Below, piece after piece: positions 1-64,000 of a DNA stretch of 64,000 nucleotides. Both the position numbers and the translations under genes were made by a program. The stretch is from Bacillales bacterium (lineage in GTDB: Bacteria > Bacillota > Bacilli > Bacillales > DASSOY01): contig DASSOY010000029.1 in NCBI GenBank assembly GCA_035700025.1, positions 1 to 64,000 on the forward strand, read 5' to 3'. The number at the start of each line of letters is the position of its first letter. Position 1 is the first letter of the stretch. The notes beneath the pieces are model-generated. The model made no database searches. It was given only the letters and a program-made list of their open reading frames with translations, and was not told the DNA's origin.

Positions 1-951
1 GTTGCCATCGGATATGAAGTTTGTTACCGGATTGGAGAAGCCGTCACGCCGTCGCATTACTACTATTGGCATAACACAGCGACGTGCGGAACGTTTGGTG
101 CAGCTGCGGCGGTTGCGAAATTGCTCCGCTTGAACGAAGAACAAATCATCCATACGCTCGGAAATGCGGGTACGCAGGCGGCCGGATTATGGGAATTTAT
201 CGAGGACGGGGCGATGTCTAAACAGCTTCACCCCGCGAAGGCTGCGTACAACGGTGTCATTTCTGCCGTTTTAGCGGAGAAAGGGTTCACGGCTGCGCGG
301 AAAATTCTCGAAGGAGACCGCGGGTTTTTTCAGGCCATGTCCGAAGAGCCTGATGCAGGAAAGGTGACGGATCAGCTTGGGAAAACGTTTAAAATCATGG
401 AGAATTCATTTAAAATCCATGCTTCCTGCCGCCATACGCATGCGGTCGTCGATCTCGTACTCGATTACATTCGCGAAGGCGTGAAAGCGGACGACCTAAA
501 AGAGATAAGGATCCAAACGTACAAGATTGCTTTGGACATTACCGACAATCCGGCACCGAATACGGTTTATGCGGCGAAGTTCAGCATCCAATATTGTGCC
601 GCTCTCGCCTTTACACTCGGCAGTGCATCACTCTCTGATTTTAATGAAGATCATTTATTTCATCCTGACGTTCGACATTTGATGGAGAAAGTTCATGTTT
701 CCGTCAGCGATAAGATGGAAGCCGCTTATCCAAAAGATTGGGGAGCGATTGTTGAAATCCTTCTGGCCGACGGCCGCCGACGATCAAAAGAGACGCGTGG
801 ACCGAAAGGAGATCCGGAAAACCCTGTAAGCGCGGGAGAGTTAAAGCAAAAGTTTAGCAGATTGGCGCTGCCTGTTCTTGGCAAGCAAACCGAAGCCGCG
901 ATTGAGCGAATATTGAATTTGGAAAATGATCGAGTTGTGAGTTTTATGTAA
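1..951 (+). CDS. MmgE/PrpD family protein, 5' truncated by window edge
   Basis: The frame is open from base 1 and ends at TAA 949-951, so about the first third of the gene lies outside the window (316 codons are present; the family is usually about 450 residues). Just inside the edge the protein reads as the MmgE/PrpD signature: a GYE-xxx-RIG start, then SHYYYWH, then a T-A-T-CGTFGAAAAVAKLL helix. Family members include 2-methylcitrate dehydratase and other cofactor-free dehydratases or isomerases of carboxylates. The downstream GntR/FCD regulator and two-subunit dehydratase fit a di- or tricarboxylate catabolic locus, but the substrate cannot be read from the sequence. Family assignment is firm; function is open. 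Confidence 0.9.
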   Translation, partial: VAIGYEVCYRIGEAVTPSHYYYWHNTATCGTFGAAAAVAKLLRLNEEQIIHTLGNAGTQAAGLWEFIEDGAMSKQLHPAKAAYNGVISAVLAEKGFTAARKILEGDRGFFQAMSEEPDAGKVTDQLGKTFKIMENSFKIHASCRHTHAVVDLVLDYIREGVKADDLKEIRIQTYKIALDITDNPAPNTVYAAKFSIQYCAALAFTLGSASLSDFNEDHLFHPDVRHLMEKVHVSVSDKMEAAYPKDWGAIVEILLADGRRRSKETRGPKGDPENPVSAGELKQKFSRLALPVLGKQTEAAIERILNLENDRVVSFM

Positions 952-1053
952 CTTCTGGAAAAGCGGATCGCTCAGTGAATGGCGGCAAAACTTTTATTTG
1001 AGGATGGGTTATACGCATAAATCGTTGAATCATATAGACAAAACGATCTTGTA

Positions 1054-1068
1054 TCCTATATCCTAGGA
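1054..1068. promoter_or_regulatory. candidate operator of the downstream GntR/FCD regulator
   Basis: TCCTA and TAGGA form an inverted repeat with a 5-base spacer, about 50 bases before the GntR start. It overlaps a weak promoter-like pair (TAGACA at 1035-1040 and TATATC at 1057-1062). FCD-type regulators commonly bind short dyads in their own promoters, so autoregulation is plausible, but this is inference from position only. Confidence 0.3.
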
Positions 1069-1117
1069 AGAAGAAAAGGATGAAAACCATTCCAAAAAAT
1101 GCTAAAGGGCGGTCTAA

Positions 1118-1816
1118 ATGAACAAAAAAGTTGATTTAAAATTGGAAGACCGAGATACATTGCATCTGAAAGTATGCAATGTGTTAAGGAAAGCGATTTT
1201 GCAAGGCGATTTTGCACCGGGAGAACGTCTCATTCAAGAGGATCTCGCCAAGGCGCTAGGCGTGAGCCGCATGCCGGTACGTGAGGCGCTTCGGCGATTG
1301 GAAACGGAAGGGCTCATTAAATTGATGCCTCATCGCGGGGCGATCGTCAAATCGTTGAACGCCGAAGATGTTGACGAAATTTATTCGTTGCGCGCCGAAC
1401 TCGAGAAACTGGCAGCCAGCAAAAGCGTCGATAAAATGAAAGAAGAAGATATTGCGGAATTGGAACAGCTCGTGGAAGACATGAACGCGATGGATGATCT
1501 TGAACAATTTGTAGAGGCAAACATTGAGTTTCACCGCTTGCTGATGAAATATTGCGAGTGGGAGCGCTTGTTGTCTTTTATCGAAACGTTGTGGAACGGT
1601 TTTCCGCAGCAAACCCCGCATATGCTTACAGGACAGGTCGACTTGTCCAAGCAGGAACATGAAGAAATCTTATGGGCGGTGAAAGAGAGAGATGCGGCGA
1701 AGGCTTCTAAATTGCTCGCGAATCACATTAGCCGAACCGGAAAATCGTTAATGGAGAGCATTCGCCAATCGAAAAGCGGTAAAGAAAATTTGATTGATAG
1801 AATCCTAGAGCAATAA
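1118..1816 (+). CDS. GntR family transcriptional regulator, FCD domain
   Basis: The protein has 232 residues. An N-terminal winged helix-turn-helix spans about residues 15-80, with the GntR pattern of an AILQGDFAPGERL strand, the recognition helix LGVSRMPVREALRRLE and a wing ending in HRGAIV. An all-helical FCD domain occupies about residues 88-215; its FHRLL helix and a later HEEIL / ANHI pair supply likely metal- or ligand-binding residues. FCD regulators usually sense carboxylic acids and repress neighbouring catabolic genes. It sits between the MmgE/PrpD gene and the two dehydratase subunits, only 26 bases before the latter, so it probably controls this locus. The ATG follows a modest AAAGGGCGG site. 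Confidence 0.93.
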   Translation: MNKKVDLKLEDRDTLHLKVCNVLRKAILQGDFAPGERLIQEDLAKALGVSRMPVREALRRLETEGLIKLMPHRGAIVKSLNAEDVDEIYSLRAELEKLAASKSVDKMKEEDIAELEQLVEDMNAMDDLEQFVEANIEFHRLLMKYCEWERLLSFIETLWNGFPQQTPHMLTGQVDLSKQEHEEILWAVKERDAAKASKLLANHISRTGKSLMESIRQSKSGKENLIDRILEQ

Positions 1817-1842
1817 GTCCGCAGCGGCGGGAGGAAACCGAA

Positions 1843-2685
1843 TTGAAAGAGATTCATTACGCCGACATTGTTGAGAAAGTCGCGGAAATGTGTCAACAAG
1901 CGAATTTTGAACTTGGCGAAGATGTCGTGAACGCCTTTCAAACGGCATTGAGAAATGAAGTTTCCGAGACGGGCAAGGATGTATTAAACCAATTGATCGA
2001 AAATGCCCATCTGGCTTCGTCGGAGCGCGTTCCGATGTGTCAGGATACCGGGGTTTCTGTTTTTATCGTCAAGCTCGGCCAAGACTGTCATCTTGTCGGC
2101 GGCAGCCTTTATGACGCCATTAATGATGGGGTTCGCAAAGGGTATGAGGAAGGGTACTTGCGTTATTCGATCGTGGATGACCCGATTGAGCGAAAGAACA
2201 GCGGGGACAATACGCCGGCTGTTATTCATGTTGAATTGACGGAAGGCGATCGATTAGACATCCAAATGAGCGCCAAAGGCGGCGGAGCGGAAAATATGAG
2301 CGTGTTAAAAATGTTAAAGCCGTCTGACGGTTTGGAAGGTGTAAAGGAATATATTATCGAGACGGTTCGTGCAGCCGGGCCGAATGCATGCCCGCCTTTG
2401 GTCGTTGGAATTGGCATCGGCGGCAATTTTGAAACCGTTGCGTATATGGCGAAAAAAGCCTTGTTCCGGCCGATTGGCGAAAGGAACAAGAAGCCGGCGA
2501 TCGCGGCGTTGGAACAATTGTTGATGGAGGAAATTAATCGCCTCGGTATCGGTCCGCAAGGGATGGGCGGAAACACGACAGCATTGGATGTCAAAATCGA
2601 AACGGCCCCTTGTCACATCGCGGCATTGCCCGTAGCCGTCAATTTAAATTGTCACGCAAGCCGGCATAAACATGTGGTGCTGTAA
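1843..2685 (+). CDS. class I fumarase / L-tartrate dehydratase family, alpha subunit
   Basis: 280 residues, TTG start preceded by GGGAGG. It is the catalytic [4Fe-4S] half of a two-subunit hydro-lyase (FumA N-terminal half, TtdA-like). Recognisable blocks are MCQDTGVSVF near residue 65 with the first cluster cysteine, a SGDNTPA segment, an AKGGGAENMS loop, NACPPLVVGIGIGG with the second cysteine, and LNCHASRH near the C terminus with the third. The enzyme interconverts fumarate/malate-type hydroxy acids; tartrate or mesaconate are equally possible substrates. The beta subunit follows after 23 bases. A separate housekeeping fumarase is expected elsewhere, so a catabolic role with the neighbouring MFS carrier is likely. 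Confidence 0.9.
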   Translation: MKEIHYADIVEKVAEMCQQANFELGEDVVNAFQTALRNEVSETGKDVLNQLIENAHLASSERVPMCQDTGVSVFIVKLGQDCHLVGGSLYDAINDGVRKGYEEGYLRYSIVDDPIERKNSGDNTPAVIHVELTEGDRLDIQMSAKGGGAENMSVLKMLKPSDGLEGVKEYIIETVRAAGPNACPPLVVGIGIGGNFETVAYMAKKALFRPIGERNKKPAIAALEQLLMEEINRLGIGPQGMGGNTTALDVKIETAPCHIAALPVAVNLNCHASRHKHVVL

Positions 2686-2708
2686 CCTGCGATTGGAGGC
2701 GAATCGTA

Positions 2709-3266
2709 TTGTCGAGAATCAAGATCCAAGTACCGTTCGAATCTGAAGATGGAATCACTTCGCTTAAAGCCGGGGATCGGGTGTTGATCAGCGGAACACT
2801 GTACACGGCGAGAGATTCGGCACATAAAAGAATGATAGAACAATTGGAAAATGGCGAAAAGCTTCCGTTTGACCTGGCAAATCAAGTCATCTATTATGTC
2901 GGCCCGACGCCGGCAAAGCCCGGGCAAGTGATCGGATCCGCCGGTCCAACGACGAGCGGCCGCATGGACAAGTTCACACCGACATTGCTCGAATTAGGGC
3001 TGAAAGGCATGATTGGCAAAGGGTATCGCAACAAGGAAGTTATCGAAGCTATTAAAGTGAACAAGGCGGTATACTTCGGCGCCATCGGCGGCTCCGGCGC
3101 CCTGATTGCCCGAACGATTAAACACGTGGAGTTGGTGGCTTACGAAGATCTTGGTACCGAAGCCGTTCGGAAATTGGTCGTTGAAGACTTTCCGGCCGTT
3201 GTCATCAACGATGCCGAAGGAGATGATTGGTACCAACTCGCACGGAACCAATTTCAGTCCCCGTAA
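2709..3266 (+). CDS. class I fumarase / L-tartrate dehydratase family, beta subunit
   Basis: 185 residues, TTG start after a GATTGGAGGCG ribosome binding site. It matches the C-terminal swivelling domain of class I fumarases (TtdB-like): GDRVLISGTLYTARDSAHKR near the start, then GPTPAKPGQVIGSAGPTT, SGRMDKFTP, GMIGKG and FGAIGGSGAL. It completes the substrate-binding site of the heterodimer with the alpha subunit encoded immediately upstream. Length and domain order are normal for a stand-alone beta subunit. Substrate preference is undetermined. Confidence 0.9.
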   Translation: MSRIKIQVPFESEDGITSLKAGDRVLISGTLYTARDSAHKRMIEQLENGEKLPFDLANQVIYYVGPTPAKPGQVIGSAGPTTSGRMDKFTPTLLELGLKGMIGKGYRNKEVIEAIKVNKAVYFGAIGGSGALIARTIKHVELVAYEDLGTEAVRKLVVEDFPAVVINDAEGDDWYQLARNQFQSP

Positions 3267-3341
3267 GAGACGAATCATCGGAAAAACCAGCGAAAACGGC
3301 ATGTATGAATGTTGTTTTGACGGAAGAAAGGTTCTGAAACA

Positions 3342-4532
3342 ATGAAACCAGTGTCCACAGCTGTTTCAAAATATACGATGAAGGATATCGCATTTTGGAG
3401 AATGGCGTTCGGACTTGCGTTGGCGTCATTCTTTATTTTTGCCAGCCTGTACGCGGTACAGCCGCTCTTACCGCTATTCTCGAAACAATTCGATATTTCC
3501 CCCGCTGCCGCAAGCCTCACGCAATCGTTGCCGGTGCTCTCCCTGACGATCGGCCTCATCCTCTTCGGCTTTCTCTCCGACCGCCTCGGCCGCGTCCGGC
3601 TCATGCAGCTTTGCTTCCTCGTATCCATGATTCTATTCCTCCTGATTCCTGCCACGGAATCTTTCACGGTACTTCTCGCGTTCCGCTTCATCCAAGGCTT
3701 CGCCCTTGCCGGTCTTCCCGCCGCCGCGCTCGCCTACATCAGCGAGGAAGTCGAGCGCGCCAGCGCCGGCTTCGCCATTTCCGTCTACATCGCCGGCAAT
3801 GCGCTCGGCGGCCTCGCCGGCCGCGTCGTCACCGGCTACGTTGCCGGAACTTACGACTGGCGTCTCGCCGTTTACATGATCGCCGGCACCGGCTTGTTCA
3901 TTTTTTTCGCGTTGCTTTTTTTATTGCCGAAGTCCCGCCATTTTCAGCCGGCGCAAGCCTCTTTTTCTGCCGACATTCATCATTTTATCGCGCATTTGCG
4001 CAATCGCCGGCTGCTGCCGCTGTTCGGGCTTGCTTTCATTTTACAACTTGCTTTTACCGGCACGTGGACGTACATCCCATTTTACTTGCTCGGGCCGCCG
4101 TTTTCGCTCTCGCTTTCGACCGTTTCTTTCTTTTATCTCGCTTACCTTTTCGGAGTGATCGGTGCGCCTGTCGGCGGTTATTTGACGAAGCGGTTCGGCA
4201 TAAAGAAAGTCATGTTCAGCGGGATTTTTATATGTTTGTTCGGTGTAATTTTAACGACCGTTTCAACTTTAATTTTCGTCGCTGCCGCATTGTCATTCGT
4301 TTGTTTCGGTTTTTTCATCGCGCATTCCATGGCTTCCGCCATGATCGGCCAGGCCGCCGGACATCATAAAGCAGGCGCTTCCGGGGTATATTTTGTCAGC
4401 TATTATTTAGGGGTGGCGGCAGGGGGAACGATGTTGGGGCCGTTATGGACAACGTATGGGTGGAAAGGGATAATCGCCGTTACGTTCGGATTGCCTGTCA
4501 TTTATGTATTGTTCTTGATGAAATCGGAATGA
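3342..4532 (+). CDS. MFS transporter, DHA1-like 12-TM carrier
   Basis: 396 residues with about twelve hydrophobic segments. The MFS signature lies in the loop after the second helix (GFLSDRLGRVR) and its degenerate copy in the second half (GGYLTKRFGIKK). A short N-terminal cytoplasmic tail precedes the first helix. It lies 75 bases after the dehydratase beta subunit in the same direction and could take up the substrate or export a product of that locus, though YdhP/YnfM-like carriers are often general effluxers. A long, arginine-rich open frame on the same strand (about 3395-4369) is an artefact of this GC-rich gene. Confidence 0.88.
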   Translation: MKPVSTAVSKYTMKDIAFWRMAFGLALASFFIFASLYAVQPLLPLFSKQFDISPAAASLTQSLPVLSLTIGLILFGFLSDRLGRVRLMQLCFLVSMILFLLIPATESFTVLLAFRFIQGFALAGLPAAALAYISEEVERASAGFAISVYIAGNALGGLAGRVVTGYVAGTYDWRLAVYMIAGTGLFIFFALLFLLPKSRHFQPAQASFSADIHHFIAHLRNRRLLPLFGLAFILQLAFTGTWTYIPFYLLGPPFSLSLSTVSFFYLAYLFGVIGAPVGGYLTKRFGIKKVMFSGIFICLFGVILTTVSTLIFVAAALSFVCFGFFIAHSMASAMIGQAAGHHKAGASGVYFVSYYLGVAAGGTMLGPLWTTYGWKGIIAVTFGLPVIYVLFLMKSE

Positions 4533-4724
4533 TCGATTGCCGAAAATGATAATTAGGGTACGTATTCAGCCTAGAAAAGACTACCTCCACCTCGAGGAAG
4601 ATATGTTGAGCAGAAGATCGGTTAGTTGGACAATGCCTTCTCCCGGATGCTTTGCGAGAAAGTCAAAGCGGCAACCAGAAATTTTGAATGTGTAAAAGTT
4701 TCCTCTCTTGCCTCCAGATCACTA

Positions 4725-4753
4725 TTGATGAGAAAGCAGAAACGCCCTATACT
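4725..4753 (+). promoter_or_regulatory. sigma-A-like promoter of the spore-type hydrolase
   Basis: TTGATG (4725-4730), 17-base spacer, TATACT (4748-4753), about 55 bases ahead of the start codon. The rest of the 275-base gap after the MFS gene shows no recognisable element. Confidence 0.5.
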
Positions 4754-4807
4754 GAACGCGTGCAAAAGGGGGTCTCTCGAATCTGAATAAGAGGGGGGAG
4801 ACAAGAT

Positions 4808-5458
4808 ATGAAACGAATCTTGATCATGTTTATGATTGCCGCTGCATTTGGAATCGGTATAAGCGAAGTGCTGCCGGGAGAAAAAGTTGAGGCCGCGGCA
4901 CCGACGTTGAGTATGGGGGACCACGCAGGCTACGTATGGGGGTTGCAGCATCGATTGCAACAACTCGGGTTGTATCATGGTCTCTTAGACGGAATCTTTG
5001 GTCCGTTGACTCGCGAGGCGGTCATAACATTCCAACAGAGATATGGATTAACCGCGGACGGCATCGTAGGAGAAAAGACGTGGCATCGGTTGAGAGCAAA
5101 CACTTTTACAAAAGAACAGATCCAGCTGTTCGCTCAACTCGTTTACGCAGAGGCGAGAGGTGAATCGTTCGAAGGTCAAGTTGCTGTCGCAGCTGTCGTA
5201 TTAAACCGGATGGATTCCGGCAAATTTCCCGATACGCTTTCCGGTGTCGTTTATAAGTCTGGCGCTTTTTCTTGTGTGGATAACGGCGCGATCTATAATC
5301 GTCCGAATGAAGAAGCGTACCGGGCCGTTTATGCCGCTGTCGCAGGCTGGGATCCGACTGACGGCGCACTCTTTTATTTTAATCCGGAAAAATCCGATTC
5401 GAAGTGGATGCGTTCGCGTCCGACGATCGTTACCATCGGGAATCATGTATTTAGTTAA
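4808..5458 (+). CDS. SleB/CwlJ-type cell wall hydrolase with peptidoglycan-binding domain
   Basis: 216 residues. A signal peptide covers about residues 1-29, ending in VEAAAP. A PG_binding_1 domain follows at about 35-95 (LQHRLQQLGLYHGLLDGIFG then FQQRYGLTADGIVGEKTW). The C-terminal Hydrolase_2 domain runs from about 110 to the end, with QLVYAEARGESFEGQVAVAA, AVVLNRMDSGKFPD, then YFNPEKSDSKWMRSR and IGNHVFS. This fold cleaves muramic-lactam cortex in SleB. At 216 residues it is shorter than SleB (about 305) and closer to YkvT-type paralogues, so the exact role (germination or vegetative) is uncertain. The start follows a strong GGGGGGAG site. Confidence 0.9.
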   Translation: MKRILIMFMIAAAFGIGISEVLPGEKVEAAAPTLSMGDHAGYVWGLQHRLQQLGLYHGLLDGIFGPLTREAVITFQQRYGLTADGIVGEKTWHRLRANTFTKEQIQLFAQLVYAEARGESFEGQVAVAAVVLNRMDSGKFPDTLSGVVYKSGAFSCVDNGAIYNRPNEEAYRAVYAAVAGWDPTDGALFYFNPEKSDSKWMRSRPTIVTIGNHVFS

Positions 5459-5476
5459 TAGACCGATCAGGAATAA

Positions 5477-5507
5477 CCGTTTCCGTTCTTTGGAAACGGC
5501 TTTTTTT
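5477..5507 (+). terminator. Rho-independent terminator after the cell wall hydrolase
   Basis: CCGTTTCC (5477-5484) pairs with GGAAACGG (5492-5499) and is followed by a run of seven T. Confidence 0.85.
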
Positions 5508-5601
5508 ACAGGCAAATTCTTTTACAAACGAATGCGAGAGGCATACAATTTATTAAGAATAAAACTGAGTAAAGAGATAGGAAAATGGGGTGAAATCATT
5601 C

Positions 5602-6849
5602 ATGTCTATGCATACGACAATGAATCAATCAAACAAGGCAACGGAAACAAAACCGAATCTCGTTTCTCCGCAGCGTCTTTTCGTTTTCGGAGGGGGATTA
5701 GCGGCCATTCTTTTAACCGTTGTTGCGATTAACGTCGCGGGATGGCAACAAGGCATTTTGTTGTGGCTTGGCTTGTTGTTAGGCTATACGTTATTTCACG
5801 CACGTTTTGGCTTTACGACCGGTTTCCGGCAACTCATGTCGGTCGGCAACGGCGCGGCGGTACGCGCACATATGATCATGCTTGCTGCTGCATGCACGTT
5901 ATTTGCGCCGATTTTATCCATGGGCATAGGCTTTTTCGGAACGGAACCGCAAGGATACGTATTTCCTGTCGGCACAAGCGTCGTCGTCGGCGGATTTTTA
6001 TTCGGCATCGGTATGCAGCTTGGCAGCGGATGTGCTTCCGGAACGCTCTATCATATCGGTGGAGGGAGAACCGCTTCTTTCGTAACGCTTTTCGGTTTTA
6101 TCATCGGATCGGTTTTAGGTGCTTGGCATTGGGCGTTTTGGGTGCAAGAGATGCCTCATTTTCCAGCCGTTTCGCTCGCTACTTCAACCGGATGGGGATA
6201 CTTCGGCGCTTGGATCGTTTCATTGCTGATTTTTGCAGCGATTACGATTGCGGTTTGGGTTATTCAAAAGAAAAAACAACCGCCTCAACTGAAACCAGTC
6301 CCTTCAGCAAGCGGCTGGAAACGCGTCGTGCGAGGTTCTTGGCCGCTTTGGGTGGGAGCGATTGTCCTAGCCGTCCTTAACGCGCTCACTTTAATGTTCC
6401 GCGGACATCCGTGGGGCGTAACTTCCGCTTTCGCCCTCTGGGGCTCTCAAGCCGCTCAAAGCATCGGTATCGATGTCACGGACTGGACTTATTGGCAAGG
6501 GGCAAAAGCGGCTCAACTTAATCAATCGGTGTTTAAGGATTCTACGAGCGTGATGGACTTTGGTGTTATACTAGGTGCTTTTGTAGCTTCGGCCGCCGCA
6601 GGGTTGTTCAAACTGCCGAAACTCGGGGGCAAAGTGATTGCCGCATCCATGGTTGGCGGTATTCTCATGGGGTATGGCGCCCGCATCGCATTCGGATGTA
6701 ACATCGGTGCCTATTTCGGCGGCATCGCCTCTTTCAGTTTGCACGGGTATGTTTGGATGGTCGCCGCTCTCGCCGGTACTTTTCTTTCTTTATCCATCCG
6801 GCCGTTGTTTGGTCTGTCCGTTCCCAAGCCGAATGACAGCTTTTGTTGA
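5602..6849 (+). CDS. YeeE/YedE family sulfur-compound (thiosulfate) transporter
   Basis: 415 residues from ATG 5602. A GTG at 5590 is in frame, but it lies inside the GGGGTGA that looks like the ribosome binding site for 5602. The protein is a duplicated, highly hydrophobic membrane protein with about nine or more helices. Each half carries the family's cysteine motif: GMQLGSGCASGTLYHIGGGR in the first half and FGCNIGAYFGG in the second. In YeeE (TsuA) these cysteines line the thiosulfate path. No rhodanese or TusA partner is adjacent; a sulfurtransferase gene lies at about 31 kb. Thiosulfate is the best guess; other sulfur or selenium species are possible. Confidence 0.85.
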   Translation: MSMHTTMNQSNKATETKPNLVSPQRLFVFGGGLAAILLTVVAINVAGWQQGILLWLGLLLGYTLFHARFGFTTGFRQLMSVGNGAAVRAHMIMLAAACTLFAPILSMGIGFFGTEPQGYVFPVGTSVVVGGFLFGIGMQLGSGCASGTLYHIGGGRTASFVTLFGFIIGSVLGAWHWAFWVQEMPHFPAVSLATSTGWGYFGAWIVSLLIFAAITIAVWVIQKKKQPPQLKPVPSASGWKRVVRGSWPLWVGAIVLAVLNALTLMFRGHPWGVTSAFALWGSQAAQSIGIDVTDWTYWQGAKAAQLNQSVFKDSTSVMDFGVILGAFVASAAAGLFKLPKLGGKVIAASMVGGILMGYGARIAFGCNIGAYFGGIASFSLHGYVWMVAALAGTFLSLSIRPLFGLSVPKPNDSFC

Positions 6850-6853
6850 TGGG

Positions 6854-6886
6854 AACCGCGTGGGATTTTATCCACGCGGTTTTTGT
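6854..6886 (+). terminator. Rho-independent terminator after the YeeE-type transporter
   Basis: AACCGCGTGG pairs across an 8-9 base loop with CCACGCGGTT, followed by TTTTT. Confidence 0.88.
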
Positions 6887-6953
6887 TTGAAAAGATTAGA
6901 TTTGCAAAGAACGAGGTGAAACTCGCAAACGCTTACGATGCAGGAGTCGATCA

Positions 6954-6998
6954 TCCCGCTAACCCGCTGTTGTCTATTGCTGGAGCGGGACTTTTTAT
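6954..6998 (+). terminator. second terminator-like hairpin in the gap before pxpB
   Basis: TCCCGCT (6954-6960) pairs with AGCGGGA (6984-6990), followed by CTTTTTATT. The gap 6850-7183 otherwise holds no gene I can support. A second terminator 70 bases after the first suggests an unannotated short transcript, or a leader/attenuator for the pxp operon. Confidence 0.6.
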
Positions 6999-7183
6999 TG
7001 TTTGACATCAGATGCAATGGTAGAATGTTTTTAATAAAATGGTTGCGGTTGACACGGTTGGCATGACCAAGCGAATAATGGCTTGGTGAAAGCGTTGTGT
7101 TTTTGCGCGCTTTTCGGAAATGGCCTTCCGTCCCGTCCGTTTGTTTAGGAAAATATCCTTACGCAAGGGAAGTGTGGCGTCCA

Positions 7184-7921
7184 TTGAAATTTCGATATCA
7201 GCCAGCCGGGGATCAATCGATTCTCGTGGAGGTCAGCCGGCAAGACGATGAAGAAACGAACGCAAAAATTAGAAGTTTGTCAAAGCTGGTAGAAGAGGAG
7301 CAAGTTTCCGGTTTTGGCGAGACGATCCTTGGATACCGGACTTTGCTCGTTACATATGATCCGCTCCAATTGACGTTTGCGGAAGCCGTAAGGAAACTAA
7401 AGAGTTTGGAGCGGGAAATGAAGGAAGTGGAGCTTCCAAAAACCCGGGTCATCGAGATTCCGATCGTATACGGAGGCGAAAACGGCCCCGATCTCGAAGC
7501 GGTTGCGGAACATAACCAGCTTACACCGCAAGAAGTCATCACCATCCATTCCTCCCCCGAGTATTTGGTTTATTTTCTCGGATTTACTCCCGGTTTTCCA
7601 TTTCTCGGCGGCATGTCTGAAAAACTTGCCACCCCGCGTCTTTCGAATCCACGTGTTTCAATCCCCGGCGGCAGTGTCGGTATCGCCGAGGGGCAAACGG
7701 GCATTTATCCGGTGAAAAGCCCAGGCGGCTGGCGGTTGATCGGAAGAACTCCGTTAGCGTTATACGACCCTGGGAAAGCAAATCCGTTTTTGCTGGAAGC
7801 GGGGGATTATGTGAAATTCAAGCCCATCCGACAACGTGAGTTCGAATCGATCGTCCATGAGGTTGAAACCGGGGAATATGAGCCTGTCATCTCCGTGAAA
7901 GGAGGGAATGGCCATTTTTGA
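7184..7921 (+). CDS. pxpB: 5-oxoprolinase subunit PxpB (KipI family)
   Basis: 245 residues from TTG 7184, chosen because it gives the usual N terminus (KFRYQPAGDQSILVE), the usual length (about 240) and an AAGGGAAG site 11 bases upstream. In-frame GTG codons at 7172 and 7097 would add non-conserved residues. The family core is clear: IPIVYGGENGPDLEAVA, YLVYFLGFTPGFPFLGG, PRVSIPGGSVGIAEGQTGIY and SPGGWRLIGRTP. PxpB works with PxpC and PxpA in ATP-dependent hydrolysis of 5-oxo-L-proline to glutamate. B. subtilis KipI also inhibits the kinase KinA. The gene overlaps pxpC by 14 bases. Confidence 0.9.
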   Translation: MKFRYQPAGDQSILVEVSRQDDEETNAKIRSLSKLVEEEQVSGFGETILGYRTLLVTYDPLQLTFAEAVRKLKSLEREMKEVELPKTRVIEIPIVYGGENGPDLEAVAEHNQLTPQEVITIHSSPEYLVYFLGFTPGFPFLGGMSEKLATPRLSNPRVSIPGGSVGIAEGQTGIYPVKSPGGWRLIGRTPLALYDPGKANPFLLEAGDYVKFKPIRQREFESIVHEVETGEYEPVISVKGGNGHF

Positions 7922-8858
7922 AGTCATCCATCCTGGGATTTTCACAACCATACAAGATTTAGGCCGAAAAGGGTATCAAAAATACGGGTTGGCCGTTTCG
8001 GGAGCTGCGGATCATTACGCCTGCCGGATGGCCAATTTGCTCGTTGCCAATCCAGACAAAAGCGCGGTACTCGAGGTTACTTTATTTGGTTTAAAATTGA
8101 AAGCGCGAACGCCGGCGGTCATTGCTATAACGGGAGGGGATTTAACGCCGACCGTGAATGAAAAACCGGTTCCGATGTGGACGTCGATAAATGTTTCAGA
8201 AGGAGACGTCATCCATTTGAAAGGCACCCGCAGCGGATGCCGAGCTTATTTGGCGGCGGCTGGAGGCATCGATGTTCCTATATTTCTTGGCAGCCGTTCG
8301 ACGGACACGGTAGGAAAAGTCGGCGGCATTGAAGGCAGGAGTCTAAAAAAAGGCGATGTCCTTAACATTGGAACGCCGTCAGCAGATGCGAGGAGCGGCC
8401 GGCGCTTATCCACTTCTTTGATTCCCGAGTATCCGAAAGAAGTCGATGTTCGCGTTATTCTCGGACCGCAGGCTGACGCCTTCACGAGCAAAGGCATGGA
8501 AACTTTTTTATCGTCGGATTATAAAGTGTCAACCAAGCTTGACCGGATGGCTTGCCGTCTCGAAGGACTGGAAGTGGAACATGTGGACAGCGCAGATATT
8601 GCTTCTGAGGGCAACTTTCTCGGCGCGGTGCAAATTCCGAAAAATGGGTTGCCGATCGTGTTTAACGTCGGCCGGCGAAGCGTCGGCGGCTATACAAAAA
8701 TTGCCGGGGTGATCACGGTCGATTTGCCGAAGCTGGCACAAGTAAAACCCGGTGACACAGTTCGTTTTCATCAAGTGGAACTGTCCGATGCTCATCGCTG
8801 GCTGAGGGAGCAAGAAAGAACGTTCAAAATTTTGCAATCCGCGCTTCGAGGAGGGTAA
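7908..8858 (+). CDS. pxpC: 5-oxoprolinase subunit PxpC (KipA family)
   Basis: 316 residues, biotin-dependent carboxyltransferase-like (AHS2) fold. Diagnostic blocks are IHPGIFTTIQDLGRKGYQKYG, SGAADHYACRMANLLV, AITGGDLTP, AYLAAAGGID and a C-terminal FNVGRRSVGGYTKIAGVI. The ATG lies only one base after GGAGGG, inside the pxpB reading frame, so initiation probably depends on translational coupling to pxpB. It is the partner of PxpB in the 5-oxoprolinase complex, and pxpA follows after 3 bases. The set makes a complete pxp operon. Confidence 0.92.
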   Translation: MAIFEVIHPGIFTTIQDLGRKGYQKYGLAVSGAADHYACRMANLLVANPDKSAVLEVTLFGLKLKARTPAVIAITGGDLTPTVNEKPVPMWTSINVSEGDVIHLKGTRSGCRAYLAAAGGIDVPIFLGSRSTDTVGKVGGIEGRSLKKGDVLNIGTPSADARSGRRLSTSLIPEYPKEVDVRVILGPQADAFTSKGMETFLSSDYKVSTKLDRMACRLEGLEVEHVDSADIASEGNFLGAVQIPKNGLPIVFNVGRRSVGGYTKIAGVITVDLPKLAQVKPGDTVRFHQVELSDAHRWLREQERTFKILQSALRGG

Positions 8859-8861
8859 TGC

Positions 8862-9626
8862 ATGCATAAGACGATTGATTTAAACTGTGACATGGGAGAG
8901 AGTTTCGGTGTTTACAAGCTTGGTTATGACGATGAAGTCATTCCGCTTGTCTCTTCGGTAAACATTGCTTGCGGTTTTCACGGCGGTGATCCGAACGTAA
9001 TGGATCATACGGTCGCCATGGCGAAAAAACATAACGTCGGGATCGGTGTACATCCTGGTTTTCCGGATTTGATCGGTTTCGGCCGCCGAAACATGGATGT
9101 ATCGCGAAAAGATTTAATGAATATGATTATTTATCAAATTGGTGCGCTCCATGCATTTTGTGAAAAACATGGAACGAAACTGCAGCATATTAAGCCGCAT
9201 GGGCAAATGAACAATTTGGCCGATGGCGATGCTGCGTTTGCTGATAACATTGTAGATGCGGTGCTGGCGGTAAGGCCGGACCTTCCGATGTACGTAAAGC
9301 CGAATTCTGAACTTCATAAACGGTCGGAGAAGAAAGGACTGCCGTTTGTTCTCGAGATTTTCGCCGACCGCGCCTATAACGACGACCTTTCACTCGTTTC
9401 CCGCAAAATCGAAGGCGCGGTGATCAGTGATCTTAATAAAGTTGCAGATCGAGTGTTAAAAATGGTGACCGAGCAGAAAGTCGTTACCATTACGGGCAAT
9501 GAAATCGAGGTTTCCGGTCAAACGATTTGCGTGCATGGGGATACACCAGCGGCGCTTGAAATGATTCGAGCGATTCGGAGACGGTTAGAAGCCATGGATG
9601 TGAAGATCGCTGCGCCGTTCGCTTGA
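8862..9626 (+). CDS. pxpA: 5-oxoprolinase subunit PxpA (LamB/YcsF family)
   Basis: 254 residues. It opens with the invariant IDLNCDMGESFG, followed by NIACGFHGGDPNVM, GVHPGFPDLIGFGRR and HIKPHGQMNNLA, then EIFADRAYNDDLSLVSR and a C-terminal CVHGDTPAAL. These mark the LamB/YcsF metal-binding barrel that opens the 5-oxoproline ring with PxpB and PxpC. The ATG at 8862 follows GAGGAGGG; another ATG at 8858-8860 is out of frame. The operon ends at a large palindromic terminator about 100 bases downstream. Confidence 0.94.
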   Translation: MHKTIDLNCDMGESFGVYKLGYDDEVIPLVSSVNIACGFHGGDPNVMDHTVAMAKKHNVGIGVHPGFPDLIGFGRRNMDVSRKDLMNMIIYQIGALHAFCEKHGTKLQHIKPHGQMNNLADGDAAFADNIVDAVLAVRPDLPMYVKPNSELHKRSEKKGLPFVLEIFADRAYNDDLSLVSRKIEGAVISDLNKVADRVLKMVTEQKVVTITGNEIEVSGQTICVHGDTPAALEMIRAIRRRLEAMDVKIAAPFA

Positions 9627-9725
9627 AATCTGGGAATCTTAGAATGGCCGTATTTCCTTGATCCGAACATTTCATGAATCGACCATCTCCAACCATCGTG
9701 TTCAATAGAAAATCTTACATGACTG

Positions 9726-9764
9726 AACCGGCATGAAGTGTACACTTCATGCCGGTTATTTTCC
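9726..9764. terminator. bidirectional terminator between pxpA and the AtoE gene
   Basis: A perfect 32-base palindrome (9726-9757, each arm 16 bases starting AACCGGCATGAAGTG) followed by ATTTTCC. It separates the convergent pxp operon and the minus-strand AtoE/amidohydrolase operon. Confidence 0.8.
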
Positions 9765-9847
9765 ATAAAAGTGATGCTCACTGCTCGATAGCCGTTTCAT
9801 GAGCAACCATATAAGGATAGAAGTATTCTTGTTGTAACTTTCAAGAT

Positions 9848-11224
9848 TTAGTAAGGTATGAAGGTTAATCCGAGAAAGAAAAACGGTGCGGCCAATATCA
9901 TTAAAGCCATGCAGTACCCCATAATGTCACGGGCTTTCATCCCGGTAATACCGAGAAGCGCGATTGCCCAGAATGGCTGGAACATGTTCGTCCACATATC
10001 ACCGGCACCGAAGGCAACGATGATTTTGCCCATCGGGACTCCTAAATCTTGTGCAACCGGCGTAATAATCGGGCCGAGAATGCTCCACTCTCCACCCCCG
10101 GAAGGAACGAAAATGTTAACTAATCCCCCAGTAAGCCATGTAATTGCTGGCAGCGTGAACGGAGTCGCAAAAGTGAGCAGCCATCCGGCGATAACCGCTC
10201 CGAGCCCCGATAGGGAGATCATACCCATGATTCCTCCGTAAAAGGGGAACTGCAATATGATGCCGCTTGCTCCTTTAGTTGCCTCCGTGATGGCGTCGAT
10301 GTAACGAATCGGCGTTTGATGAAGTAAAAGCCCAACGATAAGAAAAATAAAGTTCACGATGTTCAAGTTCAAGTCAAAGCCATTCGTAATAAAGTGGTAG
10401 ACGATATAAATCAAGCCGATCAACACGACGAACCCGCTCAGTAATCGGCTGTTCTCCAGCAAGTCGGCAACGTTTGTTTTCCCGCGATTCGTCTCCTTAT
10501 CAGGCACAGGCTCTATTGAGGAAGCGCTTTCATTTTCGAGCAATTGTGGTGCATACGATTCGATTCCAACGGAATCTTCTTTTTTCGGCGCCATGAAATA
10601 AAAGATCACCGGTACGACAATTAATATCATGAGTATGCTGTTAAGTATCGCATAGGGGGTTAAAATGGACTCCGAAATCGGTACAAGTCCGCCGATAATT
10701 TTTTCCATGAAGTTGCCTTCCGTTGCCGAAGCGAGAGCGGAAGACGACGACAGTCCATAATGCCAAACCATTTGTCCCGAGTAGCCTGCAGCGACGACAA
10801 GCGGGTAATGAATTTTGATTCCTTTTTTGTACGCTTGTTTTCCGACTTCGAGCGCAAACAATGCTCCTACAATCAATCCGAGACCCCAGTTAATCCAGGC
10901 AAAAATACAAGTTACTAAAGCCGTTAAGGCGGCGGCATGCGCATTATTATTTGGCTTACCTGCTATTTTTTCGATAAATCCTTTAACTCCCGGAGCAACG
11001 GCCAACGCGTGCCCCGTTACGAGAATTAACACCATTTGCATTGTAAATGTAAGTAAATTCCAAAATCCCGAGTACCAGTCTTTAACCATTCCCATAAATC
11101 CAGTATCGGTTAGCCCAATGCCCATTAAAAAAGTAATAATGGTCAGCAGGATGGCAAAGATCATCGGGTTCGGCATGAATCGCTCGGAAAACCTGGTAAA
11201 CACGGCACCCATTTGTCGAATCAT
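9848..11224 (-). CDS. AtoE-type short-chain fatty acid transporter family protein
   Basis: 458 residues, about a dozen membrane segments. The N terminus FTRFSERFMPNPMIFAILL and the later PGVKGFIEKIAG, FAWINWGLGLIVGALFA and SGQMVWHYGLSSSSALASATEGN are typical of the AtoE / short-chain fatty acid carrier family, as is FVPSGGGEWSILGPII near the C terminus. A hydrophilic loop of about 40 residues around position 220-260 separates the halves. It is the second gene of a minus-strand operon, starting 5 bases after the amidohydrolase stop, so it may import the substrate or export the carboxylate product of that enzyme. Confidence 0.88.
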   Translation of the reverse strand: MIRQMGAVFTRFSERFMPNPMIFAILLTIITFLMGIGLTDTGFMGMVKDWYSGFWNLLTFTMQMVLILVTGHALAVAPGVKGFIEKIAGKPNNNAHAAALTALVTCIFAWINWGLGLIVGALFALEVGKQAYKKGIKIHYPLVVAAGYSGQMVWHYGLSSSSALASATEGNFMEKIIGGLVPISESILTPYAILNSILMILIVVPVIFYFMAPKKEDSVGIESYAPQLLENESASSIEPVPDKETNRGKTNVADLLENSRLLSGFVVLIGLIYIVYHFITNGFDLNLNIVNFIFLIVGLLLHQTPIRYIDAITEATKGASGIILQFPFYGGIMGMISLSGLGAVIAGWLLTFATPFTLPAITWLTGGLVNIFVPSGGGEWSILGPIITPVAQDLGVPMGKIIVAFGAGDMWTNMFQPFWAIALLGITGMKARDIMGYCMALMILAAPFFFLGLTFIPY

Positions 11225-11229
11225 GATTC

Positions 11230-12129
11230 TTATTCACTCCTTCGTTTGTAAGGAATTCGAATGGCAGGTTCGAATCGACTCTTTCCTTCTTTCAACAATT
11301 CCCGGTAAACGTCCAAATTTCGGTCTTCGAGATGATCGAAAGTCATCGGCGCACGAGACCCTTTCGTGATGTACTTCAACGGGTCTGAATCGAGTTCGGC
11401 TGAAATGATTTCTTCAGTGCCTCTCGCTTGTGCCAATTTCCATGCGGTTGGATCGACAATCATGCTGTGACCGAAGTAGTATGCGCCGCCGGCATCCGGA
11501 CCGACTGCATTCGTGCCAATCATATACACATGGTTGTCATACGCTCGTGCACGTGTCGTTAAATCCCATATGTCGAAACTGCGCATTAACGCTGAAGGCC
11601 TAACGATCACTTCGGCACCGTTTAAAGCAAGCAGCCTGGCCAGTTCGGGGAAATCACCGTCATAACAGATGATCATGCCGATGTTACCGAGTTCCGTTTC
11701 GTATACGCACGCCGTACTCCCTGCTTCAGCCCAACCGCCTCCAGCTCTTCTTTCAGATGGAAAAGGATGCGTTTTGTGGTAAACTCCGACAATTTCACCT
11801 TTCGCATCAATGAGAAGGCTGCTGTTGTAAACAAATCCTCTCTTTGGGCCTCTCGTGTACGTCGGCCAGACGACGTGAACAGATAATTCCCTTGCCGCTT
11901 CCCGAATCGGTTTCGTTTGTTCACCGTCAACTTCGTCTATGAGATCGTAAAGTTGCTCGGGCGAAAGGTTTGGGTTGAATCCGGTCGTGATTGTTTCAGG
12001 AAAAACGACAAGATCCGCTTTATGTTCTGCAACGGCACGCTCTAACCACTTCAATGCCTTATTGATGTTGGACGTCACCTGATTCGGCTCGACAGCGATT
12101 TGAACGGCAGCGGCGACAAAATTTTTCAT
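11230..12129 (-). CDS. nitrilase-superfamily carbon-nitrogen hydrolase
   Basis: 299 residues. The Glu-Lys-Cys catalytic triad is visible at Glu45 (VVFPE), Lys119 (YHKTHPF) and Cys155 (IICYDGDFPE). The fold is the single-domain nitrilase superfamily, closest in appearance to N-carbamoyl amino acid hydrolases and aliphatic amidases; the exact amide is unknown. The start has an AAAGGAGG site and the AtoE-type carrier follows at once, so the pair probably handles uptake or disposal of an amide-linked acid. The divergent lar operon begins about 275 bases upstream of its start. Confidence 0.88.
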   Translation of the reverse strand: MKNFVAAAVQIAVEPNQVTSNINKALKWLERAVAEHKADLVVFPETITTGFNPNLSPEQLYDLIDEVDGEQTKPIREAARELSVHVVWPTYTRGPKRGFVYNSSLLIDAKGEIVGVYHKTHPFPSERRAGGGWAEAGSTACVYETELGNIGMIICYDGDFPELARLLALNGAEVIVRPSALMRSFDIWDLTTRARAYDNHVYMIGTNAVGPDAGGAYYFGHSMIVDPTAWKLAQARGTEEIISAELDSDPLKYITKGSRAPMTFDHLEDRNLDVYRELLKEGKSRFEPAIRIPYKRRSE

Positions 12130-12313
12130 TCTTATCCTCCTTTCATGCCCGCATTAAATTAACGGTTTATTCAGGGGAAAAGCAACTTCGTCGAATGTCC
12201 TCTCCTTAACGAATATTGTCAACAGTCGACGAATAGAGTAACTTTCACTTCAATTATAATCTCGGATTAAGCGACTGACAACTGAATTTTGAAAAAATTC
12301 CGGTTATACAATG

Positions 12314-12342
12314 TTGACGGATCTTAGGTTATTCATTAAAGT
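12314..12342 (+). promoter_or_regulatory. putative lar operon promoter
   Basis: TTGACG (12314-12319), 17-base spacer, TAAAGT (12337-12342), about 60 bases before the larE ATG. The remaining divergent gap (12130-12404) is AT-rich and holds no gene. Confidence 0.45.
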
Positions 12343-12404
12343 AAAAACAAATGTAAAAATAAGAATGCTCAATCGATTTTGTGGATATATATGGGGGCTT
12401 TCGC

Positions 12405-13211
12405 ATGTTGGAACAAAAATATGAGAAACTACAAGCAATCCTCCGAGAAATGGGAAGCGTCGTTGTTGCTTTTTCCGGCGGGGTTGACAGTACCTTTTTA
12501 TTAAAGGCGGCGCTTGACGAACTCGGAACCGATCATGTCCTCGCAGTGACCGCAGATTCGGAAACGTATCCATCAAGTGAGCTGATAGAAGCGAAGAAGA
12601 TTGCCTCGGAACTCAACGCCCCGCATTTGGTCATTGAAACATCGGAGCTTGCCATTCCCGGTTACGTGGAAAATAATAGAAACCGTTGTTATTTTTGTAA
12701 AAAAGGATTATTTGAAGAGTTGCTGCCGATCATGGAAGATCGCGGCTTTCACAATCTTGTATTTGGCTTGATTGCTGACGATATGAGTGATTATCGCCCA
12801 GGGGTGAAAGCGGCCAAGGAATACGGGGTTCGCGGCCCGCTGCAAGAAGCGGAACTCTATAAGCAAGAAATTCGTGAGTTGTCGAAACGCTTCGGACTTT
12901 CGACTTGGGACAAACCATCTTTTGCGTGTCTTTCTTCCCGGATTGCGTATGGCGAGGAAGTGACAAGAGAAAAACTAACGAAGGTTGAGAAATCGGAGCA
13001 ATTCATTCGATCGCTTGGGATTCGCCAGCTGAGGGTGCGAACGCACGGGGAAACGGCAAGAATTGAAGTAGAGCCGGAGGAGATGGCGATCGTACTGGAC
13101 AATCATGCAATGATAGCGGAACGCTTGAAAACGTATGGATATCAGTATGTCACACTTGATCTCGTCGGCTATAAAAGCGGCAGCATGAACCAAATGCTCA
13201 CAAAACAATAA
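12405..13211 (+). CDS. larE: LarE, sulfur transferase for nickel-pincer cofactor synthesis
   Basis: 268 residues from ATG 12405, seven bases after GGGGG. An in-frame GTG at 12381 has no ribosome binding site. The PP-loop ATP-binding motif AFSGGVDSTFLLKAA is at residues 22-36. Cys175 in KPSFACLSSR corresponds to the sacrificial cysteine of Lactiplantibacillus LarE. In addition Cys95 and Cys98 form a CYFC pair in NRCYFCKKG, so three cysteines are present; LarE proteins with such a triad have been described as [4Fe-4S] enzymes. LarE installs the two sulfurs of the pyridinium dithiocarboxylate cofactor of lactate racemase and related LarA enzymes. No larA lies in this window. Confidence 0.93.
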   Translation: MLEQKYEKLQAILREMGSVVVAFSGGVDSTFLLKAALDELGTDHVLAVTADSETYPSSELIEAKKIASELNAPHLVIETSELAIPGYVENNRNRCYFCKKGLFEELLPIMEDRGFHNLVFGLIADDMSDYRPGVKAAKEYGVRGPLQEAELYKQEIRELSKRFGLSTWDKPSFACLSSRIAYGEEVTREKLTKVEKSEQFIRSLGIRQLRVRTHGETARIEVEPEEMAIVLDNHAMIAERLKTYGYQYVTLDLVGYKSGSMNQMLTKQ

Positions 13212-13222
13212 GGGGATTCTTT

Positions 13223-14008
13223 ATGAAGCATAGCAAGAAATCGATCGAGCAAGTGTTACAAGAAGTAAAAGCTGGCGAGATGTCCATTGATGAAGCGAAA
13301 GAGCGACTCAAGCCTTATGATCATTTATCATTTGCGAAACTCGATGTGAATCGTGAAGCGCGGACAGGATTTCCTGAAGTCATATATGGCGAAGGGAAAA
13401 CCGCGGCACAGCTCATTGAAATTATTGAACATATCAAAGAAAAATTACCAGTTGTGCTCGCCACGAGAGTGGATGTTGAAAAAGCAAAACAAGTGATGCC
13501 GCGGATCGACGGCCTTCAGTATAACGAAACCGCCCGTACACTGCTCTGGAAAAAAGAAGCGGCAGCAGCAGTCGATACCGATGGTTATATTGCAGTTGTA
13601 TGTGCAGGTACGTCGGATTTGCCGGTTGCAGAAGAAGCGGCGGTAACGGCGGAGGCGTTTGGATGCCGGGTCGAACGGATCAATGATGTCGGCGTGGCCG
13701 GACTGCAGCGGTTGCTCGATTGTCTTGAGGTCATTCGCGGTGCAACGATTGTCGTTTGCGCGGCCGGTATGGAAGGGGCGCTGACGAGTGTGTTGGCTGG
13801 ACTCATCCATAATCCAATTATCGCTGTGCCGACAAGCGTCGGTTACGGAGCCAATTTTGGCGGATTATCTGCGTTGCTGTCAATGTTAAATACATGTGCA
13901 CCAGGCGTGAGTGTTGTTAACATTGACAACGGTTTCGGCGCCGGATACCATGCGGCTCAATTGTATCGCTTAATAAACGGAGGAAACCATGAACATCCTG
14001 TACTTTGA
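13223..14008 (+). CDS. larB: LarB, NaAD carboxylase/hydrolase for nickel-pincer cofactor
   Basis: 261 residues. An N-terminal helical region (SIEQVLQEVKAGEMSIDEA) precedes a conserved FAKLDVNREARTGFPEVIYG segment. The C-terminal PurE-like domain starts near residue 128 with IAVVCAGTSDLPVAEEAAV and continues through GGLSALLSMLNTCAPGV. LarB carboxylates and hydrolyses nicotinic acid adenine dinucleotide in the first cofactor step. It begins 11 bases after larE, and its last 20 bases overlap larC1, indicating tight coupling. Confidence 0.94.
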   Translation: MKHSKKSIEQVLQEVKAGEMSIDEAKERLKPYDHLSFAKLDVNREARTGFPEVIYGEGKTAAQLIEIIEHIKEKLPVVLATRVDVEKAKQVMPRIDGLQYNETARTLLWKKEAAAAVDTDGYIAVVCAGTSDLPVAEEAAVTAEAFGCRVERINDVGVAGLQRLLDCLEVIRGATIVVCAAGMEGALTSVLAGLIHNPIIAVPTSVGYGANFGGLSALLSMLNTCAPGVSVVNIDNGFGAGYHAAQLYRLINGGNHEHPVL

Positions 14009-14723
14009 TTGCTTTTCAGGCATCAGCGGCGACATGACGGTTGGCGCGCTCGTCGATGCCGGGGCAGATCCCGAATCTATTGAAAAAGCTTTGAAATCTT
14101 TGCGTTTCTCATCCGAATACCGATTGCATTGGGAAAAGGTCGTGAAAAAAGGAATTACCGCGACAAAATTCATCGTGGAGAGTGAAAAAGAGCCGCACGG
14201 ACACCGGCATCTCGATACGATTATCAAGATGATCGATCAGGCGGAACTGACCGATTTTGTAAAAACAACCGCTTTACGGATTTTTAAAATCATCGGCAAG
14301 GCGGAGGCAGGTATTCACGGCATTCCTTTGAAAAAAGTACATTTTCACGAAGTTGGCGCCGTTGATTCGATTATTGATGTTGTTGCAACGGCATTAGCCA
14401 TTGAGCAGTTGAATCCTGAGCGAATTGTTAGTTCGGCTGTCGCTGTCGGAAACGGCACGATCCACATCGATCACGGCATTTACCCGGTCCCCGCTCCGGC
14501 AACAATCGATATTTTGAAAGGCATTCCTTTGAAATCGAGTGACATTCAAGGGGAAATGACGACGCCGACTGGGGCGGGCATTATCGCTGCCCTCGCCCAA
14601 TCGATTGGTCCGATTCCGGACATGCAAGTAGAGAGAATCGGTTACGGGGCAGGAACGAAAGATTGGCCGAACCAGCCGAACGTCCTGCGTGTCATGACAG
14701 GAGTTGCGCCACATGCCGGGTAA
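13989..14723 (+). CDS. larC1: LarC N-terminal part (larC1), nickel insertion protein
   Basis: 244 residues, ATG after GGAGG and inside the end of larB. It is the N-terminal portion of the CTP-dependent nickel insertase: YFDCFSGISGDMTVGALVD at the start, then HFHEVGAVDSIIDVVATALA and PTGAGIIAALA. The frame stops at TAA 14721-14723, while the C-terminal part continues in the +1 frame from an overlapping start. The frames share 14698-14720, where GGG sits directly before the TAA, so a +1 slip (GGG to GGT) would give one polypeptide of about 395 residues. In Lactiplantibacillus larC is likewise split into larC1/larC2 and joined by ribosomal frameshifting. Confidence 0.92.
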   Translation: MNILYFDCFSGISGDMTVGALVDAGADPESIEKALKSLRFSSEYRLHWEKVVKKGITATKFIVESEKEPHGHRHLDTIIKMIDQAELTDFVKTTALRIFKIIGKAEAGIHGIPLKKVHFHEVGAVDSIIDVVATALAIEQLNPERIVSSAVAVGNGTIHIDHGIYPVPAPATIDILKGIPLKSSDIQGEMTTPTGAGIIAALAQSIGPIPDMQVERIGYGAGTKDWPNQPNVLRVMTGVAPHAG

Positions 14724-15165
14724 CCGCGAACATGTCGATGAAAACATGGTGAAAATGGAAGTGAATCTGGATGACATGCCGGGAGAATGGCTCGGACATG
14801 TTATGGATCTATTGTTTGACGCCGGAGCGAACGATGTATTTTACATCCCGATTTATATGAAAAAAAACCGCCCCGGGGTCATGCTGCAACTTTTATGTCA
14901 TCAGGAAGACTTGGAACGGATGGAACGTATTCTTTTTACGGAGACGACGACGCTTGGGATCCGTTATGTTCCGACGACAGTTCACCGTTTGGAAAGACGG
15001 TTCTATAAAGTCAATACCGAATGGGGAGAAGTGACCGTTAAAGAGGGCAGGTTGAAAGGCAAAGTTGTTCAACGCTCTCCGGAGTTTGAAGACTGCCGGG
15101 CAATCGCCGAAAAACACGGTGTTCCTTTGAAGTACGTATATCATGCCGTATGGAAACGGCTTTAA
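14713..15165 (+). CDS. larC2: LarC C-terminal part (larC2)
   Basis: 150 residues if translated from ATG 14713, which has AGGAG nine bases upstream; a TTG at 14704 abuts that site and is unlikely. The frame is +1 relative to larC1 and open from 14698. The sequence carries the conserved continuation of LarC: KMEVNLDDMPGEWLGHVMD, FDAGANDVFYIPIYMKKNRP, ETTTLGIRY and a closing PEFEDCRAIAEKHGVPLKYVY. It may be made alone, as a frameshift fusion with larC1, or both. A terminator follows directly. Confidence 0.9.
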   Translation: MPGNREHVDENMVKMEVNLDDMPGEWLGHVMDLLFDAGANDVFYIPIYMKKNRPGVMLQLLCHQEDLERMERILFTETTTLGIRYVPTTVHRLERRFYKVNTEWGEVTVKEGRLKGKVVQRSPEFEDCRAIAEKHGVPLKYVYHAVWKRL

Positions 15166-15171
15166 TAAATG

Positions 15172-15199
15172 AGGGTGCCCGATCAGAGGCACCCTTTGT
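15172..15199 (+). terminator. lar operon terminator
   Basis: AGGGTGCC (15172-15179) pairs with GGCACCCT (15188-15195) followed by TTG TT. Confidence 0.75.
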
Positions 15200-15331
15200 T
15201 TACGTGATTTTATCTATTTTTGAAAAAATTAACGTCGACGCTCCCTTTCGATAGTCCTGCGTTTTCGATTGCACAGCCCTTTTTCTTCGAGCGTTCTCGG
15301 GAGCGTCATTTTTATTGATTTACCTTCATCC

Positions 15332-16066
15332 TCAGGCTTTTGATGCTTCGTTTTTCTTCTCTTTTTCGGACTCTTTGTTTTCGCTGGAAGCGTCGTTGGT
15401 GTTCCGGTTCTTTAATTCCTTATAAAGACTGATTCCGAGAACCGCGACAGTGATCACTACTGGGACGATCCAGTGGAAAGAGTGGATATACGGGTGCAAA
15501 TATTGTTTAACGAAGTCGTCCTTATTGATCATTTCACCAGCAGTCCAGGCGAGCAAACCTGCGCCTGCCCAAATGATAATGGGGAATTTGTCCATCAATT
15601 TCAATAAAAGGTTGCTTCCCCAAACGATCAGCGGAATGCTCAGTGCTAATCCGATCACGACGAGCCAGTAGTTGTTTCCGGCAATGCCGGCAATCGCCAA
15701 CACATTGTCCAAACTCATGACGAGATCAGCAATGATCACTGTTTGGATGGCTTTTCCAAGCCCTTCCGCTGCCTCAACGGTATCCCCTTCATCGTGGTTT
15801 TCGTTCAATAATTTATAAGCGATCCAAATCAACAACAAACCGCCGATGAATTGCAAGAAAGGAATTTTCAGCAACCAGACAGCGACTAGCGTGAGTACGA
15901 CCCGGAGTGCGATCGCGCCGAAACTCCCCCAAAAAACGGCCTTTTTTTGTTGTTCCTCAGGCAACTTACGCGATGCCAGCGCGATGACGACGGCGTTGTC
16001 GCCGCTCAATACGATATTGATGATGAAGATTGAAAATAACGAAGTCCAAAATGCAATGTCAAACAA
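15332..16066 (-). CDS. TerC family membrane protein, YjbE-type (likely Mn2+ exporter)
   Basis: 244 residues from TTG 16066, eight bases after AGGAGG. Seven or so membrane helices carry the TerC signatures NIVLSGDNAVVIALASRKLP in helix 1 and ADLVMSLDNVLAIAGIAGN in the middle; the paired acidic GDN / LDN residues are the expected metal site. The C terminus is a charged tail rich in Glu and Lys. The gene lies directly behind a yybP-ykoY manganese riboswitch, which strongly supports the manganese-export role known for TerC/YjbE-family proteins. It is transcribed alone. Confidence 0.92.
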   Translation of the reverse strand: MFDIAFWTSLFSIFIINIVLSGDNAVVIALASRKLPEEQQKKAVFWGSFGAIALRVVLTLVAVWLLKIPFLQFIGGLLLIWIAYKLLNENHDEGDTVEAAEGLGKAIQTVIIADLVMSLDNVLAIAGIAGNNYWLVVIGLALSIPLIVWGSNLLLKLMDKFPIIIWAGAGLLAWTAGEMINKDDFVKQYLHPYIHSFHWIVPVVITVAVLGISLYKELKNRNTNDASSENKESEKEKKNEASKA

Positions 16067-16191
16067 TTCATTTTCCTCCTAACCTTCCGTTGAAGTGCGA
16101 TCGGTGAATCAAACGGCAACGGCAGCAATCGCTCAAACTTGTCCGCAAGTGTCATTATTTTTTTACCCTAAACGGATTCTATTCAAGCATG

Positions 16192-16223
16192 AAAAAAACC
16201 CTTGCCCGTTCGCGGGCAAAGGT
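16192..16223 (-). terminator. intrinsic terminator of the Mn2+ riboswitch expression platform
   Basis: On the minus strand CCTTTGCCCG (16222-16213), tetraloop CGAA, CGGGCAAGGG (16208-16199), then seven U (16198-16192). Upstream, GGGGCAAAGG (about 16248-16239) can pair with the first arm as an antiterminator. The same segment can instead pair with the 3' arm of aptamer helix P1. Confidence 0.85.
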
Positions 16224-16270
16224 CGCCTATCTAAAAAAACCTTTGCCCCTGCATGCGATTTGCGCAGAAG

Positions 16271-16372
16271 TCAAAGGTCTCGCTAAACATGAAGTCTACA
16301 AAGCCGGGGCGAAACGCCCGAAATGACGACTTTGTACCACCCTGGATTGGCGTGGCAGCTACTCCCCTTTGA
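16271..16372 (-). promoter_or_regulatory. yybP-ykoY (manganese) riboswitch aptamer
   Basis: Read on the minus strand, the element starts with AAAGGGGAGTAGCTGCCACG and ends with GCGAGACCTTTG, the two conserved ends of this Mn2+-sensing RNA. CAAAGG at the 5' end pairs with CCTTTG at the 3' end as helix P1. It lies about 205 bases upstream of a TerC-family start and is followed by an antiterminator/terminator pair. Mn2+ stabilising P1 would free the antiterminator and switch the exporter on, the logic known for this class. Confidence 0.95.
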
Positions 16373-16472
16373 TTTAAAAAGTGAACCGTTTCATTCTTAG
16401 AATCCATTATCGCAAAAGTTTGCGAGAAAATCCACTCATACGCTTTACGGAAGGTTAAAGACGTATGACCTA

Positions 16473-16510
16473 GAAAATCCGCATTGCCAAAGCTAGCAAT
16501 GCGGATTTTC
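16473..16510 (-). terminator. terminator hairpin after the Rap-like gene and micro-ORF
   Basis: GAAAATCCGCATTGC and its exact complement form a 15-bp stem with an 8-base loop; on the minus strand it ends in ATTTTC. It begins seven bases after the stop of the 11-codon ORF. Confidence 0.7.
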
Positions 16511-16517
16511 CAATCTT

Positions 16518-16553
16518 CTAATCACGAATGCCGTCATGGTCCGACTTTGTCAA
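16518..16553 (-). CDS. possible 11-residue peptide downstream of the Rap-like gene
   Basis: A TTG-initiated ORF encoding MTKSDHDGIRD. It has a near-perfect AAAGGAGGT ribosome binding site (16561-16567 region) seven bases upstream, 36 bases after the Rap-like stop, and is followed at once by the terminator hairpin. Rap genes are normally followed by phr genes encoding secreted pre-peptides of about 40 residues. No such ORF is present here, and this peptide has no signal sequence. It may be a minimal cognate peptide, a leader peptide or chance. Confidence 0.35.
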   Translation of the reverse strand: MTKSDHDGIRD

Positions 16554-16589
16554 TTAGGTGACCTCCTTTCAAAAACGCAGTTCACCGCA

Positions 16590-17690
16590 TTAAAGAGAAC
16601 TTGTTTCTCCGTTTGCGATTCCGCGCTCCTTCTCAATATTTTTCCTTGCGGAAATGGTAAGGTGGTAATATTTATATGCCTTTTCGTAGAACCCTATGTC
16701 ACCATAATAAGACCCGAGTTCTTCACCGTATTCGACGACATAGTCCCAACGTTCCTTGTCATTGAAATAAGAAATGCCTTCACGGTATACTTCCTCGAAA
16801 GCATCGCGTTGCAAATATTTCGCTTTCAACAAGGAGCAATGAAAATAGTATGCTTCGAATCCGAGTTCCTGCGAGAAATTAAGGCCCGCTTGCAAATACC
16901 ATTGCGCTTTGTCGCGCTGGTTTGTCTTGAAGTGGTTTTTCGCCAACAAATACAGGTTGACGACTTTAAGCGCGTTTTCCCACGGTTCCATCAATTCTTT
17001 CGCTTTTTTCAAAAAAATGATTGCCGTGGCCGCATCGTTTTGATCGGAGTAAAAGGAACCGAAGTTGTGCATGATGAGCATTTTCAATTCTTTGTTTTTC
17101 GCTTTCTCCGCGTGCACGAGAGCATCGTGATAATGACGTTCCGCTTCTTTGTACTGCATAATGTCTTTATTGTTGATGCCTAGTAAGTTCTCACAGTCTG
17201 CAATCCGCGCATGCCTCCCGAGGTTTTTAAATCGTTCAAGTGCTTTTTGCCCGGATTTCATCGATTGTGTGATGCTGTAAGTTCGGTGGTAAGAAGAGGC
17301 CAGTTTGTAATAATACTCGGCCGCTTCTTCGTCGCTGACGGCATCGATGTACGGCTCGGCCTGCAAGAAGCAGTCGACTGATTCTTTGTAACGTTGCCGG
17401 GTGTAAAAATAAATGCCCTTGAAAAATGGGTACAAGAAATTCAAGTTCGCGTCGGCCGTCTCTTGAAAAGGTTCAACGGCGGCCAAATGATGCTGCGCCC
17501 GTTCGATATCCTTATGCAGCAACTCGAATCTCAGCGCGAGCAAATGATAATACGTTCTTTGCTCAGGGTCGTCAAAATCATCAAGACGGGAGTCGATTCT
17601 TTTCTTCCAACTGACGGACTCTCCCGAATCGTCGCCTCTAATCGTTTCGTACCAACGATTTAATAGTTCTTGTTGTCTTTCTTTGTCCAT
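16590..17690 (-). CDS. Rap-family-like TPR protein (response regulator phosphatase/anti-activator type)
   Basis: 366 residues, the usual Rap length (about 370-380). The N-terminal helical part carries the Rap-like LLNRWYETIR and YYHLLALRFELL segments, followed by TPR-like repeats from about residue 95 to the C terminus (FLYPFFKGIYFYTRQRYKES, AAEYYYKLASSYHRT, QYKEAERHYHDALVHAEKA, DIGFYEKAYKYYHLT). Rap proteins act in the cytoplasm by dephosphorylating Spo0F~P or blocking ComA-like DNA binding and are inhibited by imported Phr peptides. The Spo0F-type specificity cannot be judged from sequence alone. No ordinary phr gene follows, only the micro-ORF described separately. Confidence 0.82.
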   Translation of the reverse strand: MDKERQQELLNRWYETIRGDDSGESVSWKKRIDSRLDDFDDPEQRTYYHLLALRFELLHKDIERAQHHLAAVEPFQETADANLNFLYPFFKGIYFYTRQRYKESVDCFLQAEPYIDAVSDEEAAEYYYKLASSYHRTYSITQSMKSGQKALERFKNLGRHARIADCENLLGINNKDIMQYKEAERHYHDALVHAEKAKNKELKMLIMHNFGSFYSDQNDAATAIIFLKKAKELMEPWENALKVVNLYLLAKNHFKTNQRDKAQWYLQAGLNFSQELGFEAYYFHCSLLKAKYLQRDAFEEVYREGISYFNDKERWDYVVEYGEELGSYYGDIGFYEKAYKYYHLTISARKNIEKERGIANGETSSL

Positions 17691-17851
17691 TGTCCCACCC
17701 CAAAGTCGATCACGATGTCTTTCGCTATTGTTGTTGGTGGTTCAGTCTATATTCGTAAATTTCGCATTCGCGTAGGTAAATCCTGCTTTAAACGACAAAA
17801 TCATTGAAAATGATCTATATTTCCTAGGCGAAAATAGGTCTATTTACCTAT

Positions 17852-17876
17852 AAAAACCGGCATAGCAATGCCGGTT
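17852..17876 (-). terminator. terminator after the small membrane protein gene
   Basis: AACCGGCAT pairs with ATGCCGGTT across a 4-base loop; on the minus strand it is followed by TTTTTAT. It begins on the stop codon of the gene upstream. Confidence 0.85.
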
Positions 17877-18316
17877 CAACCTTTTCGATTTGTGAAGATG
17901 ACTTTCAAACACCAACCAACGGTTACTCCGGGAACAAGGGAAAGCAGCGGAAGCCAGAGCGGACCCCATAAAATACCGAATACGCGTACGTTTGAATAAA
18001 TCAACCCGACGGTGACGAAAAAGGCACCGAAGACGAAAGGCAAATAGGTCAATCGCGATGGCGTTTTCGCCTCGTACCGGTATGCGTCCCACGCGGCAAA
18101 CATGTAGAAACAAGGATAGAACATCAGCCATTCGTAATCCGTCCGTGCAATTGCTTCAGTAATGCGGCCCTGGAAACTCAATAAGATGACTTCGTTAAAG
18201 TTTGCCCGTACGTTAATCATAAATTCCAATACGAGCAACAAAATGCCTTTCACGTATTGACGGCGCAAAAGTTGACCAAACCCGGGGAGAGCGAGGCTCC
18301 ACAATAAATATTCCAT
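17876..18316 (-). CDS. small integral membrane protein, function unknown
   Basis: 146 residues with four or five hydrophobic segments. The N-terminal LALPGFGQLLRRQYVKGILLL resembles the start of TM2/DUF-type small membrane proteins, and a central YPCFYMFAAWDAYRYE segment lies between helices. Its start is 10 bases after the end of the DUF3231 gene, so the two are co-transcribed. The ribosome binding site is weak (GAGCGGATGG), consistent with coupled translation. I do not recognise a function. Confidence 0.75.
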   Translation of the reverse strand: MEYLLWSLALPGFGQLLRRQYVKGILLLVLEFMINVRANFNEVILLSFQGRITEAIARTDYEWLMFYPCFYMFAAWDAYRYEAKTPSRLTYLPFVFGAFFVTVGLIYSNVRVFGILWGPLWLPLLSLVPGVTVGWCLKVIFTNRKG

Positions 18317-18326
18317 TCCATCCGCT

Positions 18327-19349
18327 CTATCCGCGTTCTCGGGTCAATTGATCCCGGTCGGCCGCTTGCGGAGGCTGCTCCATCCAGCCGTTTTTAATCA
18401 TTATTTTCGCACCGTCGTTAGCGTATTTCATGATCTCGGTGATCAATCTTGCATAATTACTCGTGAGGTCTTTTCTCAAGCTGGTCGAAATTGCGGTCGC
18501 GTAAAAGGAAATGCTCAGCCCGATGAACGAAGTTGTATGGAACATCATCAGTTTATCGGAAAACGGTGCCTCAGTCGACGTTGACACCATTGTGTCCCAA
18601 GTTTCGGAAGCAGGAAGGTTATCCTTTGTCATCTGGCTGCCGAAAATGGAAACATGTTTTTTCGCAATGGCATGCCCCTTTTTCATAAATGAACGGACTT
18701 GCTCATTTTCCGCTACTTGACTGAACCCAAGAATCAACTTTTCGCCGAGTTCATTTCGCTGTCTATTTTTATACAGATTGGTGATCTCGATCGCCGACAA
18801 TGGGCGCTGAGTTCCGAACCATCCGCCAAGATAAGAATCGTTTCGGACAAAGGTCATTTCATCCGTTGACGGGATGTATGGCGCGCGAATATACAATCCT
18901 TTTTCCAGCAATAGCTGCTGTGTTTTCTCGAATAACTCCGTCGATTCACGCAAACAGTCGATAAAATAGCGGCGCACGTCATCGCGGGCACTTAAAGTAA
19001 TCGACAACGCATACAAATTCATGCCGAGCGTGCCCAATTCCTGCAAATAAAACAAAACAAAAGAGTCCGAATACAACGGCGGTGCATCAAGATTTACGTC
19101 GGCGTCGGTAAATCCCATCGGCACCATCCAATGCTCTTTTTTCAGCAACTTTGACAATTCGGTTATATGGTTCTGCGACAACTTTAACGCCTGTTCAATC
19201 AGACCGGCAACGGCTTCGTCTTCGACGGTGTTTGAAAAATATTCAAGGAAGCGGGAAGACATCGAATCGTTCATATAAGCGCCCCATAATTGGGAAATTT
19301 CTGCGGCGGTAAGTTTTGTCGCATGTTGCTTCATTGTTGCAGTATTCAT
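18327..19349 (-). CDS. DUF3231 family protein, two ferritin-like-sized repeats
   Basis: 340 residues. Two homologous halves of about 165 residues each begin with LTAAEISQLWGAYMNDS and RPLSAIEITNLYKNRQRNE and continue with matching helices (SNTVEDEAVAGLIEQALKL versus SQVAENEQVRSFMKKGHAI; FYLQELGTLGMNLYALSITL versus FHTTSFIGLSISFYATAI). This duplicated four-helix architecture is the DUF3231 family, common in spore-forming Bacillales and in some species linked to spore coat or stress. The biochemical role is unknown. It heads a two-gene operon with the membrane protein downstream. Confidence 0.85.
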   Translation of the reverse strand: MNTATMKQHATKLTAAEISQLWGAYMNDSMSSRFLEYFSNTVEDEAVAGLIEQALKLSQNHITELSKLLKKEHWMVPMGFTDADVNLDAPPLYSDSFVLFYLQELGTLGMNLYALSITLSARDDVRRYFIDCLRESTELFEKTQQLLLEKGLYIRAPYIPSTDEMTFVRNDSYLGGWFGTQRPLSAIEITNLYKNRQRNELGEKLILGFSQVAENEQVRSFMKKGHAIAKKHVSIFGSQMTKDNLPASETWDTMVSTSTEAPFSDKLMMFHTTSFIGLSISFYATAISTSLRKDLTSNYARLITEIMKYANDGAKIMIKNGWMEQPPQAADRDQLTRERG

Positions 19350-19416
19350 CGTCTAACCCCCGTAAAAAATATTGGATATACGGTTAGCATGCGAAAATGA
19401 TACAAAAGTATCCGTA

Positions 19417-19452
19417 AATAAAAATAACGGCGGTTCCCGCGGGAACCGCCGT
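19417..19452 (-). terminator. terminator after the penicillin-binding protein
   Basis: A perfect 26-base palindrome (19427-19452, arm ACGGCGGTTCCCG); on the minus strand it is followed by TTATTTTTATT. Confidence 0.88.
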
Positions 19453-19457
19453 ACAGC

Positions 19458-21506
19458 TTACGGCTTTAAATACCAATTAAGAATTTCCGCCACCTTCGGT
19501 ACGACATAATGGCTGCCGCCGCGATTTTGAACGTTTTCCACCATCATCGCGACGAGAATCTTTGGATCGTTCGTATTGAAGGCGACAAACCACCCGTTTT
19601 CTTTACCGTTCTCGACTTTATCGCTTGCTTTCAATTCAGGCGTACCCGTTTTACCGGCAATGGAGAGGCCGGGGATGTTCGCCGCATGTCCCGTTCCGTT
19701 CGGGCTTTGCACGACTTGTTTTAAATCATTTACGATTGTTTCGGCTGTTTTCTCCGATAGGATGTGTTCCTTCCAAACGTTATTTGACGGGTCAACGCGA
19801 TCTTTCAGCAACGTAAGTTTCAATAATTGCCCGTCATTGATAAAAGGCGTATAAGTATCCGCCAGTTGCAAAGCACTGATTAACACTTTGCCTTGTCCGT
19901 ATCCGCTGTTTGCCAATTCGATCTCCGTCGAAAATCCGTCGCTGCCTGTCAATTGCGCTGCTTCGATCGGGAAGGGGAAGTCTGGAAGCGGTTGTCCGAA
20001 ACCGAATGCCTTCGCCTCGTTTTTGAATCGTTGTTTGCCGAGTTGATAAGCGACGCGCGCAAAATAAATATTGTCCGAATAAACAAGCGCATCGCGCAAA
20101 TCGACGGACGTTAGATGATCGACGCGGTGAACGCGATAGTCTCCCCACGAGGAATCCGGTTGCCACGGTCCGTTGATTGTCATCGGTTCATCAGGGTCGA
20201 TAACGCCGGTCTCCAACCCGATGGCAGCAGTGATCGGTTTCATCGCCGATCCTGGAGAGTAGGCTTGAATGAACCGATTGATCAGCGGTTGCTTCTCATT
20301 TTGTTTCAAAGCATTGTAGTCTTCGTGAATGGTGTTCGGATTGAAATCAGGTGCGGTAACAAGCGCCAAAACTTCACCAGTGATCGGATTGATCGCCGCG
20401 GCTGTACCGACGTCGCCGTCCTCCGCGAATTTTCCATACATTTTCTTTTGCAATTCGGCATCAATGGTCAGCTGAACGGTTTCCCCATCTTGCGGAGCCT
20501 TTTTCGCGATCGTCTGCAACCGGTTCCCGTCTTGATCCGTCGTGTAAATCTCGACGCCGTCGACAGCACGCAGCCGGTTTTCGAAAATCGCTTCCAGACC
20601 CGTTTTTCCGATTTTGTCGGACTTGTCGTACCCGTCTTTTTGATGTTTTTTCCATTCCTCAGCAGAGATCGTGCCGATATAGCCTGTCAAATGACCCGCG
20701 GCTTCACCGTACGGATAGATGCGTGCCGGGATTTTCCGAATGAATACTCCGGGAATTGCTTGAAGCTTGCTAAGTTTTTCTTCTTCGGTCAACGGGATGT
20801 TGACGATCGGAACGAAATAGTTCGGTTTCACCCATGATGCGTGCAAGTTATCATCGATTTGTTTCACGGGAATTCCCGTAATTTCGGCGAATTTCTTTTT
20901 CGAACCGGTCTTCAATCGATCCGGCTCCATGCCGACGGAAGCTTGCTGGCCGTTGACGGCGAGAGGGCGTCCGTTCCTGTCCAAAATTTCACCGCGTTCA
21001 GCGGAAAGCGTTGCCAAGTGGACCTCGATGTTCGGTCCGGTCAATTGCGGAAAGATTAACTGGGTCGTCCAATCGACGTACCAATTTACCTGTTCTTCGC
21101 CTTCGGCTGTTTTCCGTGTTTCTTTCACGAGCGTTGCTTTTTCGGAAAACGTAACATTACCCGCGATCGTGCTCATTTGTGCGGAAAACGGCAATTTCAC
21201 CTTACCGTCCTCTTTTTCTTTCTTCCTGTCGCTCTCCGACGCAACGGCTTTCGATTCAATGGTCACGTCGGTAATTTTTAAATCGCTGCCCAAATTTTTG
21301 TAGCGGTCGACGAATTTCTGTTTTGAGATTGTCTTTTTCGCATTTGTTGAAAGCAGTTCATACATGTCGGAAAATTGTTCGGTTTCCCAAGCATGAACAT
21401 ATGTATGCCAACGTTCTTCCGGTGTCGGTACGTCGTTGGAACATCCCCCGAGCCAAACGAGAGCGAAGACGAAAAGTACCGGCAGCCATCCTTTCCTATG
21501 CTTCAC
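19458..21506 (-). CDS. MecA/PBP3-type penicillin-binding transpeptidase lipoprotein
   Basis: 682 residues from GTG 21506, seven bases after AAGGGGG. A lipoprotein signal (WLGGC, Cys about 22) is followed by an NTF2-like MecA_N domain (about 28-150), a dimerisation domain (about 155-330) and a transpeptidase domain. The class B PBP motifs are present: Ser420-Ala-Met-Lys, a YSDN triad and AGKTGTPE. This architecture matches B. subtilis PBP3 (PbpC) and staphylococcal PBP2a; such enzymes cross-link septal or lateral peptidoglycan and are often weakly sensitive to beta-lactams. Beta-lactam affinity cannot be inferred from sequence here. It is transcribed alone. Confidence 0.92.
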   Translation of the reverse strand: MKHRKGWLPVLFVFALVWLGGCSNDVPTPEERWHTYVHAWETEQFSDMYELLSTNAKKTISKQKFVDRYKNLGSDLKITDVTIESKAVASESDRKKEKEDGKVKLPFSAQMSTIAGNVTFSEKATLVKETRKTAEGEEQVNWYVDWTTQLIFPQLTGPNIEVHLATLSAERGEILDRNGRPLAVNGQQASVGMEPDRLKTGSKKKFAEITGIPVKQIDDNLHASWVKPNYFVPIVNIPLTEEEKLSKLQAIPGVFIRKIPARIYPYGEAAGHLTGYIGTISAEEWKKHQKDGYDKSDKIGKTGLEAIFENRLRAVDGVEIYTTDQDGNRLQTIAKKAPQDGETVQLTIDAELQKKMYGKFAEDGDVGTAAAINPITGEVLALVTAPDFNPNTIHEDYNALKQNEKQPLINRFIQAYSPGSAMKPITAAIGLETGVIDPDEPMTINGPWQPDSSWGDYRVHRVDHLTSVDLRDALVYSDNIYFARVAYQLGKQRFKNEAKAFGFGQPLPDFPFPIEAAQLTGSDGFSTEIELANSGYGQGKVLISALQLADTYTPFINDGQLLKLTLLKDRVDPSNNVWKEHILSEKTAETIVNDLKQVVQSPNGTGHAANIPGLSIAGKTGTPELKASDKVENGKENGWFVAFNTNDPKILVAMMVENVQNRGGSHYVVPKVAEILNWYLKP

Positions 21507-21768
21507 GAAAAATCCCCCTTAGTTCACTTTTACAATCGTATGAGATCACTGTAAAATTATAGATAAAAAAACCGACAGAAGTTAAAAACCGAGCCTAATT
21601 AACCAGCATCATTACATTTATAGCAAAGAAATAGGGACAAAACCCTACAAATATCGACAGTTTGACGTGTGAAATGATTGCCGTAAAACCGGCATTCCGA
21701 AGGGTTCGCGTCGAATATGAAATATATGTTAACTTTCCCAACGCCGCACAGGTGGTCAGGCTCCCCCT

Positions 21769-21796
21769 TGTGATTATAATGGAAAGTTGTACAATA
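21769..21796 (+). promoter_or_regulatory. putative promoter of the sensor kinase
   Basis: TTGTGA (21769-21774), 16-base spacer, TACAAT (21791-21796), 111 bases ahead of the start codon. The 401-base gap 21507-21907 holds no gene I can support; a TATAAT at 21775-21780 is an alternative -10. Confidence 0.4.
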
Positions 21797-21907
21797 GGAA
21801 ATGGAAAGAATATCTTACTTAAATGTTTGCTGATTACATTTTGTTTCCAATAATATCCAATGAGTCGAGGATCCTTGTGCGAGAAGAGCAGGATTGAGGA
21901 GGATTGA

Positions 21908-23626
21908 ATGAAATCATATGGTGATTGGAAGAGACGAAAATCTTTACTCATTTCTTTCGCTTATATCGTAATTGGCATCCTTTGGGTGACTCTTGGTGAT
22001 GCGTGGGTAGGTCATCGATTATTAAGCAGCAAAGAATATTGGCTTTACCAGGAGATTAAAGGTGTCATATTCGTATGCTTGTCGGGGATCGCTGTTTATT
22101 TTTGCGCAAAATACGTGCGAGAGCAAAAGAGCTTTACAAAGAGCTTGAGTCGATTGGACTTGTTACAAACGAATTTCGAGGTCAGCTCGCTCGCCGATCA
22201 ATTGAATTCGAGCGTGTCGATTTTGCGCCCGGAAAACGATCGATTTTCCATTGTGTATGTCAATCACGGGTTCACACGTTTAACCGGTTATGATGCCGAA
22301 GAAGCGCTAGGAAAAGAACTTCCGTTTTTAAAAGGCAAAAATACGAGCCCGGCAGCATTAGAGCGGTACGAAGAGGCGTTGCGTGCGGAAGAAATTGCGA
22401 CGATCGAATTGTTGTATTACCGGAGAGACGGCACCCCGTTTTGGAATGAACTCAAGATCAATCCGGTCTACGATGCGGACCATGAGCTTCTTTTTTTTAT
22501 CGTCCTTCAAAATGACATAACGAAAAGGAAATGTGCTGAAAGGCGGCTGCAAGAAAGCGAGCAAAGATATAAGTCTTTGTTTGCTCATAATCCGGACATG
22601 GTTTGTTCGCTTGACATGAACGGAGTGATCAAGAGCGCCAACCCGGCGGTCGAAAAGTTTACCGGCTACGGTGTTGACGAGGTCATCGATCAAAGCTGCT
22701 GGGACTTTATTAGTGACAGAGACCGGAATAAAGCAAAAGTGTTCTTTGAAAAAGTGTACGAAGGGAACCCGCAGCACGGGGAGTACCAAATGTATCATAA
22801 ATCGGGGGATCTGATCGACATAGAAGCGGTCGTAATTCCGATCATCATCGACGGTGAGGTTTCCGGCACTTTCACGATCGCAAAAGACGTAACAGAACAA
22901 AAAAAGACGCAGGAGTTGTTAGGAAAAGCGGAAAAATTGAACGTCGTCGGCGAGTTGGCGGCGGGCATTGCCCACGAAATCCGAAATCCTTTAACTTCGC
23001 TGAAAGGGTTCGTGCAATTGCTGCGTCCGAATTTATCGGAAAAAAAAGCGTATACCGACGTGATGTTGTCGGAATTGGACCGAATCGAACAGATCGTCAC
23101 CGAATTGCTTTTGCTCGCAAAACCTAAACCGGCGTTGTTCGAGGAGAAAAATTTAAAACAATTGCTGGAGCACGTGAGAACATTGTTAAATACGAAAGCA
23201 ATCATGAGCAACACTGAAATCGTGCTTCATTACCAATGTGATATCGATTACATCCTCTGTGAGGAAAATCAATTGAAACAAGTGTTGATCAATTTGTTGA
23301 AAAATGCGATTGAAGCGATGCCAGACGGCGGAGAGATTCTCATCCGAGCTGACAAAATTGACCACAAGCACGTGCAAATTTCCATTATTGACGAAGGGCA
23401 GGGGATCCCGGAGGAACATTTGCCGAAGCTCGGAGAACCTTTTTATACGACGAAAGAGCAAGGAACGGGACTCGGTTTGATGATTAGCTGGAAAATCATT
23501 AAAGAACACGGCGGAGAGATGGTGTTTGAGAGCGAAGAAAACAAAGGAACGACCGTGCAAATCACTCTTCCGGTTAATCCGAAAGTGTCAGACGAGAAAA
23601 GCGGCAATTATCAAATTACGAGTTGA
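21908..23626 (+). CDS. membrane PAS-domain sensor histidine kinase, sporulation-kinase-like
   Basis: 572 residues, ATG after GAGGAGG. Two membrane segments (about 14-30 and 55-75) anchor it, with a very short extracytoplasmic loop. Two PAS domains follow (about 100-210, containing YVNHGFTRLTGYDAEE, and about 225-335), then the HisKA domain with His356 in AGIAHEIRNPLTSLKG. The HATPase domain has an N-box LINLLKNAIEAMP, G1 DEGQGIPE and G2 GTGLGL. No response regulator is adjacent, as is typical of orphan phosphorelay kinases (KinA/B/E) that feed Spo0F. Sporulation input is an inference from this architecture. Confidence 0.9.
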   Translation: MKSYGDWKRRKSLLISFAYIVIGILWVTLGDAWVGHRLLSSKEYWLYQEIKGVIFVCLSGIAVYFCAKYVREQKSFTKSLSRLDLLQTNFEVSSLADQLNSSVSILRPENDRFSIVYVNHGFTRLTGYDAEEALGKELPFLKGKNTSPAALERYEEALRAEEIATIELLYYRRDGTPFWNELKINPVYDADHELLFFIVLQNDITKRKCAERRLQESEQRYKSLFAHNPDMVCSLDMNGVIKSANPAVEKFTGYGVDEVIDQSCWDFISDRDRNKAKVFFEKVYEGNPQHGEYQMYHKSGDLIDIEAVVIPIIIDGEVSGTFTIAKDVTEQKKTQELLGKAEKLNVVGELAAGIAHEIRNPLTSLKGFVQLLRPNLSEKKAYTDVMLSELDRIEQIVTELLLLAKPKPALFEEKNLKQLLEHVRTLLNTKAIMSNTEIVLHYQCDIDYILCEENQLKQVLINLLKNAIEAMPDGGEILIRADKIDHKHVQISIIDEGQGIPEEHLPKLGEPFYTTKEQGTGLGLMISWKIIKEHGGEMVFESEENKGTTVQITLPVNPKVSDEKSGNYQITS

Positions 23627-23627
23627 G

Positions 23628-23655
23628 TCGGCACAAACGCCGATTTTTTTTTTTT
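23628..23655 (+). terminator. terminator after the sensor kinase
   Basis: TCGGC pairs with GCCGA across a six-base loop, followed by a run of twelve T. Confidence 0.8.
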
Positions 23656-23790
23656 GTAAACGGTGCTTTTTACAATCGTTTTCGTGATCGGTATAATGAA
23701 GTGGGCTATGCGTGCGTTCGGGCAAGGTGAACGAAAAGCTCAAGTTGCCGGTATACTGTAGAAAGAGAGAGGACCAAGGAGGGTGAGATC

Positions 23791-24267
23791 ATGGACGACC
23801 GAATGTTTAGAAATGCGATGGGGAAATTTACGACAGGTGTCACCGTGATCACCGCGAAGTGGCAAGATGAAATATACGGAATGACTGCGAACGCATTCAT
23901 GTCCGTTTCGATGAACCCGAAATTGATTTCAGTGTCGATTGACGAGAAAGCGAACATGCATGATAAGATGGGGCAAGTCTCGCGATTTGCAGTCAGCATT
24001 TTGTCGGACCAGCAAAGAGACATTTCGATGCATTTTGCACGGCAAAAAGAAAAAGATAAGGTCGCGTTTGAATGGTTCCACGGCGTTCCCGTAATCAAAG
24101 ACGCGATTGCCGCGATCGTTTGCGACGTCTATGATTCTTACAAGGCCGGCGATCACACGTTGTTCATCGGAAAAGTGATCAATCTCGAAACGAAACAAGG
24201 AAATCCGCTCGTCTTTTTTGAAGGGAAATACGGGACAGATCATTTGAATAAAAATGAAACGGTGTAA
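23791..24267 (+). CDS. flavin reductase-like FMN-binding protein
   Basis: 158 residues, ATG after AAGGAGGG. The N-terminal RNAMGKFTTGVTVITA and the following GMTANAFMSVSMNPKLISVSI are the FMN-binding split-barrel signature of the HpaC/flavoredoxin family. Later DHTLFIGKV marks the C-terminal part. Such proteins reduce FMN or FAD with NAD(P)H for a partner monooxygenase; no partner gene is nearby, so it may act as a stand-alone flavin reductase. Length is normal for the family. Confidence 0.9.
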   Translation: MDDRMFRNAMGKFTTGVTVITAKWQDEIYGMTANAFMSVSMNPKLISVSIDEKANMHDKMGQVSRFAVSILSDQQRDISMHFARQKEKDKVAFEWFHGVPVIKDAIAAIVCDVYDSYKAGDHTLFIGKVINLETKQGNPLVFFEGKYGTDHLNKNETV

Positions 24268-24364
24268 CGTCATCCATAAACTTTCGTTCGAAAACGTTAT
24301 TCCTTATACAGAGGAAAGATTGCACGCCGCATCCACGTTCCGCTTTCGGTGCGGTTTTTTTAAA

Positions 24365-24373
24365 TGTTATAAT
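24365..24373 (+). promoter_or_regulatory. extended -10 promoter of the VTT/DedA gene
   Basis: TGTTATAAT (TG-n-TATAAT), about 54 bases before the ATG at 24427; no good -35 box is visible. Confidence 0.55.
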
Positions 24374-24426
24374 GAGTATGGTTGTGCGAGCCAGAGCGTA
24401 TTACTATGGATAGGAGCATTCATTGG

Positions 24427-25035
24427 ATGGAAATGATGGCAATTGAATCATATTTCACAATTGATCACATTCGTCATATTTTACAAGATTATAAGTCTTT
24501 CGGCCCTCTTCTCGGCATCTTGTTACCTTTGCTTGAAGCGTTTGTGCCGATTTTACCTTTAATGTTGTTCGTCGCCGCCAATGCCGCCGTGTACGGTTTT
24601 TTACTCGGATCCTTAATTTCATGGGCCGGTACGTGTTTCGGAGCAGTTCTCGTCTTTTTTATTTTCCGGTCATTGGCGCGGGGACGTCTGAAATATTGGC
24701 TGCACCGGCGGAAGAAAATCCGCAGAACGTTACGGTGGGTGGAAGAACACGGTTTCGGGCCGTTGTTCCTCGTTCTATGCATTCCGTTTACGCCTTCGTC
24801 GCTCGTCAACGTCGCCGCTGGTTTGTCGGACATTAGTTTCAAGTCTTTTTTAATGTCCGTTCTGCTTGGGAAAATGGTGTTGATCTTCATGGTTTCCTCG
24901 GTTGGATACGATTGGATGAACATCCTCGACCAACCGTTTAAACTGTCGGCCATCGCGGGCGTCGTCGTCGTGCTCTGGCTGGCCGGAAAACGAATGGAAA
25001 AACGAATGTTGAAAAAGAAACAAACGAATGTTTAA
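24427..25035 (+). CDS. VTT domain (DedA/TVP38-type) membrane protein
   Basis: 202 residues from ATG 24427, which has GGAG ten bases upstream. A GTG at 24382 is in frame but would fall at the predicted transcription start. Five or so membrane segments and the VTT core are visible: LLEAFVPILPLMLFVAANA, a GSLISWAGTCFGAVL glycine-rich helix, EEHGFGPLFLVLCIPFTPSSL and NVAAGLSDISFKSFL. VTT/DedA proteins act as lipid scramblases or flippases, some of them recycling undecaprenyl phosphate. The specific lipid is unknown. The C terminus is strongly basic. Confidence 0.88.
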   Translation: MEMMAIESYFTIDHIRHILQDYKSFGPLLGILLPLLEAFVPILPLMLFVAANAAVYGFLLGSLISWAGTCFGAVLVFFIFRSLARGRLKYWLHRRKKIRRTLRWVEEHGFGPLFLVLCIPFTPSSLVNVAAGLSDISFKSFLMSVLLGKMVLIFMVSSVGYDWMNILDQPFKLSAIAGVVVVLWLAGKRMEKRMLKKKQTNV

Positions 25036-25067
25036 AACCTTGCCGCGCTGCAGCGGCAAGGTTTTTT
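25036..25067 (+). terminator. terminator after the VTT protein gene
   Basis: AACCTTGCCGC pairs with GCGGCAAGGTT across a 6-base loop, followed by TTTT. Confidence 0.9.
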
Positions 25068-25104
25068 GTTCCCGATCGGTGATTTCAGTGCGGAAAGCTG
25101 CAAA

Positions 25105-26448
25105 TTAACCAATGAACAACCGTCCTTCGGGGTAGCGGATGTTTCTGATTTCCGGTGCTCCGACAGAAAAGACGAGCGTCAACGGTCCAAGTTTTCCGAT
25201 GAACATCATCGAAATGATGACGAGTTTTCCGATCACGGACAAATGCGGAGTCAGGCCGGTGGACAGTCCGACTGTGCCGAACGCCGAAACGACCTCAAAT
25301 GCAATGCTGAGAAAGGACGCCTTTTCCGTGAGCGTCAAGATAAAAATGGCCGTGAATATGCTCGTTAAGCTTGCGACCACGAGCGCAAAAGCTCTGATAA
25401 AGATCGAGTCTTTGATCGTTCTTCCGAAGGCAACCGCGTCCTGCTCCCCTTTTAAAATTTTGACGATCGTTAACAACAGGGCGATGAACGTCGTCACTTT
25501 GATCCCGCCGCCCGTTGAAGTGCTTCCGGCACCGATGAACATCAACAAAATGAGGATGAACAGCGTCGCATCGCGCAAGTGGCCAATCGGTACGGTATTG
25601 AATCCGGCTGTGCGCGGAATGACCCCTTGAAAGTAAGACGCCCACAGCTTTTGTCCGAGCGGGAGGTGTCCGATCGTGCCCGGATTGTTGAACTCAAGGG
25701 AGAGAACCATGAGAAATCCGAAAACATTCAAGGCAAGTGTGCCGACGAGCATGAATTTCGTATGTAAAGTAAGCTCCCGTACGTGGCGCGCGGTCCAAAG
25801 ATTAACGAGCACCGTAAAGCCGAGACCGCCGATGATGATCAGGAACGTGATCAACAAGTTAACGATCGGATCGCCGACCCAGCGCGAGAGGTTGTCGGAC
25901 CAAAGTGAAAAACCGGCATTGTTGAACGCGGATACCGTATGAAAAATGCTGAAAAAGATTCCTTTTTGCCAGCCGATTTTCGGTCCCCAATAAAGCGCAA
26001 GCAAAAACGCGACGACGAGTTCGATTAAGAGAGAGAAAATGAGCAGATTCTTTGCGAGCTTTATGATTCCCCCGAGCGTATTTTGGTTCAACGCATTTTG
26101 AACGAGCAGCCGTTGTTTGATGCTGATTTTTTTTCCCATGACGAGAAAAATCAATATCGCGAACGTCATAATCCCAAGTCCGCCGACTTGTATTAAAGTG
26201 AGAATGACGATTTTGCCGAACATCGTAAAGGCGGTTGGCGTGTCGACGACGATAAGGCCGGTTACAGTTGTAGCCGAAGTTGCCGTAAACAAGGCGGTGA
26301 GCCAACTGATCGGAGAAGTAGTCGAAATCGGCAGCTTTAACAAGAGGGTACCGACGATAATCAGGCATACGAAGCCGATGATCAGCATCTGTGGGGGGTT
26401 CAACGTACTCTTTGTGCGTTGAATGGATTTTACTGTTTCTGTTTCCAT
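25105..26448 (-). CDS. Ktr/Trk-type potassium uptake channel subunit (KtrB/KtrD-like)
   Basis: 447 residues from ATG 26448, ten bases after GAGG; an in-frame GTG at 26457 is one base from that site and unlikely. Eight membrane segments in four M1-P-M2 units carry the filter regions ATSATTVTGL, VSAFNNAGFSL, PRTAGFNTVP and SAFGTVGLSTG, each with the key filter glycine. A glycine-rich gate loop GAGSTSTGGGIKV follows in the third unit. It needs a cytosolic RCK subunit (KtrA/KtrC), which is not adjacent, as for B. subtilis KtrD. Potassium uptake supports turgor and pH homeostasis, in keeping with the divergent NhaC gene. Confidence 0.92.
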   Translation of the reverse strand: METETVKSIQRTKSTLNPPQMLIIGFVCLIIVGTLLLKLPISTTSPISWLTALFTATSATTVTGLIVVDTPTAFTMFGKIVILTLIQVGGLGIMTFAILIFLVMGKKISIKQRLLVQNALNQNTLGGIIKLAKNLLIFSLLIELVVAFLLALYWGPKIGWQKGIFFSIFHTVSAFNNAGFSLWSDNLSRWVGDPIVNLLITFLIIIGGLGFTVLVNLWTARHVRELTLHTKFMLVGTLALNVFGFLMVLSLEFNNPGTIGHLPLGQKLWASYFQGVIPRTAGFNTVPIGHLRDATLFILILLMFIGAGSTSTGGGIKVTTFIALLLTIVKILKGEQDAVAFGRTIKDSIFIRAFALVVASLTSIFTAIFILTLTEKASFLSIAFEVVSAFGTVGLSTGLTPHLSVIGKLVIISMMFIGKLGPLTLVFSVGAPEIRNIRYPEGRLFIG

Positions 26449-26584
26449 GGGGAACACACCTCATATGGCAGTTGCAGCCGTTGATAACAAACGTGCAGCA
26501 TATTTTTTTTCGATTATTGCAAGCTAATACAAGCTAATCTTAGTGAAAACGAATGGAATTTGCAACAAGACTGGAGAGGATTTC

Positions 26585-27988
26585 ATGCAATGGCTTTCGG
26601 TCATCCCATTTCTCGTTGTCATCCCGCTTGCCATTTGGACGAAACAAGTATTGCCCGGTTTGATCGTTGGATTGCTTGCCGGCTCCTATTTGGCCGAACC
26701 GACCGTGATCGGCGGGATCGGACAAGCGATCGCTTACATCGTTGATAGTCTCAGGAACGAGAGCAACATCAAAGTGCTCATTTTTTTATACGCGTTTTCC
26801 GGTCTTGTCGGCATGATTAAATCGGCCGGCGGCATTCGCGGCTTTGTTGAACTGTCTGCTGAAAGGGTTAAGACGAAGAGAGAAGCGCTCGTATTGACGT
26901 GGATTTCCACTTTCGGCACGTTCAGCGCCCCGAATTTCCGGATCGTAACCGTTGCGCCGATTATGAAGGCGCTGTTGAAAAAAATCAAAATGTCCAAAGA
27001 AGAATTGGCGTTTGCGATCGAAACGACGTCCGCCCCGCTTATCGCGCTTGTGCCAATCGCCACTGCATCGGTCGGTTACATGGTGTCGCTCATTGACCAA
27101 TCGTTGCGGCAGGAGAACATTCATCTTGATGCTTATTCGTTATTTATCCGGAGCATCCCGTTCAATTTTTTCTCGATCATCCTCCTAATGCTCGGTTTTT
27201 ATTTAAGTTTCATACACCGGTCAAAACAACCGGTCACCGGTGCCGAAGGCAAGGAGCAGCTGGAAAAGGACCCCGACTGGCACCATTGTCATCCTGCCGT
27301 TTCGAAAGAGCTGCCGAAAAAACCGTGGAACTTGCTCGTTCCACTCATTTTGGTCATCGGCTTGACGCTGTTTTTGACGTGGTGGGACGGTCACGCGAAA
27401 GGGTATCTTTTTTTCAACGCGTTCATAAAGGCTGACGTGTTGACTTCGATGGTCGTTGCCTTGATCGTTACGTCTTTTGTTTCGGCGGTCTTTTTCATGG
27501 TTCAAAGAAACAAGCTCGTCGATCTCATATCGCGTTTCATCGAAGGCGGCAATGAACTCATGCCCGTCATTTTGTTGCTCGCCGTCGTCTGGGGATTGAC
27601 GGCATCTGCCCAAGATCTCGGATTTTCCGCGTTCGTTACGTCGAATGTCGGTTGGATTCCTTCTGCGTTTGTGCCGCCGGTTTTGTTCGTCATCGGTTCT
27701 ATCATTTCCTATTTTGTCGGTTCTTCCTGGGGGACATGGGGGATTCTCATGCCGCTTGGCATTTCAATGGGAGCGGTTTCCGGCGCGCCGCTTGCGCTCG
27801 TCGTCGGTGCGGTGTTCGCGAGCGGAGCGTTCGGAGCTTTCGCATCGCCGTTGAGCGACAACACGAATACGATCGGAAAAATCCTTGACTTAACCGTTAT
27901 AAAATATGCCCGTTTCAAGCTGACGCCTGCGTTAATTGCCGCCGGCATCGCGACGGTGTTATACGGTGGAGCGACTTTGATCTTGTAA
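26585..27988 (+). CDS. NhaC family Na+/H+ antiporter-like protein
   Basis: 467 residues from ATG 26585, which follows GGAGAGG; a start at 26543 lacks a ribosome binding site. About eleven membrane segments are present. Family blocks include VLPGLIVGLLAGSYL near the N terminus, STFGTFSAPNFRIVTVAPIM, ETTSAPLIALVPIATASVGY, and near the C terminus FVGSSWGTWGILMPLG and GASPLSDNT-like residues (FASPLSDNTNTIG). NhaC proteins exchange Na+ for H+ (some are amino-acid or malate/lactate antiporters), so the cation role is likely but not proved. It is divergent from the Ktr gene, with 136 bases between the two starts. Confidence 0.88.
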   Translation: MQWLSVIPFLVVIPLAIWTKQVLPGLIVGLLAGSYLAEPTVIGGIGQAIAYIVDSLRNESNIKVLIFLYAFSGLVGMIKSAGGIRGFVELSAERVKTKREALVLTWISTFGTFSAPNFRIVTVAPIMKALLKKIKMSKEELAFAIETTSAPLIALVPIATASVGYMVSLIDQSLRQENIHLDAYSLFIRSIPFNFFSIILLMLGFYLSFIHRSKQPVTGAEGKEQLEKDPDWHHCHPAVSKELPKKPWNLLVPLILVIGLTLFLTWWDGHAKGYLFFNAFIKADVLTSMVVALIVTSFVSAVFFMVQRNKLVDLISRFIEGGNELMPVILLLAVVWGLTASAQDLGFSAFVTSNVGWIPSAFVPPVLFVIGSIISYFVGSSWGTWGILMPLGISMGAVSGAPLALVVGAVFASGAFGAFASPLSDNTNTIGKILDLTVIKYARFKLTPALIAAGIATVLYGGATLIL

Positions 27989-28043
27989 CTTTATTCGGCG
28001 AACGAAATTTCGGGTGAACAAGAAACAATCGGGACATTTGCCG

Positions 28044-28051
28044 CATACGTT
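28044..28051 (+). promoter_or_regulatory. possible sigma-E type -10 element before the LysM-GH18 gene
   Basis: CATACGTT resembles the sigma-E -10 consensus (CATA-C--T), with a weak ACAAT about 14 bases upstream and 31 bases from the start codon. Spore hydrolases of this type are sigma-E-dependent in B. subtilis. Confidence 0.25.
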
Positions 28052-28082
28052 ATTGCAGGTAACGAAAATGGGAGGCAGATGT

Positions 28083-29495
28083 ATGTTCATATATGTCGTT
28101 CGCAGAGGAGACACGCTGTTTCGGCTGGCGCAGCGTTTTAACGTAACCGTCGAACAGTTGATGAATGCCAATGAATTGCCGAATCCGAATCGGCTTGTGC
28201 CGGGGCAAGCGCTAATTGTGCCGAGCGCCACACGCCCGTATACGGTGCAACCGGGGGAAACGTTAGCGGAAATCGCGAGAAGATTCGGCGTTACGGTGTC
28301 AGCACTTGCTGAAACGAATCAAATCGCTGATCCGTCGGCGGTCGCAGCGGGAACGCTCATCGCGATCCCTCCGCGTCGGTATACCGTCAGGCGCGGGGAT
28401 ACGGTATTTGCAATTGCCCGCCGATTCGGCGTTCCGGTCAGGTCGATCATGGAGGCAAACAACCTTTCGCGGCCGGAAGCGTTAGTTCCGGGGATGACGC
28501 TCGTCATTCCGGTCGTTCAACCGGTCATTGATGTCAATGGATTTCTGACTGTCCTCGGCGAAAGAGGGCGCACGATCATAAGGGATGTCGGGGAACATCT
28601 TACTTATGTCGGTCCGTTTGCATACCGAATGCGTCCAGACGGGGGACTGGAAACGATCGAGGATCTGCCGGTATTGGAAGCCGCAAGGACGGAAAATGTC
28701 GTTCCGATGATGACAATCACGAATTTCACGGCAACCGAAGTCGGATCCCAATTGGCCCATACGATTTTGGCTAATGAAGGCTTGCAAAACACGCTTTTGA
28801 CGAATATCATTCAAATCATGCGCCGCAAAGGGTACCGCGGGGTAAATTTCGATTTTGAAAGCGTGCTTCCCGAAGACCGTGAAAACTACAATCTGTTTTT
28901 GCGTAGGGCGGTTGCAAGATTGCATAACGAAGGTTTCTTTGTGTCAACTTCGCTCGCCCCGAAAACGCGTCCCGATGAACCGGGATTGCTGTATGAAGCC
29001 CATGATTATCCGGCGCACGGCGAAATCGTCGATTTCGTCGTTTTGATGACCTACGAATGGGGGTATCGAAAAGGGCCGGCGCGAGCGATCTCTCCAGTCA
29101 ATTTAATGCGGAACGTGCTCGATTATGCTGTATCGGTCATTCCGCGCAATAAGCTTCTGTTAGGCATTTCTACGTATGCGCGGGATTGGCGGCTTCCTTT
29201 TGTCCAAGGATCGGAAGCGGAGACGTTCAGTCCGCAGGAGGCAGTCAGACGCGCAAGCGAGGTGAATGCGACGATCCAATATGACCCGGTCGCTGAATCT
29301 CCTTTTTATGACTATTGGGATCGAAATGGTGCGCGGCACCGGGTTTGGTTCGAAGATGCGAGAAGCGTCATGGCAAAATACCAGTTGATTAAAGATTACC
29401 GGTTGCGCGGGGCCAGCTACTGGGTGCTTGATTTTCCGTTTCCGCAAAATTGGGTCGTTCTCGAAAACATGTTTACTGTACGCAAGCGAACATAG
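28083..29495 (+). CDS. LysM (x3) - glycoside hydrolase 18 protein, spore YaaH/YdhD type
   Basis: 470 residues from ATG 28083, eight bases after GGGAGG; the in-frame GTG at 28014 has no such site. Three LysM repeats occupy about residues 2-48, 52-97 and 99-146 (YVVRRGDTLFRLAQRF, YTVQPGETLAEIARRF, YTVRRGDTVFAIARRF). A GH18 barrel follows, with the catalytic FDFE motif ending in Glu259 and the later VVLMTYEWGY and ASYWVLDF strands. There is no signal peptide, as in spore coat-associated YaaH/SleL, which act as N-acetylglucosaminidases on cortex peptidoglycan during germination. Substrate is inferred from architecture. Confidence 0.92.
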   Translation: MFIYVVRRGDTLFRLAQRFNVTVEQLMNANELPNPNRLVPGQALIVPSATRPYTVQPGETLAEIARRFGVTVSALAETNQIADPSAVAAGTLIAIPPRRYTVRRGDTVFAIARRFGVPVRSIMEANNLSRPEALVPGMTLVIPVVQPVIDVNGFLTVLGERGRTIIRDVGEHLTYVGPFAYRMRPDGGLETIEDLPVLEAARTENVVPMMTITNFTATEVGSQLAHTILANEGLQNTLLTNIIQIMRRKGYRGVNFDFESVLPEDRENYNLFLRRAVARLHNEGFFVSTSLAPKTRPDEPGLLYEAHDYPAHGEIVDFVVLMTYEWGYRKGPARAISPVNLMRNVLDYAVSVIPRNKLLLGISTYARDWRLPFVQGSEAETFSPQEAVRRASEVNATIQYDPVAESPFYDYWDRNGARHRVWFEDARSVMAKYQLIKDYRLRGASYWVLDFPFPQNWVVLENMFTVRKRT

Positions 29496-29523
29496 CAAAA
29501 GGCCGCCTCGAGCGGTCTTTTGC
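29495..29523 (+). terminator. terminator after the LysM-GH18 gene
   Basis: GCAAAAGGCCGC pairs (one G-U) with GCGGTCTTTTGC across a five-base loop; the T run lies within the second arm. Confidence 0.75.
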
Positions 29524-29591
29524 TGATTCGGTATAAGAATCGTTTTCGCCAACCACAATAAGGAAAACAGCAATTGATCGGAGGACGCTCG

Positions 29592-30047
29592 ATGCAGGAA
29601 AATCAACGATTGATCAACTTTCTTAATCAGCAAGTTTCCAATTTTGCCGTATTGTACGTAAAGCTTCATCGTTATCATTGGTTTGTCCAAGGCTTTCATT
29701 TCTTTGAACTGCACAAGAAGTTTGAGGAAATGTATGAAGAGGCGGCCGAATGGTACGATGAATTAGCCGAACGCATATTGGCCATTGGCGGGAAACCGTT
29801 GGCGACGATGACGAAATATTTAGACGAAAAAACGTTGGCGGAGGCGGAAGCGGATAATGAAATCGTCGAAATGCTGTCCGTCTTGCATTCCGATTTTCGC
29901 CAAATGGCCGGCGAAATGAGAGAAGGACGCGCCATTTGCGAACAATTCGGCGATGAACCAACAGCTGATTTGCTCGTACAAATCGAAAAAACGTTGGATA
30001 AACATGCGTGGATGGTTCGTTCGGCTGCCGCTAAAGCCTTGACGTGA
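29592..30047 (+). CDS. Dps family ferritin-like DNA-binding/iron-storage protein
   Basis: 151 residues from ATG 29592, with GGAGG nine bases upstream; the earlier ATG at 29574 lacks one. The Dps ferroxidase signature is present: LHRYHWFVQGFHFFELHKKFEEMYEEAAEWYDELAER, with His, Asp and Glu ligands spaced as in MrgA/Dps, here quoted only in part of the helix pair. Dps dodecamers oxidise Fe2+ with H2O2 and protect DNA in stress or stationary phase. The C terminus is short and not strongly basic, so DNA binding may be weak. It is transcribed alone with its own terminator. Confidence 0.92.
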   Translation: MQENQRLINFLNQQVSNFAVLYVKLHRYHWFVQGFHFFELHKKFEEMYEEAAEWYDELAERILAIGGKPLATMTKYLDEKTLAEAEADNEIVEMLSVLHSDFRQMAGEMREGRAICEQFGDEPTADLLVQIEKTLDKHAWMVRSAAAKALT

Positions 30048-30065
30048 TCGATCCATGCAGATGCG

Positions 30066-30099
30066 CGGCTTCTCTGCTGGCAGAGAAGCCGTATTTTTA
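30066..30099 (+). terminator. terminator after dps
   Basis: CGGCTTCTCTGC pairs with GCAGAGAAGCCG across a 2-base loop region, followed by TATTTTTAT. Confidence 0.88.
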
Positions 30100-30159
30100 T
30101 TTGCGAAGAAGGAATTTTTCCGATCGGGGCGAACTAAATGATTGAGAGGAGAATCTAAT

Positions 30160-30741
30160 GTGCGGCATCTCGTTCTTTATGCTCATCCGACTCGGGAAAG
30201 CTTCAACGGCGCCATTTTACAAACTTATATCAATGCTTTGAAGGAACGAGGTCACGAAATCGATATTCGCGATGTATACCGTCTTGATTTCGACCCGAAA
30301 TTGACATGGGAAGCCTATCGCGGGCAGCTCGCTGGAAATTACGACCGCTTTGTCAAGGAAGAATGGCGGTTCTGGGCGCGTGCGGACGCGGTTACGCTCA
30401 TTTTTCCGTTATGGTGGGGCGGGCTTCCCGCTTTAGCCAAAGGTTACCTCGACCGAGTGCTTGCTTACGGGCTTGCTTATCAATTGGACGGGGAAGAACC
30501 GATCCCGTTGCTAGGTGGGAAGCAATCGGCGCTAATTTACACGAGCGGCACGCCGAAAGAACTTTTCGATGAAACCGGTATGTCCGCTAGCATCCGGCAA
30601 ACGTTGGAGGAAGCAGTTTTTCAATTTTGCGGCATGGAAACAGCCGGGGTGCTGCATTTTGGAAATGCGGTGCTTGCGACAAGCGAAGAACATAATCACA
30701 TGTTGCAAGAAGTGAAGGCGTTCGCCGCGCGATTTTTTTGA
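30160..30741 (+). CDS. NAD(P)H dehydrogenase (quinone), flavodoxin-like fold
   Basis: 193 residues from GTG 30160, eight bases after GAGAGGAG; the ATG one base earlier is out of frame. The N-terminal HLVLYAHPTRESFNGAI is the FMN-binding start of NQO1/YwrO/KefF-type reductases. Later FPLWWGGLPALAKGYLDRVL is the strongly conserved flavin loop. These soluble enzymes reduce quinones or azo/nitro compounds, or act as ancillary subunits of Kef channels; no Kef gene is adjacent. It precedes the sulfurtransferase gene by 25 bases and may be co-transcribed. Confidence 0.9.
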   Translation: MRHLVLYAHPTRESFNGAILQTYINALKERGHEIDIRDVYRLDFDPKLTWEAYRGQLAGNYDRFVKEEWRFWARADAVTLIFPLWWGGLPALAKGYLDRVLAYGLAYQLDGEEPIPLLGGKQSALIYTSGTPKELFDETGMSASIRQTLEEAVFQFCGMETAGVLHFGNAVLATSEEHNHMLQEVKAFAARFF

Positions 30742-30766
30742 ATCGAAGCAAAGGAGGAGGGCTCTC

Positions 30767-31597
30767 ATGAGTGATTTGTTGATCAGCGCGAAAACATTGG
30801 CCGATCATTTAGACGACGAAAACACGGTGATCGTCGATTGCCGGTTTCAGTTGAACGATCCGGAAGCCGGGCGAAACGCTTACGAACAAGATCATATTCC
30901 GGGGGCGGTCTATTTCGATCTTGACAAAGATATGTCAGGACCGGTGAGGGAGCATGGAGGGCGTCATCCGTTGCCGAATCCTAAAGAATTTGTTAAAAAA
31001 CTCGAAATGGCCGGGATTGATGCAAATGTTCGTGTGGTTGCCTATGATGACGAAAACGGTGCATTCGCGGCGCGATTTTGGTGGATGTTGAATTATTTCG
31101 GGCATGAAAACGGTTTTGTGCTTGATGTCGGATATTCCACATGGAAAAAAGAAGGTTATCCGACGAGCAGCGAAATCCCGTACCCGAAACCGGCCGTTTT
31201 CAAAGCCAACGTTCGCCGGGAGATGGCAGTCGGGATTGAGGAAGTGAAACAACGCCAACAAGAAGACGAGGTCGTTTTGATCGATTCAAGAGCTCCCGCT
31301 CGCTACCGAGGAGAGCATGAGCCGATCGACCGCAAAGCGGGGCACATTCCAGGGGCCGTCAATCGGTTTTGGAAGGAAAACATCGGTCCTGATGGAAAAT
31401 GGAAACCGATTGCTCAACTTCGAGAACGTTTTACTGACGACGATGCCAAAGAATATATTGTTTATTGCGGATCGGGCGTGACGGCGGCAGCGAACGCACT
31501 CGCTTTACAAGCAGTCGGCAAGAAAGTGCGGCTCTATGTCGGGAGTTGGAGCGATTGGAGCTCGTACGACGAAAATCCGGTGGAAACCGGGGAATAG
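30767..31597 (+). CDS. two-domain sulfurtransferase (mercaptopyruvate/thiosulfate type)
   Basis: 276 residues, ATG after AAGGAGGAGG. Two rhodanese domains cover about residues 1-140 and 150-276. The first is catalytically silent but carries YEQDHIPGAVYFDLDKD and HPLPNPKEF. The second has Cys234 in the active loop CGSGVT, the mercaptopyruvate-sulfurtransferase form rather than the CRKGVT of thiosulfate rhodanese. It also keeps RKAGHIPGAVN-like and GSWSDWSSYDENPVE C-terminal motifs. It transfers sulfane sulfur to thiol or cyanide acceptors. With thiosulfate as donor such enzymes release sulfite. Confidence 0.92.
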   Translation: MSDLLISAKTLADHLDDENTVIVDCRFQLNDPEAGRNAYEQDHIPGAVYFDLDKDMSGPVREHGGRHPLPNPKEFVKKLEMAGIDANVRVVAYDDENGAFAARFWWMLNYFGHENGFVLDVGYSTWKKEGYPTSSEIPYPKPAVFKANVRREMAVGIEEVKQRQQEDEVVLIDSRAPARYRGEHEPIDRKAGHIPGAVNRFWKENIGPDGKWKPIAQLRERFTDDDAKEYIVYCGSGVTAAANALALQAVGKKVRLYVGSWSDWSSYDENPVETGE

Positions 31598-31654
31598 GCA
31601 AACGTTTCGCAACATCCGTTTTGTGGAAAGTCATTCACGAAGGGAGTTGAGTCG

Positions 31655-32296
31655 ATGAAAGTGTTGGTGATCGGTGCGAATGGAAACGTCGGACGAAAGG
31701 TTGTGCCGATTTTGCATGAATGCGGCCACGAGGCGAAGGCGATGATTCGTGATGAAACCCAGAAGGAAAATCTCGATCCGCGGGCGGAGGTCGTAGTCGC
31801 CGATTTGGAAAAAGATTTTGGCCATGCGCTGGAAGGATGCGATGCGGTAATTTTCACTGCCGGATCGGGCGCCCATACGGGTCCGGATAAGACGGAGCTT
31901 GTCGACCGCCGCGGGGCGATGAAGGCCATCGACGAGGCGAAGAAGCATGGCGTGCACAAGTTCTTGATGGTAAGTTCGATGAATGCCGATACACCGGAGA
32001 ACGGTCCGGAACATATGAGGCATTATTATAAGGCGAAAGGCGACGCGGACGATTATTTGCGTGCGAGCGGGCTCGATTACACAATTGTCCGGCCCGGGAG
32101 GCTGTCGCATGCGCCGGGGACCGGTAAGATCGAGGCAGCGGTCAAAATCGCGGACCGTTCGCGGAAGCGTGACATTCCGCGGGAAGACGTCGCTCGTGTG
32201 ATGGTCCATGCGCTCAAACACGATCCTCTCGGTGAGCGCGTGTTTGAAATCTTGAGCGGCGACACGCCGGTCGATAAGGCGTTGGAGGCGTTATAA
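31655..32296 (+). CDS. NAD(P)-binding atypical short-chain dehydrogenase (YhfK-like)
   Basis: 213 residues, ATG after AAGGGAG. The nucleotide-binding [16 protein letters not shown] near the N terminus, the VFTAGSG strand and [12 protein letters not shown] are typical of the NmrA/YhfK-type atypical SDR family. [11 protein letters not shown] lies in the later part. There is no classical YxxxK catalytic pair in the usual place, so redox sensing or reductase activity on an unknown substrate are both possible. Confidence 0.85.
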
Positions 32297-32324
32297 CTAT
32301 TACGATACAAGGGGAGATGGACGA

Positions 32325-33002
32325 ATGAAAGCCACTTATTACGGACATTCGGTTGTGTTGGTCGAAACGGCGGGCAAGAAAATTTGGATCGATCCGTTTA
32401 TTACCGGAAACGGCCAATGTACGATTGACGCAAACGACGTTGAAGCTGATGCGATCATTTTGACGCACGGCCATAACGACCATGTCGGCGATACGGTAGA
32501 AATCGCGAAGAGGAATGATGCGTTGGTCATCGGGATATTTGAAATGGCAACATATCTCGGTTGGAAAGGCTTGAATACGCATCCGATGTCCATCGGCGGA
32601 GCGTACGAATTTGATTTTGGAAAGGTGAAATATACCCAAGCGTTTCACGGTTCCGGCTATGAAGAAGAGGGTGAAAACCTCGTTTATCTCGGCATGCCCG
32701 GCGGTGTTCTATTCAGTGCTGAAGGAAAGACGATTTATCATGCCGGCGATACCGGTCTGTTTTCAGATATGAAGCTGATCGGCGAAAGAAACGAGATCGA
32801 CGTCGCATTTCTTCCGATCGGCGACAATTTCACGATGGGACCGGAAGACGCACAGCTGGCCGCCGAATGGCTCAATGCGAAAACCGTCGTGCCGATTCAC
32901 TACAATACATTCCCAGTGATCGAACAAGACCCGCATGCTTTTGTTGCCGGTTTGAAAGGCGAAGGCAAAGTGTTGCAATCCGGCGATTCGATCGAGTTGT
33001 AA
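32325..33002 (+). CDS. ytkL: metal-dependent hydrolase, UPF0173 (YtkL family)
   Basis: 225 residues, ATG after GGGGAG. The metallo-beta-lactamase fold metal motif [12 protein letters not shown] appears near residue 48, with further ligands in YHAGDTGLF and VPIHYNTFP. The full length and motif order match YtkL/UPF0173. Its neighbours ytoI, ytpI and nrnA are the same as around ytkL in Bacillus. Substrate is unknown. Confidence 0.93.
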
Positions 33003-33014
33003 CGAATCTATTCG

Positions 33015-33056
33015 AAGAACTTCCGCGCTGATTCAAGCGTTCGGGAGTTCTTTTTT
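33015..33056 (+). terminator. terminator after ytkL
   Basis: AAGAACT..CCG and CGG.AGTTCTT form an imperfect stem followed by a T run. Confidence 0.75.
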
Positions 33057-33108
33057 CATTTTGGGAGGATGTCCGACATACAATGGATCGTAAGAAGGGG
33101 AGATGAAA

Positions 33109-33360
33109 ATGAAACAACGCTTGATTTTGTCGCTGCTCGTAATCGCAGCCTTAGTCTACATGGCGCTTCCCCGGCTGCCTGTCCACGGGAGCGTGCTTCA
33201 AGAAAGTTTTGTTTTGGCATGGCTCGGGTTCGCCTTGCTCGCCTTCGGCGGGAATTTGTCAGCACTCCTGTTCAAAGCGGGATCCGATCGCGGCGGTCGA
33301 CACCCGGCCTCAAAAAGAAAAGCGCCGGAGCGCGTATTTGAACGGCACACGGGAAGTTGA
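33109..33360 (+). CDS. small two-helix membrane protein, function unknown
   Basis: 83 residues from ATG 33109 with GGGGAG six bases upstream; an ATG at 33103 abuts that site. Two hydrophobic segments (about 3-21 and 30-52) are followed by a very basic soluble tail with several Arg and Lys. It sits between the ytkL terminator and ytoI. The clean ribosome binding site and membrane pattern argue that it is real. No family is recognised. Confidence 0.55.
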   Translation: MKQRLILSLLVIAALVYMALPRLPVHGSVLQESFVLAWLGFALLAFGGNLSALLFKAGSDRGGRHPASKRKAPERVFERHTGS

Positions 33361-33417
33361 TGTACGGGGCCGACATCGGTATAATGATGGAAACATGGGG
33401 AAAAGAATGGTGAAATC

Positions 33418-34731
33418 GTGGCGACGAAACATGAGCAAATTTTAAAACATATCGAAGACTTGGAAGTCGGTCGGAAAATTTCGGTGCGCGGCATCGCAAA
33501 GCAACTTGATGTGAGCGAAGGTACGGCGTATCGGGCGATTAAGGATGCCGAAAATCTCGGATTCGTGAGCACGATCGAACGCGTTGGAACGATTCGGATT
33601 GAGACGAAGCGGAAAGAGAACTTTGAAAAATTAACCTATGCCGAAGTCGTTAACATTGTCGACGGAATTGTTCTCGGCGGCCGCGAAGGACTGCATAAAT
33701 CGCTCAATAAGTTTGTTATCGGCGCAATGAAGCTGGAAGCGATGATGCGCTATGTCGACGCCGGAAACCTTGTAATTGTCGGCAACCGCGATCAGGCGCA
33801 GTTCAACGCCTTGAAAGCCGGTGCCGCCGTTTTGATTACGGGCGGCTTTATGGCAGGGGAAGATGCAGTCGCCCTCGCTGACGAACTGAAACTTCCGATC
33901 ATTTCGACAAGCTACGATACGTTTACGGTCGCCGCGATGATCAATCGCGCTATCTATGATCAATTGATCAAGAAGGAAATCGTTCTCGTGCAAGATATTT
34001 TGATTCCCGTTGAGCAGGCGTTTTATTTGAAAACGTCCGATACGATCGACAGATGGCGGGAATTGAATAAACAGACGGGACACAGCCGATATCCGGTCGT
34101 TGACGGCAAGATGCGCGTTCAAGGAATGGTAACCGCAAAAGATATCGTCGACCACCCGGGAGATGCTTCCGTTGTGAAAGCGATGACGAAAAATCCGTTG
34201 ACGGTGAGCGGAGCGACGTCGCTCGCGATGGCGGCGCACATGATGATCTGGGAGGGCATTGAACTGTTGCCGGTGGTCAACCCGTATCATAAACTGCAAG
34301 GGCTGATTTCGCGTCAAGACGTCTTGAAAGCGTTGCAAGTCATTCAACGGCAGCCCCAAGTCGGGGAAACGATCGATGAACTCATCACCGGGCAAATGGT
34401 TCAAGCCTCAGCGGCTCCGGATTTGAAATTCCGCTGTGAAGTGACGCCGCAAATGACGAATTACCTTGGATCGATTTCGTACGGGGCGATCACGACGCTT
34501 GTCGGGGAAGCGGGCAGTCTCGCGCTTAGGCAATTCAAAAAAGGGAACCTCGTTATTGAAAACATCACGCTGTATTTTCTAAAACCGGTGCAAATCGAAA
34601 GCGTGATCGAAATTTGCCCGCGAGTGATGGAGATCAGCCGCAGGCACGGGAAGCTCGACATTGAAGTGTTTCATGACGGAGCGGTCGTCGGAAAAGCGAT
34701 GATGACCGCACAGCTTATTGATCGCCATTGA
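33418..34731 (+). CDS. ytoI: YtoI: HTH - DRTGG - CBS pair - hotdog domain protein
   Basis: 437 residues, GTG start. The order is: helix-turn-helix (about 1-60, RGIAKQLDVSEGTAYRAIKDAE), DRTGG domain (about 70-185), two CBS domains (about 195-310, with SRYPVVDGKMRVQGMVTAKDIVDHPG in the first) and a C-terminal hotdog thioesterase-like fold (about 325-437). This composition is specific to YtoI of Bacillales. CBS domains usually bind adenine nucleotides, and the HTH suggests DNA binding, so a nucleotide- or acyl-responsive regulator is likely, though no target is known. The end overlaps the convergent ytpI by 17 bases. Confidence 0.93.
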   Translation: MATKHEQILKHIEDLEVGRKISVRGIAKQLDVSEGTAYRAIKDAENLGFVSTIERVGTIRIETKRKENFEKLTYAEVVNIVDGIVLGGREGLHKSLNKFVIGAMKLEAMMRYVDAGNLVIVGNRDQAQFNALKAGAAVLITGGFMAGEDAVALADELKLPIISTSYDTFTVAAMINRAIYDQLIKKEIVLVQDILIPVEQAFYLKTSDTIDRWRELNKQTGHSRYPVVDGKMRVQGMVTAKDIVDHPGDASVVKAMTKNPLTVSGATSLAMAAHMMIWEGIELLPVVNPYHKLQGLISRQDVLKALQVIQRQPQVGETIDELITGQMVQASAAPDLKFRCEVTPQMTNYLGSISYGAITTLVGEAGSLALRQFKKGNLVIENITLYFLKPVQIESVIEICPRVMEISRRHGKLDIEVFHDGAVVGKAMMTAQLIDRH

Positions 34732-35032
34732 GCTCGTTTTGCCTGGCTTCTTCCACCGCATACGGCAACAAGTGCCGGTATAAACGAATATTTTGGTAAA
34801 TGTAAAAGCTTCCGACGGCAATTAAAATGACGGATATGACGATTGTGACTGCGGATTGCCTTACATACAGGGCGTTAAGGCCGAAGAAAACGAGGACAAG
34901 CCCAAGGGCCACGGCTGCTTTCGTACCGACCCACCGGCTTTCGTGCTGGCGGTTGCGCAGCTTCCAAGCTTTCAGTTTGTAAAACAAATAAAATGCGAAC
35001 GAGACAATGATGAACATAACTAGAATCGGCAT
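34715..35032 (-). CDS. ytpI: YtpI family membrane protein
   Basis: 105 residues with three hydrophobic segments (about 1-18, 37-53 and 58-77) and a hydrophilic C terminus. The segment WVGTKAAVALGLVLVFFGLN and IYQNIRLYRHLLP are characteristic of YtpI. It is convergent with ytoI and divergent from nrnA, the same neighbourhood as in B. subtilis. Function is unknown. Confidence 0.88.
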   Translation of the reverse strand: MPILVMFIIVSFAFYLFYKLKAWKLRNRQHESRWVGTKAAVALGLVLVFFGLNALYVRQSAVTIVISVILIAVGSFYIYQNIRLYRHLLPYAVEEARQNELNGDQ

Positions 35033-35121
35033 CGATCTTCCTCCAATGATATCAATGATGTTTTAGACTGTTCCATTGTAACGAGTTAGCGGGAAAAAAT
35101 CCATCCGGGAAGGAGCAGGAG

Positions 35122-36060
35122 ATGAAACAAGCCATTATTGACAAAATCGAGCAATACGATACGATCATCATCCATCGGCACGTGCGTCCCGATCCGGACG
35201 CGCTCGGATCGCAAGGGGCGCTCGCGGAGATCATTAAAGCGAGCTATCCCGGTAAAAACGTATTTTGCGTTGGGGAAGAGGAAGCATCGCTCCAGTTTTT
35301 GAATCGAATGGACGAAGTGCCCGACGATCAATTTCATGGGGCGCTTGCCATTGTGTGCGATACGGCAAATGCTCCTCGTATCAGCGATGAGCGCTATGAG
35401 CAAGCCGATTTTATCATCAAAATCGACCACCATCCGAATGAAGATCGTTACGGCGACTTGTTATGGGTGGATACGGAGGCAAGTTCGGTCTGTGAAATGA
35501 TTTACGAATTGTACCACGAATGCAAAGCTTCACTCGTTCTTCCCGATCGGGCAGCGATGCTGCTTTATGCAGGAATTGTCGGCGACACCGGCCGATTTCT
35601 GTTCGACAGTACGACCGACCGAACGTTTGCGATTGCCGCAGCGTTAAGGAAACGATCATTTTCCATCAATCGATTGTATACGCGTCTCTACGAAGTGAAA
35701 TTGAACGTCGTGCGCCTTCGCGGGTATGTCACGTCGTCGTTTCAATTAAGTGAAAACGGTGCCGGAACGGTGAAAATCCGTCGTACTGTTCTCGAACAAT
35801 ACGATGCGACGCCGAGCGACGCCTCGCTGCTCGTCAATGCGTTTTCTGATGTTGCGGGCATAAAAGCGTGGGTGTTTTTCATCGAGGAACCGGATCAAAT
35901 TCGCGTCCGATTGCGTTCTAAAGGACCGGTCGTGAACGAAATTGCAAAAAAATACGGAGGCGGGGGTCACCCGATGGCGGCCGGAGCGACGATCCATCGC
36001 TGGGAGGAAGCGGATCAAGTTGTTGCGGAACTTGAGGCGGCTTGCGCCGCATACGAATAG
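35122..36060 (+). CDS. nrnA: bifunctional oligoribonuclease / PAP phosphatase NrnA
   Basis: 312 residues, ATG after GGAGCAGGAG. DHH-domain metal motifs are visible in order: HVRPDPDALGSQGAL, the IVCDTAN motif, the signature DHHPNEDRYG, and GIVGDTGRF. The C-terminal DHHA1 domain ends with RSKGPVVNEIAKKYGGGGH and AAGA. NrnA degrades 2-5 nt RNA and dephosphorylates 3'-phosphoadenosine 5'-phosphate. It is transcribed towards a hairpin shared with the convergent small gene. Confidence 0.95.
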   Translation: MKQAIIDKIEQYDTIIIHRHVRPDPDALGSQGALAEIIKASYPGKNVFCVGEEEASLQFLNRMDEVPDDQFHGALAIVCDTANAPRISDERYEQADFIIKIDHHPNEDRYGDLLWVDTEASSVCEMIYELYHECKASLVLPDRAAMLLYAGIVGDTGRFLFDSTTDRTFAIAAALRKRSFSINRLYTRLYEVKLNVVRLRGYVTSSFQLSENGAGTVKIRRTVLEQYDATPSDASLLVNAFSDVAGIKAWVFFIEEPDQIRVRLRSKGPVVNEIAKKYGGGGHPMAAGATIHRWEEADQVVAELEAACAAYE

Positions 36061-36090
36061 TCAGGCTTACGCATTGCGTAAGCCTGACTA
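36058..36090. terminator. hairpin between convergent nrnA and the small gene
   Basis: A 15-bp stem (arms begin TAGTCAGGCTTACGC) with a 3-base loop; both stop codons lie in the arms. There is no T run on either strand, so termination efficiency is uncertain. Confidence 0.55.
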
Positions 36091-36273
36091 TTGCTGTTGC
36101 TTCGGAATGAACCAAGAGCCGATATTTGTTTCGTCGATCAACACGTCGACGTTTGCACGTGAGATCTCTTTTTTGATTAAACGGACCATTTCGTCGGATT
36201 CGGCGAATGCCGAGTAACCGTCTTGAATTCGCCTTACTTTCGCTTTGACGATGTCTTTCGGGTTCATGATCAT
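36088..36273 (-). CDS. small conserved protein next to ytrI/nrnA
   Basis: 61 residues, ATG nine bases after AGGAGG. The sequence is soluble and charged (IVKAKVRRIQDGYSAFAE, EISRANVDVLIDETNIGSW). A short hypothetical of this kind occupies the same position, between nrnA and ytrI, in Bacillus genomes (I think ytzJ, not verified). The good ribosome binding site and conserved context support it. No function is known to me. Confidence 0.75.
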   Translation of the reverse strand: MIMNPKDIVKAKVRRIQDGYSAFAESDEMVRLIKKEISRANVDVLIDETNIGSWFIPKQQQ

Positions 36274-36402
36274 CGTGCGTATCCTCCTTTTTCGGCTTTG
36301 GGGTCGAATAACGTTCCATACGCCTTACTTAAATCTTATTCGAGCAGCGGCGCGATTGCCACGGAATGGACACCCGTGTCACAAAATTTTCAAACTTTTT
36401 TG

Positions 36403-36903
36403 TCACACTTTTTCCACATTCAATACGACTTTTACCGTCGAGTAAATGACGAGCGTGGCCACTTTCACGCGAAAACGGTTTTTTTCCACTTCATAGGTTT
36501 TGTTTTCGATCACTTGCTTGATCATCCGTTGATTTTCGGCGACGGATTCGATGTTTTGGTGAATGAGGCTTGATAGTTGTTCGCTGACTGCGCTGCGGAT
36601 TTCAAACAGCTCGGACTTACTGATTTCGTTGTTTCGATTTTCCACGAACGTTACTTTTATTGATTGAACCGTTAATTTTTGCTCGAGCTGCTCATTTTTT
36701 TCATTGGATTCTTCTTGCCACGTTTTCAATTGCGATTTCAATTGTTTGATGTCTTGTTTTTGTTCGTAGATCATCGTTAATTGTCGTTCTTGGGCGATGC
36801 CGGAAATGACGATGAAAAACATCCAGCCGACAATGATACCGAGAATGAGACCTGCCGAGAAACGTTGCCAATCCCGCGTTTTGAAATGTTGGGGGATGCG
36901 CAT
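36403..36903 (-). CDS. ytrI: sporulation membrane protein YtrI
   Basis: 166 residues. A short basic N terminus (RIPQHFKTRDWQRFSAGLI) leads into one membrane helix (about 17-36), followed by a long coiled-coil region (about 45-95, rich in Lys, Glu and Gln) and a beta-rich C terminus. This is the YtrI pattern. In B. subtilis ytrH and ytrI are sigma-E-dependent and needed for efficient sporulation. It starts exactly at the end of ytrH (stop and start nearly overlap), so the two are co-translated. Confidence 0.9.
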   Translation of the reverse strand: MRIPQHFKTRDWQRFSAGLILGIIVGWMFFIVISGIAQERQLTMIYEQKQDIKQLKSQLKTWQEESNEKNEQLEQKLTVQSIKVTFVENRNNEISKSELFEIRSAVSEQLSSLIHQNIESVAENQRMIKQVIENKTYEVEKNRFRVKVATLVIYSTVKVVLNVEKV

Positions 36904-37251
36904 TTACCCGATATACTCCTGTTGTGTCAACCAGTAAATCAAAATCGTGCCGGTATGGGCGCCGGTCATCGCCGAGATGATGACAATCATTTGTTTTACA
37001 ATTTCGTCGGGGGAACCGTAAATAAATCCTTTTTCAAGATTTGTAATCGTGTCGAATGTACCGCCGATTGCCGCAACGACAGCCCAAATTTTCAAGTTGC
37101 CCGCAAGCGTCCACATCGCGCTCAGCGGAGGTTTGCTTACGAGAAACGCGCCAATGCCGCCAATGATCGCGCCGCCGACAATGACGCCGAACGCGACGAA
37201 GAAATCGAAAACGACGCTTTGCAAAAACTCTCGAAAAGGTACCGGCTCCAT
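36904..37251 (-). CDS. ytrH: sporulation membrane protein YtrH
   Basis: 115 residues from ATG 37251, nine bases after GGAAAGG; this gives the B. subtilis length (113), whereas the longest open frame (from 37335) adds 28 unsupported residues. Three membrane segments are seen: FDFFVAFGVIVGGAIIGGIGA, LKIWAVVAAIGGTFDTI and MIVIISAMTGAHTGTILIYWL. It is followed directly by ytrI. Function in forespore envelope assembly is inferred from B. subtilis. Confidence 0.9.
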   Translation of the reverse strand: MEPVPFREFLQSVVFDFFVAFGVIVGGAIIGGIGAFLVSKPPLSAMWTLAGNLKIWAVVAAIGGTFDTITNLEKGFIYGSPDEIVKQMIVIISAMTGAHTGTILIYWLTQQEYIG

Positions 37252-37425
37252 CTGTTTCATCCTTTCCAATGAGACAAACGTTAAATCTATCAATTCCTGC
37301 AGCGGGTTTGCGCAGTTCAACGACCCCAGATGCACATCCCGCTCTTGAAAACTCGGATGCGTTATTCTAATGTATATGGGACAAGAACGAGCGTTATGCC
37401 ATTGACGTACATGTGTTCGCTATTA

Positions 37426-37434
37426 TGTTATAAT
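37426..37434 (+). promoter_or_regulatory. extended -10 promoter of dnaE
   Basis: TGTTATAAT, about 60 bases before the dnaE start; a TTGACG lies too far upstream (21-base spacer) to be a normal -35. Confidence 0.55.
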
Positions 37435-37494
37435 AACTATTAGATTTATTCGGTTGCCGCGCGCTGCGGAATTAACGGCAAGGAGAGATGGGCT

Positions 37495-40400
37495 TTGGGT
37501 TTCGTTCACCTTCACGTTCACAGTGAGTATAGTTTGCTTCGAGGGGCTTGCCGCATAGACTCCCTTGCGAAAAGAGCGGCCGACCTGCGTTTTTCCGCGC
37601 TCGCAATCACCGATCATTCGGTTATGTACGGCGTCGTTCCGTTTTATAAAGCTTGTCGAAAATACGGGATCAAACCGATTATCGGTATGGAGATCAACGT
37701 TGCTCTCGAGGAAGCATCCGACGGCGTCAAGGGACGAAATCAACCGGCAGCAACACTCGTATTGCTGGCGAAAACAAACGCGGGGTACCGCCATTTAATC
37801 CAATTAAGCACGGAAGCGCAAAGCGGGCGCCAACCGGTCGTTTCAAAACAATCGTTAGCTGCGCATGCGGAAGATTTAATTGCTCTCTCTTCCGGGATCA
37901 ACGGCGAAATCGAGCGCTGTTTACTGCGCGGCGACCGTGCAAAAGCAACGGAAGCGGCTGAATTTTACAAACGTGTATTTGCAGGAAATTTTTACATCGA
38001 AATTCAAGACCACAGCACGCGTTCGCAAAAACAACTGAACTTGGAAATCGTGCAATTGGCAAAAGCTTTAGACGTATCGCTTGCGGCGACAAATGACGTG
38101 CATTACTTGGAAGCGTCCGATGCCATCGCGCATGATTGCTTGCTCTGCATCAAAAACGGCGTGCGGCTCGACGACGATGATCGCGAGAAATTGCCGACTG
38201 ACCAGTATTATTTAAAATCGCCCGAAGAAATGGAGGCTCTGTTTTCCGCGTTTCCTGAAGCGTTGCGAAATACGGAACGAATTGCGGATGCATGTGATGT
38301 AACGTTTGAGTTTGGGCGTGCGATTTTGCCGTCCTTCCCCGTACCCGAAGGTCTCGGTGCGTCCGAGTATTTGCGTAAGATATGCGAGGAGGGGCTTCGG
38401 AGCCGCTATGGCATGGATCCTGACGGTCCCCTTTGGCGAAGGCTCGAATATGAGCTCAGTGTCATCGAGAAAATGCACTACTGCGATTATTTTTTAATTG
38501 TTTGGGACTTTATGAAGCACGCACACGAAAACCGCATTCTCACGGGGCCGGGACGCGGTTCCGCTGCGGGTTCTCTCGTCTCTTACGTATTGAACATTAC
38601 CGATGTCGATCCGATTGCCCATGATCTCATTTTCGAACGGTTTTTAAATCCGGAAAGAGTCAGCATGCCGGACATTGATATTGATTTTCCCGATACGAAG
38701 CGCGATCAAATGATTCGTTACGTGGCTGACAAATACGGTGCTGAGCACGTGGCGCAAATTATTACGTTTGGAACGCTTGCAGCGCGGGCTGCCGTGCGTG
38801 ATGTTGGAAGGGTGATCGGCGCCCCGCAAAAACTCGTCGATTCCCTCGCAAAGAAAATACCTTCTCGTCCGGGCATAACACTCGCACAAGCAAAACGGGA
38901 ATCCATGCCGTTGATGCAATTGCTTAAGGAATCGGAAGAAGCCTTGCAAATCTTCCAAATCGCGGGAACGATCGAAGGGCTTCCGCGCCATGCGTCGACC
39001 CACGCAGCGGGGATTGTTATCAGCAAGCAGCCTTTGACCGATGTCGTGCCGCTTCAGGATTCGCAAGACGGCCTTGCCCTTACGCAATTTCCAATGAACA
39101 TTCTCGAAGAAATCGGCCTATTGAAGATGGATTTTCTCGGCTTGCGCAATTTGACGCTTATTGAAAACATCTTGAATGCGGTTGAGGCGGAAACCGGCAT
39201 ACGTCCGGATTTTAAAAAAGTTCCCAACGACGATGAACAAACGTTTCGGTTGTTGGCGCAAGGGGATACATCTGGAATATTTCAACTTGAGTCGGACGGC
39301 ATGCGAAAAGTATTGCAAAGATTGAAACCAACGACGTTTGAAGACATCGTTGCCGTGAACGCGCTCTATCGGCCGGGACCGATGGAAAACATTCCGACAT
39401 ACATTGCCGGCAAACACGGGGAATTGGATGTTCAGTATATTCATGACGATTTGAAACCCATCTTGGAAAAAACGTACGGGGTCATCGTATATCAAGAGCA
39501 AATCATGCAGATCGCTTCGAATCTCGCCGGTTTTTCGCTCGGAGAAGCCGATTTGCTGCGGCGGGCCATTTCGAAAAAGAAGAAGAACATCCTGGATGAG
39601 GAGCGCGAGCATTTTGTGAGCGGATGCGTCAACAACGGCTATCCGGCGGAAACGGCGGAGACGGTGTACGATCTCATCATGCGTTTCGCCGACTACGGCT
39701 TCCCGCGCTCTCATGCAGTCGCTTACAGCGTCATTGCCTTTCGGCTCGCCTATTTAAAGGCGCATTATCCGAAAGCATTCATGGCTGCGCTGCTTTCCGG
39801 GGTCATTGGCGATCACGACAAAACGGCGGCTTACATTCGCGAGCTGAAAGCGAAGCAAATCCCCGTGCTCCCGCCTTCTGTCAATCGCAGCGAGCAAGCC
39901 TTCACTTCCGAACAAGAAGGCATTCGCTTCGGCCTTTTGGCGGTAAAAAACGTTGGCATGCATGCGATCGACGAACTGACGAAGAAACGTCGATCCGGAA
40001 TCTATCGGGATTTGTTTGATTTGTGTGCACGCGTTTCCTTGAAAAAGGTAAACAAGCGAACGTTGGAATCGCTCGTTTTTGCAGGCGCGATGGACGAATT
40101 CGGGGTCGATCGTGCAACGCTCATCACGTCTCTCGACCGTGCGGTCCGTTACGGCGAGGAAGTGGATGAAAAGGCGGGGAAGCCGCAAATGGACTGGTTC
40201 GGAGCAGGAGAAGGGCGGCCGAATTACGAAGAAGTGCCGCCATTAAACATGAATGATAAACTGAAGTTTGAAAAAGAAGCACTCGGGTTTTATTTATCGG
40301 CTCATCCGTTGGAACGTTATGCGGAAGCATTGAGGGGCATTCCACATCTAAAAATCGCTCAGATTGCGAAACGTTCGCCGAAACAACTCGTTCGAACGGC

Positions 40401-40899
40401 GGGGATGATCGTGAAAACGCGCCAGATTCGGACAAAAAAAGGGGATCCGATGGCCTTTCTCACGTTGAGTGACGAGACAGCGGAGATCGAGGTCGTCGTT
40501 TTCCCGAAATTGTATGCGCGTTGCGCGGGTATCGTCGATGAAGACCGGTTTTTGCTCGTAGAAGGTACGTGTCAAGACGATCGGCAGTCCCGAAGCTTGA
40601 TTGCTGAACGCATCGTTCCCCTTGAACAATTGCCGGCGCAGGGAGGTGACGAATCCGAAAGCAAGCGTGTCGGTTCCTTGTTTTTGAAAATTGACGGCCG
40701 CCATCGCGAAACGGCGTTTTTGAATCGCATAAAAAAAGTGTTGCAGCGTTTTCGCGGCGAAGTTCCGGTTATCGTGTATTATGCAGACGAGAAAAAAACG
40801 ATCAAGCTTCCGGAAACGTTCAACGTCGATGCAAGCGAAGCCTGCTTGAAAGGGTTGAAAGAAGAACTTGGCACGAACCATGTCGTTTTCAAGAAATAA
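37495..40899 (+). CDS. dnaE: DNA polymerase III alpha subunit DnaE
   Basis: 1134 residues from TTG 37495, eight bases after AAGGAGAG; the ATG at 37488 is out of frame. An N-terminal PHP domain opens with HLHVHSEYSLLRG. The C-family polymerase core follows, with GPGRGSAAGSLVSY, the catalytic PDIDIDFPD and FPRSHAVAYSVIAF. A helix-hairpin-helix region lies near residues 790-860 and an OB-fold near 970-1060. The protein is of the DnaE type (no embedded exonuclease, unlike PolC). In Bacillus it extends lagging-strand primers. The flanking ytrH and ytsJ genes match B. subtilis order. Confidence 0.97.
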   Translation: MGFVHLHVHSEYSLLRGACRIDSLAKRAADLRFSALAITDHSVMYGVVPFYKACRKYGIKPIIGMEINVALEEASDGVKGRNQPAATLVLLAKTNAGYRHLIQLSTEAQSGRQPVVSKQSLAAHAEDLIALSSGINGEIERCLLRGDRAKATEAAEFYKRVFAGNFYIEIQDHSTRSQKQLNLEIVQLAKALDVSLAATNDVHYLEASDAIAHDCLLCIKNGVRLDDDDREKLPTDQYYLKSPEEMEALFSAFPEALRNTERIADACDVTFEFGRAILPSFPVPEGLGASEYLRKICEEGLRSRYGMDPDGPLWRRLEYELSVIEKMHYCDYFLIVWDFMKHAHENRILTGPGRGSAAGSLVSYVLNITDVDPIAHDLIFERFLNPERVSMPDIDIDFPDTKRDQMIRYVADKYGAEHVAQIITFGTLAARAAVRDVGRVIGAPQKLVDSLAKKIPSRPGITLAQAKRESMPLMQLLKESEEALQIFQIAGTIEGLPRHASTHAAGIVISKQPLTDVVPLQDSQDGLALTQFPMNILEEIGLLKMDFLGLRNLTLIENILNAVEAETGIRPDFKKVPNDDEQTFRLLAQGDTSGIFQLESDGMRKVLQRLKPTTFEDIVAVNALYRPGPMENIPTYIAGKHGELDVQYIHDDLKPILEKTYGVIVYQEQIMQIASNLAGFSLGEADLLRRAISKKKKNILDEEREHFVSGCVNNGYPAETAETVYDLIMRFADYGFPRSHAVAYSVIAFRLAYLKAHYPKAFMAALLSGVIGDHDKTAAYIRELKAKQIPVLPPSVNRSEQAFTSEQEGIRFGLLAVKNVGMHAIDELTKKRRSGIYRDLFDLCARVSLKKVNKRTLESLVFAGAMDEFGVDRATLITSLDRAVRYGEEVDEKAGKPQMDWFGAGEGRPNYEEVPPLNMNDKLKFEKEALGFYLSAHPLERYAEALRGIPHLKIAQIAKRSPKQLVRTAGMIVKTRQIRTKKGDPMAFLTLSDETAEIEVVVFPKLYARCAGIVDEDRFLLVEGTCQDDRQSRSLIAERIVPLEQLPAQGGDESESKRVGSLFLKIDGRHRETAFLNRIKKVLQRFRGEVPVIVYYADEKKTIKLPETFNVDASEACLKGLKEELGTNHVVFKK

Positions 40900-40926
40900 A
40901 CATTCGTTTTAATGAAATGCTTGTTT

Positions 40927-40935
40927 TGCTATAAT
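40927..40935 (+). promoter_or_regulatory. extended -10 promoter of the malic enzyme gene
   Basis: TGCTATAAT just after dnaE, about 97 bases before the start codon; no strong -35. Confidence 0.5.
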
Positions 40936-41032
40936 AGAGTGCAGACACTTTTACAGAAACAAGCTTGCATCGGTTCGGTTGTTGCAAGCCTCCATGCTTA
41001 GCGATGGATGGAACAAAGGAGAGTGAAGCGAT

Positions 41033-42271
41033 TTGTCCACAACACGTGAGGAAGCGTTGCATATTCACCGGATTCACCAGGGGAAACTCGAGTCGAAATC
41101 GAAAGTTCCGGTTCGCAACGCCCGGGACTTGAGTCTCGCCTATTCCCCGGGAGTAGCGGAACCTTGCAAAGAAATTTACGATGATCCGAGCAAAGTATTC
41201 GAATATACGATGAAGGGAAACATGGTAGCGGTCGTGTCTGACGGTACGGCCGTACTCGGGCTCGGAAACATCGGTCCACAGGCAGCGCTTCCTGTAATGG
41301 AAGGGAAAGCGGTATTGTTCAAGAGTTTTGCCGGCGTCGACGCGTTTCCGATCTGTGTCGACACGAACGACGTTGACAAAATCGTCGAGACCGTGAAATT
41401 GCTGCAACCGAATTTCGGGGGCATCAATCTCGAGGATATTTCCGGACCGAGATGTTTTGAAGTTGAGGAACGATTGAAAAGGGAAACGAATATCCCGATC
41501 TTTCATGACGATCAACATGGTACGGCAATCGTCACTCTCGCAGGTCTCGTCAATGCATTGAAAATTACCGGCAAATCAGTGTCCAGTGTTCGTGTGATCG
41601 TAAACGGAGCCGGTGCCGCGGGAATTGCCATCATCAAGCTTCTTGATCGTTTTGGCGTGAAAGATATGATATTATGCGATTCGAAAGGCGCGATTTACGA
41701 AGGACGTTCCGAAGGCATGAACGACGTAAAGGCGGACATTGCGAAAATTACGAATCGTGATCGACTGAAAGGTTCCTTGCAAGAGGTCATTCAAGACATG
41801 GACGTCTTCATCGGCGTATCCGTCGAAGGCGTGCTTACCGAAGAAATGGTGAAAAGCATGAATGACGATCCTGTCATTTTCGCGATGGCCAATCCGGTAC
41901 CGGAAATCATGCCGGATCAGGCGAAAGCCGCGGGAGCGAAAGTGATCGGTACGGGGCGTTCCGATTTTCCGAACCAGGTGAACAATGTACTTGCGTTTCC
42001 GGGCATATTCCGCGGGGCACTCGATGTGAGGGCCACGCATATTAACGAGGACATGAAAGTGGCGGCCGTTTACGCGATTGCGAATCTCATCGCAGAAAGT
42101 GAATTGAAGGACGATTATGTGATTCCCGCGCCGTTTGACGCGCGAGTGGCTCCGGCGGTAGCCGCGAGCGTCGCGAAAGCGGCGATGGAAACGGGCGTCG
42201 CGAGAAAACATGTCGATCCGGACGAAGTAGCCGAAAAGACGAGGAAATTGACGGCTATCGACGCCGATTGA
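41033..42271 (+). CDS. ytsJ: malic enzyme (YtsJ-type, NAD(P)-dependent)
   Basis: 412 residues from TTG 41033, after AAAGGAGAG. The N-terminal malic domain carries AYSPGVAEPC, TAVLGLGNIGPQAALPVMEGK and FKSFAGVDAFPI, then the metal site FHDDQHGTAI. The NAD(P)-binding domain starts near residue 185 with VNGAGAAGIAI and ends with AMANPVPEIMP. It decarboxylates malate to pyruvate. Co-factor preference is not decided by what I can see; the homologue in this position in B. subtilis prefers NADP. The enzyme lies beside accDA, consistent with NADPH supply for lipid synthesis. Confidence 0.93.
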   Translation: MSTTREEALHIHRIHQGKLESKSKVPVRNARDLSLAYSPGVAEPCKEIYDDPSKVFEYTMKGNMVAVVSDGTAVLGLGNIGPQAALPVMEGKAVLFKSFAGVDAFPICVDTNDVDKIVETVKLLQPNFGGINLEDISGPRCFEVEERLKRETNIPIFHDDQHGTAIVTLAGLVNALKITGKSVSSVRVIVNGAGAAGIAIIKLLDRFGVKDMILCDSKGAIYEGRSEGMNDVKADIAKITNRDRLKGSLQEVIQDMDVFIGVSVEGVLTEEMVKSMNDDPVIFAMANPVPEIMPDQAKAAGAKVIGTGRSDFPNQVNNVLAFPGIFRGALDVRATHINEDMKVAAVYAIANLIAESELKDDYVIPAPFDARVAPAVAASVAKAAMETGVARKHVDPDEVAEKTRKLTAIDAD

Positions 42272-42306
42272 CCTACGGAATGGTATGATCAAAGGACGGT
42301 GTTATT

Positions 42307-43167
42307 TTGTTAAAGGATTTGTTTGCTAAGAAGAAAAAATATGCAACGGTTCCTTCGGAGAAAGTGAAAAACGATGTGCCCGAAGGTTTGATGTCGAAAT
42401 GTCCGCAATGCAAAACGATTATGTACACGAAAGAATTGAATAAAAATTTAAAAGTGTGCATTTCGTGCGGCTACCATCATCGAATGACGGCACAGGAGCG
42501 GTTTGAAAGTTTGTTTGACGACGGTATCTTTGAAGAGTTGGATCACGGGTTGACTTCAGCAAACCCGTTGCAGTTTCCGGATTATACGGAGAAACTGGAT
42601 AAGGACAAGAAGAAAACGGAGCTGAATGAGGCGGTTCTCACCGGCGAAGGAACGATCGAGCAATTGCCGGTCGTAATGGCCGTGATGGACGCTCGGTTTC
42701 GTATGGGGAGCATGGGCTCCGTTGTAGGGGAAAAAATCACGCGCGCCGTGGAACGTGCTGGAGAACGGAAGCTGCCTTTCATCATTTTCACCGCTTCGGG
42801 AGGCGCCCGAATGCAGGAAGGGGCGCTCAGCTTGATGCAAATGGCGAAAACAAGCGCGGCGCTGAAGAAGTTCAGCAGTGACGGCGGCTTGTTCATTTCG
42901 GTCATGACGCATCCGACAACGGGCGGTGTGTCGGCAAGCTTCGCATCACTCGGGGATTATAATTTTGCCGAGCCCGGCGCACTTATCGGCTTTGCCGGAA
43001 GAAGAATCATTGAACAAACGATTCGCCAAGAATTGCCGGACGACTTTCAAACGGCCGAATTTTTGTTCGAGCACGGCCAACTCGACCGAGTCATCCCGAG
43101 AAAAGAAATGAAAGAGGCGCTTGCCACGGTTCTGTCGATACACGGAACGGGAGGTCGAAAAAAATGA
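42307..43167 (+). CDS. accD: acetyl-CoA carboxylase carboxyltransferase subunit beta
   Basis: 286 residues from TTG 42307, ten bases after AAAGGA. The N-terminal zinc ribbon has Cys32, Cys35, Cys51 and Cys54 (CPQC and CISC). The crotonase-like core contains [26 protein letters not shown] and a [16 protein letters not shown] loop. With AccA it transfers carboxyl from carboxybiotin to acetyl-CoA. It overlaps accA by four bases (ATGA). Confidence 0.97.
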
Positions 43168-44141
43168 CGACCTATCTCGAATTTGAAAAACCCGTCGTTC
43201 AGTTGAAAGAAAAGATCGCCGAATTGAAAACGTTCATGGAAGAAAAAAACATCGATTTGTCTCAAGAGGTGGAAAGATTGCAGGCGCGACTCGAAAAGCT
43301 TGAAAACGAAATTTACGAGAACATGAAACCGTGGGACCGTGTGCAGGTGGCACGGCACCCAGTGCGCCCGACGACTCTTGATTACATTTCCTTCTTGTTC
43401 GAGGATTTCTTCGAATGCCACGGGGATCGTTATTACGGCGATGATGCAGCGATCGTTGCCGGCATCGCGAAATTCCACGACGTTCCTGTGACGGTTGTCG
43501 GCCATCAACGCGGAAAAGACACAAAAGAAAACTTGCGGCGAAATTTTGGATGTCCGCATCCGGAAGGTTATCGAAAAGCGTTAAGAATTATGAAACAAGC
43601 CGAAAAGTTCGATCGACCGATCATCAGCTTCATCGACACGAAAGGGGCGTATCCAGGGAAATCCGCCGAGGAACGCGGACAAAGCGAAGCGATTGCGCGG
43701 AATTTGTTCGAGATGGCCGGGCTCACCGTACCGATCGTCTGTGTCGTGATCGGTGAAGGGGGGAGCGGAGGAGCTCTCGGAATCGGCGTCGGAGACCGTT
43801 TGCACATGCTTGAGAACTCCACGTATTCGGTCATTTCACCTGAAGGCGCTGCGGCCTTGCTTTGGAAAGACTCCGGGCAGGCGAAACGCGCCGCGGAGTC
43901 GATGAAGATTACTGCACCCGATTTGAAAGAGCTTGGCATAATCGATGACGTGATACCGGAAGTAAGGGGCGGTGCACATCACGATCCCGAGTCGCAGGCG
44001 GCGGCGATCGAGCGTACGCTCAGCGCTTCTCTGAAGGAACTCGGGCGGCTGACAACTGATGAATTGTTGGAGCGGCGATTGCAAAAATACAAGAGTATGG
44101 GACGCTACTTGAACGAAAGCGTTTCCAATACGACGAAATAA
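43164..44141 (+). CDS. accA: acetyl-CoA carboxylase carboxyltransferase subunit alpha
   Basis: 325 residues, ATG overlapping the accD stop. An N-terminal helical extension (about 1-50, [16 protein letters not shown]) precedes the carboxyltransferase domain with [44 protein letters not shown] and [12 protein letters not shown]. It pairs with AccD as an alpha2beta2 complex. It is followed by a terminator and by an independent pfkA promoter. Confidence 0.97.
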
Positions 44142-44169
44142 ATGTGCTTCCCATGAGGCACATTTTTTC
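44140..44169 (+). terminator. terminator after accA
   Basis: AAATGTGC pairs with GCACATTT across a 10-base loop, followed by a T run. Confidence 0.8.
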
Positions 44170-44170
44170 A

Positions 44171-44179
44171 TGTTATAAT
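44171..44179 (+). promoter_or_regulatory. extended -10 promoter of pfkA-pyk
   Basis: TGTTATAAT directly after the accA terminator, 54 bases ahead of the pfkA start codon; no good -35. Confidence 0.55.
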
Positions 44180-44187
44180 GCTACTAA

Positions 44188-45192
<1,005 letters not shown>

Positions 45193-45212
45193 AAAGGGAG
45201 TTGTCGGATAGT

Positions 45213-46967
45213 ATGCAAAAAACGAAAATCGTTTGCACGATCGGTCCTGCGAGCGAAAAGGTCGAACAGCTCATCGAAATGATTGAAGCCGGAATGAGCG
45301 TCGCTCGTTTGAATTTTTCGCACGGGGATCATGAAGAACACGCAGCGCGCATTCGAAACATTCGCGAAGCAGCTGAAAAAACAGGAAAAACAGTAGCGAT
45401 CTTATTGGATACGAAAGGACCGGAAATTCGCACCGGAACCTTAGCAAAGCCATCCATTCAATTGAAAGCGGGTCAATCTTTGACACTCGCAATGGATGAA
45501 GTTGAGGGAAATGAAGAGAAAATTTCAGTTTCCTACAGCGGTCTGGTGAACGATGTATCCGAAGGCTCGGTCATTTTGCTTGACGACGGATTGATTGAAT
45601 TGAAAGTGACCGAAATCCGTGACCGGGAAGTCATCACGCAAGTACTCAACGACGGTGAGTTGAAAAGCAAAAAAGGGGTTAACATTCCTAACGTCAGCGT
45701 CGATTTGCCGGGTATTACTGAGAAAGACGCCAAAGACATCGTATTTGGAATTAAGCAAAACATTGACTTCATCGCCGCATCGTTTGTTCGCCGAGCCTCC
45801 GATGTGCTCGAGATTCGCCAATTGCTCGAAGCGAACGAAGCGGAGCACATTCATATCATACCGAAAATCGAAAACCGCGAAGGCGTCGAAAACATTGATG
45901 AAATTCTCAATGTATCCGATGGTCTCATGGTTGCGCGCGGGGATCTCGGAGTGGAAATTCCCGCGGAAGAAGTTCCTCTTGTGCAAAAAGATTTGATACG
46001 CAAGTGCAATACTAGAGGGAAACCGGTCATTACGGCGACGCAAATGCTCGATTCGATGCAGCGAAATCCGCGTCCGACGCGGGCGGAGGCGAGCGACGTC
46101 GCAAACGCGATATTTGACGGCTCGGACGCCGTTATGCTTTCCGGAGAAACGGCGGCCGGCCAATACCCGGTTGAAGCGGTGAAAACGATGAGCAAGATCG
46201 CATTGCGGACGGAAACGGCGATCGCCTACGACGATTTGTTCGATAAATCGATGCGGGACAGTGAAACGACGATCACGGACGCCATCAGTCAATCGGTAAC
46301 CCATACGGCATTGAAACTAAATGTTTCCGCCGTCATTACCGCCACTGAAAGCGGACATACGGCGAGAATGATTGCCAAATATCGTCCGAAGTCACCGATT
46401 GTTGCGGTAACGAATTCGGAGCGAGTGAAGCGGCAGTTGATGCTCGTTTGGGGCGTTGTTCCGCAACTTGGTGAGACAGCGTCATCGACGGACGAAATGC
46501 TCGACATTGCTGTGGAAGAGGCTCTGAATTCCGGAATCGTCAGACACGGCGATTTAGTTGTTATCTCTGCCGGGGTGCCTGTTGGACAAACGGGTACAAC
46601 GAACTTGATGAAAGTCCACGTTGTCGGCGATGTGCTTGCAAGAGGACAAGGCATCGGGAAGATTTCCGTTTCCGGAAAGGTCGTGCTTGCCGAAAATGCG
46701 AACGAGGCGAACGAAAAAATGACCGAAGGAGCCATTCTCATTTCATATGGGACCGATCGCGACATGATGCCGGCGATCAAAAAAGCGTCGGCCATTATCG
46801 TCGAAAGAGGGGGATTGACGAGTCATGCAGCCATCATCGGATTGAATCTCGACATTCCCGTCGTCGTCGGTGTAGAAGGGGCGCTGCAATTGTTCCGCGA
46901 CGGACAAGAAATTACGGTCGATCCGGAACGCGGGGATATTTACGACGGTCACGCAAGCGTATTGTAA
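45213..46967 (+). CDS. pyk: pyruvate kinase with C-terminal PEP-utiliser-like extension
   Basis: 584 residues from ATG 45213 (GGGAG 12 bases upstream); TTG 45201 directly abuts that site. The barrel begins with [13 protein letters not shown] and contains [23 protein letters not shown] and the catalytic [11 protein letters not shown] and [10 protein letters not shown]-terminal domain of about 110 residues after the usual pyruvate kinase end holds [14 protein letters not shown] and [16 protein letters not shown], similar to the phosphohistidine domain of PEP-utilising enzymes. This extension is normal in Bacillales Pyk. Confidence 0.97.
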
Positions 46968-47000
46968 AAGGGACGTCAACTTTTCTCAGGAGGAAGGAAA

Positions 47001-47420
47001 ATGGCCGTAACCGAACTTACCGCACGCTACAGCGAAACGGATCAAATGGGCGTGATTCATCACAGCACGTACGTAAATTGGTTTGAAGTGGGAAGAACGA
47101 ACTGTATTCGGGATTTCGGCGTCGCTTATCATGAAATCGAAGCAGCGGGTTTTTTGCTACCGGTCGTCGAAGTGAATGTTTCGTATAAAGTACCGGCAAA
47201 ATATGAAGACGTCGTGCAGATTGTTTCGAAGGTTTCCGAGTACAATGGATTGCGTCTTAATTTTCACTATGAAGTGAAACGGAAACGGGACGGCATTTTG
47301 CTCGTTGAAGGAGAGACGAAACATTGCTGGACCCGCAAGGACATGAAACCGATCTCGTTGAAAAAACATTGGCCGCAACTGCATGCAACGATCGAAAAAA
47401 TGGCAAAGGAAGAAAATTGA
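47001..47420 (+). CDS. 4-hydroxybenzoyl-CoA-type (YbgC-like) acyl-CoA thioesterase
   Basis: 139 residues, ATG after AGGAGGAAGG. The hotdog active-site segment is RYSETDQMGVIHHSTYVNWFE, with the catalytic Asp and His of the YbgC/4HBT family and a following GFLLPVVEVNVSYKVPAKYED strand set (each quoted in part). It hydrolyses acyl-CoA esters; chain length preference is unknown. It is co-directional with pyk and followed by fxsA after one base. Confidence 0.9.
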   Translation: MAVTELTARYSETDQMGVIHHSTYVNWFEVGRTNCIRDFGVAYHEIEAAGFLLPVVEVNVSYKVPAKYEDVVQIVSKVSEYNGLRLNFHYEVKRKRDGILLVEGETKHCWTRKDMKPISLKKHWPQLHATIEKMAKEEN

Positions 47421-47421
47421 C

Positions 47422-47814
47422 ATGAAATACTTGCCCCTGTTCTTCATCGTCGTATCTGCCGCGGAAATCGGCTTGTTCATCTTGTCCGGGAACCTTATCG
47501 GCGTATGGGCTACGCTCGCCTTGATTGTATTGACCGGAATTCTCGGAGCGTCGATGGCAAAAAAACAGGGGTCGGAAGTATTGAAAGCGGCCCGCATGCA
47601 GCTGCGTCATGGACAAGTTCCCGGAGAAGCGCTGCTTGACGGCATTTGCATCTTGATCGGGGCCGTATTATTGATTACTCCCGGGTTTTTGTCGGATACG
47701 TGCGGCTTTCTGTTGCTTGTGCCAAAAACAAGAGAATACGGAAAAGCTGCGATGCAAAAATGGATCAAAAAGATGATTCGGAACGGGACGATTTATTTGT
47801 TCATCCGAAAATAA
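47422..47814 (+). CDS. fxsA: FxsA family membrane protein
   Basis: 130 residues from ATG 47422, nine bases after AAAGGAAG and just after the preceding stop. Hydrophobic helices at about 3-20, 24-45 and 72-97 carry the FxsA pattern: PLFFIVVSAAEIGLFILSG, GVWATLALIVLTGILGASMA and LLITPGFLSDTCGFLLLVP. FxsA proteins are inner-membrane proteins of unclear role (in E. coli linked to phage exclusion). The same gene lies between pyk and ytvI in B. subtilis. Confidence 0.9.
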   Translation: MKYLPLFFIVVSAAEIGLFILSGNLIGVWATLALIVLTGILGASMAKKQGSEVLKAARMQLRHGQVPGEALLDGICILIGAVLLITPGFLSDTCGFLLLVPKTREYGKAAMQKWIKKMIRNGTIYLFIRK

Positions 47815-47820
47815 CGGAAA

Positions 47821-47857
47821 AACGCAGGAACCTTTGCGGAAGCTCCTGCGTTTTTTT
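47821..47857. terminator. terminator between convergent fxsA and ytvI
   Basis: AACGCAGGA (47821-47829) pairs with TCCTGCGTT (47844-47852) followed by T run on the plus strand. Confidence 0.85.
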
Positions 47858-48971
47858 ACGTCTGTTGGCCAATGATAAATCCCCACACGTCTCGAAAAAC
47901 GTTTGCATTGTGAAGCGTTTTGATAATGACGAGAACGACCGGTCCCACGATCAAACCGAGAAATCCGAACAACTCAATGCCGATAAACAACGCAACGAGC
48001 GTGGCCAAAGGGTCGAGTCCGATGCTCGAAGAAATGATTTTCGGTTCCATCATTTGCCTTTGGATGATAATAACGCCGTACAAGATAGAAAGGCCGATGG
48101 CCAAAAAATAATTTCCGGTAAAAAAACAATAAAGAATCCACGGCACAAAAACGGCTCCGGTTCCGAGATAAGGCATGAGGTCGACGAGCCCGGTAATGAT
48201 GGCAATGGAAATGGCGTAATCGACACGTAAAATTAACAAGCCGACCAGGTCAATCGCCGCGGTGATCGAAATCAATGTCAATTGGGCTCTAATGAAGCCG
48301 AACAGCGCTTTCTTTAAATCGGCGAATATGCTTCCGATGTTTCGGGCTGCCCGTTCAGGAATGATGCGGTTAATTTTGTTGCCGAGTTTATACCAATCTT
48401 TACTTATGAAAAACGTGCCGAGCATCGTGAACAGCAAAACGGCGAGCAGGCTCGGTAGAGCGGCAACGAAACCCGACAAGACGGAAAGGATTCCTTGCCC
48501 AAGTTGACTAAACATATGGGTAACGGTTGAACCGACATCTTGAATGTTGTTGATGATCGTTTGTTGTTTTGTCTGATCCAAATTGTGGAAAGAATTAAGT
48601 AGCCGATTGTACATAGGCATGACTTGATTCGATACAAACAATTGCAGCTGACCGATCAATTCGTTGATTTTGTCCGGCAACACATTCGTCAAATACGTGA
48701 TCCCGGATATAATTTCAAACACGATCAAAGTGACGAGACCCGCGATGAGAGCGAAGATAATGATAATGGAGATGAACACGGCAATTCCACGCGGGATTTT
48801 ACAAGTCCGGTGCAGGAAATTGACGAGAGGATTCATGAGAAAGGCGATGACGACGGCGATAATAAAAGGCACTGTCAATTGCGCAATATAATACAAGGCG
48901 AAAAAGCCGATCGTAACCGCCAGTAAAACGAGCATGAACCGTGCGAGAATATGAAAATAATTCAATGTCAA
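47856..48971 (-). CDS. ytvI: YtvI, AI-2E family-type integral membrane protein (sporulation)
   Basis: 371 residues from TTG 48971, nine bases after GGGGAGG; this matches B. subtilis YtvI (371). Seven or more membrane segments, with FIIAVVIAFLMNPLVNFLHR near the N terminus and the C-terminal family blocks GLVDLMPYLGTGAVFVPWIL, EPKIISSSIGLDPLATLVA and ELFGFLGLIVGPV. AI-2E family (UPF0118) proteins include exporters and Na+/H+ antiporters. YtvI is annotated as a sporulation integral membrane protein, and the substrate is unknown. Convergent with fxsA and divergent from citZ. Confidence 0.9.
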   Translation of the reverse strand: MTLNYFHILARFMLVLLAVTIGFFALYYIAQLTVPFIIAVVIAFLMNPLVNFLHRTCKIPRGIAVFISIIIIFALIAGLVTLIVFEIISGITYLTNVLPDKINELIGQLQLFVSNQVMPMYNRLLNSFHNLDQTKQQTIINNIQDVGSTVTHMFSQLGQGILSVLSGFVAALPSLLAVLLFTMLGTFFISKDWYKLGNKINRIIPERAARNIGSIFADLKKALFGFIRAQLTLISITAAIDLVGLLILRVDYAISIAIITGLVDLMPYLGTGAVFVPWILYCFFTGNYFLAIGLSILYGVIIIQRQMMEPKIISSSIGLDPLATLVALFIGIELFGFLGLIVGPVVLVIIKTLHNANVFRDVWGFIIGQQT

Positions 48972-49148
48972 ACCGGCCGACCTCCCCAATTATCTACTGC
49001 GGCAACCATACATTTTTTATAAAATTAATGCGCCGTAAAAATCCGGCGGCTTCGAGTTAGGGTTGGCTATATTTTACACGTTCTTTCGAGATTATTCAAT
49101 TCGAGGCTTATTTCTGACAAAATGGATCGGAAAAGGGGATTGGTTCGT

Positions 49149-49177
49149 TTCACAAACCGCGAATCTTTAGTTATAAT
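49149..49177 (+). promoter_or_regulatory. citZ promoter
   Basis: TTCACA (49149-49154), 17-base spacer, TATAAT (49172-49177), about 115 bases before the citZ start. The 321-base gap 48972-49292 also contains, on the minus strand, TTGAAT then TAAAAT with a 17-base spacer, likely serving ytvI. No further gene is seen. Confidence 0.65.
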
Positions 49178-49292
49178 GAGGGTTGGGTGCAAACAAGTAA
49201 CACAAGGCGGCAGCCGTCGGAAAACGGAGAATAAAATGCCATGGTTCGGTTTATCGCCTTATTGAAAGTATACGATAAAAGGAGAGATCGGA

Positions 49293-50414
49293 ATGACACA
49301 AACCCGAGGATTAGAGGGTGTTGTAGCAACCACGTCAAGCATCAGTTCGATTATTGACGACGTATTGAGTTACCGTGGCTATAACATCGACGATTTAGCC
49401 AATCATTCCAGTTTTGAAGAAGTCATTTACCTTCTTTGGAACGAAAAATTGCCTAACAAGCGCGAACTGGAAGATTTCAAAAATCAACTGGCTGCGGAGG
49501 CTGAAGTGCCGCAAGCCGTTTTTGATCAAATGAAAACGTACGATATCGGCAACGTACATCCAATGGCCGCTCTTCGCACTGCGGTTTCCACGCTCGGTCT
49601 TTTCGACGATGAAGCCGACGTGATGGATGAACAGGCGAATTATCGCAAGGCGATTCGCCTCCAGGCAAAAATCCCAACAATCGTCACGGGATTCGGACGC
49701 ATCAGGAACGGCAAAGAACCCGTTTCCCCGAGCAAAGACTTGAGTTTTGCGGCTAATTTTCTTTACATGCTTAACGGAGAAAAGCCGGATGAAGTTTCCG
49801 AAAAAGCATTCAACAAAGCGCTCGTTTTGCATGCTGACCACGAACTGAATGCTTCTACCTTTACGGCACGGGTTTGTGTGGCCACACTGTCCGATGTATA
49901 TTCGGGAATCACGGCCGCCATCAGCGCTTTAAAAGGACCGTTGCACGGCGGAGCGAATGAACGCGTCATTCACATGTTGACCGAGGAAATTAAAGAGATT
50001 GACAAGGTGGAACCTTACCTCGAAAAAGCGTTTGCAAACAAGCAAAAAATTATGGGATTCGGTCACCGCGTTTACAAATCAGGCGATCCGCGTGCAAAAC
50101 ATTTGCGTGAAATGTCGAAACAGCTGAGCGAAGTGACCGGCACTTCGAAATGGTACGACATGTCGGTGAAGATGGAAAAGATCATTAAGGACGAAAAGGG
50201 GCTGCCGGCGAACGTCGATTTTTATTCGGCATCCGTTTATCACAACCTCGGGATCGAACATGATTTGTTTACGCCGATCTTTGCCACGAGCCGCGTTTCC
50301 GGATGGTTGGCTCACATTCTTGAGCAGTATGGGAACAATCGTCTCATTCGCCCTCGTGCAGAATATACCGGACCAAAAAATCAACAGTACGTTCCGATCG
50401 AAGAACGCGAATAA
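49293..50414 (+). CDS. citZ: citrate synthase
   Basis: 373 residues, ATG after AAAGGAGAG. Conserved blocks are EEVIYLLWNEKLPN, LHADHELNASTFTARVC, KGPLHGGANERVI with one active-site His, IMGFGHRVYKSGDPRA with the second, and DFYSASVYHNLGI with the catalytic Asp. It condenses oxaloacetate and acetyl-CoA. It heads citZ-icd-mdh, the same order as in B. subtilis. Confidence 0.97.
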   Translation: MTQTRGLEGVVATTSSISSIIDDVLSYRGYNIDDLANHSSFEEVIYLLWNEKLPNKRELEDFKNQLAAEAEVPQAVFDQMKTYDIGNVHPMAALRTAVSTLGLFDDEADVMDEQANYRKAIRLQAKIPTIVTGFGRIRNGKEPVSPSKDLSFAANFLYMLNGEKPDEVSEKAFNKALVLHADHELNASTFTARVCVATLSDVYSGITAAISALKGPLHGGANERVIHMLTEEIKEIDKVEPYLEKAFANKQKIMGFGHRVYKSGDPRAKHLREMSKQLSEVTGTSKWYDMSVKMEKIIKDEKGLPANVDFYSASVYHNLGIEHDLFTPIFATSRVSGWLAHILEQYGNNRLIRPRAEYTGPKNQQYVPIEERE

Positions 50415-50433
50415 AGTTGCTTCAACGGTGCCC

Positions 50434-50513
50434 GGCCAACCGGGAATCCTTTGCGTCCGCGGCAAGCGCAGATTCGGCGGCAGCAGTGATCAAAAGGAAC
50501 CGGCGGGTTGGCC
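50434..50513 (+). promoter_or_regulatory. structured citZ-icd intercistronic region
   Basis: GGCCAACC (50434-50441) can pair with GGTTGGCC (50506-50513), with an inner CCTTT/AAAGG pairing, enclosing about 64 bases. There is no T run, so it is more likely an mRNA-processing or stability element than a terminator. Confidence 0.35.
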
Positions 50514-50575
50514 GTACCTCATATAACCTGTTGAATTTATCTAACTAGGCTTTGAAAGTTAAGGAGGCAAAAGCA

Positions 50576-51844
50576 ATGGCAAACGGAGAGAAAATCAGAG
50601 TGGAAAACGGAAACTTGCACGTGCCGAACGAACCGGTGATCCCTTTCATCGAAGGCGACGGAACCGGTCCGGATATTTGGGCCGCTGCGCATCGCGTGCT
50701 TGAAGCTGCGGTGGATAAAGCGTATAACGGTGAAAAGAAAATTGTTTGGAAAGAAGTGCTCGCGGGCGAAAAAGCTTACAACGCGACCGGAGAATGGCTG
50801 CCGCAGGAAACGCTCGATACGATTCGCGACTACATAATTGCGATTAAAGGACCGCTTACGACACCTGTAGGCGGGGGTATTCGTTCATTAAACGTCGCGC
50901 TGCGGCAAAAGCTTGACTTGTTTACTTGCCTGCGTCCCGTACGTCATTTTACGGGCGTTCCTTCGCCTGTGAAACATCCGGAACGTGTAAACATGGCGAT
51001 TTTCCGTGAAAATACGGAAGACATTTATGCGGGCATCGAATACCAAAAAGGCACAGACGAAGTGAAAAAAGTGATCGATTTCTTGCAAAATGAAATGGGC
51101 GCGACGAATATTCGATTCCCGGAAACGTCGGGCATCGGCATTAAGCCGGTATCCGAAGAAGGAACAAAACGCCTCGTTCGTGCAGCCATTCAATATGCGA
51201 TTGATGAAGGCCGCAAGAGCGTAACCCTTGTTCATAAAGGGAACATCATGAAATTCACTGAAGGGGCGTTCAAGAACTGGGGCTACGAAGTGGCTGAGCA
51301 AGATTTCGCAGACCAAACGTTCACTTGGGCGGAATATGACCGCATCGTCGAAAAAGAAGGCAAAGATGCCGCAAACCGCGCGCAATCCGAAGCTGAAGAA
51401 GCAGGAAAAATTATCGTGAAAGATTCAATCGCCGATATCTTCCTGCAACAAATTTTGACACGTCCTGAAGAGTTTGACGTCGTTGCAACGATGAACTTGA
51501 ACGGTGACTACATTTCTGACGCCCTCGCTGCACAAGTAGGCGGCATTGGCATCGCTCCGGGTGCCAACATCAACTACGAAACAGGGCACGCCATCTTCGA
51601 AGCGACGCATGGAACGGCTCCGAAATATGCCGGTCTCGACAAAGTCAACCCGTCGTCGTTGTTGCTTTCCGGTGTTTTGATGCTTGAACATTTGAATTGG
51701 CGTGAAGCAGCCGATATGATCATGAAGTCGATGGATAAGACGATTGCCAGCAAGGTCGTCACATACGATTTCGCTCGGTTGATGGAAGGCGCGACGGAAG
51801 TAAAGACTTCCGAATTCGCCGACGAGTTAATTAAAAATCTTTAA
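50576..51844 (+). CDS. icd: NADP-dependent isocitrate dehydrogenase
   Basis: 422 residues from ATG 50576, eight bases after AAGGAGG; the ORF is open to 50552 without support. Blocks are [44 protein letters not shown] (with the substrate-binding Ser/Arg region before it), [12 protein letters not shown] and [13 protein letters not shown]. Length and motifs match bacterial homodimeric Icd, which is NADP-specific in Bacillus. It is the second gene of the citZ operon. Confidence 0.97.
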
Positions 51845-51871
51845 AACGACGCGTAGAAAGGAGAGAGCAGG

Positions 51872-52813
51872 ATGACATTGTCCAGAAGGAAAATCTCGGT
51901 CATTGGCGCAGGTTTCACCGGTTCCACGACGGCGTTCATGTTGGCGCAAAAAGAACTCGGAGACGTTGTGCTCGTAGACATTCCCGACAAAGAAAGCTCG
52001 ACGAAGGGAAAAGCGCTCGACATGTTGGAGTCAACACCGGTCCAAGGGGTCGACGCAAAAATCATCGGCACGTCCGATTACAAAGATACGGCCGGTTCTG
52101 ACGTGGTTGTCGTCACCGCGGGGATTCCTCGCAAACCCGGGATGAGTCGCGATGATCTCGTGAACACAAATGCGAATATCATGAAAAGCGTGACGAAAGA
52201 AATCGTTGCCCACTCTCCAAACTGCATCATCGTCGTTTTGTCAAACCCGGTTGATGCGATGACGTATACGGTGTACAAAGCCTCTGGGTTCCCGAAAAAT
52301 CGGGTCATTGGTCAAGCGGGCGTTCTTGATACGACGCGTTTTCGTACGTTCGTTGCCGAGGAATTGAACCTTTCCGTGGAAGACATTTCCGGATTTGTTC
52401 TCGGCGGCCACGGCGACGACATGGTTCCGCTTGTCCGCTACTCTTATGCGGGCGGGATTCCGCTCGAGAAGTTGATTGCCAAAAAGCGGTTGGACGAAAT
52501 TGTGGAACGTACAAGAAAAGGCGGCGGGGAAATTGTTCAACTTCTCGGAAACGGCAGCGCTTATTACGCTCCGGCAGCCGCATTAACGCAAATGGTGGAG
52601 GCTATCGTGAAAGACAAGCGCAGAGTGCTTCCGGCGATTGCCTACTTGGAAGGCGAATACGGTTACCGCGATTTATTCCTCGGTGTGCCGACAGTACTCG
52701 GCGGAAACGGTTTGGAAGAAGTCATCGAACTCGAGTTGACGGATGATGAAAAACAACAGCTTGATAAATCCGCGCAGTCGGTCAAAGATGTCATTGCTGT
52801 CGTGGAAGCATAA
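51872..52813 (+). CDS. mdh: malate dehydrogenase
   Basis: 313 residues, ATG after AAAGGAGAGAG. The Rossmann motif [16 protein letters not shown] is at the N terminus; the substrate loop [16 protein letters not shown] and the catalytic [14 protein letters not shown] with its His follow. The protein is of the LDH-like Mdh type usual in Bacillus. It ends the citZ-icd-mdh operon at a strong terminator. Confidence 0.97.
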
Positions 52814-52828
52814 AGAAACGAAGAAAAG

Positions 52829-52863
52829 AAGAAGCTCAGGCGCATGGCGCTGAGCTTCTTTTC
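52829..52863 (+). terminator. terminator of the citZ-icd-mdh operon
   Basis: AAGAAGCTCAG pairs with CTGAGCTTCTT (52829-52839 with 52850-52860) plus three inner pairs, followed by TT. Confidence 0.88.
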
Positions 52864-52866
52864 GTA

Positions 52867-54066
52867 TTAAATATATTTTGGCCCGTATCGGTCTATTTTG
52901 GCCGTTTTTCTTAAGAAAATCTCCCAGTACGCCAACAATACGATCGTAAGCAGCATCACTTGCGGAGAGAACAACGGAAAATCAAGAGTACCCATGATCG
53001 GAATGATGGGCAAAGCAAACAGAAACATATCGACGGTGCTGTATTTTTTTCTCTTGATATATTTCATCATTCGGATGAACTGATACAAGCATACGATGAA
53101 CAATAAGATGAATACAAAAGCACCGATAACTCCGTATTCCGATAAGTATGCCAGAAACAAATTATGTGCGTGGACGATTTGATAATCCGACAATAATGAA
53201 TATCGTTGAACGAAACCGATTGGGGTGACGCCGAAAATCGGGTGATTTGACCAAATGTGAAGCGCGTTTTTCCAAATCGTCTCCCGGAACTCAAAAGAAT
53301 GTTCGGTCACTTCCATACGGGGGATGAGCGGCAGCCATAGCGGGGAAAAAATGCCCGCCGTGAAAATCAACAATACTCCGATCGTTAAACGATAACGAAA
53401 AATAAACAGGAGAAACAAAAAAATCATAACCATGATCGCTTGTCGTGAAGCGGTCTCGAAGATTCCCGCCGTCAAGGTGATCGTCAAAAACACATGAATA
53501 AACGTCCGTTTTCCGTTCGACAATCTTAACGCCTTCAGCAATTCAACAAGTTGAAAAGCCAATGAGATCAGCAGGAGAAAGGCTGCGAAATTCGGGTTGT
53601 ACGTACTTCCGAACAATCGGCCGAAATCAGGATCACCAAGCAGCAGGGAACCGGTCAGAAGGCCGAGAATCGGTGAATGGATAAACGGAAACTGGTGAAG
53701 CAACAAGCGAATGTTTCCGAAGATAAATATATAGACGCCGCCCCAAATGATAATCCACTTGTACGTATGGAAACTTAACGCGCACGCAGTCGTCCGAATT
53801 CTTAAATACAAGCCGAAGTAAGCGGTAATCATGATGAGCACGAGCAAAATCGTCCATTGCTGCATGATCAGAGCCGCTCCAACGGTAGAAACAAGCAATC
53901 CGACAAAAAACACGGTCGGAATCGTGATGCGAATCTTTTTTTTGTGCCGCAATTGATAAAACCATTGCTTCCAGCCGAGAGCCATTAACCAAACAATCCC
54001 GATCGGCGGTAGTACGTATACGAGAGCAATACCCGTTTCAAGCGGGTTCAAGCGTCGTCTGTTCAT
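52867..54066 (-). CDS. O-antigen ligase / Wzy-like multi-pass membrane protein
   Basis: 399 residues from ATG 54066, which has AAGGGACG upstream. A longer frame starts at 54129 but has no ribosome binding site. About ten to eleven membrane helices. A Wzy_C-type pattern is seen: LFGSTYNPNFAAFLLLIS, then TASRQAIMVMIFLF, with SNHPIFGVTPIGFV and IVHAHNLFLAYLSEYGVIGA in the large external loop, including the conserved His in HAHN. Such proteins ligate or polymerise undecaprenyl-linked glycans (O-antigen, teichuronic or secondary wall polymers). No glycan biosynthesis genes adjoin, so the substrate is unknown. Confidence 0.82.
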   Translation of the reverse strand: MNRRRLNPLETGIALVYVLPPIGIVWLMALGWKQWFYQLRHKKKIRITIPTVFFVGLLVSTVGAALIMQQWTILLVLIMITAYFGLYLRIRTTACALSFHTYKWIIIWGGVYIFIFGNIRLLLHQFPFIHSPILGLLTGSLLLGDPDFGRLFGSTYNPNFAAFLLLISLAFQLVELLKALRLSNGKRTFIHVFLTITLTAGIFETASRQAIMVMIFLFLLFIFRYRLTIGVLLIFTAGIFSPLWLPLIPRMEVTEHSFEFRETIWKNALHIWSNHPIFGVTPIGFVQRYSLLSDYQIVHAHNLFLAYLSEYGVIGAFVFILLFIVCLYQFIRMMKYIKRKKYSTVDMFLFALPIIPIMGTLDFPLFSPQVMLLTIVLLAYWEIFLRKTAKIDRYGPKYI

Positions 54067-54407
54067 AAATTTCGTCCCTTGTCTCATAAAATTGGTAAAT
54101 GCTGCGTTCTTTGATATGAATGATGCCATCCATATGTTAGTATGAAATACAGTTTAAAGCAAGTCCGCTCGTCCAGATGAAGGACGGACAGGCAGACAAA
54201 CGCGTAAACAAAAGCGTTGGCATGTTTTTCGTTTTTCTGTCGAAAATAAGGGGTAAGATTTCATTAGACATGGAAGCTTGCAATCAAATTGCTAACCAAT
54301 GACCTGCGAAACTCCCGTTAGGACGGCTGCCGGGAAAACTATTTGACTTATGCGAATTAATGGAATCATTAATTATTGTTCGTTAGGGTATTCATTTTTA
54401 CGGGAAT

Positions 54408-54416
54408 TGCTATAAT
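54408..54416 (+). promoter_or_regulatory. extended -10 promoter of the glycolipid synthase gene
   Basis: TGCTATAAT, 36 bases before the start codon. The rest of the gap 54067-54451 is unassigned; a GC-rich hairpin-like stretch lies at about 54300-54335 upstream. Confidence 0.5.
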
Positions 54417-54451
54417 AGAGTGGAATCCGTATGGATCGTTGAGGTGGAAAA

Positions 54452-55612
54452 ATGCCGAAGATCAAAAAAGATAAAATCCTGATTTTGACTGGTCAATATG
54501 GGGAAGGCCACCGACAAGCGGCCAATGCGATTACGGAAACGATCTGGGAGAGGAACATGCCGATTGATACGATCGTGATGGATCCATCCGCGTTCAGCCA
54601 TCCGATTCTTGATTCTTTGAATCGATATTTTGTCGTCAAAGGCGTACAGAAATTTCCCGCCGTTTATCATTCGATTTACCAAAAAACACGCTACGACAAC
54701 TATGCTTCGACCATGTTAAAACGAATTAACCGAATCGGGGCAGGGAAAATATGGGGCATCATCAATGAAATCGATCCGTCAATGATTATCAGTACGTGTC
54801 CCATCACCGCTGGAATCGTTTCCAATCTAAAAAAAACCGATTGGCTGAACGTTCCGGCTTCTACCGTGATTACGGATTATTCCGTTCACAGTTATTGGGT
54901 CAATGAGCATACCGATGCTTATTTTGTCGGTTCGGAAAAAGTGAGGAACGGTTTGCTTCGCGCCGGCGTCGACAACAAAAAAATATTCGTCACGGGGATC
55001 CCGACCGATCCGAAATATTCCAAAGGGTACAATCGGGTACATCTGAAAGAAAAGCATGGATTGAACGGAAACATGCCGACGGTTTTAATCGGCGGCGGCG
55101 GTTGCGGCATCATTGGCGATCCCGAGCGTCTCATGGAGCAGCTTAACGCCGTACCGTATGAGCTGCAATTGATCATCGTTTGCGGCCACAACGAGCGATT
55201 ATACCGACAATTGGAGCGGAGAAGAACTGATTCAAAACATCAAATCATCTTGACCGGATATGTCGATCACCTTGAGGAGTACATGGCGGTTGCCGATTTC
55301 ATGTTAACGAAACCCGGCGGCTTAACCGTATCCGAAGCGATCGCCATGAACCTTCCTCTGTTGTTGTTTCAATCGCTGGGCGGCCAGGAATACGACAACG
55401 CGCAATATTTGGCTGAGACGAAAGCGGCGTTGGTGGCTTCCGATTTTAACGATTTGTATCAGAAAATTAATCGCATGATTACCGACCGCACGCTTTTGGC
55501 GGAAATGAAAATTCATCAAAAAAAACTAAGACAAAACGACGCAGCGATGAAAATCGTCGAAAACGCGGTCGGCATCTTGGACCGGCCGGATTCTTTGCGT
55601 TTTGCCTTTTAA
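54452..55612 (+). CDS. UgtP/MGDG-synthase type diacylglycerol glycosyltransferase
   Basis: 386 residues, ATG after GAGGTGG. The N-terminal ILTGQYGEGHRQAANAI is the MGDG_synth start; FAVYHSIYQ-like and VITDYSVHSYWV segments follow. The GT28-type C-terminal half carries LIGGGGCGIIGDPERL, TGYVDHLEEYMAVAD and the donor loop TKPGGLTVSEAIA. B. subtilis UgtP (382 residues) uses UDP-glucose to glycosylate diacylglycerol, making glycolipids and the lipoteichoic acid anchor. The sugar donor here is not proved. It stands immediately upstream of the PAP2, mprF and sqd genes, a lipid-modification context. Confidence 0.9.
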   Translation: MPKIKKDKILILTGQYGEGHRQAANAITETIWERNMPIDTIVMDPSAFSHPILDSLNRYFVVKGVQKFPAVYHSIYQKTRYDNYASTMLKRINRIGAGKIWGIINEIDPSMIISTCPITAGIVSNLKKTDWLNVPASTVITDYSVHSYWVNEHTDAYFVGSEKVRNGLLRAGVDNKKIFVTGIPTDPKYSKGYNRVHLKEKHGLNGNMPTVLIGGGGCGIIGDPERLMEQLNAVPYELQLIIVCGHNERLYRQLERRRTDSKHQIILTGYVDHLEEYMAVADFMLTKPGGLTVSEAIAMNLPLLLFQSLGGQEYDNAQYLAETKAALVASDFNDLYQKINRMITDRTLLAEMKIHQKKLRQNDAAMKIVENAVGILDRPDSLRFAF

Positions 55613-56280
55613 TGAAATCCGTCTCCCGATAGGAAGGCGGATTTCTTTTGCGCACGATCGCCGAAAGCTGTTGGAAACCGAAAGCTAATAAGCAACAGGC
55701 ACAACCAAGCGGCTCCCGCCGTGTAACCGCCGATAACGTCGAGCGGATAATGGACGCCAAGATATACGCGGCTTAACCCGATCAAAAAGATCAACAGGCA
55801 CACAGCCGTTGCTGTGCTCACCGTTCGCTCGGGTTTTTTCCGGTTGAAAAGACAAACCATGATGAAGGTGAACCCGTAAAAGGCGACCGCATGCATCGCG
55901 TGGCCGCTTGGGAAACCGTAAAATCCCGCATAAACGAGATGCTCGACATCAGGGCGGGGTCGATGAAACAGCGCTTTTAACAAAATCGTCAATGCACGTC
56001 CTCCGATGATATTCGTCGCTAGCAAAGCCCCCATCCGCTGATGGTTTGAACGGATGAGAAAGATCAAGAACAACCCGGCCAATGGAAATATGACGTATGC
56101 GGAACCGAGATAAGTAATGAAAGTAAAGAGAGGGACCCAATCGTCCCCGAGAAAATTGTACAACAAGCTCTCGTATTTCATGTTCCAGGCTTGCCACGCA
56201 GCGTCATCATAGTTTAAGGCAATGACTAGGAACGTTATTAAAAAAAACAAAAACCCCGCGCGGATCCATCGCTGAATCAA
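55609..56280 (-). CDS. PAP2 family phosphatase
   Basis: 223 residues from TTG 56280, eight bases after AAAGGAGGT; the longest frame (to 56361) is rejected because it lacks a site. Five to six membrane segments hold the three phosphatase motifs: KALFHRPRPD, PSGHAM and SRVYLGVHYPLDVIGG. PAP2 membrane phosphatases act on phosphatidic acid, phosphatidylglycerophosphate or undecaprenyl pyrophosphate. Between a diacylglycerol glycosyltransferase and mprF/sqd genes, a role in making diacylglycerol is attractive but unproved. It is convergent with the glycosyltransferase (four-base overlap). Confidence 0.92.
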   Translation of the reverse strand: MIQRWIRAGFLFFLITFLVIALNYDDAAWQAWNMKYESLLYNFLGDDWVPLFTFITYLGSAYVIFPLAGLFLIFLIRSNHQRMGALLATNIIGGRALTILLKALFHRPRPDVEHLVYAGFYGFPSGHAMHAVAFYGFTFIMVCLFNRKKPERTVSTATAVCLLIFLIGLSRVYLGVHYPLDVIGGYTAGAAWLCLLLISFRFPTAFGDRAQKKSAFLSGDGFH

Positions 56281-56424
56281 TGGGAGAAACCTCCTTTCAG
56301 TGAAAACATGCAATCGGTTACGTATATTGATGAGTGTACGAGTGTTATTGTTATTGTACAATAGAAAATTGAAAGAATGATTGAACGTTTTGCATAAAGT
56401 GCACTTGCCTGGGAGGAAACACGA

Positions 56425-59049
56425 ATGAAGACGATCAGGCCGTTCTTCCGAACGATTTGGATTTATATGAATTTGTACAAGTTGCTTCTCCTTCGCATCC
56501 TCGTTCCGATTGCCGTCGTTTTATTACTCTTGCGCGAAGGGCACAGCCATTTTGCAAGCATTGACATCGCCGAAGTGTACCGGGAATTGAAGCAATTGCG
56601 ATTATCCGGCGTTATGGAATTGCTTTTTTTCGCTCTGTTTTCCGTAACCGTAATGAGCGGCTATGATCTCATCATTCGATCCCATTACCGTCTTGAAATT
56701 CCGACCGGCAAATTACTGAAATATTCTTGGATTGCCAACACGTTCAACAACTTTGTATCATTTGCGGGAATCGCCGGCGCTGGCGTTCGTACGTTGCTTT
56801 ACAAAAAACAACACGTGCCTGCGAAAAAGATGATCATCGCGAACTTATTGCTCGCACCGTCCGTCGTCACCGGACTTTCGATGCTGGCCTGGCTGGACTT
56901 GCTCAATGTCTTTCCTGTCCATCGGTTGATCAACAACGCCTGGATGCTTATGGCGCTCGTCGGAATGGCTTTGTATTTACCGTTTTATTTGCTCGTTCAA
57001 CGCACATCGTTTTTTTCAAAATGGCTTAACAATAACCATTCGCGAACTTCTTGGCGAACCCTTGGCGGGTTTCTGGCGGTGTCGTTCGTCGAGTGGCTGC
57101 TCGCAGGCACTGTTTTTTGGGTGACTTCGGTTGAACTCGGAACGTCGATTCCGCTGTTGACGGCCATCGGTGTCTTTTCCGTGGCTGCCGTCGCCGGCAT
57201 TATCAGCCTTGCTCCCGGCGGCATCGGTTCTTTTGATTTAACGTTGCTTCTCGGTCTGCATCTCTCCGGTGTTGATCCGGCTCTTTCTGCAGCGGTCTTA
57301 GTTTTGTTTCGCTTGTTTTATTTCGTCGTTCCGTGGATGATCGGCATCGGTTTGTCGGCTCAGGAAATGGCGCCGTCTCGAGAAAAATTTGGAGCAGTCA
57401 CGGCGACGATCTGGGAAAGCTCGCTCAATCGCTGGCAGCGATTTTGGAGTTGGCCGGGACAGTATCGTCTTTTAAGCGATATCGGCGTGCTTATGCTTGC
57501 TTTGTTGGTATTTGGAAGCGGGTTCGTGCTTTTGTTGTCCGCAGCCACTCCGGGTCTGCTGTACCGCTTGAAATTTACGGAACAGCTCGTGACGCTGCCG
57601 GTAATGGCGTTGTCTTACCAAATGTCCGTGATCATCGGCATGATTTTGATCGTGCTTGCGAGAGGGATAAAGTTTCGCGTAAAGAGGGCTTACCGGGCTA
57701 CGGTTGTTTTGCTCATTGCCGGAGCCGTATTCACGTTCGTGAAAGCGTTTGATTTTGAAGAAGCCCTATTTCTAATGATTGTGTTGCTGCTGCTATGGAT
57801 TTCACGTGAGCGTTTTTATCGGGAAGCAGCGCCGGTCTCGTGGAAATCGTCGCTGACGATGATTAGTTTCACACTCCTTTCGACGGTTTTTTATTTATGG
57901 ATTGGCTTAAACAGCCAGCCGGACACCGAGAAGTCCCTTCCGCCTAACGTGATCGCGAGGTATTTCGTGCAGCCGAACGAATATTTCGTTTCGGGAGCCG
58001 TCGCCGCTTTAGCGGTGTTCGCTTTCATCGGAACATGGGTGATGTTTCGTCCGAAACGGGAGGTACAAAAACCGTTTTCAACCAAAGATGCCGAAGAGGT
58101 TCAACGGTTTTTTCGAACGCATAAAGGGAATGCGCTCTCGCATCTTCTATACTTGCGCGACAAATCTTTGTTTTGGGCACAGGATGGAAACGTGCTAATC
58201 CCGTACGGATCGATTCGCGACAAACTTGTCGTGCTCGGCGACCCGCTCGGACCGAGGCCTTTGTTGAGAGCGGCGATCGAAGAATTTTACCGCTTTGCCG
58301 ACCGTTATGCGATGATTCCGGTGTTCTACCAAGTGACACCGGAGCATTTGCCGATTTACCATGATACCGGTTTTCGCTTTTTCAAATTGGGCGAAGAAGC
58401 TTTCGTCGATTTGCGAACCTTTACGATAAAAGGGAGAAAAAATGCCGATTTACGGAACGCGCGCAATCGATTTGAACGGGAAGGTTATCTGTTCGAAGTC
58501 GTTGAACCTCCGTTTTCAGAAACGTTCTTTGCCGAATTAAAGCGCGTTTCCGATGCCTGGCTCGGCGGTCGCCAAGAAAAGGGTTTTTCGCTTGGGGCGT
58601 TTGATCGATTTTACGTCGAACAAGGTCCGATCACGCTTATTCGCGATGCCTTGGATCGAATTGTTGCGTTTACGACGATCATGCCCCATCACGGGGACCC
58701 AAACGTACTTTCCGTCGATCTAATGCGTCATTTGCCGGATGCCCCGAACGGAACGATGGACGTCTTGTTCATTAAGCTTTTCGAATGGGCGCGCGAACGA
58801 GGTTGCGAAACATTTAATCTTGGAATGGCGCCTTTGGCGAATGTAGGAGGCGCATCCAATGCGATGCGCGGAGAGAAAATGGCGCGATTCGTGTTTCAGT
58901 ACGGCAGTCATTGGTACGGATTTGAAGGGTTGAGACGATTCAAGGAGAAATTCAATCCGCATTGGGAACCGAGATTTATGGCGTATCCGCCGTCGGTTTC
59001 CTTGCCGATCGTTCTCGTTGATTTGGTTCGATTGATTTCTAGAAGGTAG
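56425..59049 (+). CDS. mprF: MprF, lysylphosphatidylglycerol flippase/synthetase
   Basis: 874 residues, ATG after GGGAGG. The N-terminal 540 residues are a multi-helix flippase domain, with GFLAVSFVEWLLAGTVFW, AAVAGIISLAPGGIGSFDL and FRLFYFVVPWMIG blocks. The cytosolic C-terminal synthetase domain (about 540-874) contains RFFRTHKGNALSHLLYLRDK, YGSIRDKLVVLGDPLGP and FNLGMAPLANVGG. It transfers lysine (or alanine) from aminoacyl-tRNA to phosphatidylglycerol and flips the cationic lipid outward, raising resistance to cationic peptides. Lysine versus alanine specificity cannot be told by eye. It is separated from the sqd operon by its own gap. Confidence 0.95.
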   Translation: MKTIRPFFRTIWIYMNLYKLLLLRILVPIAVVLLLLREGHSHFASIDIAEVYRELKQLRLSGVMELLFFALFSVTVMSGYDLIIRSHYRLEIPTGKLLKYSWIANTFNNFVSFAGIAGAGVRTLLYKKQHVPAKKMIIANLLLAPSVVTGLSMLAWLDLLNVFPVHRLINNAWMLMALVGMALYLPFYLLVQRTSFFSKWLNNNHSRTSWRTLGGFLAVSFVEWLLAGTVFWVTSVELGTSIPLLTAIGVFSVAAVAGIISLAPGGIGSFDLTLLLGLHLSGVDPALSAAVLVLFRLFYFVVPWMIGIGLSAQEMAPSREKFGAVTATIWESSLNRWQRFWSWPGQYRLLSDIGVLMLALLVFGSGFVLLLSAATPGLLYRLKFTEQLVTLPVMALSYQMSVIIGMILIVLARGIKFRVKRAYRATVVLLIAGAVFTFVKAFDFEEALFLMIVLLLLWISRERFYREAAPVSWKSSLTMISFTLLSTVFYLWIGLNSQPDTEKSLPPNVIARYFVQPNEYFVSGAVAALAVFAFIGTWVMFRPKREVQKPFSTKDAEEVQRFFRTHKGNALSHLLYLRDKSLFWAQDGNVLIPYGSIRDKLVVLGDPLGPRPLLRAAIEEFYRFADRYAMIPVFYQVTPEHLPIYHDTGFRFFKLGEEAFVDLRTFTIKGRKNADLRNARNRFEREGYLFEVVEPPFSETFFAELKRVSDAWLGGRQEKGFSLGAFDRFYVEQGPITLIRDALDRIVAFTTIMPHHGDPNVLSVDLMRHLPDAPNGTMDVLFIKLFEWARERGCETFNLGMAPLANVGGASNAMRGEKMARFVFQYGSHWYGFEGLRRFKEKFNPHWEPRFMAYPPSVSLPIVLVDLVRLISRR

Positions 59050-59123
59050 GCGTACCGAAGGCTATTGATGATCATTGCGAACATATGAGACCGATGCACC
59101 TGTTGCATGCCTTGTAAGGATTT

Positions 59124-60374
<1,251 letters not shown>

Positions 60375-60390
60375 AGAGAAGGGATCGGAA

Positions 60391-61548
60391 GTGAAAATCG
60401 CCATCGTCACGGAAACCTTTTTGCCGTCGACAGACGGGGTGGTTACGCGATTGTGCGCGTCAATCGACTGGTTGCTGGACGAAGGTCATAACGTCCTTGT
60501 TATCGCGCCGGATCTCGGTGTTACACATTATAAAGAAGCGAAAGTTGCCGGGATTCCGGCCCGCCCCTTTTTGCATTACCGAACAAAAAAATATGCGTTT
60601 CCCAGCACGAAAGTCGGGAGGCTTTTATACGATTTCAATCCAGATGTCGTACATGCCGTCAACCCGGCGTTGATTGGTGCGGCTGGCGTTTTTTACGCAA
60701 GACGGCAACAGCGGCCTTTGGTCGCTTCTTTCCATATTCACACTCCGAAATATGCGGATTACTACGGATTATCTTTCATGAAACCGTTTTTGTGGTCATA
60801 TTTTCGCTTGATCTACAATCGTTCCGACTTGTGCCTATGCACATCGAAATCGGTCATGGAAGAATTAATTGGAAAACGGTTTCGAAACGTAAGGCTGTGG
60901 AAGCATGGCGTTGATACGAACGAATTTTCCCCTGACCTGTATGACGAGGCGATGAGAAATCGGTTAACGGGAGGAAATCCGAATAAAAAACTGTTCTTGT
61001 ATGTCGGTCGTTTGACCGCGGAAAAGGAAGTCGAACGGTTACGAAAAATGCTGGACGACCATCCCGACGTCTGTTTGGCGCTTGTCGGTGATGGTCCGCT
61101 GCGGAAAGAACTCGAGCGTTTATTTGCCGGTAGCGAAACTGTGTTCACCGGCTTTTTGCACGGCGAGGATTTGGCGAAAGCTTACGCCTCTTCCGATGCG
61201 TTTGTGTTTCCTTCGACAACGGAAACGTTAGGATTAGTCGTTCTCGAAGCGATGGCTTCCGGGCTGCCTGTAATCGTTTCAAACAACGGACCGACAGGCG
61301 AACTTGTCCGCGACGGAGAAACGGGGGTCTTCTTTGATCCTCTGGAAACTGATGGCATTTCAAAAGCGGTGGATCGCTTGAAAGACGAACCGATGTTGAG
61401 ACGGCTTGCTGTTGGAGCACGAGACTTCGGAAAGGCGCACGATTGGGCTGTTCCCTCGGAACAATTGTTCCAGTTTTACCGAAAAGTCATTCGAGCGGCG
61501 AATCGAGTCGGGACGCACCGTTCGGCCCCCGAAAGGGAAAAAAGTTGA
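60391..61548 (+). CDS. sqdX: SqdX/SQD2-like sulfoquinovosyltransferase (GT4)
   Basis: 385 residues from GTG 60391, six bases after AAGGGA. It matches the SQD2/SqdX subgroup of GT4: IAIVTETFLPSTDGVVTRLC, PDVVHAVNPALIGAAGVFYA, VASFHIHTPKYADYYGL, LCTSKSVMEELI, LWKHGVDTNEFSP and the C-terminal donor region SSDAFVFPSTTETLGLVVLE. It would transfer sulfoquinovose from UDP-sulfoquinovose to diacylglycerol to form SQDG. Related GT4 enzymes make glucosyl or mannosyl lipids, but the linkage to sqdB makes SqdX the best reading. Its TGA overlaps the next start by four bases. Confidence 0.88.
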   Translation: MKIAIVTETFLPSTDGVVTRLCASIDWLLDEGHNVLVIAPDLGVTHYKEAKVAGIPARPFLHYRTKKYAFPSTKVGRLLYDFNPDVVHAVNPALIGAAGVFYARRQQRPLVASFHIHTPKYADYYGLSFMKPFLWSYFRLIYNRSDLCLCTSKSVMEELIGKRFRNVRLWKHGVDTNEFSPDLYDEAMRNRLTGGNPNKKLFLYVGRLTAEKEVERLRKMLDDHPDVCLALVGDGPLRKELERLFAGSETVFTGFLHGEDLAKAYASSDAFVFPSTTETLGLVVLEAMASGLPVIVSNNGPTGELVRDGETGVFFDPLETDGISKAVDRLKDEPMLRRLAVGARDFGKAHDWAVPSEQLFQFYRKVIRAANRVGTHRSAPEREKS

Positions 61549-62012
61549 AACGGATCGGCAGTCTTCGGTTGATCAAACCGGTAAACGTAAGAAAGCTGGT
61601 CATCCAATATGCTCAATTTAAAACGATCGGGATCGTCAACGGTTTCATCGACATCGGGAGTTTAAACGCATTTCTATTGCTGTGGCCGACGAAAGATGAC
61701 CGCTTGTTGCTGTTGTACAGCTCGATTGCTTATGTGTTGGCGGTCGCAAACAGTTATATTTGGAACTCGCGGATCACTTTTCGCGAGTCGGAGAAGACCG
61801 GCCGTCGGGAACGCGGGTTGTTCATCGTTCAGGCAGCCATTAGCTTTTTGATTCACAACGCAATCTTCTGGCTTGCGCTCAACGGGCTCGCTCACGTGTT
61901 TGCGTCGCAGTGGCTCATCGACAACGGGGCAAAATATTTGGCAATGTTTTCTTCTTCGACGGCGAGCTTTTTTTTTATGAAGGGATTCGTTTTTCGAAGA
62001 AATCGGACATGA
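61545..62012 (+). CDS. GtrA-like membrane protein
   Basis: 155 residues from TTG 61545, overlapping the sqdX stop in TTGA with AAAGGG just upstream. Four membrane helices and the GtrA pattern: QYAQFKTIGIVNGFIDIGSL at the start, then IAYVLAVANSYIWNSRITF, ISFLIHNAIFWLALNGL and a C-terminal FFFMKGFVFRR. GtrA proteins are thought to help move lipid-linked sugars across the membrane. Its coupling to sqdX suggests a sulfolipid-related function here, which is inference. Confidence 0.85.
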   Translation: MKRIGSLRLIKPVNVRKLVIQYAQFKTIGIVNGFIDIGSLNAFLLLWPTKDDRLLLLYSSIAYVLAVANSYIWNSRITFRESEKTGRRERGLFIVQAAISFLIHNAIFWLALNGLAHVFASQWLIDNGAKYLAMFSSSTASFFFMKGFVFRRNRT

Positions 62013-62021
62013 TCCACAACA

Positions 62022-62047
62022 AGGCGGGGTATCCCCGCTTTTTTTTT
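62022..62047 (+). terminator. terminator of the sqdB-sqdX-gtrA operon
   Basis: GCGGGG pairs with CCCCGC (62024-62029 with 62033-62038) followed by a run of about nine T. Confidence 0.88.
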
Positions 62048-62151
62048 GTGCATTTTCGTGATGAAACGTACATGTACAAAAGAATCGAAACTAAAGTAAG
62101 CCAGTTGCGTGCAGTCGCCGGATTTTGATTGTCGACAAAAAAAGTGCAATC

Positions 62152-62205
62152 TTTACAAAAGCTTAACAATCCCTTTATACCGAATTAATGAACGCCTTTT
62201 ATTCT
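62152..62205 (+). promoter_or_regulatory. PhoP box array and promoter of pstS
   Basis: Four hexamers TTTACA (62152), TTAACA (62163), TTTATA (62174) and TTAATG (62185), each separated by exactly 5 bases (11-bp period), match the Bacillus PhoP direct-repeat consensus. A -10 like TATTCT (62200-62205) follows with no -35, placing the boxes at about -60 to -22, the usual position for PhoP-activated promoters. This indicates control by a PhoP-PhoR system outside the window. Confidence 0.85.
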
Positions 62206-62303
62206 AGTAATTGAGCTGGGAGAAACGGCTCGGGAAAAAGGATGACAAAGGGTACCGTACCGTTTGTTGTGCGAAATCGGAGAAACGACTTAGGGGGATG
62301 AAC

Positions 62304-63245
62304 ATGAAGAAACTCATGGTACTTATGGTGTTTGCTGCAATCATGATTTTTACGGCTGCATGCGGAAACTCTAACGGAGCATCTGATTCAGAAGGAGCTG
62401 CTAACGGTTCGGGAGACGGCAGCCAAGCGTCCGAAAGCAACAATGTAGGCGGCGAGTTAAAGGGTAGAATCGTCGTCGGGGGATCCAGCGCCCTTCAACC
62501 TTTAGCCGCAGCGGCTGCAAAAGGTTTCATGGATAAACATCCTGGCGTGGAAATCCAAGTTCAGGGCGGCGGAAGCGGCACCGGCTTGAGTCAGGTCGCG
62601 AAAGGCAACTTTGACATTGGCGACTCCGATTATTTTGCGGAAGCGAAAGAAGGGATCGATGCAGGTGCGCTTGTCGATCATAAAGTAGCGGTCGTCGGCA
62701 TGACGGCAGCGGTCAATCCAGAAGCCGGCGTGAAAAATCTTTCGCAAGAAGATTTAATTAAAGTCTTCACTGGAAAAGTGACGAACTGGAAAGAAGTCGG
62801 CGGAAACGACGTGAAAATCACGCTTGTGAACCGTCCCGACGGGTCAGGCACTCGGGCGACGTTCGTGAAATTCGCCTTGAAAGGCGCGACTCCCGCTGAA
62901 GGGATCATCCAGGATTCTTCCAATACCGTTAAGAAAATCATCCAGCAAACACCGGGTGCGATTGGTTACGAAGCCTTTTCTTACTTCGACGGAAGCGGGA
63001 AAATGGTGAAGCTGAGCATCGACGGTGTGGAAGCAACGGATGAAAATGTGAAGAACGGCAAATTTCCTATCTGGGCGTATGAACATATGTACACGAAAGG
63101 AGAGCCGGATCCGATCGAAAAAGCTTTCATCGAGTATATGCTGAGCGACGAGATTCAAAAAGGGCTCGTGCCGCAGCAAGGCTATATTTCCGCGACGCAA
63201 ATGCAAGTCGAGCGCAATGCGGCAGGCGAAGTTACGAAAAAGTAA
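62304..63245 (+). CDS. pstS: phosphate-binding lipoprotein PstS
   Basis: 313 residues from ATG 62304, six bases after GGGGG; ATG 62298 abuts that site. A lipoprotein signal peptide ends in FTAAC, followed by a Ser/Gly-rich linker to about residue 55. The PstS core has VVGGSSALQPLAAAAAKGF, VQGGGSGTGLSQVAKGNFDI, IGDSDYFAE and the phosphate-loop NRPDGSGTRATFVKF. It captures phosphate at the cell surface for PstCAB and is the first gene after the PhoP boxes. Confidence 0.95.
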   Translation: MKKLMVLMVFAAIMIFTAACGNSNGASDSEGAANGSGDGSQASESNNVGGELKGRIVVGGSSALQPLAAAAAKGFMDKHPGVEIQVQGGGSGTGLSQVAKGNFDIGDSDYFAEAKEGIDAGALVDHKVAVVGMTAAVNPEAGVKNLSQEDLIKVFTGKVTNWKEVGGNDVKITLVNRPDGSGTRATFVKFALKGATPAEGIIQDSSNTVKKIIQQTPGAIGYEAFSYFDGSGKMVKLSIDGVEATDENVKNGKFPIWAYEHMYTKGEPDPIEKAFIEYMLSDEIQKGLVPQQGYISATQMQVERNAAGEVTKK

Positions 63246-63292
63246 TCGTCGATCGCAAGAAATCGCTGATTCGATAAACCAAACAGGCGGAA

Positions 63293-63325
63293 GGGGTAAA
63301 TTCCGGATTCGGATTTACCCCGTTT
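63293..63325 (+). promoter_or_regulatory. pstS-pstC intercistronic hairpin
   Basis: GGGGTAAA pairs with TTTACCCC (with inner CCG/CGG), 4-base loop, and only a short T stretch. Such hairpins after pstS usually stabilise the abundant pstS message or lower read-through into pstCAB. Confidence 0.6.
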
Positions 63326-63355
63326 GTGCTGTCGTTACGAGAAAGGAGTCGGCAG

Positions 63356-64000
63356 ATGGCTATAAAGGAGACAAATGCGGGTCGAACGAGTTCGGCCAGT
63401 CAACGCATGGTAAAAAACGAAACGACGAAAGAAAGGTGGTTTGGCAAAAAAAGCGAATGGCGCGGAAAGCTCGTCATTTATTCGAGCGCGATATTTATTC
63501 TCGCCGCGACAGTGGCGATCACGTTGTTCCTTACGCTGAAAGGGTTGCAGTCGTTCTTGGTCAGCAAATTGGACGTCGTCTATTTCTTGACACACGTCAA
63601 TTGGCACCCGGAACAAGATCATTACGGGGCGCTGGCCTTCATTTTCGGTTCTTTTGCTGTAACGATTTTATCAGCGGCCGTGGCTGCGCCGCTCGGTATC
63701 GGCAGCGCCATTTTTATGACGGAGATCGCCAAGAAATGGGGGCAAAAACTGCTGCAACCGGTGATCGAAATTCTTGTCGGAATCCCGTCGGTCGTTTACG
63801 GATTCATCGGATTGACCGTAATCGTTCCGTTCATCGGGAAGTATATCGGTGGACTTGGATACGGCATTTTGGCAGGGGCAGTCGTCGTTGGCGTCATGAT
63901 CTTGCCGACCGTTACAAGCATTGCCGCGGACGCCGTTAAATCGATTCCCGATGATATCAAAAATGCTTCGTATGCCCTTGGCGCGACGCGTTGGCAAACG
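63356..64000 (+). CDS. pstC: phosphate ABC transporter permease PstC, 3' truncated by window edge
   Basis: Frame open from ATG 63356 (AAAGGAG upstream) to the window end, 215 codons; the family has about 300. A hydrophilic N-terminal stretch of about 40 residues is followed by a membrane helix (VIYSSAIFILAATVAITLF) and the PstC pattern HYGALAFIFGSFAVTILSAA, APLGIGSAIFMTEIA, VGIPSVVYGFIGL and the start of the EAA-type loop at ASYALGATRW. It pairs with PstA and PstB, expected just downstream, to import phosphate bound by PstS. Confidence 0.95.
   Translation, partial: MAIKETNAGRTSSASQRMVKNETTKERWFGKKSEWRGKLVIYSSAIFILAATVAITLFLTLKGLQSFLVSKLDVVYFLTHVNWHPEQDHYGALAFIFGSFAVTILSAAVAAPLGIGSAIFMTEIAKKWGQKLLQPVIEILVGIPSVVYGFIGLTVIVPFIGKYIGGLGYGILAGAVVVGVMILPTVTSIAADAVKSIPDDIKNASYALGATRWQT

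Follow-up and report, generated by a model that had tools for sequence, protein, structure and literature searches.

The locus lies in a 64-kb window, the whole stretch of DNA analysed (64,000 nt). A rap-like receptor gene is followed there by an 11-codon frame (micro-ORF), a hairpin and a riboswitch. The features, all on the minus strand, are listed below.

17690-16590, minus strand: rap-like receptor gene, 366 aa, RapH_N and TPR, intact (Pfam, RapF match, AlphaFold model)
16592-16590, minus strand: stop codon TAA of the rap-like gene (sequence)
16570-16561, minus strand: Shine-Dalgarno (SD) site GAAAGGAGGT (sequence and duplex energy with a generic anti-SD)
16554-16556, minus strand: in-frame TAA immediately 5' of the TTG (sequence)
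16518-16553, minus strand: micro-ORF, TTG to TAG, encoding the pheromone-like MTKSDHDGIRD without a signal sequence (sequence and Phr likeness)
16473-16510, minus strand: hairpin with 15-bp perfect arms and an 8-nt loop, probable terminator of rap and the micro-ORF
16218-16379, minus strand: Mn2+ riboswitch (yybP-ykoY) of the next gene (Rfam RF00080, 50.2 bits)

The core ribosome site AAAGGAGGT (16569-16561, minus strand) begins 20 nt past the rap stop, and the longer form GAAAGGAGGT makes ten contiguous pairs with the generic anti-SD, with a duplex energy of −17.9 kcal/mol. An earlier note on this DNA had rightly called the site strong; its placement directly after the rap stop was wrong, as 20 nt intervene. 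The micro-ORF starts with TTG at 16553, 7 nt past AAAGGAGGT, runs for ten further codons and stops at TAG (16520-16518), with the hairpin 7 nt further on, all as previously described and confirmed in the sequence. Because a TAA abuts the TTG, an upstream extension of the frame is excluded. A scan of the interval from rap to the hairpin found no ORF of at least 20 codons with a hydrophobic leader (sequences judged by eye), which bears out the reported absence of a normal phr. The micro-ORF lies outside the usual definition of a Phr precursor, an ORF of 35-120 aa with a secretion signal that overlaps rap or stands directly behind it. The locus does show the layout of leaderless-peptide genes: an ultrasmall ORF with a strong ribosome site and no leader, adjoining a TPR receptor gene. 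With SD, spacing, start and stop in order, the short ORF is apparently built for translation, as had been proposed, and what it encodes seems to be just the message of a normally secreted Phr, the export tag being absent. A point against translation is the weak TTG start.

Five sites in the window, both strands counted, combine an SD match of 8 nt with a well-spaced start, while 60 first-order Markov copies averaged 1.27 and reached at most 5. The frames behind the other four sites have 61, 223, 276 and 299 codons (the last being the ORF that starts at 12129), so that the micro-ORF is the sole 11-codon frame in the set. For the 76-nt gap between the rap stop and the hairpin, 0.00075 such sites are expected.

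The hairpin (arms 16510-16496 and 16487-16473) folds strongly, with a z-score of −5.8 for a 136-nt stretch. It contains only four T residues, placed inside its 3' arm, for which reason the terminator scan did not flag it. The hairpin, taken for a terminator earlier, remains the probable terminator of rap and the micro-ORF. Between the micro-ORF and the next gene, of the TerC/YjbE family, sits the Mn2+ riboswitch. Since that gene has its own riboswitch after the hairpin, a role of the micro-ORF as its leader was rejected, and with it the transcription-coupled leader suggested before, as applied to the downstream gene. In the 136-nt fold the 3' end of rap can pair with the SD. This pairing is unstable in a 75-nt fold and shifts with the chosen borders; SD sequestration by the rap 3' end was therefore dropped and is not claimed.

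The neighbour described as Rap-like proved to have a true full-length Rap fold. Pfam RapH_N matched at 28.0 bits, just above the cut-off of 27, and a sequence search against solved structures gave a RapF match with an E-value of 6.4e-22. The solved relatives ranked by sequence were RapF, Rap3T, RapI, RapH, Rap105, the pLS20 Rap (6t3h), RapJ and NprR. An AlphaFold model built from 35 sequences had a mean pLDDT of 94.1; its best VIA match was peptide-bound RapJ-PhrC (4gyo_A, Z 34.9, 348 residues, 3.3 Å), and Foldseek ranked RapI, RapF and RapJ first.

Residues that hold the peptide in known Raps are partly retained. RapF Asn227, which is RNPP-wide and holds the peptide backbone, corresponds to N209, and RapF Asp194 to D176, both kept. 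Mutation of either residue in RapF abolished PhrF binding (PMC3601957). In an alignment of 25 locus rows, from which the misaligned L010 and L014 had been dropped, the Asn227 equivalent was Asn in 24. The remaining six of the eight RapF anchors are changed in the window Rap: Tyr66, Tyr152, Gln183, Arg223, Gln263 and Asp338 (now Glu). These anchors are also mostly missing from the 25 rows (Tyr66 in 0, Gln183 in 0, Arg223 in 5, Gln263 in 5, Asp338 in 7, Tyr152 in 12), so the clade departs from RapF at these positions anyway. The RapJ mutant Y150F, at the equivalent of RapF Tyr152, lost its response to PhrC, and E147, F250 and K300 mutants were likewise without a PhrC response in vivo (PMC3601965). 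The window Rap differs at the equivalents of all four RapJ residues, of which E147, F250 and K300 are RapF positions 149, 252 and 303. The changed RapF anchors and RapJ positions are points against the micro-ORF peptide as a ligand of this Rap. At Gln47, the catalytic residue of Spo0F phosphatases, Glu is aligned in the window Rap and in two paralogs of the same genome and Asp in a third; 6 of the 25 rows have Gln there, in a gapped stretch with another Gln two residues on.

A leader-bearing phr was present in 85 of the 106 other rap loci examined, absence meaning that none was detected by a hydrophobicity scan. The first survey gave a signal-peptide Phr precursor in 47 of 54 loci after hand correction of 50 automatic calls (L042, L043 and L050 dropped, the L086 frame replaced). 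Its exceptions were L042 (contig C39 of the same genome), L043 (contig C49 of the same genome, with a broken rap), L048, L050, L082, L091 and L092. The second survey, made via RapH_N, started from 75 places, of which 70 were taken as loci and 52 scored, the exclusions being eight duplicates of the first survey, a Rap-winged-helix fusion (L113) and nine loci without a usable long ORF. There, 38 of 52 loci had a leader-bearing phr and 14 had none, after hand correction of 43 automatic calls (L121, L125, L134, L136 and L155 dropped).

None of the 106 loci had a strong SD (7 nt) heading an ORF of fewer than 30 codons in place of phr. Two did carry a 7-nt SD with a start and such an ORF within 170 nt, incidentally, at the SD of the normal phr. 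L042 and L048 are also leaderless, but their short ORFs fail the 7-nt SD test; the 27-aa non-hydrophobic ORF of L048, which stands behind AAGGAGG, was tried as a Phr-like candidate and was not significant (123 of 500 shuffles).

Tandem pheromone repeats occurred in many precursors of the first survey, among them HDGIIKP, HDGIIKD, HDRVPDS, DNSPGIKS and EHGEIRD. Repeat numbers in relatives from the order reached 10 in L085 (HGEVF), 9 in L089 (SDNSPGIKS), L009 (HDGIIKP) and L023 (HDGIIKD), and 6 in L079 (VDNSPGIK). Up to six copies were reported in one survey (PMC9765709).

The micro-ORF peptide resembles such pheromones. MTKSDHDGIRD is similar to EHGEIRD, the pheromone segment of the leader-bearing Phr at L036, L086 and L099, and further likenesses were seen to EHGVIRD (L027), to the HDGIIKD and HDGIIKP repeats (L023, L009) and to SDHDRVPD (L020). 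In the same genome, the third repeat of the Phr on contig C35, MTKSVDHEFG, also resembles it. When the peptide was scored locally against 44 unique Phr tails, 15 of 2000 composition-keeping shuffles and 1 of 1500 random C-termini from the window matched or beat its mean; as the tails include close relatives, this mean is not built of independent items, and the shuffle test was designed post hoc, after the likeness had been noticed. The best single score was weaker (126 of 2000 shuffles, 6%; 9 of 1500 random C-termini). As judged from these scores, the pheromone likeness appears good as a trend across the family and modest in each individual match. His occupies the presumed position 2 of the peptide, as in the EHG-type precursors of the surveyed loci; Phr peptides of B. 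subtilis carry Arg or Lys there (PMC3601957, PMC3601965). The earlier suggestion of a leaderless cytosolic regulator gains from this likeness to leader-bearing Phr pheromones, that of a paralog in the same genome included, while its action in the cytosol is something we infer.

A scan of 397 genomes of the order for the motif [D/E]H[..]xIRD plus stop returned 15 sites, the window included. Two of the 14 sites outside the window were Phr C-termini behind rap (G008 and G053, of the same genus), and the backwards control gave six sites. Because the motif was drafted after the G053 Phr was known, the scan is circular and was discarded as evidence. Beyond the window, the genome contains no exact HDGIRD; its four one-mismatch sites were not Phr-like by eye.

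Outside its own genome, no relative of the window Rap above about 33% identity was found in 101 genomes of relatives, 397 of the order and 398 of the class, nor in genome_contigs and viral_contigs. These searches were samples and pattern-seeded scans; the genome itself was within each genome set, and the two 400-genome searches scored no more than five candidates from any one genome. Plasmid matches ranged from 24.5 to 27.3%. At the DNA level, the stretch from rap to the hairpin matched itself, and everything else had E-values of 0.5 or worse.

Counting fragments and the window rap, ten rap matches lie in the genome (2.84 Mb, 90 contigs), and its paralogs are the four best matches to the window Rap besides itself. 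Behind the rap of contig C39, MIKRRGDDNVIA is read from an ATG that overlaps the rap stop; after its own stop codon comes what looks by eye like a hairpin with a run of T. The start of this ORF, MIKR, is also that of the full Phr of contig C85 (MIKRLLLS...), which suggests leader loss at C39. The C39 peptide is not Phr-like (score reached by 1912 of 2000 shuffles), and the C39 Rap lacks, by eye, about 45 residues of its N-terminal bundle. Since the peptide fails the shuffle test, C39 is held as a candidate second case only; its sequence suggests leader loss within this genome, yet decay too. On contig C49 (L043), the pair is decaying: its rap contains an internal stop and its phr frame is broken.

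Several described systems resemble the locus in part. It shares with Rap-Phr pairs such as RapF-PhrF and RapJ-PhrC the Rap fold, the phr position behind rap in the same direction, a pheromone-like C-terminus and the retained RNPP Asn and RapF Asp. It differs from them by having no Sec signal peptide, 11 codons, a TTG start, its own SD 20 nt past the rap stop, and His instead of Arg or Lys at the presumed position 2. The leaderless class of SIP/RopB likewise has an ultrasmall ORF with a strong ribosome site beside a TPR receptor and little beyond the ligand (PMC10518010); here, in contrast, the receptor is a Rap and not of the Rgg/RopB clan, the peptide is charged and its gene is co-directional with the receptor. 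As the receptor of that class is of the Rgg/RopB clan and ours is not, the locus was classed as a Rap-Phr variant and not as a member of the leaderless class. For ComS/ComR of Streptococcus mutans, the peptide can act inside its producer without processing, export or import, but its receptor, ComR, is of the Rgg type and activates comX, and no Rap takes part (PMC6211226). The orphan raps RapB, RapD and RapJ of B. subtilis likewise have no normal phr behind them (PMC9765709), whereas here a translated-looking, pheromone-like ORF remains.

Our tentative preference, held at somewhat less than even confidence, is that the micro-ORF descends from a phr whose signal peptide was lost, is still translated and would make a cytosolic ligand of the Rap. 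The observed ORF anatomy, Rap fold, absent leader and likeness to Phr pheromones carry this explanation. The Sec signal peptide of an ancestral Phr precursor, together with any repeat units, would have disappeared, so that MTKS plus DHDGIRD remained behind its own strong ribosome site. Translated together with rap or just after it, the peptide would probably be trimmed N-terminally to about DHDGIRD, and might then bind the neighbouring Rap in its TPR pocket within the producer cell, with no export or re-import, and inhibit it. Control of the Rap would be cell-autonomous, depending on the peptide/Rap ratio and on peptide turnover and not on cell density. One precedent is a mature Phr made within B. 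subtilis cells, which works in the absence of Opp. Points against this explanation are the C39 peptide with its shortened Rap, which suggest decay in the gene family, and that no close orthologue was found in the sets searched.

Almost as good an explanation is a dead relic, a possible though doubtful outcome in which the signal peptide was deleted, the pheromone codons are drifting and the Rap is an orphan or hears another Phr. Other raps of the genome are decaying (the C49 rap with its internal stop and broken phr, the C39 rap shortened at its N-terminus), raps without a leader-bearing phr are common, as the second survey showed, and orphan raps have been described (PMC9765709, PMC5199041). 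The window Rap, however, is intact at 366 aa, and the SD is one of five SD and start combinations of this strength in the window, with start, spacing and stop all in order.

It is unlikely that the product is a strict leaderless communication peptide, one that leaves the cell by a non-Sec route or through lysis, is taken up again and serves between cells, as in SIP/RopB. For RopB-type receptors, leaderless peptides of generally 8-10 aa have been described (PMC13361665); such peptides have been validated in several species, candidates of the RopB clan extend to Bacillaceae, and some of these have charged residues or may undergo peptidase trimming (PMC10518010). The published class was sought only among RopB/Rgg homologues, divergent genes and aromatic or aliphatic peptides being preferred (PMC10518010), unlike the charged, co-directional micro-ORF peptide beside a Rap. 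Similarly improbable is a translated but peptide-independent function, with the ribosome shielding the 3' end of rap or tuning termination at the hairpin. The 7 nt between micro-ORF stop and hairpin would suit it, as would the possible fold between the rap 3' end and the SD; that fold, however, varies with the borders chosen, and the likeness to Phr pheromones is not predicted. An untranslated SD-like stretch next to a short frame by chance is very improbable: 11 codons are short and one genome has them, but the expectation for the gap is far below one site and the peptide resembles Phr.

If the micro-ORF does encode a cytosolic ligand of its Rap, it would be the first case of a Rap whose cognate pheromone is made in the cytosol, from 11 codons, forming a cell-autonomous, self-inhibited switch out of an export-import quorum-sensing pair, and with C39 this would have arisen twice in the lineage; we regard this broader claim as possible though doubtful. 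Leaderless peptides act on RopB-clan receptors (PMC10518010), and no leaderless Phr of a Rap was recognised among the papers that the literature searches listed. One published phr search required 35-120 aa and a signal sequence (PMC5199041), and another began from RopB homologues and ATG starts (PMC10518010). The 'loose' level of RRNPP_Detector takes peptides of 10-100 aa without a secretion tag and could in principle have listed such a locus (PMC10075063). If true, the cytosolic-ligand explanation would bring Raps, beside the Rgg/RopB clan, among the receptors of leaderless communication peptides and give the streptococcal peptides a Rap counterpart. Whether Phr is a cell-cell signal or an internal timer working through an export-import loop is an old question, which could be tested directly on a natural pair that lacks the loop.

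Further rap variants were seen in the same genome. Contig C44 encodes a 440-aa Rap paralog (L039:2518-3840, plus strand) with RapH_N, TPR and a C-terminal Trans_reg_C winged helix (39.8 bits, cut-off 26.2). In this fusion the Rap carries an OmpR-type DNA-binding domain, and does so at the other end from the HTH of NprR. On contig C85, two tandem phr lie behind one rap (L040:2470-2935, plus strand), ending in SNNVDGGIR and SNNVDGGVR (the second read by eye). Elsewhere in the window, positions 12381-15165 (plus strand) hold genes that we take to resemble larE, larB and larC. The larC-like gene is broken into two ORFs that overlap (13989-14723 and 14704-15165) and correspond to successive stretches of Ni_insertion, which fits the known frameshift of LarC.
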